A stretch of DNA of 64,000 nucleotides from Sulfitobacter sp. BSw21498. GTDB lineage: Bacteria; Pseudomonadota; Alphaproteobacteria; Rhodobacterales; Rhodobacteraceae. Within the stretch, counting starts at the first letter, position 1. Each line of letters starts with the position of its first letter. The stretch is taken from NCBI RefSeq assembly GCF_006064855.1, contig NZ_CP040753.1:2108001-2172000 (forward strand), read 5' to 3'. The notes under the pieces are model-generated. The model was not told the origin of the DNA. It did no database searches and saw nothing but the letters and a program-made list of their open reading frames with translations. Made by a program: the position numbers and the translations under genes. Below, in pieces: positions 1 to 64,000 of this stretch.

Positions 1-167
1 GGGTTAACGCGCAATATCATCTGCCCTCGCTTGAGAATCCGGTTGACCCCACCCATGGGCTACGCAGTATCGTACATCTGATCAACGGAGCCGTGCACAA
101 GTGCGGACCTGCGACCGGGCAAAGGCTCCTTGCTTGCGCCCCAACACAATAAACCGGGAGACATTCC

Positions 168-1163
168 ATGACCCTTATGACCAAATTCCTCGGCGCCGCT
201 GCGGCAACCGCGCTTAGCGCCGGTGCTGCTTTGGCCGAACCTGCCCTGATCTTCGACCTTGGCGGCAAATTCGACAAATCCTTCAACGAAGCCGCCTTTG
301 CCGGCGCGCAACGCTGGGCCGAAGAAACCGGCGAAAGCTTCCGCGAGATTGAACTGCAGTCCGAAGCGCAGCGTGAACAGGCCCTACGCCGTTTCGCCGA
401 AGCGGGCTCCAACCCCATCGTGATGACCGGCTTTGCCTTTGGTGATGCCCTTGGTCAAGTGGCCGGCGATTACCCCGACACCGATTTCGTCATCATCGAC
501 ATGGTTGTCGATGCGCCGAACGTTCGTTCCGTGGTCTTCAACGAGCACGAAGGGTCCTATCTGGTTGGCATGATGGCGGCGATGGCGTCCGAATCCAACA
601 CGGTCGGCTTTATTGGCGGCATGGATATCCCCCTGATCCGCAAATTCGCCTGTGGCTATGCCCAAGGTGTTCTGGCCGTGAACCCCGACGCGACCGTGAT
701 CTCGAACATGACCGGTTCGACTCCTGCTGCATGGAACGACCCCGTAAAAGGGTCCGAACTGACCAAAGCGCAAATCAGCCAAGGTGCTGACGTTGTGTAT
801 GCGGCTGCTGGCGGCACAGGCGTCGGCGTTCTGCAAACCGCCGCTGACGAAGACATCCTGTCGATCGGCGTGGACAGCAACCAAAACCACCTGCACGCAG
901 GCAAGGTCCTGACCTCGATGATCAAACGCGTGGATAACGCTGTGTATGACGCGATGTCCGACGGCCCCGGCATGGAAAAAGGCTTTAACGTCATGGGCGT
1001 GGGCAACAAAGGCGTGGGCGTTGCGATCGACGAACACAACAAGCCGCTTATCACAGCTGAAATGCAAGCCGCTGTCGACGAAGCTTCGGCCAAGATCGCG
1101 GACGGGTCGCTTGAGGTACATGATTACATGTCCGACGACAGCTGCCCGAGCCTGAGCTTCTAA
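168..1163 (+). CDS. BMP family ABC transporter substrate-binding protein
   Basis: Periplasmic solute-binding protein of the BMP/PnrA (Med) family, which in characterised systems binds nucleosides or related purines and delivers them to a membrane ABC complex. The 331-residue protein opens with a Sec-type signal peptide ending in ALA at residues 21-23. There is no lipobox cysteine, so it should be soluble in the periplasm. The rest is one BMP fold with typical DKSFNEAAF and GVDSNQ stretches. A GGGAG Shine-Dalgarno lies just before the ATG; an in-frame ATG three codons later is also possible. It heads a tight four-gene operon with an ATPase and two permeases. A nucleoside substrate is inferred from the family. 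Confidence 0.93.
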   Translation: MTLMTKFLGAAAATALSAGAALAEPALIFDLGGKFDKSFNEAAFAGAQRWAEETGESFREIELQSEAQREQALRRFAEAGSNPIVMTGFAFGDALGQVAGDYPDTDFVIIDMVVDAPNVRSVVFNEHEGSYLVGMMAAMASESNTVGFIGGMDIPLIRKFACGYAQGVLAVNPDATVISNMTGSTPAAWNDPVKGSELTKAQISQGADVVYAAAGGTGVGVLQTAADEDILSIGVDSNQNHLHAGKVLTSMIKRVDNAVYDAMSDGPGMEKGFNVMGVGNKGVGVAIDEHNKPLITAEMQAAVDEASAKIADGSLEVHDYMSDDSCPSLSF

Positions 1164-1165
1164 GC

Positions 1166-2794
1166 GTGAGCACTCCAACACAGACGGAGCGGCAGGAAAC
1201 TGCCGCTCCGGCGATCGAGCTGAAAGGCATTTCCAAGGCCTTTGGTCCGGTACAGGCCAACAAAGACATCTCTATCCGCGTCATGCCCGGTACAATCCAC
1301 GGGATTATCGGTGAAAACGGTGCGGGCAAATCGACGCTGATGTCGATCCTTTACGGATTCTACAAAGCGGACAAAGGCGACATTTTTATCGCCGGCAAAA
1401 AGACCGATATCCCTGACAGCCAGGCCGCGATTGCCGCAGGCATCGGGATGGTGTTCCAGCACTTTAAACTGGTTGAAAATTTTACGGTTCTGGAAAATAT
1501 CATTCTGGGGGCCGAAGACGGACGGCTGCTGAAACCGTCGCTCGCCAAGGCGCGCAAGTCGCTGTTGAAACTGGCGGATGATTACGGGCTCAAGGTCGAT
1601 CCCGATGCGCTGGTACAAGACATCGGCGTGGGCATGCAGCAACGCGTAGAGATCCTCAAGGCGCTGTATCGTCAGGCAGATATTCTCATTCTGGATGAAC
1701 CCACCGGCGTGTTGACCCCTGCCGAAGCGGATCAATTGTTCCGCATCCTCGGGCGTCTGCGCTCTGAGGGAAAGACGATCATCCTGATCACCCACAAGCT
1801 GCGCGAGATCATGGAAACGACCGACACCGTATCCGTCATGCGCCGTGGCCAGATGACCGCCACCGTCAAAACCGCCGAGACCTCGCCCGCCGAACTGGCC
1901 GAGCTGATGGTCGGCCGCAAGGTCCTGCTGCGTGTGGACAAAAAACCCGCCGCCCCCGGCCCTGTCATTCTGGATATCGAAGGGTTGCGCGTCGTTGATG
2001 AAAAAGGCGTAGAGCGTCTGCGCGGCATTGATCTGCAAGTCCGTGCGGGCGAAATCCTTGGCGTCGCTGGCGTGGCTGGCAACGGGCAATCCGAACTGCT
2101 GGAGGTTCTGGGCGGCTACCGGCCCGGCAAGGGCAGCGTGCGCGTCAATGGCACGGCGCTGGACCTCACCGGCAATAAATCCGACGGCCAGTCGCGCCGC
2201 AATCATGGCATCGCCCACGTCCCCGAAGACCGCCAGCGCGAAGGTCTGATCATGGACTATCAGGCGTGGGAAAACACCGCTTTCGGCTATCACAAAGACC
2301 CCGCCTATCGCAGCGGCCTGCTGATGGACAACGCGGCGATCAAAGCGGACACTGTCGAAAAGATGGAACGTTTCGACGTGCGCCCCCCCAACCCCAAACT
2401 GGCGGCCAAGAACTTTTCGGGCGGCAACCAGCAAAAGATTGTTCTGGCCCGCGAGATCGAACGCAACCCGGACCTGCTGCTGATCGGTCAACCGACCCGT
2501 GGCGTCGACATCGGTGCGATCGAATTCATCCACGAACAGATTGTCGCCCTGCGCGATCAGGGCAAGGCGATCCTGCTGGTGTCGGTCGAGCTGGAGGAAA
2601 TTCTGGCGCTGAGCGATCGGGTTGCCGTCATGTTCGACGGTCAGGTCATGGGCATTCGCGACGCCAGCAAGACCGATGAAAAAGAACTGGGCTTGTTGAT
2701 GGCCGGCATCACCGATACCGATGCGCCCCATTCCATCGACGAAATCGAAGACAATCTGGCCCATGCGGGCGGCGATCCGCATAAGGAAGTGTGA
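1166..2794 (+). CDS. ABC transporter ATP-binding protein, duplicated ABC domains (nucleoside/BMP type)
   Basis: Energising subunit of the BMP-type importer, on the inner face of the membrane. The 542 residues hold two ABC domains in tandem, as in ribose- and nucleoside-type importers. Domain 1 has Walker A GENGAGKST (49-57), a signature-like IGVGMQQR (153-160) and Walker B ILILDEPT (173-180). Domain 2 has a degenerate P-loop (GVAGNGQSE) and a clean signature NFSGGNQQK, with LLLIGQPTRG in the Walker B position. The degenerate second P-loop is usual for this family and suggests one hydrolytic site. The start is a GTG two bases after the stop of the binding protein; the permease start follows the stop with one base between. 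Confidence 0.94.
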   Translation: MSTPTQTERQETAAPAIELKGISKAFGPVQANKDISIRVMPGTIHGIIGENGAGKSTLMSILYGFYKADKGDIFIAGKKTDIPDSQAAIAAGIGMVFQHFKLVENFTVLENIILGAEDGRLLKPSLAKARKSLLKLADDYGLKVDPDALVQDIGVGMQQRVEILKALYRQADILILDEPTGVLTPAEADQLFRILGRLRSEGKTIILITHKLREIMETTDTVSVMRRGQMTATVKTAETSPAELAELMVGRKVLLRVDKKPAAPGPVILDIEGLRVVDEKGVERLRGIDLQVRAGEILGVAGVAGNGQSELLEVLGGYRPGKGSVRVNGTALDLTGNKSDGQSRRNHGIAHVPEDRQREGLIMDYQAWENTAFGYHKDPAYRSGLLMDNAAIKADTVEKMERFDVRPPNPKLAAKNFSGGNQQKIVLAREIERNPDLLLIGQPTRGVDIGAIEFIHEQIVALRDQGKAILLVSVELEEILALSDRVAVMFDGQVMGIRDASKTDEKELGLLMAGITDTDAPHSIDEIEDNLAHAGGDPHKEV

Positions 2795-2795
2795 C

Positions 2796-3926
2796 ATGGA
2801 CGTAATGCCAAAATGGGCCGAGGTCGTCCTCGTGCCTTTGATATCGCTTTTGCTGGCAGCGATCCTGTCGGCGCTGGTCATTCTGGGCATCGGTGAAGAC
2901 CCCGTTGCCGCCGTTAAACTGATGGTAACCGGCGCTTTGGGCAGCACCTATGGGTGGGGCTATACGCTGTATTACGCCACCAACTTTATGTTCACCGGCC
3001 TGTGCGTCGCCATCGCCTTTCATGCGCGGCTGTTCAATATCGGCGGCGAAGGTCAGGCAATGCTGGGCGGTTTGGGTGTGGCGCTCGCCTGTTTGTATAT
3101 CCCGTGGCCCCACTGGTCGCTGGCGCTTTTTGGTGCCACTGCGATGGCGGCTGTCTTTGGTGCCGCATGGGCCGCGATCCCCGCGTTCCTGCAAGCCAAG
3201 CGCGGCAGCCATATCGTGATCACAACGATCATGTTCAACTTTATTGCCGCCGCGGCACTGAACTATATTCTGGTCAACATGCTGCGCCCTCAAGGCAGCA
3301 TGGACCCTGCGACCGCCCGCTTTCCTGACGCGACAAAACTGCCAACGTTGCACGATCTTCTGGCCCCGCTCGGGATCGAATTTTCCAAGGCGGCACCGGC
3401 CAATATCTCGCTTTTGGTGGCGGTTGCGGCCTGTATCTTCTTGTGGGTGCTGATCTGGCGCACGCGGCTTGGCTATGAAATCCGCGCCTATGGCCATTCG
3501 GAATCGGCTGCGAAATACGCCGGTATCTCTCCGGTCAAGATCACCATGATCGCGATGACCATCTCGGGTGGTCTGGCGGGGATGATGGCGATTAACAACG
3601 TCATGGGCGAAGCCGAACGGCTGGTCTTGAACGCCACGGAAGGCGCGGGCTTTATCGGCATCGCTGTTGCACTGATGGGGCGTAGCCATCCTTTGGGCGT
3701 GTTCCTTGCCGCGATCCTGTTCGGGTTCCTCTATCAGGGCGGCGCGGAACTGGCGCTCTGGACCTCGATCCCGCGCGAGTTGATCGTCGTGATCCAGGCG
3801 CTGGTGATCCTCTTTACCGGCGCATTGGACAATATGGTGCGTATGCCGCTCGAGAAAATCTTTTTGGCGCTGCGCGCCGCACGCGCCCCCAAGCCTGAAC
3901 GCAAACCGGTGGAGCCAGCGGAATAA
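2796..3926 (+). CDS. ABC transporter permease (BMP/nucleoside type), subunit 1
   Basis: Integral membrane permease of the BPD_transp_2 family, 376 residues, with many hydrophobic helices and the cytoplasmic loop EIRAYGHSESAAKYAG that contacts the ATPase in this family. The open frame extends 25 codons further upstream inside the ATPase gene. I chose the ATG at 2796 because it follows the ATPase stop by one base and begins a typical N-terminal membrane helix. It forms a heterodimer with the next gene, whose ATG overlaps this stop (TAATG). Confidence 0.93.
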   Translation: MDVMPKWAEVVLVPLISLLLAAILSALVILGIGEDPVAAVKLMVTGALGSTYGWGYTLYYATNFMFTGLCVAIAFHARLFNIGGEGQAMLGGLGVALACLYIPWPHWSLALFGATAMAAVFGAAWAAIPAFLQAKRGSHIVITTIMFNFIAAAALNYILVNMLRPQGSMDPATARFPDATKLPTLHDLLAPLGIEFSKAAPANISLLVAVAACIFLWVLIWRTRLGYEIRAYGHSESAAKYAGISPVKITMIAMTISGGLAGMMAINNVMGEAERLVLNATEGAGFIGIAVALMGRSHPLGVFLAAILFGFLYQGGAELALWTSIPRELIVVIQALVILFTGALDNMVRMPLEKIFLALRAARAPKPERKPVEPAE

Positions 3927-4894
3927 TGGATTACATCACGCTCATCCAACTGTTCGACAGCACCGTGCGCCTTGCGACACCATTGCTGCTGGCGTGCCTT
4001 GCCGGTCTGTTTTCAGAACGTGCAGGCATTTTCGACATCGGCCTTGATGGCAAGATGCTGGCGGCGGCATTCTTTTCGGCGGCAGTGGCGTCACTGACGG
4101 GTAACGTCTGGCTGGGGCTGTTGGCGGGGATCGCGGCGTCGATGGCGCTGAGCCTGCTGCACGGGCTTGCATCGATTACCTTTCGGGGCAACCAGCTGAT
4201 TTCAGGCGTTGCGATCAACTTTCTCGCGGCGGGGCTGACCGTTCTGATCGCGCAAGACTGGTTCCAGCAAGGCGGGCGTACGCCGTCGCTGATCGGCGGG
4301 GCGCGGTTCAGCCCGATCACCCTGCCTTTCGCTGACGACATTGCTCAAACACCCATCATCGGACCGCTCTACGCCGAGCTGATCTCGGGTCACTCGATCC
4401 TTGTCTATATGGCGTTCCTTGCGGTGCCTGCGACGTGGTGGCTGCTCTATCGTACACGTTTCGGCCTGCGCCTGCGCGCGGTGGGTGAAAACCCTGCGGC
4501 AGTCGATACGGCGGGGGTTTCCGTCGTTGGCCTGCGCTATGCGGCGGTGTTGATCTGCGGCGTGCTTTGCGGCGTTGCGGGCGCGTATCTTAGCACAGCG
4601 CTTCAGGCCGGCTTTATCAAGGACATGTCCGCAGGCCGTGGCTATATCGCATTGGCGGCGCTGATCTTTGCGAAATGGCGCCCGTGGTACGCGCTATGGG
4701 CGACGCTGCTGTTCGGCCTGTTCGGTGCGCTTGAAACCCGCCCCGACGTGATCGAGGCGCTGGTGAACTTCAAGGTTCAGGGGCAGTTGCTCGCGGCCCT
4801 TCCCTATGTGATGACCGTGATCATTCTGGCGGGCTTCGTCGGCAAGGCGATCCCGCCGCGTGCCGGTGGCGAGCCCTACGTGAAAGAACGCTAA
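3926..4894 (+). CDS. ABC transporter permease (BMP/nucleoside type), subunit 2
   Basis: Second membrane permease of the importer, 322 residues, shorter than its partner as is normal for this transporter type. It has about eight to ten hydrophobic segments and the conserved loop LRAVGENPAAVDTAGV, which corresponds to RAYGHSESAAKYAG in the first permease. Its ATG overlaps the preceding TAA by one base, so the two permeases are translationally coupled. It is the last gene of the operon; an inverted repeat without a T run (arms TGCGCCG and CGGCGCA, about 4901-4929) follows in the 79-bp gap. Confidence 0.92.
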   Translation: MDYITLIQLFDSTVRLATPLLLACLAGLFSERAGIFDIGLDGKMLAAAFFSAAVASLTGNVWLGLLAGIAASMALSLLHGLASITFRGNQLISGVAINFLAAGLTVLIAQDWFQQGGRTPSLIGGARFSPITLPFADDIAQTPIIGPLYAELISGHSILVYMAFLAVPATWWLLYRTRFGLRLRAVGENPAAVDTAGVSVVGLRYAAVLICGVLCGVAGAYLSTALQAGFIKDMSAGRGYIALAALIFAKWRPWYALWATLLFGLFGALETRPDVIEALVNFKVQGQLLAALPYVMTVIILAGFVGKAIPPRAGGEPYVKER

Positions 4895-4973
4895 CTCTCG
4901 TTGCGCCGTTGCAAATTGCGGCGGCGCAGCATCCGCGATTGATTTCAACCTTTCGATCGGACTAACTGCGTCT

Positions 4974-5882
4974 ATGCAAATTTATCTGCCCATCGCCGAA
5001 TTGTCGGTCAACGCGTTCCTCCTTTTGGGGTTGGGCGGGATTGTGGGCGTTCTATCCGGCATGTTCGGCGTCGGAGGCGGGTTTCTGATCACGCCCCTGC
5101 TGTTTTTTATCGGCATCCCCCCAGCGGTGGCCGTGGCCACAGGCGCGAACCAGATTGTGGCGTCGTCGTTTTCGGCGCTGTTGGTGCATCTTAAACGCAA
5201 GACGGTTGATCTGCGCATGGGCAGCGTCTTGCTGGCGGGCGGTCTGGTCGGGGCTGCGGCTGGTGTCACGATCTTTAACTACCTCAAATCGCTGGGCCAG
5301 GTCGATCTGCTGGTAAACCTTTGCTACGTCGTTTTCCTTGGGATCATCGGCGGGCTGATGTTGATTGAATCGCTGAACGCGATGTACAAGACACGCACCG
5401 GAAAACGCCCCCCGCGCAAGAAACACACGTGGATACAAAAGCTGCCATTCAAGATGCGCTTTCGGGTTACGGGGCTTTATATCTCGGTCATTCCACCACT
5501 GCTGGTCGGGGCCTTTGTCGGGCTTCTGGCCGCGATCATGGGCGTTGGCGGCGGCTTTATCATGGTGCCCGCGATGATCTATCTGCTGGGGATGCCGACC
5601 AAAGTCGTTGTCGGCACGTCGCTGTTCCAGATCATCTTTGTCGCAGCATTTACCACGATGTTACATGCCACCACCAACTATACCGTCGATATCGTGCTGG
5701 CCGTGCTGCTGCTGATCGGTGGCGTCATCGGCGCACAGTTCGGCACTACCCTTGGGACCAAGCTCAAGGCGGAACAGCTGCGCATCCTGTTGGCGCTTTT
5801 GGTGCTGATCGTCTGCGGCAAGCTGGCGCTGGACCTGCTGTTGCAACCGGCTGAACTTTACTCCATCGGGTTCAAATCATGA
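4974..5882 (+). CDS. TauE/SafE family sulfite exporter-like permease
   Basis: Inner-membrane protein of the TauE/SafE (DUF81) family, whose characterised members export sulfite, sulfoacetate or related organosulfur anions. The 302 residues show the internal duplication of the family: the glycine-rich motif GMFGVGGGFLITP near residue 30 recurs as AIMGVGGGFIMVP near residue 188, each starting a half with three to four helices. A basic loop of about 25 residues (TRTGKRPPRKKH) separates the halves. It overlaps the next gene by four bases. The substrate cannot be read from the sequence; in roseobacters this pair is commonly seen as a unit. Confidence 0.88.
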   Translation: MQIYLPIAELSVNAFLLLGLGGIVGVLSGMFGVGGGFLITPLLFFIGIPPAVAVATGANQIVASSFSALLVHLKRKTVDLRMGSVLLAGGLVGAAAGVTIFNYLKSLGQVDLLVNLCYVVFLGIIGGLMLIESLNAMYKTRTGKRPPRKKHTWIQKLPFKMRFRVTGLYISVIPPLLVGAFVGLLAAIMGVGGGFIMVPAMIYLLGMPTKVVVGTSLFQIIFVAAFTTMLHATTNYTVDIVLAVLLLIGGVIGAQFGTTLGTKLKAEQLRILLALLVLIVCGKLALDLLLQPAELYSIGFKS

Positions 5883-6649
5883 TCCGTTGGCGTGCTTTAA
5901 TCGCTGCAGTCCTGACCTGCATCGCGTTCTCTGCGCTCGCCGAAGAGGCAATCGTTTTGGGGCTGAACCAAAGCGAAGTATCTATCTCGACCAACTTTAA
6001 CGGGTCCGAGATCATCATTTTTGGCGCGGTTAAACGCGAGGAGCCTATCCCAGAGGGCCCCGAGCTTGAGGTCGTGGTTACCGTTTCGGGCCCGTCTGCC
6101 CCCGTGACAGTCCGGCGCAAGGAAAAGACTTTTGGCATCTGGATTAACACCGCTGCCGTAGAGGTGGACCGCGCCCCCAGCTTCTACGCCGTCGCCACCA
6201 GCGGCCCACTCCAAGACGTCCTGAGCCGCACCGAAGACCTGCGCTACAAAATCTCTGTGCCCCGTGCCATCCGATCTGTCGGGGCCCCGATGGATATCGA
6301 GGATTCCGCCGCCTTTTCAGACGCGCTGATCCGTATCCGCAGCAACGCAAACCAGTACCAGCTGGACGAAGCAGGCGTGAGCGTTGACGAACAAACCCTG
6401 TTCCGGGCGACGGTACAGCTGCCCGCATCATTGATAGAGGGCGACTATAATACCCGCATTTTCCTGACCCGTGGCGGATCGGTCGTGGCCCAATACGGGA
6501 CGTTAATCGACGTGCGCAAGGTCGGGTTGGAACGTTGGCTTTACAACATGTCGCGTGAAAACGCGCTGCTATACGGGCTGATGTCACTCGCCATCGCTAT
6601 TGCCGCAGGATGGGGTGCATCTGCCATCTTTGGTGCGCTGCGCCGCTAA
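5879..6649 (+). CDS. TIGR02186 family membrane-anchored protein
   Basis: A 256-residue protein of unknown function of the TIGR02186 type, which is regularly found beside TauE/SafE permeases. It has an N-terminal signal peptide (cleavage expected after ALA near residue 20), a largely beta-strand periplasmic region containing KREEPIPEGPELEVVVTVSG, and one C-terminal membrane helix (about 233-254). The ATG overlaps the permease stop (ATGA), so the two are probably made together, with the protein acting as an accessory of the exporter on the periplasmic side. That role is inference from context. Confidence 0.82.
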   Translation: MIRWRALIAAVLTCIAFSALAEEAIVLGLNQSEVSISTNFNGSEIIIFGAVKREEPIPEGPELEVVVTVSGPSAPVTVRRKEKTFGIWINTAAVEVDRAPSFYAVATSGPLQDVLSRTEDLRYKISVPRAIRSVGAPMDIEDSAAFSDALIRIRSNANQYQLDEAGVSVDEQTLFRATVQLPASLIEGDYNTRIFLTRGGSVVAQYGTLIDVRKVGLERWLYNMSRENALLYGLMSLAIAIAAGWGASAIFGALRR

Positions 6650-6681
6650 GTGGCGGTGCAGGGAGCAGCCAAAACCAGCCT

Positions 6682-8220
6682 TTATGCGGCGGGGTCATCC
6701 GTCTGCACATCAAGGCTGAGCGGTGCCGCAGGGGCTGCACGCAAGTCATCTACTCGCAACACGCCCGACGGTTTCGACAGACGGTTACGCACCACCCAAA
6801 TCAGGCGCTCCTGCGCACGGGTGATCGCCACATAGGCAAGGCGCTTCCACAGGGGTTGCCCCGCCTCAGACCGGCCCATACGCGCCGCTGCGAACAGATC
6901 GGGTGCAAACACCTGCACTGTATCCCACTGGCTGCCCTGCGCCTTGTGGATGGTGACGGCAGCCCCGTGCAAGAACGTGGCCCCCATGCGCGCGGCAAAG
7001 GGGATGAACGGCTCTTCCTCGTCCGGTTTTTCGATCTTTACGATGGACGCGGCAGAGATCTGAGGGTCTTCGGCCCCCATCACATGCAGGCGGCTGAAAC
7101 CCGGCTTGCGACCATTGCCCAGATAGACGACCTGCGCGCCTTTGATCAGGCCTCGTGCTTCGAGGTCCAGCCGTTTCTTGCGGTGTTTCAGTGGCAGCTC
7201 GATCCCGTCACAAATCAGCGGCTCGCCTTCCAATAGGGCGTCTTCTGGCGCCCCATAAACCGCCCGGAATGCGTTGATCAGCCGGATGCGCGTCGCATTG
7301 CGCCAGACCAGCACAGGCGAACGCGCCATCAGGTCAACCTCTACCCGCTGGCCCCAGACCACGCGGTCATCTTTCTTTGACGCGTCTTCGATCATGCGTT
7401 CGAACTGCTCGAATGTCAGCGCCGGATCGGCAAGCGCGTGCGCCAGATCAAGGATCGGGTTGTCGGCCTTCTGCCGGTGGATACGGCTCAGGTTCAACAC
7501 GCGTTCTTTGGGTAGTTTTTCGAACACCATCGTGCCGGACTGCCCCACGGGGGCCAGCTGTGCCGGATCGCCAAATAGCAGTAGCGTCGGGAAAATCTCT
7601 TTTAGATCCTCGAACTGCTTGTCATCCAGCATAGAGCTTTCATCGACGAAACCGATGTCGAGCGGTTCTTCGCGGCGTTTCCATCCGGTGATGAAATCAC
7701 TGCCGCGCAGCCCCGCTGCAGCCAATGCGCCGGGGATTGATTTGTTTTTCTGATAGAACGCCAGTGCCCTATCCAACGCAATCTCGTTCATCCCCTCAAT
7801 CACCGGACGGTCGCCGTTGCCTGCCAGCCACTCTGCGATGCGTTCATATTCGGGGTCATACACAGGGGTATAGAGGATACGGTGGATCGTGGTCGCCGGC
7901 ACACCGCGCAAACGCAGGACCGATGCCGCCTTGTTGGTGGGCGCGAGGATCGCCAGCGTGCGCTTGTCTTTCTTTTTGCGTTCATAGTCACCCGACACGA
8001 TGTCGACGCCCGCGTTTTCCAATGCCTTGTACAGCTCTGCCAGCAGCAGAGTCTTGCCCGACCCCGCCTTGCCGGTCACCGCCAGCACCTGATCTGCACC
8101 GCCCGCAGGCGGCATCAGCAAGTTGTCATCAAGATCAATGCCCGCATGGCGCAACATTTCGGCTACGCTATCAAAAGCAGCGGCCTGATCGTCGGAATAG
8201 GTAAGGGCAGGTACTGTCAT
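6682..8220 (-). CDS. ATP-dependent RecD-like DNA helicase (superfamily 1)
   Basis: A 512-residue SF1B-type helicase. Visible motifs are Walker A GKAGSGKT (about 51-58), motif Ia APTNKAAS, Walker B with VDESSML, motif III LLFGDPAQLAP, and a C-terminal UvrD_C_2-like region with IHKAQGSQWD and YVAITRAQERL. This order matches the RecD/Pif1/Dda group, but the protein lacks the long N-terminal region of RecD2, so it is a short stand-alone helicase. It should act on DNA ends or replication intermediates. It converges on the TIGR02186 gene with 32 bp between. No partner gene identifies a specific repair pathway. Confidence 0.9.
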   Translation of the reverse strand: MTVPALTYSDDQAAAFDSVAEMLRHAGIDLDDNLLMPPAGGADQVLAVTGKAGSGKTLLLAELYKALENAGVDIVSGDYERKKKDKRTLAILAPTNKAASVLRLRGVPATTIHRILYTPVYDPEYERIAEWLAGNGDRPVIEGMNEIALDRALAFYQKNKSIPGALAAAGLRGSDFITGWKRREEPLDIGFVDESSMLDDKQFEDLKEIFPTLLLFGDPAQLAPVGQSGTMVFEKLPKERVLNLSRIHRQKADNPILDLAHALADPALTFEQFERMIEDASKKDDRVVWGQRVEVDLMARSPVLVWRNATRIRLINAFRAVYGAPEDALLEGEPLICDGIELPLKHRKKRLDLEARGLIKGAQVVYLGNGRKPGFSRLHVMGAEDPQISAASIVKIEKPDEEEPFIPFAARMGATFLHGAAVTIHKAQGSQWDTVQVFAPDLFAAARMGRSEAGQPLWKRLAYVAITRAQERLIWVVRNRLSKPSGVLRVDDLRAAPAAPLSLDVQTDDPAA

Positions 8221-8322
8221 GGCGCGACCCTAGTTGAGCGCCGCGCCGGGGGCCAGATGGCATCACGGTTATTCGCACATTCAGCTTGCGCCACAACGTC
8301 CCTGCGAGGCCCGAAACGCAAA

Positions 8323-8355
8323 ACACCCGCACGCCGGGATGCGGCGCACGGGTGT
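8323..8355 (-). terminator. Rho-independent terminator of ccr
   Basis: Inverted repeat with outer arms ACACCCG and CGGGTGT and an inner GC-rich stem. On the minus strand it is followed by GTTTTGCG. It lies 34 bases after the ccr stop. Confidence 0.7.
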
Positions 8356-8388
8356 CTGGTCAGTGCCCCCGCGAAATGAGCTGTCTGA

Positions 8389-9669
8389 TTATTTTTTCGC
8401 GTCCAGCGCGTCTTCGAGAGTGCGCAGGCCGGTTTTAGGCGACTGCACCAGCACCGACATGTTGCCGGGCTTGTGTTCGTTTGCCAGCATCTTCATGTGC
8501 GCGTCAGGCAGATCGGCCCAAGTGAACACTTCGGACATGCATGGATCAAGACGGCGTTCGACCATCAGCTTGTTCGCCGCCGACGCCTGCTTGAGGTGGG
8601 CAAAGTGGCTGCCCTGCAAGCGCTTCTGGTGCATCCACATATAGCGCACGTCGAACGTCAGGTTAAAGCCCGAGGTCCCCGCGCAGATCACGACCATGCC
8701 GCCCTTTTTGCAGACAAAGGTGGATACAGGGAATGTCGCCTCGCCGGGGTGTTCAAACACCATATCGACGTTCACACCCTTGCCGGTGATCTCCCAGATT
8801 GCGGCACCGAATTTGCGCGCCTCTTTGAACCACGCGGCGTATTCGGGCGTGTTCACGGTGGGCATCTGGCCCCAGCAGTTGAAGTCCTTGCGGTTCAACA
8901 CGCCTTTGGCGCCCAGATCCATCACAAAGTCACGCTTGGATTCGTCCGAAATCACACCGATCGCATTGGCACCTGCGGTATTGATCAACTGGATCGCATA
9001 AGACCCCAGACCACCCGATGCGCCCCAGACCAGAACGTTCTGACCAGGTTTCAGATCGTGCGGCTCGTGGCCAAACAGCATCCGGTACGCAGTGGCCAGC
9101 GTCAGCGTGTAGCACGCCGCCTCTTCCCATGTCAGGTGCTTGGGGCGTGGCATAAGCTGCTGCGCCTGAACGTTGGTGAACTGTGCAAACGACCCGTCGG
9201 GTGTCTCGTAGCCCCAGATGCGCTGGCTCGGGGAATACATCGGATCGCCGCCGTTGCACTCTTCGTCGTCGCCGTCATCCTGGTTGCAGTGGATCACGAC
9301 CTCGTCGCCGATCTTCCAGCGCTTAACCTTGTCACCGACGGCCCAGACGATACCGGACGCATCAGAGCCCGCGATGTGGAAGGGCTGCTTGTGCCCGTCA
9401 AACGGGCTAATCGGTTTGCCCAACGCAGCCCAGACACCGTTATAGTTCACACCCGCTGCCATCACGAGGACAAGCACTTCGTTACTGTCGAGCGTCGGCA
9501 CGTCCACGACTTCTTCGAGCATCGCCGTATTGGGATTCCCGTGACGTTCCTTGCGGATGGTCCATGCGTACATCTGCTTGGGAACATAGCCCATCGGAGG
9601 AATTTCCCCGATTTCGTAAAGGTCTTTTTCCGGAGCGTCATATTGCGCGATATTCGTGTCCAAGGCCAT
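8389..9669 (-). CDS. ccr: Crotonyl-CoA carboxylase/reductase
   Basis: Key enzyme of the ethylmalonyl-CoA pathway: reductive carboxylation of crotonyl-CoA with CO2 and NADPH to (2S)-ethylmalonyl-CoA. The 426-residue cytoplasmic protein belongs to the MDR superfamily. An N-terminal GroES-like domain carries the family's YAWTIRKERHGNP and GVNYNGVWAALG; the nucleotide-binding motif GASGGLGSYA lies at 216-225. The frame opens 28 codons upstream, but the ATG at 9669 has a GGAGA Shine-Dalgarno and starts the conserved MALDTNIAQYDAPEKDL region. It stands alone with its own terminator. Other pathway genes lie at 11388 (mutase), 23525 and 25167, so acetyl-CoA assimilation by this route is well supported. 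Confidence 0.95.
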   Translation of the reverse strand: MALDTNIAQYDAPEKDLYEIGEIPPMGYVPKQMYAWTIRKERHGNPNTAMLEEVVDVPTLDSNEVLVLVMAAGVNYNGVWAALGKPISPFDGHKQPFHIAGSDASGIVWAVGDKVKRWKIGDEVVIHCNQDDGDDEECNGGDPMYSPSQRIWGYETPDGSFAQFTNVQAQQLMPRPKHLTWEEAACYTLTLATAYRMLFGHEPHDLKPGQNVLVWGASGGLGSYAIQLINTAGANAIGVISDESKRDFVMDLGAKGVLNRKDFNCWGQMPTVNTPEYAAWFKEARKFGAAIWEITGKGVNVDMVFEHPGEATFPVSTFVCKKGGMVVICAGTSGFNLTFDVRYMWMHQKRLQGSHFAHLKQASAANKLMVERRLDPCMSEVFTWADLPDAHMKMLANEHKPGNMSVLVQSPKTGLRTLEDALDAKK

Positions 9670-9760
9670 GTCGGTCTCCACAGTCAGAATAGGTTTGTGC
9701 CGCAGTGCAGAATCGCGGCGTCTACAGGTGGAATATGATCCTTGACGCAACAATGCAACA

Positions 9761-9778
9761 CCAATTGCCCTCCAATTG
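9761..9778 (-). promoter_or_regulatory. CCAATTG direct repeat upstream of ccr
   Basis: Two copies of CCAATTG start 11 bp apart (9761-9767 and 9772-9778), one helical turn, about 92-109 bp upstream of the ccr start. The CAATTG core is palindromic, so both strands read alike. A regulator site is plausible but unproven; no regulator gene is adjacent. Confidence 0.3.
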
Positions 9779-9821
9779 TAACTTTATGACTTTGCAGTCG
9801 CAGCAATTTCACCTGTTTGAC

Positions 9822-11168
9822 CTATCGATCAAAGAAATGCGCGATCGAGTTCGCATAGAAGCGCAGCACCGACCGCTGACTGTCAGCAGGCCGATATCCC
9901 CGCTCTACCGCTGTGATTATCCCGCGTTGCAACAGATGTTGGCGTGCCTTGACCACATTGGTGCCAAACCCTTCGTCCCCTTCAAATGTATTGACCGGAG
10001 CAAGGGCTGCCATATGGGCCATCTCTTGTTCAAGCGCCACACCGTCCAGCGGCACTTCCGCCAACAACAACACCCGTGCCAGCAAGGGTACAAACAGCAG
10101 CGGCATCTCGTGTTCGATCCGGCCCATCAGGTCCTGCGCGATCCCGTCGACATCGGGGGTGCTGCCATAGTCGCGCAGATGCACCGGCGTGCCAAACACC
10201 ACCACGGCCTCTCCGAAGCGCAGGAACTTGCCGCGCATACGCAGCCAGACCTTGCGCACAATGAACTTCAGAATGACCGAGATTTGCGCGTCGAACCGCC
10301 GCGTGCCCGCCTCATCCGCCGAGATCAGGACGCGATCCTCCAGTACCCGGTCATAGTTGATCGCCACGGGCACAAAAACGACATCGCGGTCTTTCAGGTC
10401 GGCCTCCAGTACATAGCCGAGCAACCCCATCTTGGGCGGCATCAGCTTGCCATTCAGGCTCAGCCCGCCTTCGGGGAAGATCGCTTGGGTCACGCCGCCT
10501 TCGGTCGCCATCTGCACATAGCGCGCCAGCACCTTGCGATACAGCGCACCGCGCGATTTGCGCCGGATGAAATAGGCCCCCATTGACCGGATCAACCGGC
10601 TTAGGGGCCAGACCCGCGCCCATTCCCCCACGGCATAGCTCAGCGCGGATGCCTCCCCCGCGAGGTAGGTGACCAGCACGTAATCCATATTGCTTCGGTG
10701 GTTCATGATAAAGATGACCGTGGCGTCTGACGGAATACCTTCGATCACGGCGTCATTTTGGGTACCCGTGCGCACATCGTAAAGCGCGTTCGCCAGAAAC
10801 CGCGCCAGCCGGATGCCAAAGCTGAAATAGGCAAAGGCGCTAAAGCTCGGGACAATTTCGCGGGCATAGCGTCGCGCCTGTTCTGACGCGACGTTTTCAG
10901 GGATGCCGTTGGCGCGGGCGTGATCCACGATGGCCTGACTGATCTGCGGATCATAAATCAGCCGCTGGATCATATCGTGACGCCGCGCGAGCTTGAACGG
11001 CTCGATTGGGCGGGTCAGCCGTGTGTTCAACTGCGCGACAGCCTTTTCCAGCCGTCTGCGAAAAAACCACCTGACCGAGGGCAGTAAAAAGTGGCTCAGC
11101 GCGGTCACCGCGGCGAAAAGCAGGATCACGGCGAAAAGCCAAACGGGAAGTTCAATAGTTTGCGTCAT
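9822..11168 (-). CDS. Glycerol-3-phosphate/lysophosphatidate-type acyltransferase
   Basis: Membrane-bound acyltransferase of the PlsB/PlsC superfamily, 448 residues, likely transferring an acyl chain to a glycerol phosphate backbone. Block I is NHRSNMD (156-162, an HX4D catalytic pair), block II GAYFIRR (197-203), block III FPEGG (231-235). An N-terminal helix (about 8-30) anchors it. It is longer than ordinary PlsC (about 240 residues) and shorter than E. coli PlsB (about 807), with an extra C-terminal region of about 150 residues. The upstream ATG at 11207 adds 13 unlikely residues, so I use the ATG at 11168. A true PlsC is encoded separately at 36881-37615. The exact acceptor is not resolved. 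Confidence 0.83.
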   Translation of the reverse strand: MTQTIELPVWLFAVILLFAAVTALSHFLLPSVRWFFRRRLEKAVAQLNTRLTRPIEPFKLARRHDMIQRLIYDPQISQAIVDHARANGIPENVASEQARRYAREIVPSFSAFAYFSFGIRLARFLANALYDVRTGTQNDAVIEGIPSDATVIFIMNHRSNMDYVLVTYLAGEASALSYAVGEWARVWPLSRLIRSMGAYFIRRKSRGALYRKVLARYVQMATEGGVTQAIFPEGGLSLNGKLMPPKMGLLGYVLEADLKDRDVVFVPVAINYDRVLEDRVLISADEAGTRRFDAQISVILKFIVRKVWLRMRGKFLRFGEAVVVFGTPVHLRDYGSTPDVDGIAQDLMGRIEHEMPLLFVPLLARVLLLAEVPLDGVALEQEMAHMAALAPVNTFEGDEGFGTNVVKARQHLLQRGIITAVERGYRPADSQRSVLRFYANSIAHFFDR

Positions 11169-11309
11169 TGCCCAACCCTTGCAGGAGGCGCACAGTCTGG
11201 GCAACACAAAAGCAAAATGCGCTGCGTTAAGAAGACCCGAAAGAACGCCATACCCGCCGCCGCCTAAGGCAGCGCGAAGCCTTTAGGTGCCATGCCGCGA
11301 TGCAGCGAA

Positions 11310-11339
11310 TTGACAGCGCCCGATTATTTCACGTATCAA
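11310..11339 (+). promoter_or_regulatory. Possible sigma70-type promoter for ethylmalonyl-CoA mutase
   Basis: TTGACA at 11310-11315, an 18-base spacer, and TATCAA at 11334-11339. The start codon is at 11388. The -35 is perfect; the -10 matches consensus in four of six positions. Confidence 0.4.
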
Positions 11340-11387
11340 TCGACCAGCGCAATAATATTACCCATTCGATTCACGAAAGGCCGCCCC

Positions 11388-13355
11388 ATGTCGCAACCGC
11401 AAAAAGACCGCCCCTGGCTGATCCGCACCTATGCCGGACACTCTACCGCCGAGGCATCCAATGCGCTGTACCGCGCAAACCTTTTGAAAGGGCAAACCGG
11501 CCTGTCGGTCGCTTTTGATCTGCCCACACAGACTGGCTATGACAGCGACCACATCCTGTCGCGCGGCGAAGTCGGCAAGGTGGGCGTGCCCGTGGGCCAT
11601 TTGGGCGACATGCGCAGCCTGTTCAAGGACATCCCGCTTGAACAGATGAACACGTCGATGACGATCAATGCCACTGCCCCATGGCTGCTGGCGCTGTATA
11701 TCGCCGCGGCCGAGGAACAGGGCGCGGACGTGTCTAAGCTGCAAGGCACCGTACAAAACGACCTGATCAAGGAATACCTGTCGCGCGGCACCTATATCTG
11801 CCCGCCTGCCCCGTCGCTCAAGATGATCGCGGATGTGGCCGAATACTGCTATACAAACGTGCCCAAATGGAACCCGATGAACGTCTGTTCCTACCACCTG
11901 CAAGAAGCCGGCGCGACGCCCGAGCAAGAACTGGCCTTTGCCCTTGCCACTGCGACCGCCGTGCTGGACGCTCTGCGCCCCCGCGTCCCCGAAGAAGATT
12001 TTCCGAAACTCGTTGGCCGGATCTCCTTCTTTGTGAATGCCGGCATCCGTTTCGTCACCGAGATGTGCAAGATGCGCGCCTTTGGTGATCTGTGGGACGA
12101 GATTTGCCTTGAACGCTACGGCGTCGAGGACCCCAAATACCGGCGCTTCCGCTATGGTGTGCAGGTGAATTCGCTGGGACTGACCGAACAACAGCCCGAA
12201 AACAACGTCTACCGTATCCTGATCGAGATGCTGGCGGTGACCCTGTCAAAGAACGCTCGCGCCCGCGCCGTGCAGTTGCCCGCCTGGAACGAAGCGCTTG
12301 GCCTGCCACGCCCGTGGGACCAGCAGTGGTCAATGCGGATGCAGCAAATCATGGCCTACGAAACCGACCTGCTTGAGTTCGACGACCTGTTCGACGGCAA
12401 CCCCGCTGTGGACCGCAAAGTCGAAGCGCTGAAAGAAGGCGCACGGGCCGAGCTTGCCAACCTTGACGACATGGGCGGCGCAATTTCCGCGATTGACTAC
12501 ATGAAGTCGCGTCTGGTCGAAAGCAACGCCGACCGTCTGGGCCGCATCGAAGCGGGCGAGACGATCGTGGTGGGCGTCAACAAGTGGCAGCAGGGCGAAC
12601 CCTCGCCGTTGATGACCGGCGATGGTGGCATCATGGTCGTGGACCCCGCGGTTGAGGCAGACCAGATCAACCGTCTGAATGCATGGCGCGACAGCCGCGA
12701 TCAAGCGGCCGTAGACAAAGCCCTTGCCGATCTGCGCGCCGCCGCCGCCGAAGGTCGCAACGTCATGGAGCCGTCGATCGCAGCCGCCAAAGCGGGCGTC
12801 ACAACGGGCGAATGGGCGGAACAGATGCGTAGCGTCCACGGGGAATACCGCGGGCCCACAGGTGTCGCATCAGGCCGGTCGAACAAGACCGAAGGGCTGG
12901 ACGATCTGCGCGACGCCGTTGACGCCGTAAGCACCCGTCTGGGCCGCCGCCTGAGCTTTCTGGTGGGCAAGCCGGGGCTGGACGGCCATTCCAACGGTGC
13001 CGAACAGATCGCCGTGCGCGCACGCGATTGCGGTATGGAAATCGCCTACGAGGGTATTCGGCTTACCCCGTCCGAAATTGTTTCCGCCGCCCTGGAGGGA
13101 GAGCATCACGTCGTCGGACTTTCCATTCTTTCGGGATCGCATATTCCATTGGTCGAGGATTTGATGAAACAAATGCGTGACGCCGGATTGGCGCATATTC
13201 CCGTAATCGTAGGTGGAATTATTCCAGAAGAAGACGCCAAAAGATTGCGCGCCATGGGTGTTGCCCGCGTTTACACGCCGAAGGACTTTGAATTGAATAC
13301 GATTATGGCAGACATCGTCACACTGGCCGATCCTGAAACAGTGGCCGCGGAATAA
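11388..13355 (+). CDS. ecm: Ethylmalonyl-CoA mutase (adenosylcobalamin-dependent)
   Basis: Converts (2R)-ethylmalonyl-CoA to (2S)-methylsuccinyl-CoA in the ethylmalonyl-CoA pathway. The 655 residues fuse the acyl-CoA mutase TIM barrel (with SVAFDLPTQTGYDSD and NTSMTINATAPW) to a C-terminal B12-binding domain whose DxHxxG motif reads DGHSNG (532-537); its histidine ligates cobalt. The sequence type (MeaA-like) and the ccr neighbour favour this enzyme over methylmalonyl-CoA mutase, though the latter cannot be formally excluded. The ATG at 11388 follows an AAAGG Shine-Dalgarno; the frame opens 32 codons earlier. The last 100 or so codons switch to AT-rich codons, unlike the rest of the gene (see findings). 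Confidence 0.92.
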   Translation: MSQPQKDRPWLIRTYAGHSTAEASNALYRANLLKGQTGLSVAFDLPTQTGYDSDHILSRGEVGKVGVPVGHLGDMRSLFKDIPLEQMNTSMTINATAPWLLALYIAAAEEQGADVSKLQGTVQNDLIKEYLSRGTYICPPAPSLKMIADVAEYCYTNVPKWNPMNVCSYHLQEAGATPEQELAFALATATAVLDALRPRVPEEDFPKLVGRISFFVNAGIRFVTEMCKMRAFGDLWDEICLERYGVEDPKYRRFRYGVQVNSLGLTEQQPENNVYRILIEMLAVTLSKNARARAVQLPAWNEALGLPRPWDQQWSMRMQQIMAYETDLLEFDDLFDGNPAVDRKVEALKEGARAELANLDDMGGAISAIDYMKSRLVESNADRLGRIEAGETIVVGVNKWQQGEPSPLMTGDGGIMVVDPAVEADQINRLNAWRDSRDQAAVDKALADLRAAAAEGRNVMEPSIAAAKAGVTTGEWAEQMRSVHGEYRGPTGVASGRSNKTEGLDDLRDAVDAVSTRLGRRLSFLVGKPGLDGHSNGAEQIAVRARDCGMEIAYEGIRLTPSEIVSAALEGEHHVVGLSILSGSHIPLVEDLMKQMRDAGLAHIPVIVGGIIPEEDAKRLRAMGVARVYTPKDFELNTIMADIVTLADPETVAAE

Positions 13356-13439
13356 AAGCCGCTTATTCAATAAATACTTTTTTTGTTCATTCTTTTGGAG
13401 TAAAGCAACGAATGGCTTTTCGACAAAGGAATGAGCGAA

Positions 13440-13754
13440 ATGAGTATTGATCTGAGCACAATGTCCCACAAAGAGCTTGAACAGCATTTGGAAGACGTGA
13501 AGATGGCGATTAAAAACGCATATGAACGCGACCGTGTAGAAGCCCGCAAAGCAGCTGAAAAAGCAGCCGCCGAATACGGCTTTTCACTGGACGAAGTTTC
13601 CAGCGGCGCGAAAAAGGGCAAAGCTGCAAAAGCTGCCGCGAAATACGCCAACCCCGAAGATCCTAGCCAGACATGGACCGGCAAAGGCCGTCAGCCCAAC
13701 TGGTTCCGCAATCTTGTTTCCAATGGCACAGCACCGGAATCCCTGGAACTGTAA
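13440..13754 (+). CDS. H-NS family (HvrA-type) nucleoid-associated protein
   Basis: Small DNA-binding protein of 104 residues. An N-terminal helical, coiled-coil dimerisation region (MSIDLSTMSHKELEQHLEDV) is followed by an Ala/Lys-rich linker and a C-terminal H-NS DNA-binding motif with TWTGKGRQPNW (the TGxGRxP AT-hook-like loop). HvrA-like proteins modulate AT-rich or photosynthesis and nitrogen-fixation genes in Rhodobacter; a general silencing role is inferred here. An ATG at 13431 would add three residues. I prefer 13440 because AAAGGA lies nine bases before it but directly abuts the upstream ATG. The gene lies in an AT-richer codon patch shared with the flanks. Confidence 0.86.
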   Translation: MSIDLSTMSHKELEQHLEDVKMAIKNAYERDRVEARKAAEKAAAEYGFSLDEVSSGAKKGKAAKAAAKYANPEDPSQTWTGKGRQPNWFRNLVSNGTAPESLEL

Positions 13755-13762
13755 GTAAACTT

Positions 13763-13787
13763 GGACATCGCACCCCTTGCGATGTCC
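13763..13787 (+). terminator. Hairpin between hns-like gene and deoD
   Basis: Perfect 10-bp stem (GGACATCGCA and TGCGATGTCC) with a five-base loop, nine bases after the H-NS-type stop. No T run follows, so it may be an attenuator or mRNA 3'-end stabiliser rather than a strong terminator. Confidence 0.5.
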
Positions 13788-13835
13788 GTGCCCCCGCGGC
13801 GCATCCTCTTGGCTTTGGAAATAGACGAGCATCCT

Positions 13836-14546
13836 ATGACAATTCATATCGGCGCAAAACCCGGCGACATCGCGGAAACAGTTCTCATGCCGGGCGACCC
13901 CTATCGCGCGAAATGGGCGGCGGAAACATTTCTTAAAGATGCAAAACTTGTGAATGAAGTCCGCGGCATGTTGGGTTTCACGGGCACATGGAATGGCAAC
14001 CGCGTCACGATTCAAGGCTCGGGCATGGGGATGCCGTCGCTCTCGATTTATGCCAATGAATTGATTTCCGAATTCAACGCACAAACCCTAATTCGGATTG
14101 GCTCTTGTGGCGGGATGCAACCGCAAGTTGGCATTCGCGATGTGATTATTGCCATGACGGCGACGACAATTACCTCGCCGTCTTCCGGTATCTTCCGCGA
14201 GATGAATTACGCCCCTTGCGCCGATTGGTCCCTGCTGCGTGCCGCTGTGAATGCTGCCGAAGCAAAAGGCACAAAAACACATGTCGGCGGGATCTATTCC
14301 TCGGATGTATTCTATGCCGAACGCCCTGATCTGGACGAACAGATGACCCGCCACGGCATTCTGGGCGTCGAGATGGAAGCAGCTGAACTCTATACGCTTG
14401 CCGCGCGTCACAAGCGCCGTGCGCTGGCTGTGCTGACCGTTAGCGACCACTTGCAAACCGGTGAGGCGCTGCCTGCGGAAGAGCGTGAGAAGTCGTTTGG
14501 CGATATGGTAGAGATCGCGCTGCAGGCGGCGTTCCCGAACAGCTGA
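13836..14546 (+). CDS. deoD: Purine-nucleoside phosphorylase, DeoD type
   Basis: Phosphorolyses purine (deoxy)ribonucleosides to the base and (deoxy)ribose 1-phosphate in the salvage pathway. At 236 residues it has the length of hexameric DeoD enzymes. It shows the phosphate loop [19 protein letters not shown], the ribose-binding [13 protein letters not shown], and SDH carrying the catalytic aspartate (TVSDHLQTG). The frame extends 25 codons upstream, but the ATG at 13836 starts the conserved [14 protein letters not shown]. The nucleoside-type ABC importer at 168-4894 could supply substrate. The 5' half shares the ATT-rich codon patch; the 3' half returns to the local norm. Confidence 0.93.
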
Positions 14547-14555
14547 TGCGTCTTG

Positions 14556-14589
14556 ATCCCCCGTCGGACGCTCCGCGGGGGATTTATTG
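14556..14589 (+). terminator. Terminator downstream of deoD
   Basis: Stem ATCCCCCG (14556-14563) and CGGGGGAT (14576-14583) with a 12-base loop, followed by TTATTG. It lies ten bases after the deoD stop and before the convergent DUF1989 gene. Confidence 0.75.
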
Positions 14590-14626
14590 CCATTTTGAAT
14601 TATCAGGCCGGTGTCGACCCTAGCCC

Positions 14627-15469
14627 TCAGCCCCCGTGGCTGCGGTCGTATCCGTTAGGCTGCGGGCTTTGCCAGCCGTCAAGCGTGCCACTTGCGGGGG
14701 CAAAAACCTCTACCAGCAGCGGATAGCAAGCGGCGGTATCGGCCGAATGCTTCGACGAACAGTCGCCGCCCGGACAAGCGCTGAGCGCGCCGAGCAGGTC
14801 GATCTCGGCAAAAAACTCGAGGTAATCATCGGGGCGCACCGGACTGGCCTTCATGAAATACTGGCCGGTATCACGGGTAAAGCCGGTGCACATAAAGACG
14901 TTCAGCACATCATGCACAAACGGCTCTGCTTCGGCGTAGGATATACCCTGATGGTCCGCCAATGCGCGGATCAGGTTTGAATGGCAGCAATGGTGATACT
15001 GCCCGCCGGATAAAAGCTGGTTGGTATAAGGATCGCAACGCGTGCCGATCACATCATGCACAGAGCCGCCAAAATCATCGATACCGTACCAATCCAGCGT
15101 ATCATGGGTCAGGGTCGCCATGGGGCGCAGCGTAGGAAAGCTGGACCACATACGCTGGCCTGTGGTGATATGCGTGCCATGCAACGCGCGCGTCTTGCCG
15201 GAATAGAACCGTTCAGACAGGTCGTGCCGTGCCCAAAGGTTCAAATCGCCGACCTGCGGCCCTTCGACTGAAGTGATGCGAAAGAAATGCCCCGCGGGCA
15301 CGGTAAAGCAGCGCGCGTCGTGGGGTGCGACCAGGGCCTCGTCTACCTTGGTCAGCGTTTCGCGCGCACGGCCATATTGTGCCATGTCAGGCGCGGGCAG
15401 GGTTTCAACGGGGTAGCAAATCACGGGCGCGACAGCGCGGCGGGCATCCGCATCGATGGGCATGGTCAT
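14627..15469 (-). CDS. DUF1989 / urea carboxylase-associated family protein
   Basis: A 280-residue protein of the DUF1989 family, often annotated as urea carboxylase- or amidomethyltransferase-associated and found near urea and aminomethyl metabolism genes. Visible conserved stretches include VPAGHFFRITSVEGPQVGDL, GGQYHHCCHSNL and ADTAACYPLLVEVF; His and Cys residues in the second suggest a metal site. No urea carboxylase or transporter lies next to it, so the substrate is unknown. The frame opens 13 codons earlier; the ATG at 15469 is preferred because the protein then begins MTMPIDADARRAV. A second ATG at 15463 is equally near. Confidence 0.8.
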   Translation of the reverse strand: MTMPIDADARRAVAPVICYPVETLPAPDMAQYGRARETLTKVDEALVAPHDARCFTVPAGHFFRITSVEGPQVGDLNLWARHDLSERFYSGKTRALHGTHITTGQRMWSSFPTLRPMATLTHDTLDWYGIDDFGGSVHDVIGTRCDPYTNQLLSGGQYHHCCHSNLIRALADHQGISYAEAEPFVHDVLNVFMCTGFTRDTGQYFMKASPVRPDDYLEFFAEIDLLGALSACPGGDCSSKHSADTAACYPLLVEVFAPASGTLDGWQSPQPNGYDRSHGG

Positions 15470-15520
15470 AGGGGGTATCCTGTCTGCTAGGGTTCGATCC
15501 CGCGCCAAGCTTTCGCGACA

Positions 15521-15745
15521 TCAGAGCGGCCGGCCGCCAACGTTGGCCTTGCAGTCGCGGGGCGGGCCTTTGGTGCCGGTATAGGCTTCGGCACCGCACG
15601 CAACGCAGTGATAGAACTGAAGGCTGCCTTTGTCGCGGTTGCTGTCCTTGCGCCAGCGGCACCCGCGCACCGCTTTATCGCGGTAGGCAAAATAGGCGAC
15701 AATCGCAAAGGCGATAACAAAGGCAATGAGGATCATAAGGGGCAC
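15521..15745 (-). CDS. Small membrane protein with a cysteine pair
   Basis: A 74-residue protein that I do not recognise. It has one N-terminal membrane helix (residues 2-20), then a basic, cysteine-containing tail with CVACG and a further single Cys near residue 66, suggesting a small metal-binding or redox tail on the cytoplasmic side. It lies 51 bp before the DUF1989 gene and 52 bp after sdhB, all on the minus strand, so it may be the tail of the sdh transcript. An ATG three codons downstream is an alternative start. That it is real is inferred from its clean membrane-helix layout and tight packing. Confidence 0.6.
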   Translation of the reverse strand: MPLMILIAFVIAFAIVAYFAYRDKAVRGCRWRKDSNRDKGSLQFYHCVACGAEAYTGTKGPPRDCKANVGGRPL

Positions 15746-15797
15746 TTGTCACGGCCCCACGCGCCAATGGCGGCGGGGGCCGTGGGTTGCGATGGGA

Positions 15798-16577
15798 TCA
15801 AACGGTGCGTTCGACCATCATCTTTTTGATATTGGCAATGGCTGCGGCAGGGTTCAGGCCCTTGGGGCAGGTTTTGGCACAGTTCATGATGGTGTGGCAG
15901 CGGTACAGTTTGAACGGATCTTCAAGTTCGTCCAGACGTTCGCCTGTGGCCTCATCGCGGCTGTCGATGATCCAGCGGTAGGCATGCAGCAATGCTGCTG
16001 GCCCGAGGTAGCGGTCGCCGTTCCACCAGTAGCTGGGGCAGGATGTCGAGCAGCAGGCGCACATGATACATTCATAGAGCCCGTCCAGCTTGGCACGGTC
16101 ATCGATTGACTGCTTCCATTCCTTGGCGGGTTCAGCTGTCTTGGTTTCAAGCCACGGCTGGATCGATGCGTGCTGCGCATAGAAGTGCGTCAAGTCGGGG
16201 ATGAGATCCTTGACCACGGGCATGTGAGGCAGCGGATAGATTTTCACCGCGCCGTTCACCTCGTCCACGCCATAGGTACAGGCAAGCGTATTGATCCCGT
16301 CGATGTTCATTGCGCAAGACCCGCAGATACCCTCGCGGCAGGACCGGCGGAAGGTCAGCGTCGGGTCGATCTCGTTCTTGATCTTGATCAGCGCGTCCAG
16401 AATCATCGGGCCGCAGGTATCCATATCGACGAAATACGTGTCGATCGCCGGGTTTTTCCCGTCATCGGGGTTCCAGCGATACACCTGAAACTGCCGCAGA
16501 TTTTTGGCACCTTCGGGTTTCGGCCATGTCTTACCGGTCGTCATCCGGGAGTTCTTGGGGAGCGTGAGTTGAACCAT
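15798..16577 (-). CDS. sdhB: Succinate dehydrogenase iron-sulfur subunit
   Basis: Electron-transfer subunit of complex II, passing electrons from SdhA to ubiquinone. The 259 residues contain the [2Fe-2S] ligands in CREGICGSC and a later LAC, and the two C-terminal cluster motifs [12 protein letters not shown] and [14 protein letters not shown] for the [4Fe-4S] and [3Fe-4S] centres. The ATG at 16577 has a GGAG Shine-Dalgarno; the frame runs 49 codons further upstream without similarity to SdhB. It is the last canonical gene of sdhCDAB, but two unrelated genes lie between it and sdhA. Confidence 0.96.
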
Positions 16578-16630
16578 ATCGCTTCTCCTGGTCTGTCGGG
16601 CAGATGCCCAGTTCGTTACAATTTTGGCGC

Positions 16631-17446
16631 TTACGTCTTTCGGATGTAAAGCGCATTTCCTTCGGCGCGCAGGGTTTGGCGGTACCCGCAGGCCAGTATT
16701 TCTGCACACAAGTCGGTGCCCCATTGGTCCGCGTGGCGGACCTCTATCAAGATCGCATCGGGCAGCCAGCCGCCGGATTTGCCCTGCGCGAGGATCGGCT
16801 TCAGCACGACTTCTTCGGCCCCCTCGACGTCAATCTTGAGGATCGCCGCGTCGTGGTGCCGTGCGGCGTGTGTAAAGGCGGACAGGGGCCGGGTGGGCAC
16901 CAGCACGCCGCCGTTTTGTTGTTTACCCTCGATCGGGAGCAGCGATGCCTGACCGTAGTTGTGGCCACGGAAGTTCAGCATCGCCTCGCCGTCGCGGTCG
17001 GACAGAGCGCAGCCTTCGATGCGGACTTTGTCGGTCAGATTGTTCAGCGCGATGTTCATTCCAAGGCGGCCAATCATCAGCGGGTTGGGTTCGAACGCAA
17101 CGACGCGCGACCCTTCGCCCGAAGCCATGGCCAGCGGGATCGAATACGCACCGCAGTTCGCACCGATATCAAAGACCAGCACGTTGCGATCTTCGACCAG
17201 TTCGACCAAGGCGACCAGCGATTTGATCTCGGGCGGGTATTCGTTCAGCCAGATGCAGGTTTCGGTGTAATTGTCGCGCGGGTCCACCACCATCCGGATG
17301 TCGGCAAACTCAACCTCTGTGGGGCCAAGCTGCGACTTGATACGGGTCCGCACATGGGTATCGCCCTCTCGAAATTGCGCGCGCAAATCGGCCATATGGC
17401 CCGCGTCTACGACGTCCGCATCTGAGGTGGCAATCGGGTGACCCAT
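16631..17446 (-). CDS. FkbM family methyltransferase
   Basis: SAM-dependent O-methyltransferase-like protein of the FkbM family, 271 residues. Motif I reads [16 protein letters not shown], followed by VVAFEPNP (acidic ribose-binding strand end) and [12 protein letters not shown], the family hallmark. FkbM enzymes usually methylate polyketide, glycan or lipid hydroxyls; the substrate here is unknown. The ATG at 17446 overlaps the stop of the preceding lipoprotein gene by one base (TAATG), which argues for this start over the ATG at 17491. Its position inside the sdh operon, between sdhA and sdhB, is unusual. Confidence 0.83.
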
Positions 17447-17781
17447 TAGCCCAGAAGCCCCGGGACGCCGCTGGCAGAGCGCGACAGACATTGCACAGTT
17501 TCGGGGCGCGACAGAACCGAGCGCACAGTGGCGACGGTTGTATCATCCACGCCGATCACAGCGGATTTGGCGAAAACGCGCACCTCTAGGGCGTCGGCGT
17601 TGTCGACGATGCAATTGGTAAACGGCGTAATCAGCTGCTTGGGCACCTGCGGAAAGCGGGTGGCAAGGGTTTCGGTGATGACCCCTTTGGCGGCTTCGCG
17701 GCCGATGCTGTCAACCTGCTGCGTTGCTTGCGCACAAGCAGACGCGGCCAGGATCATGGTCATAGCGATAAACTGTTTCAT
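17446..17781 (-). CDS. Putative small lipoprotein in sdh operon
   Basis: A 111-residue exported protein of unknown function. The N-terminus MKQFIAMTMILAASAC reads as a lipoprotein signal with ASAC as an acceptable lipobox, cysteine near residue 16. The mature part holds two further cysteines (NCIVDN and VQCLSR) that could form a disulfide. The ATG at 17781 was chosen because it starts the signal; an upstream ATG at 17844 would bury it. The stop overlaps the FkbM start. It follows sdhA by 84 bp and is presumably co-transcribed. No enzyme motif is visible. Confidence 0.65.
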   Translation of the reverse strand: MKQFIAMTMILAASACAQATQQVDSIGREAAKGVITETLATRFPQVPKQLITPFTNCIVDNADALEVRVFAKSAVIGVDDTTVATVRSVLSRPETVQCLSRSASGVPGLLG

Positions 17782-17865
17782 GTCGCCTGCCCTCCGCCTT
17801 GCAGGACGGGGGCAAGAGCCCCCAATTTGGTCCCCTGCCCCCAAAAGCGGGAGCAGGGTTTAAGA

Positions 17866-19671
17866 TCAATACACCCGTGCTTTGGGTGCGATCTTTTTCA
17901 TATCGATGCCGCCTTCGGCCTCTGTCGTCAGCGGATCAAGGTGCACGCCACGGTAGCTGAGCGTGGCATTGTTACCGTCGAAATACGCGAGGCTGTGCTT
18001 GCGCCAGTTTGCGTCGTCACGATCAGGGTAATCCTCGTGCGCGTGGGCACCGCGGCTTTCCTTGCGTGCGGCAGCGGCGGTGATGGTGGCCACGGCGTTC
18101 GGCATCAGGTTGGTCAGCTCGAGCGTTTCCATCAGGTCAGAGTTCCAGACCAGCGATGTATCGGTCACGTGCAGATCAGCGATCTTGGCCGCGACTTCAT
18201 CCATCTTGGCCTTGCCTTCGTTCAGCGTCTTGTCGGTGCGGAAAACGGCGGCGTCGGCCTGCATGGTTTTCTGCATCTCGAGGCGCAGCTCGGCTGTGGT
18301 GGTCTGGCCCTTGGCATAGCGCAGGCTGTCAAAGCGTTCAAACGCGGCGTCGACCGATTTCTGGTTCGGCGTCGGCACGGGGGCCTCTGCGTCGACGACA
18401 TCTTTTGCGCGGATCGCAGCGGCGCGGCCAAAGACCACAAGGTCGATGAGAGAGTTCGAGCCCAAACGGTTAGCGCCGTGCACCGAGGCACAGCCAGCTT
18501 CGCCCACGGCCATCAGCCCGGGTGCCACGCGGTCCGGTGCGTCGTCGGTCGGTGCCAGCACTTCGCCCCAATAGTTGGTGGGGATGCCGCCCATGTTGTA
18601 GTGCACGGTCGGCAGAACCGGGATCGGTTCTTTGGTCAGGTCCACACCGGCAAAGATGCGCGCGGACTCAGAGATCCCCGGCAGACGCAGATCCAGCGTT
18701 TCTTTGGGCAGGTGGTTCAGGTGCAGGTGGATGTGGTCTTTGTTCTCGCCCACACCGCGGCCTTCGCGGATTTCCATCGTCATACAGCGCGAAACAACGT
18801 CACGGCTGGCAAGGTCTTTGTAGGTGGGGGCATACCGCTCCATAAAGCGTTCGCCTTCGGAGTTGGTCAAATACCCGCCTTCGCCACGTGCGCCTTCGGT
18901 GATCAGGCAACCCGCGCCATAAATGCCGGTGGGGTGGAACTGCACGAATTCCATATCCTGCAATGGCAGGCCTGCACGTGCCGCCATACCGCCGCCATCA
19001 CCAGTGCAGGTGTGCGCCGATGTCGCCGAGAAATAGGCGCGACCGTAACCACCTGTCGCCAGAACAACCATCTTGGCGCTGAACAGGTGCATGGTGCCGT
19101 CATCCAGCTTCCAGCACAGCACACCCTGACACACACCGTCATCTGACATGATCAGATCAATGGCGAAATATTCGATGTAGAATTCAGCATTATGCTTCAG
19201 CGACTGACCATAAAGCGTGTGCAGGATCGCGTGGCCGGTCCGGTCGGCTGCAGCACAGGTGCGCTGCACGGGGGGGCCTTCGCCGAATTCGGTGGTGTGG
19301 CCACCGAACGGACGCTGGTAGATTTTACCCGCTTCGGTCCGCGAGAAAGGCACACCGTAGTGCTCAAGCTCGTACACGGCCTTGGGGGCTTCGCGCGCGA
19401 GGTATTCCATCGCATCCGTGTCGCCCAGCCAGTCCGACCCCTTAACGGTGTCATACATATGCCACTGCCAGTTGTCGGGGCCCATGTTGGACAAGGACGC
19501 CGCGATACCGCCCTGCGCCGCAACTGTGTGCGAACGGGTCGGGAAAACTTTGGTGACGCAGGCTGTCTTCAGCCCCTGCTCGGCCATGCCAAGTGTCGCA
19601 CGCAAGCCAGCACCGCCAGCCCCCACGACAACGACATCATATTCATGCGTTTCATATTCATATGCAGCCAT
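17866..19671 (-). CDS. sdhA: Succinate dehydrogenase flavoprotein subunit
   Basis: Catalytic subunit of complex II, oxidising succinate to fumarate. It has 601 residues, normal for SdhA. The FAD-binding N-terminus is [15 protein letters not shown]; the covalent flavin site is in [12 protein letters not shown] (the histidine after TRS). Active-site regions [17 protein letters not shown] and [11 protein letters not shown] are intact. The ATG at 19671 was selected over 19752 because it starts the conserved [17 protein letters not shown]. It is preceded by sdhD with a 31-bp gap. Confidence 0.97.
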
Positions 19672-19702
19672 GTCTCGGTCTCCGGTATAGCGTAGGCGTG
19701 TG

Positions 19703-20074
19703 TTAAAGCGCGATGCGGGCGATGGCGAAAACGCCAACCGCGGCCGCACCATAGCTGAGGCAGGTCATCAGGATGATCGCAACTTTCTGCGACAGCCCGT
19801 GGACGTAATCCTCGATCAGCACTTGGACACCGTCATTAAAATGTTTGAAGCCAACGATCAGCGTCAGGGCAGCGACAATCGCAGGGAAGGGCTTGCTGTA
19901 GTAAGCGATGATCGCTTCGTAGGTGCCACCCAGGGCGGACCCGAAGGTGAAAACGAACAGGGGGATCAGGATCAGCAGCGCAACAGAGCTGACTTTCATC
20001 GCCCAGAAATGTGCGGTGCCCGATTTGGCCGAGCCCAAGCCCATAGCGCGTTTGCGGTCTGTCAAATAAGCCAT
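19703..20074 (-). CDS. sdhD: Succinate dehydrogenase membrane anchor subunit
   Basis: Membrane anchor of complex II, 123 residues with three membrane helices (about 27-48, 58-78, 95-120). With SdhC it binds heme b and ubiquinone. The segments [16 protein letters not shown] and [15 protein letters not shown] carry the histidines typical of the alphaproteobacterial anchor; the latter is the likely heme-ligand region. It starts 11 bp after sdhC. Family assignment rests on these motifs and on position, because anchor subunits diverge quickly. Confidence 0.92.
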
Positions 20075-20085
20075 GTGTCTATTCC

Positions 20086-20469
20086 TCAGATGATCAGCGC
20101 GGTGATGATGGTCAAAACGACGGAACCGATCAGCGCGGCCCAGCCCAGCTTTTCAGCCGTCGGGATGTCCAGCGCATAGCCGTTGTCCCAGATCAGGTGC
20201 CGGATGCCGGCCAGCGTGTGATACCACAGCCCCAACAGCGACATGAACATGATCAGGTCACCGAACCAGCTGGTGATGAAACCGTTTACAAAGTCGAAAT
20301 AATCCGCCGACGTCGCAGCTGCCAGGAACCACCATACGATCAGCAGCGCAGCGATCAGCATTGCGTTGCCGGTGATGCGCGTCAGGATCGACGTCATGGA
20401 GGTCAGTTGCGGGCGATAGATCGTCAGGTGGGGTGACAGCGGGCGGTTGCCCCGGTTCACATCTGCCAT
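20086..20469 (-). CDS. sdhC: Succinate dehydrogenase cytochrome b556 subunit
   Basis: Cytochrome b subunit of complex II, 127 residues with three membrane helices. It begins with the family signature RPLSPHLTIYRPQ followed by LTRITG, and has the heme-ligand segment WYHTLAGIRHLIWD. It is the first gene of the sdh operon; the 5' region carries paired GTGATCAC palindromes about 140-170 bp upstream of the start, so the promoter is likely here. Confidence 0.95.
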   Translation of the reverse strand: MADVNRGNRPLSPHLTIYRPQLTSMTSILTRITGNAMLIAALLIVWWFLAAATSADYFDFVNGFITSWFGDLIMFMSLLGLWYHTLAGIRHLIWDNGYALDIPTAEKLGWAALIGSVVLTIITALII

Positions 20470-20606
20470 GATGGATTCCTTTTCTCGTCAGGTTACGGTC
20501 ATAGATAACGGTATTTTCCGCACTGTCACGTCCAGAGGCGTGATTTTGCAACGGTTTATTGGCCCAGTTGCCGAAACCCTTCGGTTAGCGCCGGACATTG
20601 ATGATA

Positions 20607-20640
20607 TTTGTGATCACTAATTTTGAAAGTGTGATCACAA
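20607..20640 (-). promoter_or_regulatory. Paired GTGATCAC operator upstream of sdhC (AkgR-like site, predicted)
   Basis: Two GTGATCAC palindromes, at 20610-20617 and 20631-20638, start exactly 21 bp apart (two helical turns). The outer one reads TTTGTGATCAC, the inner GTGTGATCACAA. The same pair with identical spacing stands upstream of sucC. Symmetric GT...AC sites suit a FadR-subfamily GntR regulator. In Rhodobacter sphaeroides the GntR protein AkgR activates TCA genes; assignment to it is inference. Confidence 0.62.
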
Positions 20641-20780
20641 CTCCGGAAAACCGTGAATATCGCTGGGCTGAATGCCAGCAAATGATCCGGAAATTGTGAG
20701 ATGCGGTTGGGTCAACAGCGGCATCTACGCCGCGTGGCAGAGCAATTCGGGCACTGGTGGTCCCGGCGGCTCTGTCATCG

Positions 20781-20838
20781 AAAAACGGGCGCAGCGGGTG
20801 GTACCAGAGGATATTACGCCCCCGCCCGCTGCGCCCCG
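20781..20838 (-). terminator. Terminator of mdh
   Basis: Arms GGGCGCAGCGGG (20787-20798) and CCCGCTGCGCCC (20825-20836) form a 12-bp perfect stem with a 26-base loop. On the minus strand the stem is followed by GTTTTT. It lies seven bases after the mdh stop. Confidence 0.7.
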
Positions 20839-20843
20839 TCACA

Positions 20844-21965
<1,122 letters not shown>

Positions 21966-21994
21966 TTATTGCTGAGGTTTTCTGGGTCGATAGC

Positions 21995-23020
21995 TTAGCC
22001 TTTGTATTCGGGCTGTGCTTCCAGAGCTTCTTCGCTGCTGTCGATGTAGATGCGGAAGTCGTCGCCTTCAGCGTTCTTCATGACTTGCAGCTCGTCCCAT
22101 GTAACGGCTACTGGCTTTTCGCCAATGCCCAGGAAACCACCTACGTTGATCACAACCTGGCTTACTTCGCCGTTGTCACCCATCACCAAGGCACCAATTT
22201 CACCAACAGTTTCGTCGTCAGCACCGTAAACATAAGACCCTTCCAGGTCTTCTGCGGTCAGCGCATTCCGGTCGTCAACTGTGGCGTTGGCATAGCCTTC
22301 ACGCTCAACCGCTGGGGCTGTCAGCATGGGGCGGTCCATGTCGGCTTTTTCAACGTCGTTCGCTTCTTCGTTCAGCTCGGTGGTTGCTTCGTCAACGGCC
22401 TTTTCGGTGTCAGCCGCAGCTTCTTTTGCTTCCATTTCAGCTTCGTTTGCCAGTGCTTCGGCATCTGCTTCAACTTCGGTCTCGGTGTCGACGTCAGCGT
22501 TGGCGTCTACATCTGCTTCTTTAACTTCAGCATCGGCCTTCATGTCGGCGTCAGCGTCCACTTTCGCTTCTTTGTCCATGTCCGCGTCGTCGTCCATACG
22601 TTCGAAAACGGGGGCTTGCTCAAGCATCTCTTTGCTTGTGGTGACGACGAGGAAACGATCGCCCATGTCACCTTCTTCGGTCACGATGCGGATTTCGTCC
22701 ATGTTAACGCTTACGTCGCGCTCGCCCATGCCGAGGAAGCCACCAATGCCAAGAATAACAGCTTTTACGTTGCCTTCGGCATCCAGAAGAACATCATTGA
22801 TTTCGCCAATGTTGTCCCATTCTTTTTCGCCGTCAGCAGCGATGGTGGAGTTCGCTTCGACTTCGGTCTCGGAATTGTAGATGCGCATGCCGATCAGGTC
22901 GGACGCGAAGAAGTCAGTTTCTTGCGCTGTCACGGTACCAAAACCAGCAGAATGTGCGTCTGCAAATGCGGGGCCAGTCAAGCTCAGGATGATTGCGGTT
23001 GTGCCAAGAATACGTTTCAT
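21995..23020 (-). CDS. Exported protein with two PRC-barrel domains and an acidic linker
   Basis: A 341-residue protein with a signal peptide (cleavage after AFA near residue 20) and two PRC-barrel domains, about residues 35-130 and 250-335. Both contain a near-identical core: VILGIGGFLGMGERDVSV and VVINVGGFLGIGEKPVAV. The roughly 110-residue linker is strongly acidic and low complexity, built from Ala/Asp/Glu units such as VDADADMKADAEV. Exported PRC-barrel proteins are common in alphaproteobacteria and often stress-induced, but their role is unknown. The likely location is the periplasm. It has its own terminator and a long A/T-rich leader with the palindrome GTGATAATCAC (23047-23057). Confidence 0.85.
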   Translation of the reverse strand: MKRILGTTAIILSLTGPAFADAHSAGFGTVTAQETDFFASDLIGMRIYNSETEVEANSTIAADGEKEWDNIGEINDVLLDAEGNVKAVILGIGGFLGMGERDVSVNMDEIRIVTEEGDMGDRFLVVTTSKEMLEQAPVFERMDDDADMDKEAKVDADADMKADAEVKEADVDANADVDTETEVEADAEALANEAEMEAKEAAADTEKAVDEATTELNEEANDVEKADMDRPMLTAPAVEREGYANATVDDRNALTAEDLEGSYVYGADDETVGEIGALVMGDNGEVSQVVINVGGFLGIGEKPVAVTWDELQVMKNAEGDDFRIYIDSSEEALEAQPEYKG

Positions 23021-23140
23021 TGTTGATACTCCTTTAGAAGTTCCGGGTGATAATCACTCCGTTGTGATATCAACCAAGATCAGGCGATTGCGTTCCGACG
23101 CTCCGCATCTTTTTTCGCAAATTTTTTAATCTATGACGTA

Positions 23141-23317
23141 TCAAAGGGCGTCATTCCCCTTTGTTTGTTGATCATCCATCGAAGAAGAATTTCTAACGAA
23201 AATCGTCACTCTATCATCCGCAGTACACATCAGCACGGCTGCTGACACATCTTGCGACAACGCGACCACCGCCGCCGCGGCCGTCGCCAGCCCGATGAGA
23301 TTAAAAAACTTTATCAT
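23141..23317 (-). CDS. Small exported protein of unknown function
   Basis: A 58-residue frame starting at an ATG preceded by AAGGGGCGAG. The first 26 residues form a hydrophobic signal-like segment ending around VSAA. The short mature part contains a single Cys (LMCTADDRV) and a polar C-terminal tail. I do not recognise it. It lies divergent from the malyl-CoA thioesterase gene. Support is the Shine-Dalgarno and the signal-like N-terminus only. Confidence 0.42.
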   Translation of the reverse strand: MIKFFNLIGLATAAAAVVALSQDVSAAVLMCTADDRVTIFVRNSSSMDDQQTKGNDAL

Positions 23318-23524
23318 TCTCGCCCCTTTCCACGTGGCACCACGCGTATTTCGCCAGCCTAGACGACACCCCTCATGATCCTGCCGGGTCTTTGTGGCGC
23401 AGAAAGCTGAAGGGCAGGTTAAAGCCGCAAAAAAATCCGACGCTGCGCTGCGGCGCGTTTGAGCTTGAAGTTTTCGTCTAAAAATGCAGACCTGCACGCA
23501 ACATTATTTCTTGGAGACTCGCAA

Positions 23525-24382
23525 ATGTCGAAAATCACCCGCCCCCTGCGTTCTGTTCTATATATCCCCGGCTCCAAGGACCGTGCGTTAGACAAAGCCC
23601 GCGGACTGCCAGCCGATGCGATTATCTTTGATCTTGAAGACGCCGTAATCCCCGAAGAGAAAACCGCTGCACGTGAAACACTCGCCAAGGCGCTGAAAGA
23701 CGGCGGCTATGGCACCCGGTTCAAGGTAATCCGCATCAATGGGCTGGACACCGAGTGGGGGGCCGACGATGCCCGCGCCGCTGTCGACATGGAATGCGAC
23801 GCCATTTTGCTGCCCAAAGTCGGCAGCCCTGCCGATCTGGACGCGTTGGCCGAAATCACCGGCAACATCCCGCTTTGGGCGATGATGGAAACGCCCGGCG
23901 CTATGCTGAACGCCGCCGCGATCGGCGCGCATTCGAAATTGCAGTGCATGGTAATGGGCACCAACGACCTGAACAAAGACCTGCAAACCCGCGTGCGCCC
24001 GGACCGGCTGCCGCTGATGACGGGGCTTGGCCTATGTGTGCTGGCCGCCAAAGCCAACGGCATCGCGATTGTGGATGGTGTCTATAACGCGTTCAAGGAC
24101 GACGAAGGTCACCGCGTCGAATGTGATCAGGGCCGTGACATGGGGTTTGACGGCAAGACGTTGATCCACCCCGCCCAGCTGGACGTCGCAAACGAGGCGT
24201 TTTCCCCTTCCGAGGCCGAGGCCGATCTGGCCCGCCGTCAGATTGCAGCGTTTGACGAAATGCAAGCGACAGGTCAGGGTGTGGCGGTCGTGGACGGGCG
24301 GATTGTTGAAAACCTGCATGTCGCCACCGCGCGCGAAACATTGGCAAAACTGGACGCAATTGCGGCCCTGCAAACGGAGTGA
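23525..24382 (+). CDS. mcl2: CoA ester lyase family protein, probable (3S)-malyl-CoA thioesterase
   Basis: HpcH/HpaI aldolase/citrate-lyase beta superfamily protein of 285 residues, the length of the R. sphaeroides Mcl2 thioesterase and shorter than the true malyl-CoA lyase Mcl1 (about 318). Mcl2 hydrolyses (3S)-malyl-CoA to malate and CoA, finishing glyoxylate assimilation in the ethylmalonyl-CoA pathway. Visible sites are SVLYIPGSKDRALDKA, IFDLEDAV, WAMMETPGAML (metal-ligand Glu) and GTNDLNKD. The ATG at 23525 precedes MSKITRPLRSVLYIPG; the frame opens 22 codons earlier. Neighbours at 24388-26204 end in mesaconyl-CoA hydratase. A lyase activity cannot be excluded from sequence alone. Confidence 0.85.
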   Translation: MSKITRPLRSVLYIPGSKDRALDKARGLPADAIIFDLEDAVIPEEKTAARETLAKALKDGGYGTRFKVIRINGLDTEWGADDARAAVDMECDAILLPKVGSPADLDALAEITGNIPLWAMMETPGAMLNAAAIGAHSKLQCMVMGTNDLNKDLQTRVRPDRLPLMTGLGLCVLAAKANGIAIVDGVYNAFKDDEGHRVECDQGRDMGFDGKTLIHPAQLDVANEAFSPSEAEADLARRQIAAFDEMQATGQGVAVVDGRIVENLHVATARETLAKLDAIAALQTE

Positions 24383-24387
24383 ATTTG

Positions 24388-24945
24388 ATGATGGCGCTTT
24401 TGATCCTTGGTCTGATCTTATGGGTCGGTGCCCATTATTTCCGTCGCTTCATGCCGGACCAACGCGCCGCCATGGGTAAAAAGGGCAAAGGCATCATCGC
24501 TGTCGCCATCGTGGTGGCGCTGGTGTTGATCATCATCGGATACCGCGGGGCCGAGTTTATCCCCGTCTGGACGCCTCCGCCCTTCCTGACGCATCTTAAC
24601 AACCTGTTGATGGTGCTGGCATTCTGGGTCTACGGGTCCAGCGCCGCCAAAGGGGCCAAGGCATGGCCCGCGTCGAAAACCCGCCACCCGCAGCTGATGG
24701 CCGTCAAAATCTGGGCGGTCGCGCACTTGCTGGTGAACGGCGATGTTGCGTCTATCCTGCTGTTTGGCTCTATGCTGGCTTGGGCCGTCGGGTCCGTGAT
24801 CCTGATCAACCGCGCCGAACCCAACTGGACGCCCCCTGCCCCTGCGGGCAAAGCTACCTATATCCGCCTTGTGGTGATTACGCTGGTGATGCTGGTTGTT
24901 GTGACCGCGATCCACACCCTGCTTGGCGTCTCTCCCTTTTCCTGA
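24388..24945 (+). CDS. NnrU family membrane protein
   Basis: Integral membrane protein of the NnrU family, 185 residues with about five to six helices. NnrU was named from genes near denitrification loci and is related to the isoprenylcysteine methyltransferase-like membrane fold; its function is unsettled. The segment AVKIWAVAHLLVNGD is the recognisable NnrU core (KxWxxxHLLxNGD). A GTG overlapping the mcl2 stop and a TTG are alternative starts; GGAG at 24376-24379 sits at good distance from the ATG at 24388. It belongs to the mcl2-mch operon. Confidence 0.85.
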   Translation: MMALLILGLILWVGAHYFRRFMPDQRAAMGKKGKGIIAVAIVVALVLIIIGYRGAEFIPVWTPPPFLTHLNNLLMVLAFWVYGSSAAKGAKAWPASKTRHPQLMAVKIWAVAHLLVNGDVASILLFGSMLAWAVGSVILINRAEPNWTPPAPAGKATYIRLVVITLVMLVVVTAIHTLLGVSPFS

Positions 24946-24963
24946 GTTACTGAAAGAACCCCC

Positions 24964-25167
24964 ATGAAACTCTATCGTTTCCTGTCCGAAGAGGACACTT
25001 CCGCCTTTTGCCACAAAGTCACCGACGCGCTGAACAAGGGTTGGGAACTATACGGCACGCCCACACAGACATGGGACGCGGCGGCGAATGTTATGCGCTG
25101 CGGTCAGGCCGTCACCAAGGAAGTCGAAGGCACCTACACGCCGGATACAAAACTAGGGGCGCATTGA
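24964..25167 (+). CDS. DUF1737 domain protein
   Basis: A 67-residue cytoplasmic protein of the DUF1737 type, containing KVTDALNKGWELYGTPT followed by a short sheet-forming tail. Such proteins are often tiny stand-alone genes or domains of unknown role. It is preceded by a 19-bp gap with GAAAGAACC, and its TGA overlaps the ATG of the mesaconyl-CoA hydratase gene by one base, so both are translationally coupled. That link hints at a role beside the hydratase, but nothing more can be said. Confidence 0.78.
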   Translation: MKLYRFLSEEDTSAFCHKVTDALNKGWELYGTPTQTWDAAANVMRCGQAVTKEVEGTYTPDTKLGAH

Positions 25168-26204
25168 TGGCACAGGCAAAAACCAACAAAGGGCGCTTCT
25201 TCGAGGACTATAAAGTCGGCGAGACACTGCACCACGCGGTGCCGCGCACCGTCAAAGATGGCGAGCGGGCATTATACCACGCACTATATCCTGCGCGTCA
25301 TGCGCTTTATTCCTCTGACCAGTTCGCGCAAAGCTGCGGCCTGCCCGCCAGCCCGCTGGACGATATGATCACCTTTCACATCGTGTTCGGGAAAACTGTG
25401 CCTGATGTATCGCTGAACGCAGTCGCCAACCTTGGCTATGCGCAGGGTCGCTGGCTGGCACCGGTCTGGCCCGGCGATACCCTGCGGTCGGAATCCGAAG
25501 TGATCGGGCTCAAGCAGAACTCCAACGGAAAAACCGGCGTCGTCTATGTACGCACCACCGGCTTTAACCAGAATGACACCAAAGTGCTGGAATATGTCCG
25601 CTGGGTGATGGTGCGCAAACGCGATGTCGATGCGCCTGCCCCCGAAACGGTCGTGCCCGACCTGCCCGACGCGCTGGCGGTTGCCGATCTGTCGATCCCC
25701 GAAACGCTCGATTTCAGCAATTATGACTTTACCCTCGCGGGCGAAGCGCACCGCTGGGACGACTATACGGTGGGCGAGATGATCGACCACGTGGACGGCG
25801 TTACTGTCGAAGAGGCCGAACACATGCTGGCCACCCGCCTGTGGCAGAACACGGCGAAAGTGCACTTTGACACCTCCGCCCGCCCTGACGGTTCGCGGCT
25901 GATTTATGGCGGGCACGTGATTTCAATGGCCCGTGCGTTGTCGTTCAACGGGCTGGCCAATGCGCAGATGATCGTCGGGCTGAACGGCGGGGCCCATGCG
26001 AACCCTTGTCTGTCCGGCGACACCATCCGCGCCTGGACCGAGGTTCTGGACAAAGCCGATACCGACAAACCTGGCGTCGGCGCGCTGCGCTTGCGTCTGG
26101 TCGCGACCAAAGGCGGGGAGCCGTTCAAGCTGAAGGGCAAAGACGGCAAATATCTGCCCGATGTCCTGCTCGACCTCGATTACTGGGCACTGATTCCCAA
26201 GTAA
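25167..26204 (+). CDS. mch: Mesaconyl-CoA hydratase (beta-methylmalyl-CoA dehydratase)
   Basis: Hydrates mesaconyl-C1-CoA to (2R,3S)-beta-methylmalyl-CoA in the ethylmalonyl-CoA pathway. The 345 residues form two MaoC-like hot-dog domains: an N-terminal one with FEDYKVGETLHHAVPRTV and a C-terminal one with WDDYTVGEMIDHVDGVTVEE and RLIYGGHVISMARALSFNGL. This double arrangement and length match the pathway enzyme rather than single-domain enoyl hydratases. The ATG at 25167 overlaps the DUF1737 stop (TGATG). Last gene of the mcl2 operon; no clear terminator hairpin follows. Confidence 0.93.
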   Translation: MAQAKTNKGRFFEDYKVGETLHHAVPRTVKDGERALYHALYPARHALYSSDQFAQSCGLPASPLDDMITFHIVFGKTVPDVSLNAVANLGYAQGRWLAPVWPGDTLRSESEVIGLKQNSNGKTGVVYVRTTGFNQNDTKVLEYVRWVMVRKRDVDAPAPETVVPDLPDALAVADLSIPETLDFSNYDFTLAGEAHRWDDYTVGEMIDHVDGVTVEEAEHMLATRLWQNTAKVHFDTSARPDGSRLIYGGHVISMARALSFNGLANAQMIVGLNGGAHANPCLSGDTIRAWTEVLDKADTDKPGVGALRLRLVATKGGEPFKLKGKDGKYLPDVLLDLDYWALIPK

Positions 26205-26330
26205 GACGCCCCCTTGACGACACCTGATCGGTCGCAAAACAAACAACTATATGTCGCGTTCGGCCCTTAAAACTTGGGGATTTCGAGCGCGACAGCCGTT
26301 GCATCGGCAACATTCCGCAGATTTTACACC

Positions 26331-26342
26331 GTTAGCGCTAAT
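26331..26342 (+). promoter_or_regulatory. LacI-type operator upstream of sucC (CceR-like, predicted)
   Basis: GTTAGCGCTAAT matches the perfect palindrome GTTAGCGCTAAC found between edd and the sugar kinase (52024-52035) in 11 of 12 positions. It abuts the GTGATCAC pair. In R. sphaeroides the LacI-family CceR represses Entner-Doudoroff genes and activates TCA genes, which fits both positions; naming the regulator is inference. Confidence 0.55.
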
Positions 26343-26376
26343 TTGTGATCACACGCGAAATTCGTGTGATCACAAA
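26342..26376 (+). promoter_or_regulatory. Paired GTGATCAC operator upstream of sucC (AkgR-like site, predicted)
   Basis: A 35-bp inverted repeat with 14-base arms (TTTGTGATCACACG and its complement). It contains two GTGATCAC cores at 26345-26352 and 26366-26373, exactly 21 bp apart as in the sdh region. It ends 109 bp before the sucC start. Confidence 0.65.
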
Positions 26377-26485
26377 TGTCGCTTTTCTCTGGATAATCCT
26401 GTATTTCTCCGAAAAACTGTTTACCGAGTATCAAGACTCAATCGTATACCGCGATTAGACTGGAACAAAGACGGGACCGTTTTTT

Positions 26486-27679
26486 ATGAACATCCATGAA
26501 TATCAGGCAAAAGCCCTTTTGCGTAGCTACGGCGCGCCAGTATCCGAAGGCCGGGTCGTGCTGAAAGCCGAAGATGCGAAAACAGCCGCAGGCGAGATGG
26601 ACGGACCTCTTTGGGTCGTCAAGGCACAGATCCACGCAGGTGGCCGCGGCAAGGGTTCTTTCAAAGAAGCCGACGCTGGCGACAAAGGCGGTGTACGCCT
26701 GACCAAATCGGTTGAAGAAGCCGCCGAAGAAGCCAAGAAAATGCTGGGCCGCACCTTGGTTACGCACCAGACCGGCCCCGCGGGCAAACAGGTCAACCGC
26801 ATCTACATCGAAGACGGTTCGGGCATCGAAACCGAATTGTACCTCGCGCTGCTGGTGGATCGCCAGACGTCGCGCATCGGGTTCGTCTGCTCCACCGAGG
26901 GCGGCATGGACATCGAAGAAGTGGCCGAGTCAACTCCTGAAAAAATCATCAGCTTTTCTGTAGACCCCGCCGCGGGCTTCCAGCCCTACCACGGCCGTCG
27001 CGTTGCTTTCGCCCTTGGGCTTGAAGGCAAGCAGGTCAAACAGTGTGTCACCCTGATGGGCCAGCTGTTCAAAGCATTCGTCGAAAAAGACATGGAGATG
27101 CTGGAAATCAACCCGCTGATCGTCACCGACGGCGGCGACCTGAAAGTGCTGGACGCCAAAGTCAGCTTTGACGGCAACGCAATGTATCGCCACGGCGATA
27201 TTGCCGACCTGCGCGACACCACCGAAGAAGACCCCAAAGAGCTCGAGGCGTCCAAGTACGACCTGAACTACATCGCTCTGGACGGTGAAATCGGCTGCAT
27301 GGTGAACGGTGCCGGTCTTGCGATGGCCACAATGGACATCATTAAGCTCTACGGTGCCGAGCCCGCGAACTTCCTTGATGTTGGTGGCGGTGCGACCAAA
27401 GAGAAAGTGACCGAAGCGTTCAAGATCATCACCTCCGACCCGCAGGTAAAAGGTATCCTGGTGAACATCTTCGGCGGCATCATGCGCTGTGACGTCATCG
27501 CCGAAGGCGTGGTTGCAGCCGTAAAAGAAGTCGGTCTGAAGGTTCCGCTGGTTGTCCGTCTGGAAGGCACGAACGTTGAAGAAGGCAAAGCCATCATCAA
27601 CAACTCCGGCCTGGACGTGATCGCTGCGGACAACCTGAAAGATGGCGCGCAAAAGATCGTGAAAGCGGTCAAGGGCTAA
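26486..27679 (+). CDS. sucC: Succinyl-CoA synthetase beta subunit (ADP-forming)
   Basis: ATP-grasp subunit of succinyl-CoA synthetase, 397 residues. It starts with the conserved [19 protein letters not shown], has the [11 protein letters not shown] nucleotide-binding loop, EINPL metal-binding segment and [12 protein letters not shown] near the C-terminus. It pairs with SucD to make ATP from succinyl-CoA in the TCA cycle. The 281-bp region before it carries the predicted operator array. Unusually, two other genes separate it from sucD, though spacing suggests one transcript. Confidence 0.97.
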
Positions 27680-27698
27680 AACTGGCTGGAAAGCTTGG

Positions 27699-28232
27699 AT
27701 GATGCATCGTCTCGCCTTTTGTTTTTCCATCACGTTGCTGGCTGTCCCTTTCGGGGCGGCCAGTAGCGCTATGGCACAGACAACGCGCGCGGCGGACATC
27801 GCCCAAGCCTTTGCAGACCATTGTTTCAGCCCGCGACTGACGGCTCGGACGGCGCTGGCACAGCTTGGCACCACAGGGGCGCGGGTCGATTTCTATGACC
27901 TGCTTCCCTTTACCTCGGCACCTCAGTCTCCGGTGACGGGCGCGGCTGCAACGGCGGGCACGGACCGTCGCTGCGAAGTATCCTTTGACGGGGCTGAACC
28001 GCAGGCTGCGCACCAAGGGATCACGACCGGGTTGGCACAGGAAAACCTGACTGATCTGGTAGACATCCCCGCAGGGTTCCCCACCACGACGGGGGCCACC
28101 TATCGCGCTGCCGTCATGCTGAACCCCAACCGCATCGCTGTGGTGCAATCGGGGGTCCGTGACGGGGCACAAGGCGTCGAAACCTTTGCGCGGGTCGAAC
28201 GCTTGATCCCGCTGAACGAGGCAAACCAATGA
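27699..28232 (+). CDS. Exported protein of unknown function between sucC and sucD
   Basis: A 177-residue protein I do not recognise. It has a signal peptide (hydrophobic core LAFCFSITLLAVPFGAAS, cleavage after AMA near residue 26), so it should be periplasmic. The mature part has two cysteines (DHCFSP and RRCEVS) that could form one disulfide, and no enzyme motif. It starts 19 bp after sucC and overlaps the next membrane-protein gene by four bases (ATGA). An in-frame ATG directly follows the chosen one. It likely works with that membrane protein; any tie to succinyl-CoA synthetase is unknown. Confidence 0.72.
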   Translation: MMHRLAFCFSITLLAVPFGAASSAMAQTTRAADIAQAFADHCFSPRLTARTALAQLGTTGARVDFYDLLPFTSAPQSPVTGAAATAGTDRRCEVSFDGAEPQAAHQGITTGLAQENLTDLVDIPAGFPTTTGATYRAAVMLNPNRIAVVQSGVRDGAQGVETFARVERLIPLNEANQ

Positions 28233-28915
28233 CTACAGCCCCGCAAAACACCGTCTTGGGTGGCAAAACCATCGTCCTTGGGATGACCCTTCTGGTTTTC
28301 GCAATGATGGCGGTTGTCGCGCAGCTGCCCTTGCCAATGCAGGGCTCCCTGCTGGCCGAAGGCGGCCCGTTCGAGACGCTGTCTGTGGTCGGCTATGGCC
28401 TGTGCATCTTGATGATGTTCGCGCTGTGGCCAAAGGCATCGGTTGCGCGTCGGTGGTACTTTGCGGTGTTCATGGCCCTGTTCGCTGCCCGCGAGCTGGA
28501 CTTGGATAAAAAGCCGTTCACCGAAGGTCTGCTGAAAGCGCGCCAGTTTTCCAGCGATGGCGTCAGCCTGATGGAAAAGGGCATTGCCGGCATCATTCTG
28601 CTGACAATCATCGTGGCGGGTCTGATCCTGTTGCGTCGCGAAACGCGGGGCTTCATCCGTGGGGTCGTAAAAGGCGCGGCACCGCAGCTGGCTGTCCTGA
28701 TCGGCCTGCTGTTCATCGTCGTCTACAAGCTGACCGACGGGCTGGCCCGCAAGCTGGAACCCTTTGGCATCACGCTCGGCCGCGAACAGATCGACCTTGC
28801 CTACGTCATCGAGGAAGTCGGCGAACTGGGCATCCCGCTGATGTTCGCCGTTGCGATTTATCTGACATACCGACTGCCGCGCATTGCGGCGGCGGCCCCT
28901 TCCACCGCGCCCTGA
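28229..28915 (+). CDS. Polytopic membrane protein of unknown function between sucC and sucD
   Basis: A 228-residue membrane protein with about six hydrophobic segments (roughly 10-35, 48-66, 74-90, 110-130, 152-172, 195-218). Charged motifs AARELDLDKKPFTEG and KLTDGLARKLE lie between helices. I do not recognise the family. It overlaps the upstream exported-protein gene by four bases, and sucD follows after 43 bp. The acidic and basic residues next to helix ends might mark a substrate or lipid-headgroup site, but this is speculation. Confidence 0.75.
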   Translation: MTTAPQNTVLGGKTIVLGMTLLVFAMMAVVAQLPLPMQGSLLAEGGPFETLSVVGYGLCILMMFALWPKASVARRWYFAVFMALFAARELDLDKKPFTEGLLKARQFSSDGVSLMEKGIAGIILLTIIVAGLILLRRETRGFIRGVVKGAAPQLAVLIGLLFIVVYKLTDGLARKLEPFGITLGREQIDLAYVIEEVGELGIPLMFAVAIYLTYRLPRIAAAAPSTAP

Positions 28916-28958
28916 GACCGGCGCCACCTGAATTGAACTTGAGAAGAAAGCACATAAC

Positions 28959-29846
28959 ATGGCCGTACTCGTAAACGAAAACACCAAAGTGATCTGTCAG
29001 GGCCTCACCGGCTCGCAGGGCACGTTCCACACCGAACAGGCCATCGCCTATGGTACCAAAATGGTCGGCGGTGTGACCCCCGGCAAAGGCGGCCAGACCC
29101 ACCTTGACCTGCCCGTGTTCAACTCTGTCCACGAAGCCCGCCACGTCACCGAAGCCAACGCGACAGTCATCTACGTGCCGCCCCCCTTTGCAGCGGATTC
29201 GATCCTCGAGGCGATCGACGCCGAGATGGAACTGATCATCTGCATCACCGAAGGCATCCCGGTTCTGGACATGATGCGCGTCAAGCGCGCGCTCGAAGGG
29301 TCCAAGTCGCGCCTCATCGGGCCAAACTGCCCCGGCGTGATCACGCCTGACGCCTGCAAAATCGGCATCATGCCCGGCCACATCCACAAGCGCGGCACCG
29401 TCGGGGTTGTCTCACGCTCGGGCACGCTTACGTACGAAGCTGTGAAACAGACATCCGATCTTGGCCTCGGCCAATCCACTGCGGTTGGTATCGGCGGCGA
29501 CCCCATCAAAGGGTCCGAGCATATCGATATCCTCGAGATGTTCCTGGCCGATCCAGAGACACAGTCGATCATCATGATCGGTGAAATCGGCGGGTCCGCC
29601 GAAGAAGAAGCGGCACAGTTCCTGGCCGACGAAAAGAAAAAAGGCCGTTGGAAGCCAACAGCCGGTTTCATCGCGGGCCGTACAGCCCCTCCCGGCCGCC
29701 GCATGGGCCACGCCGGTGCGATCGTCGCAGGCGGCAAAGGTGACGCGGAATCCAAGATCGCAGCCATGAAAGAAGCAGGCATCGTCGTTGCGGACAGCCC
29801 CGCAACTTTGGGCGAAGCCGTTCAGGAAGCCATCAACAACGGCTAA
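28959..29846 (+). CDS. sucD: Succinyl-CoA synthetase alpha subunit
   Basis: CoA-binding and phosphohistidine subunit of succinyl-CoA synthetase, 295 residues. CoA-binding residues lie in [17 protein letters not shown], the ligase signature in [11 protein letters not shown], and the phosphorylated histidine in MGHAGAI. A GAGAAGAAAG leader precedes the ATG. A strong hairpin follows the gene, before sucA. A GTGATCAC also occurs inside the coding region (29337-29344), but alone and without the paired context. Confidence 0.97.
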
Positions 29847-29854
29847 CGCCAGAT

Positions 29855-29883
29855 GGTCGGGCCTGCATTCGTCAGGCCCGACC
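29855..29883 (+). terminator. Hairpin between sucD and sucA
   Basis: Perfect 11-bp stem (GGTCGGGCCTG and CAGGCCCGACC) with a seven-base loop, eight bases after the sucD stop. It is followed by GCTATTACTT, not a clean T run, so partial termination or mRNA processing is more likely than a full stop. Confidence 0.6.
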
Positions 29884-29923
29884 GCTATTACTTAAACGTC
29901 GCGCTCTCATCAGAGGTATCGCC

Positions 29924-32887
29924 ATGACAGACCAACCGAAAAACGCCCAGTTCCACGATACCTCCTTTCTTGAGGGGCAGAACGGCGAATACCTAGAGGC
30001 AATGTATGCCCGCTATGCAGACGACCCCAATGCGGTTGATGGCGCATGGCAGGCATTCTTCGAAGCGATGGATGACGACCACGCCGACGTGAAGGCCGAG
30101 GCCGCTGGCCCGTCCTGGGCACGCAGCGACTGGCCCCCCATGCCCCAAGACGACCTGACTGCGGCGCTGACCGGCCAATGGCCCGTCCCGACCGAAGCAA
30201 AAGCCGCCGGTCAGAAGATTACTGAGAAAGCGTCCTCCAAGGGGATCGAACTGTCTGATGCGCAGGTGCAACGTGCCGTGCTCGACAGTATCCGCGCGTT
30301 GATGCTTATCCGCGCCTACCGTATCCGTGGCCACTTGGCCGCTGACCTTGACCCGCTTGGCATGCGCGACAGCGACACCCACCCCGAACTGGACCCTGCC
30401 GCCTATGGCTTTGGTCCAAAGGACATGGATCGCCCGATCTTTATCGACAATGTGCTTGGCCTGCAGATCGCGACCATGAAGCAGATCGTCGATATCGTCA
30501 AAAGCACCTACTGCGGCACCTTCGCGCTGCAGTACATGCACATCTCTGATCCCGAACAGGCCGCTTGGCTGAAAGAGCGGATCGAAGGCTACGGCAAGGA
30601 AATCCAGTTCACCCGTAATGGCCGCAAGGCCATCCTGAACAAGCTGGTAGAAGCCGAAGGCTTCGAGAAATTCCTGCACGTCAAATACATGGGCACCAAG
30701 CGCTTCGGCCTTGATGGCGGTGAATCCCTGATCCCCGCGATGGAACAGATCATCAAGCGCGGTGGTCAGCTGGGCATTCAGGACGTTGTCATCGGTATGC
30801 CGCACCGCGGCCGTCTGTCCGTGCTGGCAAACGTCATGCAGAAACCCTATCGCGCGATCTTTAACGAATTTCAGGGTGGCAGCTTTAAACCCGATGATGT
30901 CGATGGGTCCGGCGATGTGAAATACCACCTTGGCGCGTCCTCTGACCGTGAATTCGACGGCAACACCGTCCACCTGTCGCTGACCGCCAACCCCTCGCAC
31001 CTTGAGGCCGTGAACCCCGTTGTTCTGGGCAAGGTCCGCGCCAAGCAGGACCAGTTGAACGACAAGGAACGCACCTCCGTTCTTCCCATATTGCTGCACG
31101 GCGATGCCGCGTTTGCCGGTCAGGGTGTTGTAGCCGAATGTTTCGCGCTGTCGGGTCTGCGCGGTCACCGCACCGGCGGGACCATGCATATCGTGGTGAA
31201 CAACCAGATCGGCTTTACCACCGCGCCGCATTTCAGCCGCTCCAGCCCCTACCCCACCGATAACGCGCTGGTGGTCGAGGCACCGATTTTCCACGTCAAC
31301 GGCGACGATCCCGAAGCGGTCGTACACGCCGCCCGCGTGGCCACCGAATTCCGCCAGAAGTTCCACAAAGACGTGGTGCTGGATATCATCTGCTACCGCC
31401 GCTTTGGTCACAACGAAGGCGACGAGCCGATGTTCACCAACCCGGTGATGTACAAAAAGATCAAAAAGCAAAAGACCACGCTGACGCTCTATACCGAGCG
31501 GCTGGTCAAGGACGGTCTGATCCCCGAAGGCGAAATCGAGGACATGAAGGCCGCCTTCCAAGCGAAGATGAACACCGAATTCGAGGCCGGCAAAGAATAC
31601 CGCCCCAACAAGGCCGACTGGCTGGATGGCAAGTGGTCGCACCTCGATAAGGCGAAAGAAAAGAAATATCAGCGCGGCAAGACGGCCATCGCGCCCGAAA
31701 CCATGGCCGATGTCGGCAAGGCGCTGTCCACCGCACCCGACGGGTTCCCGCTGCACAAAACTGTCGCGCGCCTGCTGGATGCCAAAGCCGAGATGTTCAA
31801 CTCCGGTACAGGTTTCGACTGGGCCACCGCCGAGGCGCTGGCCTTTGGGTCCTTGCTGACCGAAGGGTACAAAGTACGTCTGTCCGGTCAGGACTCCTCC
31901 CGTGGCACGTTCTCTCAGCGTCACTCGGCCCTGATCAATCAGGAAAACGAAGACCGCTACTACCCGCTGAACCACATCCGCGAAGGTCAGGCAGAATACG
32001 AAGTCATCGACTCCATGCTGTCGGAATACGCGGTATTGGGCTTTGAATACGGCTACTCGCTGGCTGAACCCAACGCCCTGACCCTGTGGGAAGCCCAGTT
32101 CGGCGACTTTGCCAACGGCGCGCAGATCATGTTCGACCAGTTCATCAGCTCAGGCGAAAGCAAATGGCTGCGCATGTCCGGCCTCGTTTGCCTGATGCCG
32201 CACGGCTATGAAGGCCAAGGGCCCGAACACTCTTCTGCCCGTCTGGAACGCTTCCTGACCATGTGTGGTGGCGACAACTGGATCGTGGCCAACTGCACCA
32301 CGCCTGCGAACTACTTCCACCTGCTACGCCGCCAGTTGCACCGCAGCTACCGCAAACCGCTGATGCTGATGACGCCGAAATCGCTGCTGCGCCACAAACT
32401 GGCTGTCAGCAAGGCCGAAGAGTTCACAACCGGTTCCTCGTTCCACCGCGTCCTCTGGGACGATGCACAACAGGGCAACTCCGACACGACACTGGCGGCA
32501 GACGACAAGATCAAACGCGTCGTGATGTGTTCGGGCAAGGTCTACTACGACCTGCTGGAAGAACGCGACGCGCGTGGCATCGACGACATCTACCTGCTGC
32601 GTTTTGAACAATTCTATCCGTTCCCTGCACAATCCGCGGTAAAAGAGCTGGAACGCTTTAAGAATGCGGAAATGGTATGGTGTCAGGAAGAGCCCAAGAA
32701 CCAAGGGGCCTGGACCTTTATCGAACCCAACATCGAATGGGTTCTGGGCCGCATTGACGCCACCCACACCCGTCCGACCTATGTCGGCCGCGCCACTTCG
32801 GCCTCGCCTGCAACCGGCCTTGCCTCCCAACACAAAGCACAACAAGCAGCCCTCGTTGACGATGCGCTGACCATCGAAGGAAAATAA
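29924..32887 (+). CDS. sucA: 2-oxoglutarate dehydrogenase E1 component
   Basis: Thiamine diphosphate-dependent E1 of the 2-oxoglutarate dehydrogenase complex, 987 residues. The N-terminal peptide [20 protein letters not shown] is the E2-binding element. Catalytic core features include [20 protein letters not shown] and, in the second half, [19 protein letters not shown]. It decarboxylates 2-oxoglutarate and passes the succinyl group to SucB. The ATG has GAGGTATCGCC upstream. sucB follows after two bases, so they are coupled. Confidence 0.97.
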
Positions 32888-32889
32888 CC

Positions 32890-34419
32890 ATGACAAGCGA
32901 AGTACGCGTCCCTACTCTGGGTGAATCCGTGACCGAAGCGACCGTGGCGACATGGTTCAAAAAGCCGGGCGATAGCGTCGCAGTTGACGAAATGCTCTGC
33001 GAGCTTGAGACGGATAAGGTCACCGTCGAAGTGCCCTCTCCCGTGGCGGGCACTCTGGCCGATATCGTTGCTGCCGAAGGCGAAACCGTCGGCGTTGATG
33101 CGCTGTTGGCCAATATCTCCGAAGGGGACGCCGCACCGGTCAAGAATGACGCGCCGAAATCCGTCGATGCCGGTGCCGAAGACGTCAAACCCCGCGATGC
33201 CGCGGATGATGTCGATGTCATGGTCCCCACGCTTGGCGAATCCGTCTCTGAGGCGACAGTCAGCACGTGGTTCAAAAATGTCGGCGATCACGTCGAAGCA
33301 GACGAAATGCTGTGCGAGCTGGAAACCGACAAAGTCAGCGTCGAAGTCCCTGCGCCGGCCTCTGGCACCTTGACCCAGATCATCGCCGAAGAAGGCAGCA
33401 CCGTCGAAGCAAACGGCAAGCTTGCGGTGATCAGCCAGGGCGAAGGCGGCAGCGCCAGCGCCCCTGCTGACAAAACCTCCGAGCCCAAAGCCGGCGGTCA
33501 GGTGTCTGCGCCAGGCAACGCCCCCTCGGGCGACGTCGAAGACGCGCCATCCGCCAAGAAAGCCATGGCCGAAGCAGGCATCAGCCGTGATCAGGTCACC
33601 GGCACCGGCCGTGACGGACGTGTGATGAAGGAAGACGTGGCCAAGGCCGTCGCCGCGGGGACCAACGCCGCAAAACCCGCAGCCGCCGCGCCACGCGCGC
33701 CTTCCGCCCCCCAAGACGCCTCCCGCGAGGAGCGCGTCAAGATGACCCGTCTGCGCCAGACCATCGCGAAGCGTCTGAAAGAAAGCCAGAACACCGCCGC
33801 GATGCTGACGACCTATAACGAGGTCGACATGACAGAGATCATGGCCCTGCGGAACGAATACAAAGACCTGTTCTTGAAAAAGCACGGCGTGAAACTTGGC
33901 TTTATGTCCTTCTTCACCAAGGCCTGTATCCACGCCCTGAACGAAGTCCCCGAAGTGAACGCCGAAATCGATGGCACCGATGTGGTTTACAAAAACTACG
34001 TCAATATGGGCATCGCGGCTGGAACACCAACCGGTCTGGTCGTGCCTGTGGTCAAGGACGCGCAAGCGATGTCCTTTGCCGCCATCGAAAAGGAAATCGG
34101 TGAACTCGGGGCCAAGGCCCGCGACGGCAAACTGTCGATGGCCGACATGCAGGGCGGCACTTTCACCATCTCCAACGGCGGTGTCTACGGCTCGCTGATG
34201 TCGTCGCCAATCCTGAACCCGCCGCAGTCGGGTATCTTGGGGATGCACAAGATCCAGGACCGCCCCATGGCGATCAATGGTCAGGTTGTGATCCGTCCGA
34301 TGATGTATCTGGCGCTGAGCTATGACCACCGTATCGTTGACGGCAAAGGTGCTGTAACCTTCCTTGTGCGCGTCAAAGAAGCGCTCGAAGACCCACGTCG
34401 CCTGCTGATGGACCTGTAA
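32890..34419 (+). CDS. sucB: 2-oxoglutarate dehydrogenase E2 (dihydrolipoyl succinyltransferase), two lipoyl domains
   Basis: E2 core of the complex, 509 residues. Two lipoyl domains in tandem are clear: lysine sites in [13 protein letters not shown] (first) and [13 protein letters not shown] (second), each domain starting VPTLGESV. Ala/Pro-rich linkers lead to a peripheral-subunit binding domain ([20 protein letters not shown]) and the catalytic domain, whose active site is [13 protein letters not shown]. Single-lipoyl SucB (about 400 residues) is the E. coli form; the duplicated form explains the extra length. Confidence 0.96.
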
Positions 34420-34449
34420 TCCACGCATTCCACCGCCCAGAAAGGACAT

Positions 34450-34836
34450 ATGATGACAGAGACCACGATCCTCGCCGCTTACGGCCTGCTCGTTATGCTG
34501 ACAATCTTGCTTCAGGTTCTGGGCGGTGTCCAACAACTCAGCTTGGGCTATCTGATCTCGTCGCGCGACGAAGGCCGCTCGATGACAGGTATGACGGCCC
34601 GGGTGAAACGTGCGCTAGACAACTCCGTCGTGGCGCTCGCCCTTTTCGCGCCTGCGATCCTGCTGCTTGAACTGCTGGACCGGACCAATGCAACGTCTTT
34701 GCTGGCGGCGCAGGTCTTCTTGCTTGCGCGGATCATCTACCTGCCGGTCTATGCCCTCGGCGTGCCGGCAATTCGTACCCTCGCTTGGCTGGCAGGCTTT
34801 GCGGCCACCGCCATTCTCTACTTCCTCGCTCTATAG
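34450..34836 (+). CDS. MAPEG family membrane protein (first of two)
   Basis: A 128-residue, four-helix membrane protein of the MAPEG superfamily (membrane-associated proteins in eicosanoid and glutathione metabolism). The recognisable segment RVKRALDNSVVALALFAP holds the conserved R...N.E/L pattern after helix 1. Bacterial MAPEG proteins are glutathione-linked in a few cases, but most are uncharacterised. It is followed 12 bp later by a clear paralogue, and both sit between sucB and lpd. Start ATG at 34450 or 34453. Confidence 0.85.
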   Translation: MMTETTILAAYGLLVMLTILLQVLGGVQQLSLGYLISSRDEGRSMTGMTARVKRALDNSVVALALFAPAILLLELLDRTNATSLLAAQVFLLARIIYLPVYALGVPAIRTLAWLAGFAATAILYFLAL

Positions 34837-34848
34837 CGGAACGCGCCC

Positions 34849-35244
34849 ATGACACCCGAACTTACCGTTCTCACCCTTGCGGCGCTGCTTCAGGTCGCGA
34901 CGTTCGTTGCCTATGCGATCCCCGCCAACCGGCAGCTTGGACCCGGCTACACCATGTCCGCGCGCGACCGTGAACCGTCAAAGTCGCTGTCCGACAGCAC
35001 CGCCCGTCTGGGCCGCGCCTTTGATAACATGTTCGAAGCACTTGCTCTGTTCGCCGTTGCTGTGGTTGTGCTCCACCTGTCTGGCCAGAACACGACCTAC
35101 ACCGCGATCCTCGCGTGGGTCTTCCTCGCGGCCCGCGTCGCTTACGTGCCGGCCTATGCATTTGGCCTGCGCCCCGGACGCTCGCTGATCTGGGCAGTTG
35201 GCCTTGGCGCGACAGTGCTGATGCTGCTGGCCGCGCTCTTTTGA
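34849..35244 (+). CDS. MAPEG family membrane protein (second of two)
   Basis: A 131-residue paralogue of the preceding gene with the same four-helix plan; ARDREPSKSLSDSTARLGRA aligns with the region SRDEGRSMTGMTARVKRA of its neighbour, and FDNMFEALALFAVAVVVL with the helix after it. MAPEG proteins act as trimers, so a hetero-oligomer of the two is possible. A GC-rich hairpin lies about 30 bp downstream, before lpd. Confidence 0.85.
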   Translation: MTPELTVLTLAALLQVATFVAYAIPANRQLGPGYTMSARDREPSKSLSDSTARLGRAFDNMFEALALFAVAVVVLHLSGQNTTYTAILAWVFLAARVAYVPAYAFGLRPGRSLIWAVGLGATVLMLLAALF

Positions 35245-35272
35245 TCTTCCAATTGGCATAGATCCCGGGGGC

Positions 35273-35301
35273 GTGCGCTTGCGCACGGGGGCAGCGCCCC
35301 C
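35273..35301 (+). terminator. Double GC-rich hairpin between MAPEG genes and lpd
   Basis: Two adjacent inverted repeats: GTGCGC-TT-GCGCAC (35273-35286) and GGGGGC-AGC-GCCCCC (35287-35301). No T run follows. Possibly a processing signal or a dispersed intergenic repeat. Confidence 0.4.
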
Positions 35302-35392
35302 TAGCCTTGGCCACATCACGCCCCGCCCGCCTATGCCCTGACCGCCCACACCTTCCCGATTACCCACTTTCCGACCACCAAGGAGACCTTCC

Positions 35393-36781
35393 ATGTCCAG
35401 CTACGATGTCATCATCATCGGCTCCGGCCCCGGCGGCTATGTATCCGCGATCCGCTGCGCCCAACTGGGCCTTAAAACCGCCTGCGTCGAAGGCCGCGAG
35501 ACGTTGGGCGGCACGTGCCTGAACGTCGGCTGTATCCCGTCCAAAGCGCTGCTGCATGCCACCCATATGCTGCACGAAGCCGAACACAACTTTGCCGACA
35601 TGGGCCTCAAGGGCAAAAGCCCGTCGGTCGACTGGGCGCAGATGCAGACCTACAAGCAGAACACGATCGACACCAACACCAAGGGGATCGAGTTCCTGTT
35701 CAAGAAGAACAAGATCGACTGGATCAAAGGCTGGGCCACCATCCCCGAGGCCGGCAAGGTCAAAGTCGGTGACGAGGTCCACGAGGCCAAGAACATCATC
35801 ATCGCAACGGGCTCCGAGCCTGCCTCCCTCCCCGGCGTCGAGGTCGACGAGACTGTCGTCGTGACCTCCACCGGTGCGCTGTCGCTGAACAAGGTGCCCA
35901 AGAAACTCGTCGTGATCGGCGCAGGCGTGATCGGGCTCGAGCTTGGGTCCGTCTACGCGCGCCTCGGGACCGAAGTGACCGTCGTTGAATATCTGGACGC
36001 GATCACCCCCGGCATGGACGGCGAAGTGCAAAAGAACTTCATGCGCATTCTCAAAAAGCAAGGTGTCAACTTTGTCATGGGGGCCGCGGTGCAGGGCACA
36101 GAAGCGAGCAAAACCAAAGCCAAAGTGACCTACAAACTGCGCAAGGATGACAGCGAACACACGCTGGACGCCGACGTTGTTCTGGTGTCGACAGGCCGCA
36201 AGCCGTTCCACGACGGGCTGGGCCTTGAAAGTCTAGGCGTCGCGCTTACTAAACGCGGCCAGATCGCGGTGAACGACACGTGGGAAACCTCTGTCAAAGG
36301 CATCTACGCCATCGGCGACGTGATCGAAGGCCCGATGCTGGCCCACAAAGCCGAAGACGAAGGCATGGCCGCCGCAGAGGTCGTGGCGGGCAAGCATGGT
36401 CACGTGAACTATGGCGTGATCCCCGGCGTGATTTACACCCACCCCGAAGTGGCCAATGTCGGTGCCACCGAAGAGCAACTGAAAGAAGAAGGCCGCGCCT
36501 ATAAGGTCGGCAAGTTCAGCTTTATGGGCAACGCCCGAGCCAAGGCCGTCTTCGCGGGCGAAGGCTTCGTCAAGCTGATCGCCGACAAGGAAACCGACCG
36601 TATCCTTGGCGCACATATCATCGGCCCCGGTGCCGGCGATCTGATCCACGAGGTTTGCGTCGCGATGGAATTCGGTGCCTCTGCCGAAGATCTGGCCATG
36701 ACCTGCCACGCGCACCCGACCTATTCCGAAGCGGTCCGCGAAGCCGCACTGGCCTGCGGGGACGGTGCAATCCACATGTAA
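35393..36781 (+). CDS. lpd: Dihydrolipoyl dehydrogenase (E3)
   Basis: FAD-containing E3 that reoxidises dihydrolipoamide on SucB with NAD. The 462 residues start with the FAD motif [18 protein letters not shown]; the redox-active disulfide is in [16 protein letters not shown]; the NAD motif is [19 protein letters not shown]; the C-terminal catalytic His-Glu pair is in [13 protein letters not shown]. An AAGGAGA Shine-Dalgarno precedes the ATG. It is the last gene of the suc cluster and is followed by a strong terminator. Confidence 0.97.
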
Positions 36782-36805
36782 GGCAGCCGCCTGCAGTGAA
36801 ACGAC

Positions 36806-36836
36806 AAAGGGTGGACCGATAGGCCCACCCTTTTTT
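36806..36836 (+). terminator. Rho-independent terminator of lpd
   Basis: Stem AAAGGGTGG (36806-36814) and CCACCCTTT (36825-36833), then a run of six T residues (36831-36836). A textbook terminator 25 bp after the lpd stop. Confidence 0.9.
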
Positions 36837-36880
36837 ATTGTGTTCTAATTGTATTGCGCGTCGATCCGTGTTGGCAGCGC

Positions 36881-37615
36881 CTATGTCGGTTGAAATGCCT
36901 TGAAGCCCGCCTCTGACAGCAGCGCGTCTGACCGTGTCTCGACCGTTTTTTCGAGAATTTCCATGAACGTGCCCCGCTCCAGCCCCGGCGCAATCGGGGT
37001 CAGGAATTCGACCACCGCAATACCCGGTCGCCGGTACAGCCCGCGCCTTGGCCAGAAGTATCCGGCGTTGGTAGCAACGGGGATGCAGGGCTGGTTCATC
37101 TGCTCGTACAGCGCGGCAGTGCCCGCCTTATAGGGCACGGACAGGCCGGGGGCGACGCGTGTGCCCTGCGAATAGATAACGAGCTGGCCCGGTTCCGCTT
37201 CCCCCGCTTTAACATCGGCCAGCATCTTGGAAATCGCCGCACCGCGTTTGCCCCGATTTACCGCGATCATCTGCATGCGTTTAGCGTATTGCCCAATCAC
37301 CGGCGTGAACAAAATTTCACGCTTCATGATGAATTTCGCGCGCGGTAGGGCATGGAAGATCATCAGGATATCAAGAAATGACTGGTGTTTAGCGGCAACC
37401 AGCACGGCCCCGTCCGGCACGTCGCCGCGGACCTCGCACCCCAGCCCCACGATGACCTTGGCCATCCACATGGTCCCTGCCGCATAGGCCTTGCACGCGG
37501 CATAGGCCCCCCGCCGCGAGAACATGGCCCAAGGTGCGTAAAACAACCCGATCATGGGCATATAGACGGTGGCCAGCACGATGAAGGTGATCGATCGTAC
37601 CCACTGCAACATCAT
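36881..37615 (-). CDS. plsC: 1-acyl-sn-glycerol-3-phosphate acyltransferase
   Basis: Lysophosphatidate acyltransferase of phospholipid synthesis, 244 residues. An N-terminal membrane helix (about 6-28) precedes the catalytic HX4D motif in AAKHQSFLDILM. Block III reads YSQGTRVAPG, where EGTR is more usual. The ATG overlaps the stop of the upstream permease-like gene (ATGA), so it is the third gene of an ftsE-ftsX-plsC transcript, an arrangement linking envelope growth and lipid synthesis. Confidence 0.93.
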   Translation of the reverse strand: MMLQWVRSITFIVLATVYMPMIGLFYAPWAMFSRRGAYAACKAYAAGTMWMAKVIVGLGCEVRGDVPDGAVLVAAKHQSFLDILMIFHALPRAKFIMKREILFTPVIGQYAKRMQMIAVNRGKRGAAISKMLADVKAGEAEPGQLVIYSQGTRVAPGLSVPYKAGTAALYEQMNQPCIPVATNAGYFWPRRGLYRRPGIAVVEFLTPIAPGLERGTFMEILEKTVETRSDALLSEAGFKAFQPT

Positions 37616-38517
37616 GCAAGGTCCTTCAGTGTACGGCGCGCCGCGGCCCCTGTCGCGGCAAACGCCACCCCACCAGAGAGAAACGGGATCACCAACGGCA
37701 CAATCCAGTGCCAGCCCTGAAAGCCCAAGCCGGTCAGAAAGCCCCCTGCGTCCGCGGTGCTTGGCAGCAGCAGAATGGCAAGCAGCCCCAACCCCGTACC
37801 CGCCGCAGCCCCCGATAGCGCACGCAGAGTGAAGCGCCGGATGAAAGCCTGTGCGATATAGCTGTCGGTCGCACCCACCAGACGCAGCACGGCGATGACC
37901 TGAGCGTTGGCCGACAGCGCTGCATTGGCGGCAAGTGTCACCATCGCGGCAAGGGTCGCGATGATCAGCGTCATGGACACCCAGCCCAGAAGCTTCAGCC
38001 GCGATGCCGCTTTGACCAGCGGTGCGCGCCAGCGGCTGTGGTTGTCCAGCACCGCCCCGGGCACCTCTGCCGCAAGGCGCAAGCGCAGACCGTCGGCGTC
38101 CATGCCGTCGTCTTCTTCGATAATCTCGATCAGGCGCGGCACCGGCAGGGCGTCAATCGCCAGCTCTGGTCCGAACCAAGGGGCCAGCAGTGATTGCTGT
38201 TCTTCATCGGTCAATGCACGCGCCGTGGCGACGCCTTTGGTGGTCTCGAGGATGCGCAGCGCGGCGTCGGTCTGGGCACTGCGCTGGTCAATGGGCGCTA
38301 CGACGCGGATCGTTGCGGTACGCGCCAGCTCTTGCCCCCAGATATGCGCCAACCGCCCCGACGCGAGCGACAGCGCCAGCGCAAATACCGCCAGAAACGC
38401 CATTGTTGCGGCAGCAAACAAGGTCAGCTGCGCGGTAAATCCTGACGGTGGCACCACACGGTCCGCTTGACGGTCGCCGTTCCACAGTGACGTCAGCGCA
38501 ATGCGCAATATCTTCAT
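37612..38517 (-). CDS. ftsX: FtsX-like cell division ABC permease
   Basis: A 301-residue membrane protein with four helices: one near 30-52, a periplasmic domain of about 120 residues, then three towards the C-terminus (about 178-200, 225-250, 270-292). This is the FtsX plan, in which ATP hydrolysis by FtsE is signalled across the membrane to activate cell-wall hydrolases. The segment VIAVLRLVGATDSYIAQAF is the characteristic cytoplasmic loop after helix 2. It overlaps ftsE by four bases and plsC by four bases. Confidence 0.88.
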   Translation of the reverse strand: MKILRIALTSLWNGDRQADRVVPPSGFTAQLTLFAAATMAFLAVFALALSLASGRLAHIWGQELARTATIRVVAPIDQRSAQTDAALRILETTKGVATARALTDEEQQSLLAPWFGPELAIDALPVPRLIEIIEEDDGMDADGLRLRLAAEVPGAVLDNHSRWRAPLVKAASRLKLLGWVSMTLIIATLAAMVTLAANAALSANAQVIAVLRLVGATDSYIAQAFIRRFTLRALSGAAAGTGLGLLAILLLPSTADAGGFLTGLGFQGWHWIVPLVIPFLSGGVAFAATGAAARRTLKDLA

Positions 38518-39197
38518 AGATCCGCCCCCGCCAGCTGGATGCGGCGGTTCGCGATGCGCAGCACCCGCGCCTGCACCTGTGCCTTGGTGGCGCGGATAAG
38601 TCCTAGATCATGGGTCGCGATCAGCACCGTCTTGCCCATGCGGTTCAGCTCGACCAGCAGGCGCAACAACCGCTGCGACATCTCCCAGTCGACGTTGCCA
38701 GTGGGTTCATCCGCAAGCACCACATCGGGCGACATGATCACCGCACGGGCCAATGCGGCCCGTTGGCGTTCACCGCCCGACAGTTCTGGTGGCAGCGCAT
38801 CGGCACGACTGCTGAGCCCGACCCAGGACAGCAGCTCTTGCAGATCTTCACCGCCGGTTTCCGCATGGCGGCCCGAAACGGTCAGCGGCAGCCCGATGTT
38901 TTCGGCCACCGGCAGATGGTTCAGGAACTGACAGTCCTGATGCACCACGCCCACACGCCGCCGGATCATCGCAATGTCGTCGCGTTCCATTGTGCGGACG
39001 TCCTTGTCAAACAGCGACACATGCCCTGCCGTCGGCAGCAGCGCACCATAGCACAGCTTCATCAAGGTGGTTTTGCCAGAGCCGGACGGACCCGTCAGAA
39101 AATGGAACGATCCCGGTGCCAGCTTGACCGAGATATCGGACAAAAGCTCGCCCCCGCCATAGCTGTAGGCCACGTTTTCAAACTCGATCACACGCAT
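38514..39197 (-). CDS. ftsE: FtsE-like ABC transporter ATP-binding protein
   Basis: ATPase partner of FtsX, 227 residues. Walker A GPSGSGKTT, Q-loop VHQDCQFLNHLPV, signature LSGGERQRAALARA, Walker B VVLADEPTGNVD and the switch histidine in LIATHDLG are all intact, so it should hydrolyse ATP. The frame extends more than 200 codons upstream, but the ATG at 39197 starts MRVIEFENVAYSYGGG, the normal FtsE beginning. It is divergent from the zinc-ribbon gene across about 160 bp. Confidence 0.92.
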   Translation of the reverse strand: MRVIEFENVAYSYGGGELLSDISVKLAPGSFHFLTGPSGSGKTTLMKLCYGALLPTAGHVSLFDKDVRTMERDDIAMIRRRVGVVHQDCQFLNHLPVAENIGLPLTVSGRHAETGGEDLQELLSWVGLSSRADALPPELSGGERQRAALARAVIMSPDVVLADEPTGNVDWEMSQRLLRLLVELNRMGKTVLIATHDLGLIRATKAQVQARVLRIANRRIQLAGADL

Positions 39198-39356
39198 ATC
39201 CCGCTTGGTTTGAACTGTTGTGCCCCAGCACCGCTTGGGTTTCAATGCACCCCGGCGCAGGCATTGCATGAAGATTGCACTTTTCCTACGGTTTTCTAGG
39301 ACATAAGGTTGATCTGACGTGAAAACAAAGAGGTTTCCAATGGCTCGGTGCGCAAC

Positions 39357-40220
39357 ATGAGACTGATCTGTCCCAATTGCGATGCGCAGTACGAAGTGCC
39401 GGACGAGGTGATGCCCTTGTCCGGGCGTGATGTGCAATGCTCCAACTGCGGCCAGACCTGGTTCCAGCATCACCCCGATTTCATGCCCCTTGACGAAGAG
39501 GATGGCGGCCGGCTTAGCACTGTCACCGCTGCCGTGTCGCAGCCCGATGAGGATACCCCCAAGGTAAACGCAGCCCCCGCTGACACGCCCGCAGAGCCGG
39601 AACCGGCACAGCCAGCCCCTGTGCCTCCTGCCGCGCCGCCCCGCAAACAGCTTGACCCCTCGGTTGCTGATATTTTGCGCCAAGAGGCCGAAGCCGAACA
39701 GGAAGCCCGCCGTCGCCGTCAGGCAGAGCCGCTGGAAAGCCAGCCCGAGCTGGGTCTGCAAGAGGCGGATCACCCAAGCGAGAGCGACCGTGCGCAGCAG
39801 GCCAAGGTCCGCATGTCGCGTCTGCGCGGCGAGGCGCAACCCAGCGTGGCCGAAACAAATGCCGCCGCGGCGGCTGTCGCATCGCGCCGTGAATTGCTGC
39901 CCGACATCGAAGAAATCAATTCGACCCTGCGCACCGGATCAGAGCGACGCACAATCCCCAATGCCGGTGGCGACGCCGCACAGCCTGATCCGCAAAAGCG
40001 CAGCGGGTTTAGCCGCGGTTTCGTGCTGATCGTGCTACTCGCGTCGGTGCTGGTGCTGCTCTATGTCTTTTCGCCGCAGATTTCAGAGGCTGTTCCTGCG
40101 TTGCGCCCCTATCTTGCCAGCTATGTGGCGCAGGTGGATAACGGACGGCAATGGCTCGACGGTGCATTGCAGGTGTCGCTGCAATGGCTCGATGCGCGGG
40201 CATCCCAGTCAGGCAGCTAG
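39357..40220 (+). CDS. Zinc-ribbon (MJ0042 type) single-pass membrane protein
   Basis: A 287-residue protein with an N-terminal MJ0042-type zinc ribbon (Cys5, Cys8, Cys28, Cys31 in MRLICPNCDAQYEVP and CSNCGQTW), a long Pro/Ala/Glu-rich disordered stretch (about 55-210), one membrane helix near 222-241 and a short periplasmic tail. Alphaproteobacterial proteins of this layout are of unknown function. A GTG at 39348 would add three residues; I prefer the ATG at 39357, which overlaps the stop of a six-codon upstream frame (see findings). Confidence 0.85.
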   Translation: MRLICPNCDAQYEVPDEVMPLSGRDVQCSNCGQTWFQHHPDFMPLDEEDGGRLSTVTAAVSQPDEDTPKVNAAPADTPAEPEPAQPAPVPPAAPPRKQLDPSVADILRQEAEAEQEARRRRQAEPLESQPELGLQEADHPSESDRAQQAKVRMSRLRGEAQPSVAETNAAAAAVASRRELLPDIEEINSTLRTGSERRTIPNAGGDAAQPDPQKRSGFSRGFVLIVLLASVLVLLYVFSPQISEAVPALRPYLASYVAQVDNGRQWLDGALQVSLQWLDARASQSGS

Positions 40221-40266
40221 GGCCGCGCGGGCAGCCTGCGCTGACGCCTAGACTGCAACAAGTGTA

Positions 40267-42849
40267 TCAGAACCGGTCAAGCAGACGGCGCAGGTAATCG
40301 CGTTCAACCTCTGGCCGTGTCGCCTCGCCCGAGCGACGGCGGATTTCGTCCAGCAGTTCGCGTGCACGGCCATAGGCGTCATTATCAAGCGCAAGTTCGC
40401 CCTCTGACCCCTGTGCGCCATTGGCACCCTGTTCACGGCCCAGAGGATCCTGATTCTCGGCACGGCGGTTGCCTTGGGCTGTGCCCTGCCCCGGTTCGGA
40501 CGCTTGCTGGTCTTGATCCATCGCCTCGCCCAAGGCGCGCATCCCCTCGCGCAGCGCTTCCATTGCCTGCGACTGGTTGTCGATCGCTTCGGCAAGATCA
40601 TCGCGGCGCAGCGCCTCTTCGGCACCGTCCATGGCACGACCGGCGCGGTCCAGTGCATCACTGGCAGCGTCGCCTTCGGGGGTGCCGCCACCGGGCAGAC
40701 GCCCCTCTTGGCGGCGCAGTTCATCGCGCAGTGCCTGCTGGCGGTCCGCAATTGATCCTTGCCCCTGTCCGGGTTCGCCTTGGCCGTTGTTCTGACCGGG
40801 TTGCTGCCCCGGTTGGCCCGGCTGGTTCCCGTCCTGCGGCGGGCCGGACTGTTGGCCCTGTTCCTGCCCCTGCTGCTGGCCGTCATCCGCGTTGGGGTTG
40901 AAACGGTCCTGCAAATCGCGAAACGCCTGATCGCTCAGCTCTTGCTGTTCGCGCAGACTGTCGGCGAGCCCCTCCATCGCCTGCTCACCCGGAGATTGCC
41001 CACCTTCACCCGGCGGACCTTGGGTGACGCGCATGTTCTCCATCATCTCTTGCAGCTCGCGCAGCGCCTGTTCAGCCTCCGCCATCCGGCCTTGTTCCAT
41101 CAGCTCTTGGATGCGGTCCATCATGCGTTGCAGGTCGTCCTGCGTCATCTGCATGGTCTCGCCCTGCTGCTGTTCGCCGTCTTGCCCTTCTTGCGCCTGC
41201 TGGCGTTGCAGCTGGCGCATGTAGTCGTCAGTGGCGCGGCGCAGCTCTTCCATCAGCTCTGCGATCTCGGCATCCGAGGCACCGTTCTTCATCGCCTCTT
41301 GCAGACGTTCTTGCGCCCGGCGCATCCGGTCGAGCGCATCGGCCAGCACGCCCTCTTCCAGTTCAATCGCCAAATCCCACAGATCATCCGCGATCTCGGT
41401 CTGCACCTCGTCTGGCAATCCATAGCGGGCGCGAATTTCAATCCGTTCAATCAGCCGCCGCAGACGCAGCGCTGCCGTGTCAGAGCGGAACACATCCGCA
41501 GGGCGATAGGACACCGCCCGCAACACCTGCGCGAGACTGTCGGCATTGCCCTTGGACCACAGCAGATCGCGCCGCTGTTCGATCACCGACGCCGCCAACG
41601 GGTCGAAAAAGCGCCGACCCGGCAGGATCATTTGCGTCGGTGGGGTGGTCGCCTGCTGCTCTGATGCGTCCAGCACGCTGAGCGTAACCTCGACTGGCAG
41701 GTTGGCCCAAGGGTGTTTCGAAAAATCGTCGATCAGGTTTTCTTCGAAATCGCGGCGATCCCCCGCAATGGGCAGCGACAGTGGTACGATCAGCTTTGCA
41801 CGCGGGTCAGGGGCGATGGTCAGCCCATAGCGCCGATCCACGGCGGTCAGATCCAGATCGATCCGCGCCTCGCCCGCCTCTACGCCATAATCATCCCGCG
41901 CCACGAACGGCAGCTGCATCTCGCCAAGCGCGGTCACGTCCGGCGGGCCGGTAATTTCAATCTGCGGCTTGGCATCGGGCAGCATTGTCACGTTCCACGC
42001 CCGCCCGTTCGGCCCCTCGATGGCGATCTGCCCGCTTTGCGTGACCTTGAAATCCTGCACGATGGCGGGGGCGTCCCCCTTTGGTTGGGACTTGCCCGAA
42101 ACGGTCTCGGAAACAGACAACGCACCGACTTCGCCATACATGCGCAGGGTGATCAGCGTGCCCGCAGGCAGGTTCAGCGGCCCTTCGGCAAGGTCTGACA
42201 AATACAGCGTCGGCTTACCGGTATAGCGCGGCGGCTCGGCCCAGCCTTCCCAGACCGGACCCGAGGCCAAAGCCCCCCCGCCCGCGGTCAAACCCGCCAC
42301 CGATCCGATGCGCAGCACCGATCCGAAAACCACCGCGGTCACAAAGGCCAGTAGTGCCACATAGCGCAATGCGAAAGGGTCACGCCCTGCGACGCGCAAA
42401 TCTGCAGGCACCGCCTGCGCGGTCGCTGCACGGGCGGCCATGCGGCGCTGGTGCGCCTGCCACACCGCGGCAGAGGCGTCATCCCCCGTACCGATCGCCT
42501 GCATATCCATCAGCGCTTGAATAGGACGTCCGGGCAGGCTGGCGTCAAGGCGGGTCAGCGCCTCTATCCGGCGGGGAAACCGCAGGTGGCGCAGTGCATA
42601 AACCAGCGCCCCCACCCCCGTGAGCCCCACAACAACGACAGCGCCCATCACCACGGACATCGGAACGCTATCGAGCAACCCCAGCATCAGCACAGCCAGC
42701 ACCGCCAGCACCAATGCCATCAGCGGCCAGAACGCCTGCACCACCACCTCTGCCCAGATACCGGCCCACGTCAGACGCAAGGGCCAGCGGATCGCCTTGA
42801 GACCCTGCTCGGGCGTGGTGTCGTGATCCTTGGCGGTGAAAAGCGTCAT
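40267..42849 (-). CDS. TIGR02302 family membrane protein
   Basis: An 860-residue protein of the TIGR02302 (DUF4175-like) family, an alphaproteobacterial protein of unknown function. Two N-terminal membrane helices (about 30-50 and 55-77) and a third near 155-175 precede a large, probably periplasmic region (to about residue 470), then helical coiled-coil segments (about 470-620), and a very Gln/Gly/Pro-rich low-complexity part (about 650-720, e.g. QQGQEQGQQSGPPQDG) before an acidic helical tail. It lies 39 bp after lysA on the same strand. It may be an envelope or surface-organising protein, but no motif shows this. Confidence 0.88.
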   Translation of the reverse strand: MTLFTAKDHDTTPEQGLKAIRWPLRLTWAGIWAEVVVQAFWPLMALVLAVLAVLMLGLLDSVPMSVVMGAVVVVGLTGVGALVYALRHLRFPRRIEALTRLDASLPGRPIQALMDMQAIGTGDDASAAVWQAHQRRMAARAATAQAVPADLRVAGRDPFALRYVALLAFVTAVVFGSVLRIGSVAGLTAGGGALASGPVWEGWAEPPRYTGKPTLYLSDLAEGPLNLPAGTLITLRMYGEVGALSVSETVSGKSQPKGDAPAIVQDFKVTQSGQIAIEGPNGRAWNVTMLPDAKPQIEITGPPDVTALGEMQLPFVARDDYGVEAGEARIDLDLTAVDRRYGLTIAPDPRAKLIVPLSLPIAGDRRDFEENLIDDFSKHPWANLPVEVTLSVLDASEQQATTPPTQMILPGRRFFDPLAASVIEQRRDLLWSKGNADSLAQVLRAVSYRPADVFRSDTAALRLRRLIERIEIRARYGLPDEVQTEIADDLWDLAIELEEGVLADALDRMRRAQERLQEAMKNGASDAEIAELMEELRRATDDYMRQLQRQQAQEGQDGEQQQGETMQMTQDDLQRMMDRIQELMEQGRMAEAEQALRELQEMMENMRVTQGPPGEGGQSPGEQAMEGLADSLREQQELSDQAFRDLQDRFNPNADDGQQQGQEQGQQSGPPQDGNQPGQPGQQPGQNNGQGEPGQGQGSIADRQQALRDELRRQEGRLPGGGTPEGDAASDALDRAGRAMDGAEEALRRDDLAEAIDNQSQAMEALREGMRALGEAMDQDQQASEPGQGTAQGNRRAENQDPLGREQGANGAQGSEGELALDNDAYGRARELLDEIRRRSGEATRPEVERDYLRRLLDRF

Positions 42850-42888
42850 GCGGGCCCTGCCTCTAAAAGCCGGACACGCAAAGCGCGG

Positions 42889-44154
42889 TCACAGCCATTC
42901 AGGAATGGTATCGCGATTTATCATTTCGTCAAAGGTCGGGCGTCGGCGGATAACCGCAAATTGATCGCCATGGACCAAGACCTCGGGGATCAGCGCGCGC
43001 GAATTATATTCGCTGGCCATCACCGCGCCATAGGCACCTGCGCTGCGAAACGCCACCAGATCGCCTGCAACCAGCTTTGGCATCATGCGCTGTTTGGCAA
43101 AGGTATCACCGGATTCGCAGACTGGTCCGACGATGTCATAAGGCTGCTGCTCTACCCCCGCCTCGGCTTCGACGACGGGCACGATGTCGTGGTAGGCGTC
43201 GTACATGGCGGGGCGGATCAGGTCGTTCATCGCGCCGTCGATGATCAGGAAATCGCGGCCCTCGCCAGATTTGACATAGATCACCTCGCTCACCATCAGG
43301 CCCGCGTTGCCCGCGATCAGGCGGCCCGGTTCGATCTCGATTTCGCAGCCCAGATGACCAAGCGTCTTTTGCACCATCGCACCATAGTCTGTGGGCAGTG
43401 GCGGGGCCGCATTGCTACGTTCATACGGGATGCCCAGACCCCCGCCCAAATCCAGACGGCGGATGGTATGCCCGTCGGCACGCAGCTGTTCTGTCAGCTC
43501 GGCAACCTTCTGGTACGCCAGTTCGAATGGCGTCAGATCGGTCAACTGGCTGCCGATGTGCACGTCGATGCCCACGACCTCCAGCCCCGGCATCGCGGCG
43601 GCCATGCGGTAGACTTCGCGCGCACGGGCGATGGGGATGCCGAACTTGTTCTCGGACTTGCCGGTGGCAATCTTGGCGTGCGTTTTGGCGTCGACATCGG
43701 GGTTCACACGGATCGTGATCGGCGCGACCTTGTTCATAGAGCGTGCGACGGCGTCCAGCACTGCCATCTCGGGTTCGGATTCGACGTTGAACTGCCGGAT
43801 GCCGCCTTCGAGGGCGAGCCGGATTTCCGACACTGTTTTGCCAACGCCTGAAAAGACGATCTTGTCACCCGGTACGCCTGCCGCCTTGGCACGCAGATAT
43901 TCGCCCGCCGACACCACATCCATGCCCGCACCAGCCTGTGCCAGCGTTTTCAGAACCGCCTGGTTTGAATTCGCCTTCATCGCGTAGCAGACCAAATGGT
44001 CCATCCCGTCGAGCGCATCATCAAACGCCTTGAAGTGGCGCAAAAGCGTGGCGGTTGAATAGACGTAAAAAGGCGTGCCGACCGCGGCTGCGATTTCGGA
44101 TACGGCGACATCTTCGGCGAACAGCGCGCCATCACGGTACAGGAAATGATCCAT
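42889..44154 (-). CDS. lysA: Diaminopimelate decarboxylase
   Basis: PLP enzyme for the last step of lysine synthesis, meso-diaminopimelate to lysine. The 421 residues show the PLP lysine in CYAMKANSNQAVL, the phosphate-binding LDLGGGLGIPY, EPGRLIAGNAG, and the C-terminal PVCESGDTFA carrying the catalytic Cys and Glu of fold-type III decarboxylases. It follows the two small lipoprotein genes and argH on the same strand, a common roseobacter order. Confidence 0.96.
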   Translation of the reverse strand: MDHFLYRDGALFAEDVAVSEIAAAVGTPFYVYSTATLLRHFKAFDDALDGMDHLVCYAMKANSNQAVLKTLAQAGAGMDVVSAGEYLRAKAAGVPGDKIVFSGVGKTVSEIRLALEGGIRQFNVESEPEMAVLDAVARSMNKVAPITIRVNPDVDAKTHAKIATGKSENKFGIPIARAREVYRMAAAMPGLEVVGIDVHIGSQLTDLTPFELAYQKVAELTEQLRADGHTIRRLDLGGGLGIPYERSNAAPPLPTDYGAMVQKTLGHLGCEIEIEPGRLIAGNAGLMVSEVIYVKSGEGRDFLIIDGAMNDLIRPAMYDAYHDIVPVVEAEAGVEQQPYDIVGPVCESGDTFAKQRMMPKLVAGDLVAFRSAGAYGAVMASEYNSRALIPEVLVHGDQFAVIRRRPTFDEMINRDTIPEWL

Positions 44155-44302
44155 GTTTTCGGGCTCCTAAGCTTTTCCCGCCGAAAGCTGCCGGCGATAT
44201 TTTAAAGGCGGCGGACCGCAGGAAAAGAGACAGCGGCAGACCATTGCCTACCCCAATACCAAAGGGCGCGGGAATGGCAATCAGCGCCAATCGCCCCAAA
44301 GG

Positions 44303-44506
44303 TCAGAACGTCTTGGAAACACCGACATCCACATGCCCCGAGACATGCACCCCGGGTTGGTAGTTACTGCGGTTCTTGCGGGTGCTGGTGTCCGTCGCGG
44401 GGGGGTAGGCGCGGCTGTCATAGGCAGATGGCGCATGGGCTTGCGGGCCGTCACAGCCCGCCAGCAACACGGTCGCGATCACAGCCAGAGCCGCCGCGCG
44501 GATCAT
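44303..44506 (-). CDS. Small lipoprotein (second of a pair)
   Basis: A 67-residue lipoprotein: signal [18 protein letters not shown] with lipobox LAGC (Cys18) followed by Asp-Gly. Asp at +2 is the classic inner-membrane retention signal in enterobacteria. The mature 49 residues are polar and rich in Ser, Tyr, Thr and Pro, ending in HVSGHVDVGVSKTF. The start overlaps the stop of the first lipoprotein by four bases. The function is unknown. Confidence 0.72.
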   Translation of the reverse strand: MIRAAALAVIATVLLAGCDGPQAHAPSAYDSRAYPPATDTSTRKNRSNYQPGVHVSGHVDVGVSKTF

Positions 44507-44682
44507 AGCGCCGCCCCCAGACCCAGCCGGAACGGGCCGCGGCCAAGGGTGACAGCCGTCCCGACCGACATGCCTGACGACGACAGCGTCACCGTGCTAT
44601 TCACCTGTGGCGGCACGGGTTCCCCGTCCACACCACAGGCAGCGAGGGTCAGCAACAAGGCAATAACGGCGACGGGTTTCAT
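44503..44682 (-). CDS. Small lipoprotein (first of a pair)
   Basis: A 59-residue lipoprotein: [16 protein letters not shown] with lipobox LAAC (Cys16). The mature part is short, with [20 protein letters not shown], strand-forming and Ser/Thr/Gly rich. Its ATG overlaps the argH stop (ATGA) and its stop overlaps the next lipoprotein start, so both are translationally coupled to argH. A longer frame to 44700 has a less likely start. The function is unknown. Confidence 0.7.
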
Positions 44683-46070
44683 CCGATGATCCCTTTCCAA
44701 CGGGCCACCTGCGCGCGCACTTGTGCAGGTGCGGTCCCGCCATAAGACATACGCGAATTGACAGAATTTTCCACGCCCAAAACGTCAAAGACGTCCGACG
44801 TGATGTCGCCATGAGCGGATTGCATCTGCTCCAGCGTCAGGTCCGGCAGGTCGCAGCCGTTCTGTTCGGCCAGTGCTACCAACGATCCGGTGATGTGGTG
44901 CGCATCGCGGAACGGCAGCCCCAGCACGCGGACCAGCCAGTCGGCCAGATCCGTCGCGGTGGAAAAGCCCGACCCCGCCGCTGCCGCAAGGCTTTCGCGG
45001 TTGGCGGACATATCCTTGACCATGCCTTCCATCGCGGCCAGTGCCAGCATCAGGTTGTCGGCGGCGTCAAAGACCTGTTCTTTGTCTTCCTGCATGTCCT
45101 TGGAATAGGCCAGCGGCAGCCCCTTCATCACCATCATCAGCGCCACATTGGCCCCCATGATGCGACCGATCTTGGCGCGGATCAGCTCTGCCGCGTCGGG
45201 GTTCTTTTTCTGCGGCATGATGCTGGACCCGGTCGAGAAACGGTCCGACAGGGTCACGAAACGGAATTGCGCCGACGACCAGATCACCAGTTCTTCGGCG
45301 AAACGGCTCAGGTGCATGGCGCAGATCGACGCCGCGCCTAGGAAATCCAACGCAAAGTCACGGTCGCTGACCGCATCGAGCGAGTTGGCCGACGGGCGGT
45401 CAAAGCCAAGCGCCTGCGCCGTCATGTCGCGGTCGATTGGAAAGGATGTGCCAGCCAGTGCCGCAGCGCCCAGCGGCGATTCATTCATCCGTGTCCGTGC
45501 GTCCCGCATACGGCTCAGGTCGCGGCCAAACATCTCGACATAAGCCATCATGTGATGGCCCCAAGTGACCGGCTGCGCGGTTTGCAAATGGGTGAAACCG
45601 GGCATTACCCAATCGGCCCCGGCCTCTGCCTGATCCAGCAACGCCTTGATCAACGCCAACAATCCGCTTTCGGCGGCGTCGAACTGGTCGCGGGTCCACA
45701 GCTTGAAATCTGTCGCCACCTGATCGTTGCGCGACCGGCCCGTGTGAAGACGCCCTGCCGGTTCGCCGATAACTTCTTTCAAGCGCGCCTCGACGTTCAT
45801 GTGAATATCTTCCAGCGCGGCCGAATAAGCGAAGGTACCGCCCTCGATCTCTGACAACACCGTGAGCAGGCCTTTTCGAATGGCGTCGGCATCGCTATCA
45901 CTAATGATGTCTTGTGCAGCCAACATGGCGGCATGGGCGCGCGACCCGGCAATGTCCTGGGCGGCCATACGCTGGTCAAACGAGATCGAGGCGTTGATCG
46001 CCTCCATGATCGCGTCTGGTCCGGCGGCAAAACGGCCACCCCACATTTTGTTCGAAGTCGTTTCGGTCAT
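44679..46070 (-). CDS. argH: Argininosuccinate lyase
   Basis: Cleaves argininosuccinate to arginine and fumarate in arginine synthesis. The 463 residues belong to the aspartase/fumarase superfamily, with signature [12 protein letters not shown] carrying the catalytic serine loop, [10 protein letters not shown] near residue 110 and [16 protein letters not shown] [12 protein letters not shown]. The start is 22 bp from the divergent tlpA-type start. Its stop overlaps the first of two lipoprotein genes. Confidence 0.97.
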
Positions 46071-46092
46071 CAGGCAACCCCTCGGAGGGAAA

Positions 46093-46662
46093 ATGAAAAA
46101 GATTATGCTCGCGCTCGTTTATACGGCCCTTGCCCTTGGTGCAAACCCCAGCTTTGCCCAAAGCGCCGACATCAAGACCCTTCGCGACGGTGATATGAAG
46201 AAACTGGTCGTCCACGGTTCCCCCGTCGCCACGTCGTCTGTCGCATTCCAGCTCGAGGACGACGGCGGCGAAACCACGCTTGAGGCATGGCAGGGCAAAT
46301 ATGTGCTGGTCAACTTCTGGGCCACATGGTGCGCGCCGTGCCGCAAGGAAATGCCCCAGCTGAACGCGTTGCAAAAGGAATTCGGCGGGGATGATTTCGA
46401 GGTGCTGACAATTGCGACAGGCCGCAATACGCCTGACGGGATCAAACGGTTCTTTCAGGACGCGGGTGTCGACAGCCTGCCCCGTCACCAAGACCCCAAA
46501 CAGGCGTTGGCCAGCCAGATGGGCATCTTCGGGCTACCGATCACCGTGGTGATGGACCCTGAAGGTCGCGAGATTGCCCGCCTGCGCGGCGATGCGGATT
46601 GGTCCAGCGACAGTGCAAAAGCCATCGTTCAGGCGTTGATCGCGGGCAAGACAGACAGCTAA
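46093..46662 (+). CDS. TlpA-type periplasmic thiol:disulfide oxidoreductase
   Basis: A 189-residue exported thioredoxin-fold protein of the TlpA/ResA family, likely reducing disulfides or keeping apocytochrome thiols reduced. The signal peptide is [22 protein letters not shown]; the active site is WATWCAPC (Cys80, Cys83); the cis-proline is in [11 protein letters not shown]. The ATG at 46093 has GGAGGGAAA upstream and begins the signal peptide; the longer frame lies antisense to argH. It is divergent from argH across only 22 bp. Confidence 0.9.
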
Positions 46663-46692
46663 CCCCACTGCAAAGCAGGCGGTCCGGCGGCG

Positions 46693-47766
46693 TCAGGCGG
46701 CGTGCGCCAGGATCGCCGCTTCGGACATCGAAAGATTGCGCCGCGCATAGCCGCCATAGGTATGCGGATCGGACCCAATCTGGGGGAACTGGTCCAGCAG
46801 ACGCGCACGGTCTGCGGCGTCTAATGCTTCCAGCGCGGCAGAGGCCGGGTGAAAGCTCTCGGTCTCGACGCCGTTGGCCCAAAGCACCTCGTGGAAATCA
46901 AGCAGCAGGTGGATATAGGTTACCTCGCGCGCGTGGGCATCGATGGTGACACTGCGCCCGTTCACCAGATCACGTGCGGTGACCAAGACCTCGTCGGTGT
47001 TAAACAGCGCGTGTGCGACGGGGCCTTTCACCAGCATCCGGTGGCTGGGCGACACCAGCAAATCCGCGTCAGGCCGCGCAGCCCCCAAAGCATTGGCGCG
47101 AAAGCGGACAGGCCGCAGCTGAGGCATGGCGAACAAACGTGCGCCGCTCATCCGGCGGCTGCCAATCCAGCGCACGGGTTGCAGGCCGTTATCCTTAGTC
47201 TGGATCAAATCGTCTTCGCGCAGATGCTCGATGAGGCGGGCACCGTCGGCGGTGCGGATCATCGTACCGGGGGTAAAGCAGATCACCCCGCTGCTATGCT
47301 GCGCCGCGCGATCTGCAGCGGCTGTATTCAGCGTATGCGAAACCACCCACAAATCAGTGTTACGCGGCGGCAGTGCGTCGAGGAACATCAGCAGCGGCTG
47401 GCTGCCCTGCCCGACTTCGATCACCGTCACCAGATAGCTTTGCGCCCCGTCGGTCACGGTAAAACTGTTGTCCATCAACGGGGTGTCACGGTCGCTGGCA
47501 AAGGTCCGGTGTGGTGGCACGGTGCCGTCCAACGCAGTCCCCACCAAACGATGCACCATCCGCGCAGCCCGTCTGCGCAGGTCACCTGCTTCGTCTGCCT
47601 GATCCAGCCGCAACACGTCATTCGGCCCGTCAACGCGAAGTGAATCGCCCCGCCACGCCCAAGCTGCCCCCACCTTCAGGGATTGCACCGGTGCGGCGTC
47701 CAGCCCGTCTATTTCTGTCTGCGACCAGCTTATGACAAACGTGCCTCGAAAGCCCGTTTTGACCAC
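46693..47766 (-). CDS. Hint-domain protein
   Basis: A 357-residue protein with a Hint (hedgehog/intein) autoprocessing domain in its C-terminal half: it begins at GVICFTPGTMIRTADGARLIEHL, with the nucleophile Cys in ICFTPGT, and includes VSPSHRMLVKGPVAHALF and a later YIHLLLDFHEVLWANG. The N-terminal 170 residues include repeats of strand-rich sequence and an RTFASDRDTP segment, without clear family. Such proteins are abundant in roseobacters, and their role is unknown. No signal peptide or C-extein follows the Hint block, so any processing would release the N-terminal part. It stands alone and is convergent with tlpA. Confidence 0.82.
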   Translation of the reverse strand: MVKTGFRGTFVISWSQTEIDGLDAAPVQSLKVGAAWAWRGDSLRVDGPNDVLRLDQADEAGDLRRRAARMVHRLVGTALDGTVPPHRTFASDRDTPLMDNSFTVTDGAQSYLVTVIEVGQGSQPLLMFLDALPPRNTDLWVVSHTLNTAAADRAAQHSSGVICFTPGTMIRTADGARLIEHLREDDLIQTKDNGLQPVRWIGSRRMSGARLFAMPQLRPVRFRANALGAARPDADLLVSPSHRMLVKGPVAHALFNTDEVLVTARDLVNGRSVTIDAHAREVTYIHLLLDFHEVLWANGVETESFHPASAALEALDAADRARLLDQFPQIGSDPHTYGGYARRNLSMSEAAILAHAA

Positions 47767-47782
47767 TGCTCTGATGCCTCGT

Positions 47783-47801
47783 CGTATTATTTCGTATTAT
47801 T
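47783..47801 (-). repeat. CGTATTATT direct repeat upstream of Hint gene
   Basis: CGTATTATT at 47783-47791 and again at 47793-47801, a 10-bp period, 17-35 bp upstream of the Hint gene start. It is AT-rich against a GC-rich background, consistent with a promoter or regulator site. Confidence 0.35.
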
Positions 47802-47872
47802 ATTGACGCAACGGTATCAAAGCCATCGCCAGCTGGAAAGAACGAATCAACGCGCAGGCCGCGCTTTGAGGG

Positions 47873-48790
47873 TCAGAATACCAGTTTGAGGCGCACCGAG
47901 CCCACCAGCTGGTTGTCGGGCTGCGTCTCGTATTCCTTGCCCAGCCACGTCAGACCATAAAAGGCCGACGCACGCTCGCCCTGCCAATGCACCCCCGCAC
48001 GCACACGATCCCGGCGCGATGTCAGGTCATAGCCACGGTCCGACGGCAGGAACACACTGTCGCTGACCCGCGCCATATCCGCCCCGATAACAAAGCCAAA
48101 CCCCGTCGCGTCAGTGTTCTGCACCACGCGGTAACGGTGGCCGGTGGTGCTGTCGCGCACCAAAAGCTCGCCCCGCGTGATATCGCCAAAGGTCAGATCA
48201 AAGCCCACGCGCATGAATGTCTCTATCCCCGCTTGCCCTTCGACAAAGGGGCGCAACGTTGTCCGCGCGCCAATCGGAAAGCTGCGAGCCGCCTCGACCA
48301 GAACCGTGGGGTGAAAGCCGTCTTCGATCTGGTTATCCAGCACCCGATCCGAGGGCGAGGTCGCGTCGATTAGATCGTGAAGCCCCCGTTGCAGGTCATC
48401 CAGATGGGTCTGCGGACCTGTGGCATAGATCGCGGCCCCGACCGAATATTCGACGCTGTCACGTTCGAAATGCGTGTGCACCCCGGCAGACAACGCACCG
48501 GCCCAAGGGCGCGATCCAGGTCGCGGGCGACGCAGGCTCGCGGGGGCCAGCAGCTCTACCCCCAAACGCAGCTCGATCAACTGCCCAAAGCGGTCTGGCA
48601 AGCGACCTGTCCATTCTGGCCCCCAGACACGCGAGGACACGTAGGAACCGGTCCGCTCGCGATCGCGGAACTCTGCGATGGCGTCATTGGTGATCAGACG
48701 GCCATAGCCAAGGCGCATCCGTTCTGTCGCCTGTGCATCCATGGGAAGAAGCAAAAGCGCGGCCAATACCGGCATAAGAAATCGCAGCAT
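47873..48790 (-). CDS. LpxR-like outer membrane lipid A deacylase family protein
   Basis: A 305-residue beta-barrel-type protein of the LpxR/DUF2219 family. The signal peptide is MLRFLMPVLAALLLLPMDAQA, then the family start GYGRLITNDAIAEFRDRERTGSYV. It ends in SVRLKLVF, a typical C-terminal outer membrane beta-signal with terminal Phe. LpxR removes the 3'-acyloxyacyl chain from lipid A in Salmonella; activity here is inferred. The catalytic residues were not checked. It stands alone with 184 bp to the divergent regulator gene. Confidence 0.75.
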   Translation of the reverse strand: MLRFLMPVLAALLLLPMDAQATERMRLGYGRLITNDAIAEFRDRERTGSYVSSRVWGPEWTGRLPDRFGQLIELRLGVELLAPASLRRPRPGSRPWAGALSAGVHTHFERDSVEYSVGAAIYATGPQTHLDDLQRGLHDLIDATSPSDRVLDNQIEDGFHPTVLVEAARSFPIGARTTLRPFVEGQAGIETFMRVGFDLTFGDITRGELLVRDSTTGHRYRVVQNTDATGFGFVIGADMARVSDSVFLPSDRGYDLTSRRDRVRAGVHWQGERASAFYGLTWLGKEYETQPDNQLVGSVRLKLVF

Positions 48791-48974
48791 CGTCTATCCT
48801 ATCGCAAAGGCTGTGAGGGTCGTCGTCCGTTGTCCCTTTGCTAGCGTGCCCCGCCGCGTCACGCCATCCTTGCTACATTTTTCTCGGGCGGGCGTGTCCT
48901 TGGCGCACAGACCGATTGCGCCATACCGACAATACGCTAACATAACGACAGTGAAAACCAGTCTCGAGGCCCCG

Positions 48975-49499
48975 ATGTCAGACCCAAAATCGCACCCATC
49001 CCGCCGTATCGTATCGTCCCGCCACCTTGCCGAGGGCGAAGGATGGGAGGCGTCCGAGCTCGAATACGGGATGATCATTGCCTACAACGCCTTCTCCCGC
49101 TGGATGTCGCGTTGCATGGCGGCGGCGGGCAATGCCGATCTGACGCCGCTTGAAATTCTGGTGCTGCACAACACCAACCACCGCGACCGTGAAAAGCGGC
49201 TGACGGACATCTGTTTTTTGCTGAACATCGAAGACACGCACACGGTGAACTATGCGCTGCGCAAACTGCTGAAGTCCGGCCTGCTCGATGCAGAGAAACG
49301 TGGCAAAGAGGTGTTTTATCGCACCTCCGCCAGCGGCGCCGAGCTGATAGAGACCTACCGCGCGGTGCGCAACACCTGCCTGATCGACAGCATGGGGCGC
49401 ACCGATATCAAGGGCGATGACCTGCGCGAGATCGCGGCGCAGCTGCGCGCGATCTCGGGTCAATATGATCAGGCCAGTCGTGCGGCGGCGTCGCTTTAA
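48975..49499 (+). CDS. MarR-like winged-helix transcriptional regulator
   Basis: A 174-residue winged-helix DNA-binding protein resembling MarR-family regulators of the LdtR type from Rhizobiales and relatives. The wHTH region is about residues 55-125 (LTPLEILVLHNTNH to VNYALRKLLKSGLL and the wing KRGKEVFYRTS). Ligand and targets are unknown. An upstream extension to 48741 is possible by frame but begins in unlikely sequence. A half-site ACGCTAAC lies at about 48933-48940. It converges with eda; the two stops overlap by four bases. Confidence 0.82.
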   Translation: MSDPKSHPSRRIVSSRHLAEGEGWEASELEYGMIIAYNAFSRWMSRCMAAAGNADLTPLEILVLHNTNHRDREKRLTDICFLLNIEDTHTVNYALRKLLKSGLLDAEKRGKEVFYRTSASGAELIETYRAVRNTCLIDSMGRTDIKGDDLREIAAQLRAISGQYDQASRAAASL

Positions 49500-50143
49500 C
49501 CGCGGCTGCCAAGGGTGCTGGCGGCGCGGGCCAGTTCGGTGATCGCCGCCCAATCGCCCTTGCGCATCAGATTGTCCGGCGCGACCCAGCTGCCGCCCGC
49601 GCAGACGACATTCGGCAGCGACAGATAGCTTTCCGCATTCGCGGGGCTGACGCCGCCTGTGGGGCAGAACCGCACCTGTGGCAGTGGCGAAGACAGCGAT
49701 TTCAGAAACGGCGCCCCACCCGCTGCTTCGGCGGGGAAGAATTTCAGCATGTCATAGCCACGTTCATACAGGCGCATCGCCTCTGACGCGGTGGCGGCAC
49801 CGGGCAGCATGGGCAGCCCCAGATCTTCGGCCGCCTGCAATAACTTGTCCGTGGCACCGGGGGACACACCAAATGTCGCCCCCGCATCCACCGCACGCTT
49901 GACGTCATCAGGCGTCAGCAACGTGCCCGCCCCCACAATGCCGCCTTCGACCTTTGCCATTTCGGCAATGACCTCAAGGGCGGCATCCGTGCGCAACGTC
50001 ACCTCTAGCGCGGGCAAACCGCCGGCGACCAACGCTTCGGCCAAGGGACGGGCGTGCAGCACGTCATGCACCACCAATACCGGCACGATGGGCGCACGTT
50101 TACAGATGGCATAGGCAGCGGCGCTGGCGTCTTGCGGGGTCAT
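49496..50143 (-). CDS. eda: 2-dehydro-3-deoxy-phosphogluconate aldolase
   Basis: Class I KDPG/KHG aldolase of the Entner-Doudoroff pathway, splitting KDPG to pyruvate and glyceraldehyde 3-phosphate. The 215 residues have the Schiff-base lysine in LKFFPAEAAGG, a catalytic Glu in the LEVTLR stretch, and CPTGGVSPANAESYL. It is downstream of edd with a 21-bp gap and should be co-transcribed from the promoter before edd. Confidence 0.95.
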   Translation of the reverse strand: MTPQDASAAAYAICKRAPIVPVLVVHDVLHARPLAEALVAGGLPALEVTLRTDAALEVIAEMAKVEGGIVGAGTLLTPDDVKRAVDAGATFGVSPGATDKLLQAAEDLGLPMLPGAATASEAMRLYERGYDMLKFFPAEAAGGAPFLKSLSSPLPQVRFCPTGGVSPANAESYLSLPNVVCAGGSWVAPDNLMRKGDWAAITELARAASTLGSRG

Positions 50144-50164
50144 CGGGTCATCCTCTGGTCAGGT

Positions 50165-51964
50165 TCAAATGCTGCTGGCGCCGGTATCGGCCGTGCCAAC
50201 TGTGTTGCGGAAAGTGGCAAACAGCTCGCGCCCCTGCCCGTATTCATTGCCCGACAGATCAGCCGTGGTGACCGGACGCTCCATCGCGCCGGGGGTCAAT
50301 ACCGTCAGCTGCCCGTCGCGGGCATCGACACGCACGATATCACCGTCTTGCAAACGTGCAATCGGTCCGCCGTCCACCGCTTCGGGGCAGACGTGGATCG
50401 CGCTCAGCACCTTGCCCGACGCGCCGGACATACGCCCGTCGGTGACCAGCGCCACCTTCAACCCGCGCGCTTGCAGGTTCGCCAGCACCGGTGTCAGGCT
50501 GTGCAGTTCGGGCATGCCGTTGGCTTTGGGCCCCTGAAAGCGCACGACGACGATGACGTCTTCGTTGAACTCACCGTTGCGATAGGCGTCTTTCACGCTT
50601 TCCTGATCATGGAACACGCGGACCGGCGCTTCGACAATGTGATGCTCCGGCTTCACGGCAGAGACCTTGGTGACCGCATTGCCCAGATTGCCCGCCAGAC
50701 GTTTCAACCCGCCCGTGGGCTGGAAGGGGTCGCCAATGGGGCGCACGATCTTTTCGTTGAGCGTCTTGGTCGGCCCCGCCACCCATTCGACAGCACCGTC
50801 TTTGAGCTTGGGATCTTGGGTATAGCGCGACAGCCCCTCGCCCGCGATCGTTTTGACCTCGTCATGCAGCAAACCGCCCGACATCAGCTGCCCGATCATA
50901 AAGCCCAAGCCCCCCGCCGCGTGAAAGTGGTTCACGTCGGCCAAACCGTTTGGATAGACCCGCGCCAGCAGGGGCGTGACATCAGCCAGATCTGAGAAAT
51001 CCTGCCAGTCCAACACGATACCACCGGCCCGCGCCATGGCGACAAGGTGGATCAGAAGATTGGTCGACCCGCCCGTCGCATTCAGCCCGACGATGCCGTT
51101 CACATAGGCCTTTTCGTTCAGGACATCGCAGACAGGCGTATATTCATTGCCCAGATGGCTGACAGCCAAAGCCCGCTGCGTGCCCGCCACCGTCAGCGCA
51201 TCGCGCAGGGGCGTGTTGGGGTTCACGAAGGACGCCCCGGGCAGGTGCAGGCCCATGAATTCCATCAGCATCTGGTTGGTGTTGGCCGTGCCGTAAAAGG
51301 TACAAGTGCCCGGCCCGTGATAGGCCGCCATCTCCGAGGCCATAAGCTCTTCGCGGGTGGCTTCGCCTGCGGCAAACTTCTGGCGGACGATCGCCTTGTC
51401 ATCGTTGGAAACACCCGATGTCATTGGCCCCGCTGGTAGGAAGATCGCAGGCAGATGACCAAACGCCTGCGCGGCGATGACCAACCCCGGTACGATCTTG
51501 TCGCAAACCCCCAGATAGATCGCGGAATCAAAGGTGTTGTGGCTCAGCCCGACCCCCGCCGCCATGGCGATGATATCGCGCGAAAACAGGCTCAGCTCCA
51601 TCCCCGGTGTGCCTTGGGTCACGCCGTCGCACATGGCAGGCACGCCGCCCGCAACCTGTGCCGTACCGCCCGCGGCACGCGCTGTATCACGGATCAACGT
51701 GGGGTAGCGTTCAAACGGCTGATGCGCCGACAGCATATCGTTGTAGGTCGTGATGATCCCGATATTGCCGGCCGACTGCGTCGCCAGGGCCGCCTGATCC
51801 TGCCCCGCACCGGCATAGGCATGTGCCTGCCCGCTGCACGACAGATGCGCCCGCGCTGGCCCGTCTTCGGCGGCGCGACGCATCCGCGCAAGATAGGCAT
51901 CACGGCTTGGCGCGCTGCGTTCGATGATCCGGTCGGTGACGCGGGCTACGGTCTCGTTCAACAT
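50165..51964 (-). CDS. edd: 6-phosphogluconate dehydratase
   Basis: Iron-sulfur dehydratase producing KDPG from 6-phosphogluconate, the committed Entner-Doudoroff step. The 599 residues match Edd (IlvD/Edd family), with cluster cysteines in PAMCDGVTQGTPGMELSLF and VCDKIVPG, and TDGRMSGASGK near the C-terminus. It is the first gene of edd-eda and divergent from the sugar-kinase gene; the GTTAGCGCTAAC palindrome lies 60 bp upstream of its start. Confidence 0.96.
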   Translation of the reverse strand: MLNETVARVTDRIIERSAPSRDAYLARMRRAAEDGPARAHLSCSGQAHAYAGAGQDQAALATQSAGNIGIITTYNDMLSAHQPFERYPTLIRDTARAAGGTAQVAGGVPAMCDGVTQGTPGMELSLFSRDIIAMAAGVGLSHNTFDSAIYLGVCDKIVPGLVIAAQAFGHLPAIFLPAGPMTSGVSNDDKAIVRQKFAAGEATREELMASEMAAYHGPGTCTFYGTANTNQMLMEFMGLHLPGASFVNPNTPLRDALTVAGTQRALAVSHLGNEYTPVCDVLNEKAYVNGIVGLNATGGSTNLLIHLVAMARAGGIVLDWQDFSDLADVTPLLARVYPNGLADVNHFHAAGGLGFMIGQLMSGGLLHDEVKTIAGEGLSRYTQDPKLKDGAVEWVAGPTKTLNEKIVRPIGDPFQPTGGLKRLAGNLGNAVTKVSAVKPEHHIVEAPVRVFHDQESVKDAYRNGEFNEDVIVVVRFQGPKANGMPELHSLTPVLANLQARGLKVALVTDGRMSGASGKVLSAIHVCPEAVDGGPIARLQDGDIVRVDARDGQLTVLTPGAMERPVTTADLSGNEYGQGRELFATFRNTVGTADTGASSI

Positions 51965-52022
51965 CAGGCTTCCCTTCGCGGCGGGGGTTGACCCTAGGGG
52001 CCTCCCTGCAAATACGTGAGTA

Positions 52023-52036
52023 TGTTAGCGCTAACT
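52023..52036. promoter_or_regulatory. LacI-type operator between edd and sugar kinase (CceR-like, predicted)
   Basis: Perfect 12-bp palindrome GTTAGCGCTAAC at 52024-52035 with the central CG step typical of LacI-family sites. It is 60 bp from the edd start and 103 bp from the kinase start, so it could control both directions. A one-mismatch copy stands before sucC. CceR of R. sphaeroides represses Entner-Doudoroff genes and is released by 6-phosphogluconate; identity is inferred. Confidence 0.68.
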
Positions 52037-52137
52037 TATCACACCAGAGTGCCGTTTGCAAACCCGTTGCCGTCACAGGCAAACCGAAGGGTGAAAATTG
52101 TCTTTCCCCGCCAAAACAGGTGGCCTACACAATTCGA

Positions 52138-53025
52138 ATGACACAAATTGACCCTCCCTTTCTGATCGGCGTTGATGGCGGCGGCACCGGATGCCGCGTC
52201 GCTGTTGCCACCCCCGATGGCCGTATCCTTGCCGAAGCCACAGGGGGTCGCGCGAATGTCAGCACAGACTGCGCCGCCGCAATCGACAACATCCTGACCG
52301 CCACCCGCGAGGCAGTTGCGCAGGCGGGTCTGGACGTGTCCCATATGTCCCGCGCCGTGGCGCATCTGGGGCTCGCAGGGTACACAGGGCCCGAATTGGG
52401 CCCGCGCGTGCAGGCCGGTCTGCCCTTTGCCAAATCCGTCGTGACCGAAGACACGACCACCACCCTCGTCGGTGCCGTGGGTGCGCAAGACTGCTATCTG
52501 ATCGCGCTTGGCACAGGCACTATTGTGGGCCGTCAGAAGGCAGGTGTGCAAACATGCATCGGCGGCTGGGGCTATCAGGTGTCGGATCAGGCCTCTGGCG
52601 CGTGGCTGGGGCACGGGGTGCTGGAACAGACGCTACTGGCCGTTGACGGAATCACCCCCGCCAGCCCGCTTTCACAACAGATGCTGGATAGGTTCAGCGG
52701 CGGCACGGGCATCGTCCAATTCAGCCTCAAGGCGCGACCCGGCGACTTCGCCACCCTCGCCCCTGATGTGGTACAGGCCGCCGCAGAGGGCGACAGCATC
52801 GGGCGGGCGCTGATGGCACGCGGGGCTGACTACCTGACCCGCGCCCTAATCGCGCTGGATCACCAGCCCGACGACCATCTGTGTCTGACCGGAGGGGTCG
52901 GCCCGCACTACGCCGCCTATCTGCCCGAAACCCAGACCGCTCATCTCATCGATGCCAAGGGCCGTGCACTGGACGGGGCGATCGCGCTGGCCTTGCGCGC
53001 AGCCCGCGAAGGAACCCGCCCATGA
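52138..53025 (+). CDS. BadF/BadG/BcrA/BcrD-type sugar kinase (probable amino-sugar kinase)
   Basis: A 295-residue ASKHA-fold kinase. The phosphate-1 loop is GVDGGGTGCRVAVA; ALGTGTIVGRQ and GGWGYQVSDQASGAWLG complete the nucleotide and sugar-binding signature seen in N-acetylglucosamine and glucosamine kinases. Phosphorylation of (N-acetyl)glucosamine at O6 is inferred from the downstream, overlapping nagA gene. The chosen ATG starts MTQIDPPFLIGVDGGG; the Shine-Dalgarno is weak. The frame runs 50 codons further upstream across the operator, so that start is unlikely. Confidence 0.86.
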   Translation: MTQIDPPFLIGVDGGGTGCRVAVATPDGRILAEATGGRANVSTDCAAAIDNILTATREAVAQAGLDVSHMSRAVAHLGLAGYTGPELGPRVQAGLPFAKSVVTEDTTTTLVGAVGAQDCYLIALGTGTIVGRQKAGVQTCIGGWGYQVSDQASGAWLGHGVLEQTLLAVDGITPASPLSQQMLDRFSGGTGIVQFSLKARPGDFATLAPDVVQAAAEGDSIGRALMARGADYLTRALIALDHQPDDHLCLTGGVGPHYAAYLPETQTAHLIDAKGRALDGAIALALRAAREGTRP

Positions 53026-54140
53026 TTGCCTTTACCGGAGCCCGTGTGTTCGACGGCCAGACGCTGTTGGTCGATCATGCGCTGGTGGTCGATGCCGGCG
53101 GCGCGACCAACATCATGCCACAGGCCGAGCTGCCACAGCGCACCAAGACACATCCGCTTGCAGGCGGCATCCTGTCGCCCGGTTTTGTTGATCTGCAAGT
53201 GAATGGCGGCGGCGGGGTGATGCTGAACAGCGCCCCTGATCTGGCCACGCTGCGTATCATGGCCACAGCACACCGGCGGCTTGGCACCCATGCGCTCCTG
53301 CCCACGCTAATCACCGATACGCCCGCCCACAGCCGCGCCGCCATCGCCGCCGTGACCGAGGCGCTGCACCAAGGCATTCCCGGCATCGCGGGCCTCCACC
53401 TTGAGGGGCCGCATCTGTCCGTTGCCCGCAAAGGGGCGCATGATGGTAGCCTGATCCGCTCTTTGACGGCTGACGATATATCGATGCTGACCGACGCTGT
53501 CGCGCAAATCCCGAACCTGATAATGACCCTCGCCCCCGAGAACGCCACCCCCGACCAGATCGCGGCGCTGACCGAGGCAGGCGTGCTGGTATCGTTGGGG
53601 CACAGCGATTGCGATTACGACACGGCGATGCGCGCCTTTGATGCGGGTGCCCGCATGGCGACGCATCTGTTCAACGCCATGAGCCAAGCCAACGCCCGCA
53701 CCCCCGGTCTGGTCGGGGCCGCGCTGGATCATCCGCGCGTGGCTTCAGGGCTGATAGCGGATGGCGTGCACGTGCATCCTGCGATGATCCGCGCAGCACT
53801 TGCCGCCAACCGTGGCGCGGAGGAGGTGTTTCTGGTGACCGACGCAATGGCGACCGGCGGCTCTGATCTCACCCGCTTTACCCTGAACGGACGCGAGATC
53901 TTGCGCCGCGACGGACGGTTAACACTGGCCGACGGGACGCTGGCAGGGGCCGACCTGAGCCTGCTTCAAGCCGTGCGGTACATGCATGAAACGGTGGGCG
54001 AGCCTCTCGAGCGATCCCTTGCCCGCGCCACGGTGATCCCTGCCGGCATCCTGCCGAAACCTCCGGAACTGGACCACGCCAAAGCGATGATCTGGATCGC
54101 GGATGACCTGACATCTCTGCGCTGGCTGTCCGAGCTCTAA
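53022..54140 (+). CDS. nagA: N-acetylglucosamine-6-phosphate deacetylase
   Basis: Metal-dependent amidohydrolase producing glucosamine 6-phosphate and acetate, 372 residues. Conserved sites: HLEGPHLS (metal and substrate), GHSDCDYDTAMRAFDAGARM, ATHLFNAMS, DGVHVHP and the catalytic aspartate in VTDAMAT. The ATG overlaps the kinase stop (ATGA). With the kinase it forms a short amino-sugar salvage operon; no nagB or transporter is present in the window. Confidence 0.95.
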   Translation: MIAFTGARVFDGQTLLVDHALVVDAGGATNIMPQAELPQRTKTHPLAGGILSPGFVDLQVNGGGGVMLNSAPDLATLRIMATAHRRLGTHALLPTLITDTPAHSRAAIAAVTEALHQGIPGIAGLHLEGPHLSVARKGAHDGSLIRSLTADDISMLTDAVAQIPNLIMTLAPENATPDQIAALTEAGVLVSLGHSDCDYDTAMRAFDAGARMATHLFNAMSQANARTPGLVGAALDHPRVASGLIADGVHVHPAMIRAALAANRGAEEVFLVTDAMATGGSDLTRFTLNGREILRRDGRLTLADGTLAGADLSLLQAVRYMHETVGEPLERSLARATVIPAGILPKPPELDHAKAMIWIADDLTSLRWLSEL

Positions 54141-54156
54141 CACCCGCCCACGAGAA

Positions 54157-54192
54157 AGGCGGCGCAGGTTTCCCCGCGCCGCCTCATATTTT
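54157..54192. terminator. Terminator between nagA and the selenoprotein gene
   Basis: Stem AGGCGGCGC (54157-54165) and GCGCCGCCT (54176-54184), loop of ten bases, followed on the plus strand by CATATTTTT. It serves nagA and possibly also stops the convergent selenoprotein transcript. Confidence 0.75.
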
Positions 54193-54200
54193 TGCGTCAG

Positions 54201-54722
54201 TCACGCGTCGCGCAACGCCCCGATGATCTGGTCGAACGCCTCGCGGGCCTTGGCCCGCATTTCGTCGTCCGTGGCATCCTGAATAGGATGCGGCACCAGC
54301 ACATAGCGCGCGCCCTCCATGCCTAACGCCTTGCGCTGCGTTTCAGCGGCTTGGCCGAACACGCTCGAAGCGATAGAAACAGACGGGATCCCCTGGATTT
54401 CAAACCAGACTGTATCGTGCATACTGCACGTGGTACATGATCCTCAGTCCGCCAGCCCTTCGACCAGAAAGTCGCATTCATCGCGGATCTGGTGGCGCAG
54501 CGTGTCGGGGCACGGTTTGGCGAAAGTCGGCTTGGTATAGTGCCGGATCTCAACGCCGGGTGCGTTTTCGGTCAGCAACCTGTCCAGTTCATCCAGCAGG
54601 ATATTGCCACGTGGCTTGCTGATATTCAGCAGCCCGACAACCCCCTGCACCGAACCGGAACGTTCGCTGATCTGACGCGCGACGGGGACACGTTCGTCCG
54701 TCGGGTCAAGAATTATTGTCAT
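54201..54722 (-). CDS. UGSC family selenoprotein (in-frame TGA read as selenocysteine)
   Basis: A 173-residue protein when the TGA at 54446-54444 is read as Sec (residue 93). Both halves are in one frame, and the junction reads GLAD-Sec-GSC-TTCSMHDTVWFE, giving the motif for which the UGSC (seleno)protein family is named. The N-terminal part has GLLNISKPRGN; the C-terminal part has GIPSVSIASS and YVLVPHPIQDATDDEM, seen in the family. The TTC-MHD...GIP stretch recalls glycine-reductase B-type proteins. AGGAGG precedes the ATG. The partner gene ends 24 bp upstream. selB, selA and tRNA-Sec lie in the same direction. The terminal stop is also TGA. The redox function is unknown. ORF callers split it into two false pieces. 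Confidence 0.88.
54411..54437 (-). promoter_or_regulatory. Bacterial SECIS-like hairpin after the Sec codon
   Basis: On the minus strand, 18 bases separate the TGA from the loop. Lower stem TGTA/TACA, an internal CCA/A bulge, upper stem CGTGC/GCACG, loop AGTAT with G at the second position. A G in the first two loop bases and this distance match the known bacterial SECIS model. It is the expected SelB-binding element. Confidence 0.75.
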
Positions 54723-54746
54723 TCACGTCCTCCTCTGCTGTGAAAC

Positions 54747-56336
54747 CTAGCCCAGATCGATCTTTCTGGAAACGGAAATCGACCCCACTTCGCCCGTGGC
54801 CCACCCGTGGAACGCGGACGAGAATTTGCCCGCATCCCCACCAGCCACGACGATATGGATGTATTCCTTGCTTGCGAATTTGGGGGCAAGCTGCGCCAGC
54901 TTCTCCGGCCCCATGCGTTCGGCATCCGCCACGGGGATACCCGCACCCGAATGATCGTCCTGCACCATCTCGGACAGCGGGCGCGCGGTGACCTGCTGAA
55001 TGCGGTCGCGCAGCCGGTCCTTGGAATAGGGGCCATCGACGGTCAGCGTCTTGATATGTTCAGGGCAGACCACCAGCAGCGCGTCGATGGGCAGGTTGTG
55101 CATCTTGGGCAGAAAAACTCCTTCAAGCCCCTGCCCCAGCGACCCTGCAATCTGGTCCGGCTTGCGCGAGGTCTGGTCCACCAGATGCACCGGCCCACCG
55201 GTCATGGCAAAGACGGTCACGACAGACTCCTCCGCCTTGAACCCCCGCTCCACATGCAGCGGCTCCCAGGGGGAGCGTTCTTCGTTCTCGGCAAAGCACA
55301 TGGTGTATTTCATCGGATTGCCCAAAACCGACCGTTCGACGCCGCCCGTAGTCGCGCCGCCGACGTTGCGAATGATCAACCGCAGGGCGCGCCCGATGGT
55401 GGCGTTGGCGCGGTTGCCGGCCCCCAAAGCCCCTAGCCCGCCATTCAACCCGATCTGGTCCACAATCGGTCCGTTGACCACCATCACCGTGGCCGCGCCC
55501 ATGGTGGTGGCCGTGACCCCGTGAATGTTGAATTCGTCGGTGCAGACGGCCTCTACCGCGGCGATCACCACGGGCAGATATTCGGGCTTACACCCTGCCA
55601 TCACCGCATTGATCGCGATCTTTTCGACCGTGGCGATGCCCATGTTTGGCGGCACCGTGGCAACGACATCCTGCGGATCACGGTGCGTCCCCTCTAGCAT
55701 GCGGATCACCCGTTCAGGCGTCGGCGGCACCAAGGGCAACCCGTCCGAAAAGCCCTGATCGAACATGAATTCCGCCATGTCATCACCGCTGGCGACCTCT
55801 ACCTTGCGGGCGCGCAGACGGCTGCCGTCGGCCTCGGCCCGCAGGGTGTCATACACCTCGGGGTCAAAGTGTTTCGACCCGCATCCAGGGCGCCAGGCAG
55901 GCAGGCCGTCCCAATCAATCTGCGCCGCAGCTTTGCCCGTGGCACTGGCCATCTGATCAGACAACGCCTGCCAGTCATCGCGCACGAAGCCTTCGAAATG
56001 AGTCACAACCTCGCCGCTTTCGTCGATCCAGTACACCGCCGGCACGATCTCGAAATCCCAGTTGAACGAGGTCTTGCACCCCGCATCCTCCAGCACCGGC
56101 ATGGTCAGCCCGTGGCGCTGTGCGAAATCGGCGTTCTTCTCGCCCGACTGCCCCGGCACCAAAAACCGGACAGCATCGCCATAGGCCTGCGACAGTGCTT
56201 GCAGAACAGGCCCCGCGATATTGCAGGTCTCGCAATCCTCTTTCACAAAACAGATCAACGCAGGGCCCGTGCCGTCAAAATGATGGGCTGCCCCCTCCAG
56301 ATCATTCAGCGTAAATTCCGGTTTCTGATCGCTCAT
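54747..56336 (-). CDS. Thioredoxin-fold fusion protein, partner of the UGSC selenoprotein
   Basis: A 529-residue cytoplasmic protein with two parts. Residues 1-130 form a thioredoxin-like domain with CXXC active site ECETC-type (Cys35-Glu-Thr-Cys38), a third Cys87 in AGCKTSF and the cis-proline in EIVPAVYW (Pro99). A GCGSKHFDP motif sits at 151-159. Residues about 170-529 are a large domain I cannot name, with FSDGLPLVPPTPERV, AGCKPEYLPVVIAAVEAV and GGAGDAGKFSSAFHGWATG-like ends. The ATG at 56336 has GGGAGGGGG upstream; the longer frame runs antisense through the tRNA gene. The selenoprotein gene follows by 24 bp. It probably exchanges electrons with the selenoprotein (inference). Confidence 0.82.
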   Translation of the reverse strand: MSDQKPEFTLNDLEGAAHHFDGTGPALICFVKEDCETCNIAGPVLQALSQAYGDAVRFLVPGQSGEKNADFAQRHGLTMPVLEDAGCKTSFNWDFEIVPAVYWIDESGEVVTHFEGFVRDDWQALSDQMASATGKAAAQIDWDGLPAWRPGCGSKHFDPEVYDTLRAEADGSRLRARKVEVASGDDMAEFMFDQGFSDGLPLVPPTPERVIRMLEGTHRDPQDVVATVPPNMGIATVEKIAINAVMAGCKPEYLPVVIAAVEAVCTDEFNIHGVTATTMGAATVMVVNGPIVDQIGLNGGLGALGAGNRANATIGRALRLIIRNVGGATTGGVERSVLGNPMKYTMCFAENEERSPWEPLHVERGFKAEESVVTVFAMTGGPVHLVDQTSRKPDQIAGSLGQGLEGVFLPKMHNLPIDALLVVCPEHIKTLTVDGPYSKDRLRDRIQQVTARPLSEMVQDDHSGAGIPVADAERMGPEKLAQLAPKFASKEYIHIVVAGGDAGKFSSAFHGWATGEVGSISVSRKIDLG

Positions 56337-56399
56337 GTCGCCCCCTCCCAAGTATGCCGCTGCATACTGTGGGGGATCGAAGGGCATGTCCAGACGGGT

Positions 56400-56494
56400 T
56401 GGCGGAGACGGATGGGAATCGAACCCACCACACGCCGTATCGACGCGTCCATGGTTTTGAAGACCAGGGAAGCCACCAGACTCCGGTCGCCTCC
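56400..56494 (-). tRNA. selC: tRNA-Sec, anticodon UCA
   Basis: The minus strand folds as a long selenocysteine tRNA of 95 nt with encoded CCA (56400-56402). The acceptor arm begins GGAGGCG and pairs with CGTCTCC (seven clear pairs; the eighth is A·C), discriminator G. The anticodon loop CTTCAAA gives UCA at 56460-56458. The long variable arm has an ACGC/GCGT stem, and the T loop TTCGATT sits on a five-base stem. It lies between selB and the fusion gene. Confidence 0.95.
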
Positions 56495-56536
56495 GCACTG
56501 AGGGCAGACTAGCGGCGGTGGGGTGCGGGGGAAAGT

Positions 56537-58408
56537 CTAATGCGCAGGCTTTACCATGTGCCGTGTGTCGTTCTCCCGCAGAGTGATACCTTGGGCGTCC
56601 AGATGCTCAAGCAGCGGCACGATAAACTTGCGGCTCGTCGCCAAGGCACTGCGTGCCTCGCCGGTGGTAAAGGCCATGGGCGGAGGGAAGGCCGCCGCGA
56701 GGGTCCGCTGCGCTTGTCTGATGGTCGCTTCATGAAACACAACCTGCTGCTTCAGCGCGATATTAGGCAGCGATACCAGCCACCCCTGACCCACCATCAG
56801 GGCAATCAGATCAGCGTCGTCCGGCGCATCGAACTGCCGCAGGTCAGGGGGGGTGGTGCCGCCGGTACGAATACTCTCTTCAATCTCCGTCAGGCGCGCC
56901 GCCTGTTGCGCGGCAAGTGCTGCAAAGGGATCATGCTGCGCCAGACCAATCAAACCATCGCGCAACATGACCTCGCCCGACTTGACCAGCGCGGCTTGGG
57001 CAAAAGGCACCAGCGCCCGCAGCGGCGTCACCTGTTGTAGCAAAGCAGGCGCGGCCCCCTGCTTTATCGGATGTTCGGCATGAAATCCCCGCAACGCCCC
57101 CAGCAGCGCCTCTTGCACCGCCGCAAAATCATCGGTCAACGCGAGATGATCTGCGGACAGGGGCACAGTGCCCTCTGGCAAGCCTACAGTCTCTTCACCA
57201 CGCGCCAGTCGCATCATATCAGCCCGGAACGCTACACCGCGCCCTTGGCCACATAGCGCTGCCGCGATGGCCGCCGCGTCTTGAGTGTGTGCCGCCTGCA
57301 GAACCGCAAGCCGCCGCTTGTCGCCCGCCCCGACCGCAGTGGCTTGCGGGTCCAGAATCACCGCACCCGCCAGCGTCGCCGCGGGCGAAAGCTGGCGCAG
57401 CACCGCCGCCTGCCTTGCAAAGCCGACCACCGGCTGTTTAAACCGAAGCTGCCCCAGCCCCGTCCCACCCGGCGCGATCTGCCCGCCGCCCATCAGCCGC
57501 AGTGTCGCGACCTCATGCGCGGTGCCCCAGAGCACGCGCAGCTCTTGCATATGTTTGACCGGTCGCGCCGCACTGGCAGAGACGGTCAGCGCCACGTCCA
57601 TACATGCAGACGGTGCGTATGCGGTCCCACACAGGACATCACCGCGCGCCACCTCTTCAACCGAGATGCCGCGCAGGTTCACGGCAACCCTCTCGCCTAT
57701 CTCGACCCGTTTCCGCGCAGTACCGCGCGATTGCAGCCCGCGCACGACCGTTGCTGCGGCGCGTGGCTGAACCACAAGCGCATCGCCAACAGACAGCGCC
57801 GCCCCAAGCAACGTCCCCGTCACCACCGTGCCACGCCCCGCCAAAGTGAACACCCGATCCACCGGCAGGAAAGCGCCCGCCGGAACCGCCCGTGGTGGCA
57901 GGTCTGAAAACTGCGCCGCCAGCGCCTGTCTCAGCCCGTCCACCCCGCCAGCGGTCGTGGCTGAACAGGGCACCAGTTCGGCCCGCGTGACACCCTGCGC
58001 CGCAAGGGCATCGCCAATCGCGGCCAGCCGCGCTGGCAGATCGTCAGCAGGGATCAAATCGGCCTTTGTCACCGCGACGACAGCTACTGGGACCTGCAAC
58101 AGCTGCGCAATCTGCACATGCTCGCGCGTTTGCGCAGCTACGCCATCCACAGCAGAAACCACCAGCAGCGCGCCCTGCGCCCCGCTTGCGCCAGACACCA
58201 TCGTGCGCATGAAATCCTCGTGTCCCGGTGCGTCAATCAGGTCAAGTGTACCGCCTGCCATCTCGCAATGCGCAAAGCCCAGCGCGATCGACAGACCACG
58301 GGCTTTCTCTTCGGCCAGCCGGTCCGTTTCCATGCCTGTCAACGCCCGCACCAACGCCGTCTTGCCATGGTCCACATGGCCGATCACGATCACACAGGCC
58401 GATGTCAT
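56537..58408 (-). CDS. selB: Selenocysteine-specific elongation factor
   Basis: Delivers Sec-tRNA to UGA codons marked by a SECIS hairpin. The 623 residues start with a GTPase domain: GHVDHGKT (P-loop, residues 9-16), DAPGHEDF switch II and TKAD-type specificity segment (VTKADLIP). EF-Tu-like beta domains follow (about 170-340), then C-terminal winged helices (about 430-623) that read the hairpin in the mRNA. The ATG overlaps the selA stop by four bases. tRNA-Sec follows 42 bp downstream. Confidence 0.96.
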   Translation of the reverse strand: MTSACVIVIGHVDHGKTALVRALTGMETDRLAEEKARGLSIALGFAHCEMAGGTLDLIDAPGHEDFMRTMVSGASGAQGALLVVSAVDGVAAQTREHVQIAQLLQVPVAVVAVTKADLIPADDLPARLAAIGDALAAQGVTRAELVPCSATTAGGVDGLRQALAAQFSDLPPRAVPAGAFLPVDRVFTLAGRGTVVTGTLLGAALSVGDALVVQPRAAATVVRGLQSRGTARKRVEIGERVAVNLRGISVEEVARGDVLCGTAYAPSACMDVALTVSASAARPVKHMQELRVLWGTAHEVATLRLMGGGQIAPGGTGLGQLRFKQPVVGFARQAAVLRQLSPAATLAGAVILDPQATAVGAGDKRRLAVLQAAHTQDAAAIAAALCGQGRGVAFRADMMRLARGEETVGLPEGTVPLSADHLALTDDFAAVQEALLGALRGFHAEHPIKQGAAPALLQQVTPLRALVPFAQAALVKSGEVMLRDGLIGLAQHDPFAALAAQQAARLTEIEESIRTGGTTPPDLRQFDAPDDADLIALMVGQGWLVSLPNIALKQQVVFHEATIRQAQRTLAAAFPPPMAFTTGEARSALATSRKFIVPLLEHLDAQGITLRENDTRHMVKPAH

Positions 58409-59796
58409 GGGGCGGCAATCGTACCGAGTGCGGCAACGATATCAGGCAATTCCGCATCGGTGACTGTGCGCATATCCAGCCACAGCTTTCCCTGATGGAT
58501 GCGCGCGACGACCGGCACCGGCCCCCCGCGCAGCCGGTCGCTAAGCGCTTCCGGTGAAAGGGCATCACAGGCCACCACGACGCTTACGCTTTCCAAGTCC
58601 TGCTGTGGCAACGATCCGCCACCGACATAGGCAGCGGACGGGGTCACCGATGCTGTGACGCCATTCATAGCTTCTACAGACGCCGCCAGTTTGTGCGCCC
58701 GCACCTCGACTTCAGCCAGGGGCTGCGACAACGCTTGCAACACAGGCACCCGTGACAGCGGATTATGGGGCGGCAGGTACAGTCGCAAAGTTGCCTCAAG
58801 TGCTGCGAGGGACAGCTTATCGATCCGCAAAGCCCGCAGCAGCGGATGCTTGCGCAACCCTGCAATAATGTCGGCTCGCCCCGCAATGATGCCCGCCTGT
58901 GGCCCGCCCAACAGCTTGTCACCCGAGAACATGACCAGATCGACGCCCGCTTTCAAAATATCCGCCACCACCGGTTCATCCCGCAGACCGAAGGGCGACA
59001 GGTCAATCAGCACGCCGCTGCCCAGATCTTCCATCAGGATCAGGTCCCGCTCTGCTGCCAATTGCGCCAAAGCCGTGCGTGACGGGGCAGAGGTAAATCC
59101 AACAATGCGAAAATTGCTGGTATGGCTTTTCAACAGAACCGCCGTGTCCTCATCCACCGCGTCGGCATAATCGCTAAGCCGTGTTTTGTTCGTGGCGCCG
59201 ACTTCTTTCAGGACTGCCCCGCTTTGAGCGATGACGTCGGGCAGGCGGAATGATCCGCCAATTTCGATCAGCTCCCCCCGCGACGCGATCACCTTGCGCC
59301 CCGACGCGGTTCCCATCAACGCCAGCACCACCGCCGCGGCGCAGTTGTTCACGATCAGCGCCGCCTCTGCACCCGTCAAATGGCAAATCAGCGCCTCGGC
59401 ATGGTCATACCGCGATCCACGCTTGCCGGTAGCAAGGTTCAGTTCAAGGTTCGACGGACGCGCACCGATGTCGCGCATCGCTTGCAAGGCTTCGGGCGCA
59501 AGGCGGGCACGGCCAAGATTGGTGTGGATGATGATACCCGTCGCGTTGATCACGGGACGCAGGTTCGGCTGGCGGGCCACCTCGATCCGATCTGCAAGGG
59601 TGCGGGCAAAACCCTCGCTGGTAAAATCAGGCAGCTCGACAGCCGCGCCGCTCAGGATTTCGCCGCGCAGCGCGTCCAGTGTCAGCCGCAGGGCGCTGCG
59701 CACTTCCTCGTGGCTATAGGCGGCGACCACCTGGGCAATCGGTGGCTGCTGCAACAACGTGTCGATCTGTGGCAAATGTCTTAGCTGGCTGTTCAC
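58405..59796 (-). CDS. selA: L-seryl-tRNA(Sec) selenium transferase
   Basis: PLP enzyme converting Ser-tRNA-Sec to Sec-tRNA-Sec with selenophosphate. With the GTG at 59796 it has 463 residues, the length of E. coli SelA, and starts with the expected LRHLPQIDTLL. An ATG at 59865 adds 23 residues that look unlike the family. PLP lysine in FSGDKLLGGPQAG; also INATGIIIHTNLGRA and NNCAAAVVLAL. It is the first gene of the Sec operon, overlapping selB by four bases. No selD is in the window, so selenophosphate must come from elsewhere. Confidence 0.95.
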   Translation of the reverse strand: MNSQLRHLPQIDTLLQQPPIAQVVAAYSHEEVRSALRLTLDALRGEILSGAAVELPDFTSEGFARTLADRIEVARQPNLRPVINATGIIIHTNLGRARLAPEALQAMRDIGARPSNLELNLATGKRGSRYDHAEALICHLTGAEAALIVNNCAAAVVLALMGTASGRKVIASRGELIEIGGSFRLPDVIAQSGAVLKEVGATNKTRLSDYADAVDEDTAVLLKSHTSNFRIVGFTSAPSRTALAQLAAERDLILMEDLGSGVLIDLSPFGLRDEPVVADILKAGVDLVMFSGDKLLGGPQAGIIAGRADIIAGLRKHPLLRALRIDKLSLAALEATLRLYLPPHNPLSRVPVLQALSQPLAEVEVRAHKLAASVEAMNGVTASVTPSAAYVGGGSLPQQDLESVSVVVACDALSPEALSDRLRGGPVPVVARIHQGKLWLDMRTVTDAELPDIVAALGTIAAP

Positions 59797-59936
59797 GCGT
59801 CGCCCCCCGATGGCTGGAGGTGCAGTGTATTCACGCCCGCCCGGGGGGCAAGCGAGATCGGTCACCGCATCAGCGCCGCGCGGTACAGCAGCACACCACC
59901 ACCACCGGCAAACCGCGGCCCATTACATCGCCAATG

Positions 59937-60863
59937 CTAAGCCGCCGTGGCCTCGCGCACAGCGATATCGGCCATTTCCAAGATCGCCTCGCGGCTGTCG
60001 GCAACCGCAATAAAACGACCGTTGTGACAGAACTTGGCCCCCTTTACGCCGGACGCCTCTTCAAGCGCGGCGTCTTTCAGGCCAGCCCATGCTACCGGCA
60101 GATCTGCACGGTTTTCGAAGGTATCATCCCCCGACCGGATCGTCGTCAGCGTCCATTCAGACCCACGTGGGTGGATGACAAACAGCAGGTGGTCTGCACC
60201 CGCCTTGATCACCGGCCCCCGAAACGGCATGCCCATCGGCAAGTCCAGCACATGCCCGTCACCCGCAGCGTCAATCGCGGCCATTACCATCGCTTCGGCA
60301 CGGAATTTGGCGGCCTTTCGGCGGATGGAGGCTTCGACAAAGGCGCGCGCAATGGGCAAGGCGGCGGCAAAGGCACGGTCGTCCACACCCTCTTCGCGGT
60401 CATCGAACACGGGCTTGAGGCTTTCCAGCAGTGCCGGCAGGGTAAGACCGGCAAACAGCGGCCCCGCCTCTGACGCGTTGACGGCACCATTGTCCAGCAG
60501 GTCGATCGGCAGGACAAACCCGCGATCAAAGTTGTCGTGAATGGTGATTACATCCGCCTCGGGCACATCAAGCGCGCGCAGATAATCGTGCCCGTAATGC
60601 GCCCAGATCAGCCCGAATGAACTGTAGGGCTGGCCGTCTTCGCGCAGTGGATTGGGACGTTGGTGGTGGTCAAATATCCCGGCTTCAGCGTCAAAGTCGC
60701 CGCCCACATCATAGATGATGCGCCCTTCCGCCGGCGTGATCAGCGCCGTGTCGCGGCTGCGCAGGATCGTTGCGTCGGGGAACAGCCGTGTCAGGATGAC
60801 TGACGACAATAGCTCGTCCGCATGAAAGCCGCCGGAGTGGGTCACGAGTTGGGTGATCGTCAT
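59937..60863 (-). CDS. MYG1 family protein (DHH-like phosphoesterase/exonuclease)
   Basis: A 308-residue protein of the MYG1 family (UPF0160), related to DHH phosphoesterases; the eukaryotic homologue is reported as a 3'-5' RNA exonuclease. The start TQLVTHSGGFHADELLS and the metal motif GIFDHHQR (DHH) are intact. It is upstream of selA on the same strand with a gap of 140 bp, and has no known selenium link. It should be cytoplasmic and metal-dependent. Confidence 0.9.
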   Translation of the reverse strand: MTITQLVTHSGGFHADELLSSVILTRLFPDATILRSRDTALITPAEGRIIYDVGGDFDAEAGIFDHHQRPNPLREDGQPYSSFGLIWAHYGHDYLRALDVPEADVITIHDNFDRGFVLPIDLLDNGAVNASEAGPLFAGLTLPALLESLKPVFDDREEGVDDRAFAAALPIARAFVEASIRRKAAKFRAEAMVMAAIDAAGDGHVLDLPMGMPFRGPVIKAGADHLLFVIHPRGSEWTLTTIRSGDDTFENRADLPVAWAGLKDAALEEASGVKGAKFCHNGRFIAVADSREAILEMADIAVREATAA

Positions 60864-60900
60864 GAGTTTGTACCTTTGCGCGTATGTTCATCGGTCGAAA

Positions 60901-60931
60901 AGAAAACGGGCGACCTTGGAAGGGGCCGCCC
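60901..60931 (-). terminator. Terminator of the NDUFS4-like gene
   Basis: Arms GGGCG (60908-60912) and CGCCC (60927-60931) with an inner CCTT/AAGG stem. On the minus strand the hairpin leads into GTTTTCTTTT. It lies about 63 bp after the stop of the NDUFS4-like gene. Confidence 0.6.
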
Positions 60932-60993
60932 TGTGTATTGCGTCTCGCTCACACCGCCCACATCGGGCCTAACATGAGAAAAAGTAGAAAGTG

Positions 60994-61305
60994 TTAATGC
61001 GTCCAGGACCCGCGGCGCGCTGTGGCAAAGTTTTCGCCATAGCCACCAGCACGCACATTCGCGCGGCGCTTGTTGGGGTCTTGAACCATCGCGTCGATAT
61101 TGTGGTCACGGGCGTATTCGACCGCTTCTTCCTTGGTCGCGAACTGCAAACGCACCTGTGTTTGCGTGTCTTTCGACGAGGTCCAGCCCATCAGCGGGTC
61201 AATTTCGCGCGCGTGCTCCGGGTCAAACTCAAGCAACCAAACACGGGTTTTGGCAGTGCCAGAGGACATGGCAGTTCGGGAAGGCTGATAAATACGCGCG
61301 CGCAT
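60994..61305 (-). CDS. ETC complex I subunit, NDUFS4-like
   Basis: A 103-residue protein matching the ETC_C1_NDUFA4/NDUFS4 accessory subunit of complex I, found in alphaproteobacteria and mitochondria. The core contains [34 protein letters not shown] and [16 protein letters not shown]. It likely binds peripherally to the NADH-dehydrogenase arm. The ATG at 61305 has a GGAGAT Shine-Dalgarno; the longer frame adds 13 unlikely residues. The nuo operon is not in the window. Confidence 0.9.
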
Positions 61306-61396
61306 CGCTGAATCTCCGCTGTGATTAGGCGGTTTATCAGCCAAATACAGCCAAGGATCAAGGCATCACGGTGAATTGTGACAAATTCGGGTTACA

Positions 61397-61415
61397 TATG
61401 CTGCGGCGCAGCATA
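61397..61415 (+). promoter_or_regulatory. Perfect palindrome containing CTGC-N3-GCAG (PhaR-like site, predicted)
   Basis: TATGCTGCG-G-CGCAGCATA, arms of nine bases, centred 40 bp before the small gene at 61446. Its core CTGC-GGC-GCAG (61401-61411) has the form reported for PhaR, the polyhydroxyalkanoate regulator of Rhodobacter and Paracoccus. Identity is inferred. Confidence 0.45.
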
Positions 61416-61445
61416 AGCTGATCCCATGCAATTGGAGCACATCCC

Positions 61446-61730
61446 ATGAACCCTCTTACCCTGATGACGCTAAATACCAACCTCGCCAAGCTGATGATCG
61501 ACACCCAAGCTGTTATGACGCTTAGGCTTTTGGGGATGGCCGGTGCCCTACCGCAGTCCCGCGGAGAAAACGCCCGCATGGTCAATGAAAAGGGCCCTGC
61601 CATGGCAAAAGCCTATGAGGCGGCCACCAAAGCTGCCTTTGCAGGCGGCACACCGGACCAGATTCTCTCGGCCGCGATGGCACCGGTTAGCAAAAAGGTC
61701 AGTGCCAACCGCAAGCGCCTGACCAAATAA
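61446..61730 (+). CDS. Small helical protein of unknown function
   Basis: A 94-residue, Ala/Met/Lys-rich helical protein (MNPLTLMTLNTNLAKLMIDT; VNEKGPAMAKAYEAATKAA). Relatives in Rhodobacteraceae are often labelled antifreeze protein, a name without experimental support. The amphipathic helices and the upstream PhaR-like palindrome make a phasin-like, granule-associated role possible; this is speculation. A GGAG precedes the ATG. It is monocistronic. Confidence 0.7.
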   Translation: MNPLTLMTLNTNLAKLMIDTQAVMTLRLLGMAGALPQSRGENARMVNEKGPAMAKAYEAATKAAFAGGTPDQILSAAMAPVSKKVSANRKRLTK

Positions 61731-61829
61731 GCCTGCGACGAAAGCGACATATGCGCCTCGCGCAGGGCTACGCCCCTTGAACCCGCGCAAAAACATGACA
61801 CCTTAGGGGCACCCCCAAAGGACGATGTT

Positions 61830-64000
61830 ATGGCCTACGCCCACTCTGATAGTTTGCCCGAGCGCAAAGACGCCTATCTTGCCAACCCCGCGCCCAATGT
61901 GCGCGACCGCCCCAAACTTGAGGGCGGCAAGAAGTTCAAGCTTTCGACCGAATTCGAACCCGCAGGCGACCAGCCCACCGCAATCAAGGAACTGTCCGAA
62001 GGGGTGCGGTCCGGCGAACGCGATCAGGTGTTGTTGGGGGCCACGGGGACGGGCAAGACGTTCACGATGGCCAAGGTGATCGAGGAAACACAGCGCCCCG
62101 CCATCATCCTTGCGCCGAACAAGACGCTGGCAGCGCAGCTTTATGGCGAATTCAAAGGGTTCTTTCCCGAAAACGCGGTCGAATATTTCGTCAGCTATTA
62201 TGACTACTATCAACCCGAAGCCTATGTCGCCCGTTCTGACACCTTCATCGAGAAGGAAAGCCAGATCAACGAACAGATTGACCGGATGCGCCACTCTGCC
62301 ACGCGGGCGCTGCTGGAACGCGATGATGTGATCATCATCGCCTCTGTCTCGTGCATCTACGGTATCGGCTCTGTCGAAACCTATGGCGCGATGACGCAGG
62401 ATTTGAAAACCGGCAGCTCTTACGACCAGCGTCAGGTGATCGCCGACCTGATCGCACAGGCTTATAAACGCAACGACGCCGCCTTCCAGCGCGGCACCTT
62501 TCGTGTGCGCGGTGATAGCCTCGAAATTTTCCCCGCTCACCTTGAAGACCGCGCATGGCGTCTGTCTTTCTTTGGCGAAGAGCTGGAAAGCATCACTGAA
62601 TTCGACCCTCTTACGGGCGAGAAAACCGGTACCTTCGACCAAATCCGCGTCTACGCCAACAGCCACTATGTGACCCCAAAGCCGACGATGAATCAGGCGG
62701 TGATCGGCATCAAGAAAGAGCTGCGGATGCGGCTTGATCAATTGGTGGGCGAAGGCAAACTGCTGGAGGCGCAACGGCTTGAGCAGCGCTGCAACTTTGA
62801 CATCGAAATGCTGGAAGCCACAGGCGTGTGCAACGGGATCGAGAACTACTCGCGCTATCTGACGGGCCGTGCCCCGGGCGAACCGCCCCCCACCCTGTTC
62901 GAATTCATTCCTGACAACGCCATTGTTTTTGCAGATGAATCCCACGTGTCGGTCCCGCAAATCGGTGGCATGTACAAGGGTGACTTTAGGCGCAAGATGA
63001 CGTTGGCCGAACACGGCTTCCGCCTGCCCTCTTGTATGGACAACCGTCCTTTGAAGTTCGAGGAATGGGACGCCATGCGCCCGCAATCGGTGTTTGTCTC
63101 GGCGACGCCGGCAGCGTGGGAGATCGAACAAACCGGCGGTGTCTTCACCGAACAGATCATTCGCCCCACTGGACTGGTCGACCCTCAGATCGAAATTCGC
63201 CCCGTGGAAATGCAGGTCGACGATTTGCTGGACGAGGTGCGCAAGGTCGCTGCCGACGGCTTCCGCACGCTGTGTACCGTGCTGACCAAGCGCATGGCCG
63301 AAGACCTGACAGAATACATGCACGAACAGGGCATCCGCGTGCGCTATATGCACAGCGACATTGACACGATTGAGCGGATCGAGATTCTGCGCGACCTGCG
63401 GCTCGGCGCGTTTGACGTGCTGATCGGGATCAACCTGTTGCGTGAAGGCTTGGACATCCCCGAATGTGGGCTGGTGGCAATTCTCGACGCGGATAAAGAG
63501 GGCTTCCTGCGCTCTGAAACCTCGCTGATCCAGACCATCGGTCGTGCCGCGCGGAATGCCGAAGGCCGCGTGATCATGTACGCCGACCGCATCACCGGCT
63601 CGATGGAACGCGCCATGGGCGAAACCGATCGCCGTCGTGCCAAGCAAGTCGCCTATAACGAAGAGCACGGGATCACGCCGACCACAGTGAAAAAGAACGT
63701 CGATGACATCCTTGCCGGTCTCTACAAAGGCGATGTGGACATGAGTCGCGTCACCGCCAAGATCGACAACCCTTTGGCGGGCGGCAACCTGCAAACCGTG
63801 CTCGACGGGTTGCGCACCGACATGCGCAAAGCGGCCGAGAACCTTGAATTTGAAGAAGCCGCACGTCTGCGCGACGAGGTCAAACGGCTTGAAGCCGTCG
63901 ATCTCGCCATCGCCGATGATCCAATGGCCCGCCAGTATGCGGTGGATAAAGCCGTTGACAACGCGCAAAAGGCATCGGGCCGGTCAACCGGTGGCCGCGG
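61830..64000 (+). CDS. uvrB: UvrABC system protein B (3' end beyond window)
   Basis: Damage-verification helicase of nucleotide excision repair; 723 codons are present and the gene runs off the window, with few residues likely missing. Motifs: Walker [15 protein letters not shown], the beta-hairpin [26 protein letters not shown] box [26 protein letters not shown], motif [11 protein letters not shown], and a C-terminal UVR motif ([19 protein letters not shown]). The ATG at 61830 has AAAGGA upstream, in the arm of a hairpin (see findings). No LexA box was found. Confidence 0.96.

Follow-up and report, generated by a model that had tools for sequence, protein, structure and literature searches.

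The UGSC family was named among the major marine selenoprotein families in the GOS survey, with 255 selenocysteine (Sec) and 21 cysteine (Cys) forms, and a fusion of UGSC with a domain termed 'Unknown_1' is reported in the accessible part of that survey (PMC2398784). A 2026 review places UGSC among the selenoproteins whose functions are largely uncharacterised (PMC13188914). Within the sections of the selenium literature that our search covered, no tested function of UGSC is described, and there is no mention of a partnership, a flavodoxin-like fold or a GrdB-type relationship; an earlier, sequence-only reading of the present locus had likewise called the biochemical function unestablished, in agreement with the available portions of the survey and the review. 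For glycine reductase, the accessible account describes thioredoxin, a substrate-binding Sec protein and Se-C cleavage forming a selenenylsulfide, and it also covers the mechanism of D-proline reductase (PMC10298544); for GrdB, the accessible text of the review gives the motif UxxCxxC (PMC13188914). The bacterial SECIS element is described, in the part of the source available, as lying just 3' of the UGA with a G in a small apical loop (PMC1088965).

We analysed a stretch of 64,000 nucleotides from Sulfitobacter sp. BSw21498 (hereafter the window; Table 1). A single frame on its minus strand, from 54722 to 54201, is broken by just one TGA at 54446-54444. The sequence-only reading had joined two open stretches (54722-54444 and 54422-54201) across this TGA into a 173-residue product with the TGA as codon 93 in LAD-U-GSC, preceded by an AGGAGG, and we recovered each of these features. 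In the read-through translation the motif is U93-GS-C96-TT-C99, i.e. UxxCxxC. The read-through product scored 175.6 bits against NCBIfam NF041046 (cut-off 125) and 164.1 bits against Pfam PF24696 (cut-off 25), both alignments spanning the TGA; homologues also align across it, and the proposed assignment to the UGSC family holds. The window gene is a member of this known family without essential difference, sharing its near-full-length sequence, motif, Sec codon, SECIS and marine abundance (PMC2398784, as far as its accessible text goes), and no second copy occurs in the genome of 3.24 Mb (2 contigs). Neither the partner nor the operon described below appears in the available UGSC literature, apart from the fusion, whose Unknown_1 domain might be the partner. 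The sequence-only reading overlooked the partner gene, which is part of the same unit as UGSC. Its expectation that standard annotation would give a pseudogene or two hypotheticals was off in one respect, since NCBI has a family model; even so, 5 of the 13 database relatives with sequence inspected end exactly ahead of the Sec codon, which indicates that protein databases capture such genes badly. Three further entries (P0002-P0004) show G or W at the Sec site, probably the work of gene callers with other genetic codes.

Table 1 Features of the UGSC unit in the window
Feature	Position	Strand	Basis or remark
UGSC-family selenoprotein gene, 173 aa, Sec93 = TGA 54444-54446	54201..54722	-	frame, family models, relatives
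SECIS hairpin CGTGCA-GTA-TGCACG	54416..54430	-	apical G = 20th nt after UGA
Shine-Dalgarno AGGAGG	54729..54734	-	6 nt 5' of UGSC ATG
Partner, 529 aa, ResA/TlpA-like N-terminus and C-terminal domain	54747..56336	-	open frame, profiles, model
tRNA-Sec, anticodon TCA	56400..56494	-	ARAGORN; Rfam RF01852, 70.7 bits
selB	56537..58408	-	open frames, family models
selA, exact start uncertain	58405..59865	-	4-nt overlap with selB; open frames, family models
13-bp G+C-rich hairpin just 3' of UGSC stop	54156..54185	-	z -5.4

A scan of genome contigs returned 298 related stretches, of which we kept the best 80, all close relatives of the window gene (67-99% identity). Every one of these 80 loci carries TGA at the Sec codon and no other in-frame stop, with read-through lengths of 170-174 residues; the frame around the TGA is therefore not a product of chance. 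Against the window gene, dN/dS in 11 relatives picked from the 80 ranged from 0.05 to 0.23 before the TGA and, in 10 of these 11 (dS of the eleventh was unusable), from 0.04 to 0.18 after it. The sequence-only reading had proposed aligning the read-through product with homologues and looking for Cys in place of Sec, and had named as contrary outcomes a failure to align across the TGA, or random stops and frame loss in close relatives lacking the Sec machinery. Neither outcome was encountered: the alignments run across the TGA, and in the sample of the host's family the three genomes with a TGA-type UGSC have SelA over the cut-off, while the two with Cys at the codon (G014, and G205, whose frame is also broken) have none over it. 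The closest named relative is Sulfitobacter litoralis (UGSC 99%, partner 96% identical).

The single stop in the frame, and database pieces that end at it, could also be read as a pseudogene or as two independent short genes parted by a true stop. Against this stand the open frame with TGA in all 80 kept loci, the purifying selection that persists after the TGA, and the SECIS element and adjacent Sec machinery described below. The loci and the dN/dS on both sides of the TGA rule out the pseudogene, and we regard this whole alternative as hardly credible; judged from its sequence, the window UGSC gene almost certainly encodes a genuine selenoprotein. Four loci labelled Acidobacteria or Sulfopaludibacter (L081, L082, L086 and L090) have UGSC DNA 87-95% identical to that of a Hyphomonas locus (L092), and three of them share its 72-nt SECIS stretch; either inter-phylum transfer or contaminated bins would account for them.

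We then examined the hairpin that starts 13 nt after the UGA. It has the position after the UGA and the G in a small apical loop that are described for bacterial elements, and on this comparison of sequences we identify it as a bacterial SECIS. Among 83 loci (the 80 together with L001, L002 and L004; 70 distinct stretches), all 70 distinct stretches read CGUGCA-GUN-UGCA(C/U)G, and the C/U change retains the pair as G-U. We tested 85 degenerate codons whose amino acid is kept in at least 90% of the 80 sequences and at which silent variation is possible. Exactly three of them never vary, ACG TGC AGT at +5 to +7, and these form the 5' stem and loop of the SECIS. One of the two DNA patterns by which loci were fetched covers codons +6 to +13, with codon +5 outside it; the 44 UGSC copies read in the fetched regions described below were found by protein model, not by DNA pattern. 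In a set of 53 diverse sequences, 41 of them paralogues and relatives, standard pairs filled 84.2% of cells (75.1% in shuffles) and covariation was 0.249 (0.129 in shuffles), neither value being reached in any of 500 shuffles; one pair switches from C-G to G-C in 10 sequences. Two of five covariation measures were not above shuffles (double-change pairs, 461/500; further pair types, 316/500). Sliding the partner strand brought pairing down to at most 47%; at slides of -3 and +3, which paired at under 47%, there were 34 and 26 double-change cells against 24 unslid. Two of the 70 stretches (L004 and L094) adopt a different fold by minimum energy. Single-sequence folding was rejected as evidence for the SECIS (z -0.83; 41 of 200 shuffles fold equally well). 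Since the fold energy of the window's stretch is not significant, the evidence lies in codon invariance and covariation rather than in stability.

The unit is ordered selA, selB, tRNA-Sec, partner, UGSC and then the 13-bp hairpin, which likely marks the operon end. A consensus terminator scan did not return this hairpin because its tail is weakly T-rich; that scan gave 3 terminator-like sites (5.1 expected), none at the UGSC end, and a promoter scan gave 1 site (1.1 expected). The sequence-only reading placed selA, selB and tRNA-Sec directly upstream of UGSC; all three are upstream, but the partner gene intervenes. SelD is present in the same genome and, with the tRNA-Sec, selA and selB of the window, makes up the Sec machinery. 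The arrangement recurs in relatives, with tRNA-Sec in 71 of the 76 loci having 2 kb of upstream DNA, selB in 65 of 68 having 4 kb, and selA (on either strand) in 61 of 64 having 5.5 kb; in most other loci tRNA-Sec lies between selB and the partner. Rfam recovered no tRNA-Sec in L031, L073, L080, L089 and L093, where it may lie elsewhere in the genome; L031 has selA, selB, the partner and a TGA-type UGSC, and neither ARAGORN nor Rfam finds a tRNA-Sec in its 20 kb.

Several further observations were made on the Sec machinery and the host genome. SelB of the window is 46-56% identical to that of L016-L023 (over part of its length in L017 and L019), against 89-95% for UGSC and 84-87% for the partner; SelB thus diverges far faster than its neighbours although the SECIS to be read is invariant. 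The SelD match (G000:C1:2465321-2466208) sits in a 733-residue open frame, longer than SelD alone and possibly the Ndh-SelD fusion mentioned in the accessible text of the GOS survey (PMC2398784). The FdhA-type and SelD matches of this genome, the two checked, have no in-frame TGA. A 357-aa protein encoded at 46693-47766 of the window contains a stretch that presumably resembles a Hint-type self-processing domain.

The partner stop ends 24 nt 5' of the UGSC ATG. The N-terminal ~135 residues of the partner match the ResA/TlpA thiol-disulfide oxidoreductases both in fold and in the CxxC (CETC, C35/C38); unlike those proteins, the partner carries this domain fused to a large C-terminal one, to which neither Pfam nor NCBIfam assigns a family. 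In profile comparisons the C-terminal domain resembled neither GRDB nor UGSC, and its two halves did not resemble each other; its predicted fold is only partly confident. Two of its cysteines are widely kept, Cys249 in 54 and Cys347 in 47 of 57 partner-domain copies. Of the 76 loci that extend 1.65 kb or more upstream, 75 have partner sequence directly upstream of UGSC; the 76th (L068) also has it there, with a break in its alignment. The partner of L089 is partial and reads with a stop. From this gene arrangement, UGSC and the 529-aa partner very probably form a functional partnership. In L179 (genome G896, which has SelA), a Cys-type UGSC lies beside a partner without C249 and C347.

The distribution was followed in a family sample (295 genomes of the host's family) and a class sample (289 genomes). 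PF24696 matched 6 of the 295 family genomes, 5 of them over the cut-off (G273 under it), and SelA was over its cut-off in 10 of 295; the three TGA-type UGSC genomes of this sample (G000, G113 and G212) all have SelA over the cut-off. UGSC was found in 28 of the 289 class genomes, with 71 PF24696 matches and up to 8 copies per genome (G840), and 70 of the 71 matches contain exactly one TGA. The partner was found in 29 class genomes, namely the same 28 and G931, whose partial match (positions 18-83) falls within the thioredoxin-like part; since five candidates were scored per genome, partner copy numbers in this sample are lower bounds. SelA was over the cut-off in 27 of the 28 UGSC genomes, compared with 41 of 289 overall, and the exception (G687) is 77% complete. 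Conversely, 27 of the 41 genomes with SelA over the cut-off carry UGSC, 26 with TGA; G896 combines SelA with a Cys-type UGSC.

Furthermore, we read 42 regions (L097, L098 and L161-L200) selected for the presence of a UGSC match; 40 account for 42 of the 71 matches in the class sample, and two come from the family sample. They contain 57 partner copies and 44 UGSC copies, with a partner domain beside UGSC in 41 regions (L173 being the exception). The UGSC motif contains TGA in 41 of the 44 copies, Cys in L097 and L179, and a broken Cys form in L098; the second Cys of UxxCxxC is absent from some paralogues. Gene order varies: the partner precedes UGSC in some regions, and in others UGSC is followed by one or two copies of the partner. 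The TlpA-like N-terminal domain is recognisable in 6 of the 42 regions, weakly in four.

Among the genes surrounding UGSC in these regions, we scanned 130 of 132 selected ORFs; the ORFs were called by a crude rule, which lets in spurious frames. The commonest NCBIfam matches were thioredoxin reductase and its AhpF-like kin (7 members). In 9 of the 42 regions a TrxR-like gene lies no more than 400 bp from the UGSC unit, on the same strand in 8, and one further such gene lies 4 kb away; the density is 9 in the 199 kb lying no farther than 2.5 kb from a unit and 1 in the 455 kb beyond. All seven TrxR-like neighbour sequences inspected contain CAxC. Flavoproteins of the thioredoxin reductase type (TIGR01292) adjoin some UGSC paralogues, whereas none was seen beside the window UGSC, whose partner has the redoxin domain instead. 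A fused or adjacent redoxin or TrxR was found in 15 of the 42 regions; in the other 27, we saw no fused TlpA-like domain, nor any TrxR-like gene, within 2.5 kb. The 130 ORFs also include amidohydrolases, luciferase-like monooxygenases, CoA-transferases and ABC transporters, and, TrxR apart, the families are too diverse to point to a substrate.

The predicted UGSC model (pLDDT 93.1) is a strictly alternating (beta-alpha)5 structure whose best structural matches are flavodoxin-like or Rossmann-like, with Sec93 at a strand end/helix start; the fold is predicted to be flavodoxin-like, not thioredoxin-like. A thioredoxin-like fold for UGSC is a supposition in print. Thioredoxin has the topology beta-alpha-beta-alpha-beta-beta-alpha. 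We rejected this fold for UGSC: the model is without the thioredoxin strand pair, and hhalign of UGSC against the TlpA/thioredoxin-like domain of the partner gave 16.7, near the null mean of 15.2. Thioredoxin-like chains were not among the structure matches listed, which alone excludes nothing.

We also compared UGSC with the GrdB/PrdB family (PF07355). Sequence searches of the PDB, with UGSC or an initial GRDB set as query, gave only weak matches (E 0.14 or higher). The UGSC protein (P0001) gets no direct PF07355 match at E up to 10, a range in which HMMER filters drop most matches above 0.1, and any link is accordingly remote. Its own genome has no PF07355 match; the control genomes have none either, and the model does match in other scans. 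Against seven PF07355 proteins, hhalign gave a weak match (probability 5.1) in a first run; a second run, also with seven sequences, gave probability 4.4 and score 17.0, which none of 300 permuted comparisons reached (nearest 16.8). Against 17 GRDB-family proteins, 10 with Sec, the match rose to probability 74.8 (E 2.6e-5, score 38.8), with Sec aligned on Sec and none of 100 block-permuted comparisons higher (maximum 27.8); masking the Sec and +3 Cys columns left a probability of 34.2 and a score of 31.4, above all 60 permuted comparisons (maximum 27.2). The 7- and 17-sequence comparisons differ in both sequences and column setting, and the GRDB set consists of Pseudomonadota proteins with modest Pfam scores, not of characterised clostridial GrdB/PrdB. 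From these profiles, the Sec segment of UGSC is likely to be a remote homologue of the GrdB/PrdB family.

UGSC resembles GrdB/PrdB in the profile around Sec and in a thiol-type electron supply, and GrdB in its UxxCxxC motif; it differs in lacking a direct PF07355 match and in having an unrelated-looking partner to which a redoxin is fused. Marine Sulfitobacter generally live as aerobic heterotrophs and are not known as Stickland anaerobes. The pyruvoyl subunit GrdE/PrdA (PF09338) was matched in 0 of 25 genomes, the host's own included, and the control matched nowhere either. PF07355 itself gave 22 matches in 9 of 16 UGSC genomes. UGSC-rich genomes also carry several PF07355 (GrdB/PrdB-like) genes, and all 10 such genes read (L206-L215) have an in-frame TGA in UPxC, after which the frame stays open.

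Taken as a whole, we give slightly better than even credence to the reading that the pair contains the Sec subunit of a thiol-driven reductase resembling glycine and proline reductase. SelB and tRNA-Sec would decode the UGA by way of the SECIS hairpin that closely follows, yielding the UGSC selenoprotein. As its pairing with the 529-aa partner is near-strict, UGSC would be the selenocysteine subunit of a two-part enzyme in which the C-terminal domain of the partner binds an organic substrate. By analogy with glycine and D-proline reductase, the Sec93 selenolate would attack this substrate and help to break a carbon-heteroatom bond reductively, Cys96 (UxxC) would resolve the Se intermediate as a selenenylsulfide, and the ResA/TlpA domain (CETC) would re-reduce it; a TrxR-like neighbour may take over that last step for some paralogues. 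The pairing of the genes and, in part, the thiol supply are visible in the genomes themselves. The substrate, the bond and the interaction of the two proteins are inferred. That the pair is a thiol-driven reductase at all we consider reasonably probable; that its reaction is reductive C-X cleavage rather than another reduction is plausible, and somewhat short of an even chance.

The UxxC motif and the ResA/TlpA domain of the partner would also suit a thioredoxin- or peroxiredoxin-like antioxidant with a thioredoxin-like fold that reduces peroxides or protein disulfides, with the partner as its redoxin. We consider this improbable, because the predicted UGSC model is an alternating (beta-alpha)5 structure without the thioredoxin strand pair and with flavodoxin-like matches, and UGSC has no profile similarity to the TlpA domain; moreover, up to 8 copies per genome and the neighbouring amidohydrolases, monooxygenases, CoA-transferases and ABC transporters suggest substrate catabolism. 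Those catabolic neighbours also fit a Sec93 that acts as the covalent catalyst of a non-reductase (for example a nucleophilic transferase, lyase or dehalogenase), with thiol partners only keeping the selenol reduced. The predicted flavodoxin-like fold with Sec where a strand ends and a helix starts, the C249 of the partner (kept in 54 of 57 copies), and the 27 of 42 regions without a redoxin or TrxR seen nearby are all consistent with such a role. The fused or adjacent redoxin or TrxR in the other 15 regions and the remote kinship with a reductase family nevertheless favour a stoichiometric need for electrons, and we hold the non-reductase to be unlikely, though a less distant prospect than the antioxidant.

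For the reductase reading, the wider proposal is more tentative, and we would put it clearly below even: UGSC and its partner would constitute an unnamed class of Sec-dependent reductases in free-living heterotrophic bacteria, made up of a Sec domain akin to GrdB/PrdB, a new subunit that binds substrate and has a conserved Cys, and a thioredoxin or TrxR of its own. If true, the up to eight copies per genome would represent an expansion for the reductive breakdown of different organic compounds, and such a class would explain why UGSC ranks among the commonest marine selenoproteins. As 27 of the 41 class genomes with SelA over the cut-off carry UGSC, this family may be a main reason why the Sec machinery is kept in these bacteria. 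With its partner defined, its fold predicted and a remotely related family of known chemistry at hand, UGSC would become a two-gene enzyme amenable to purification and assay.
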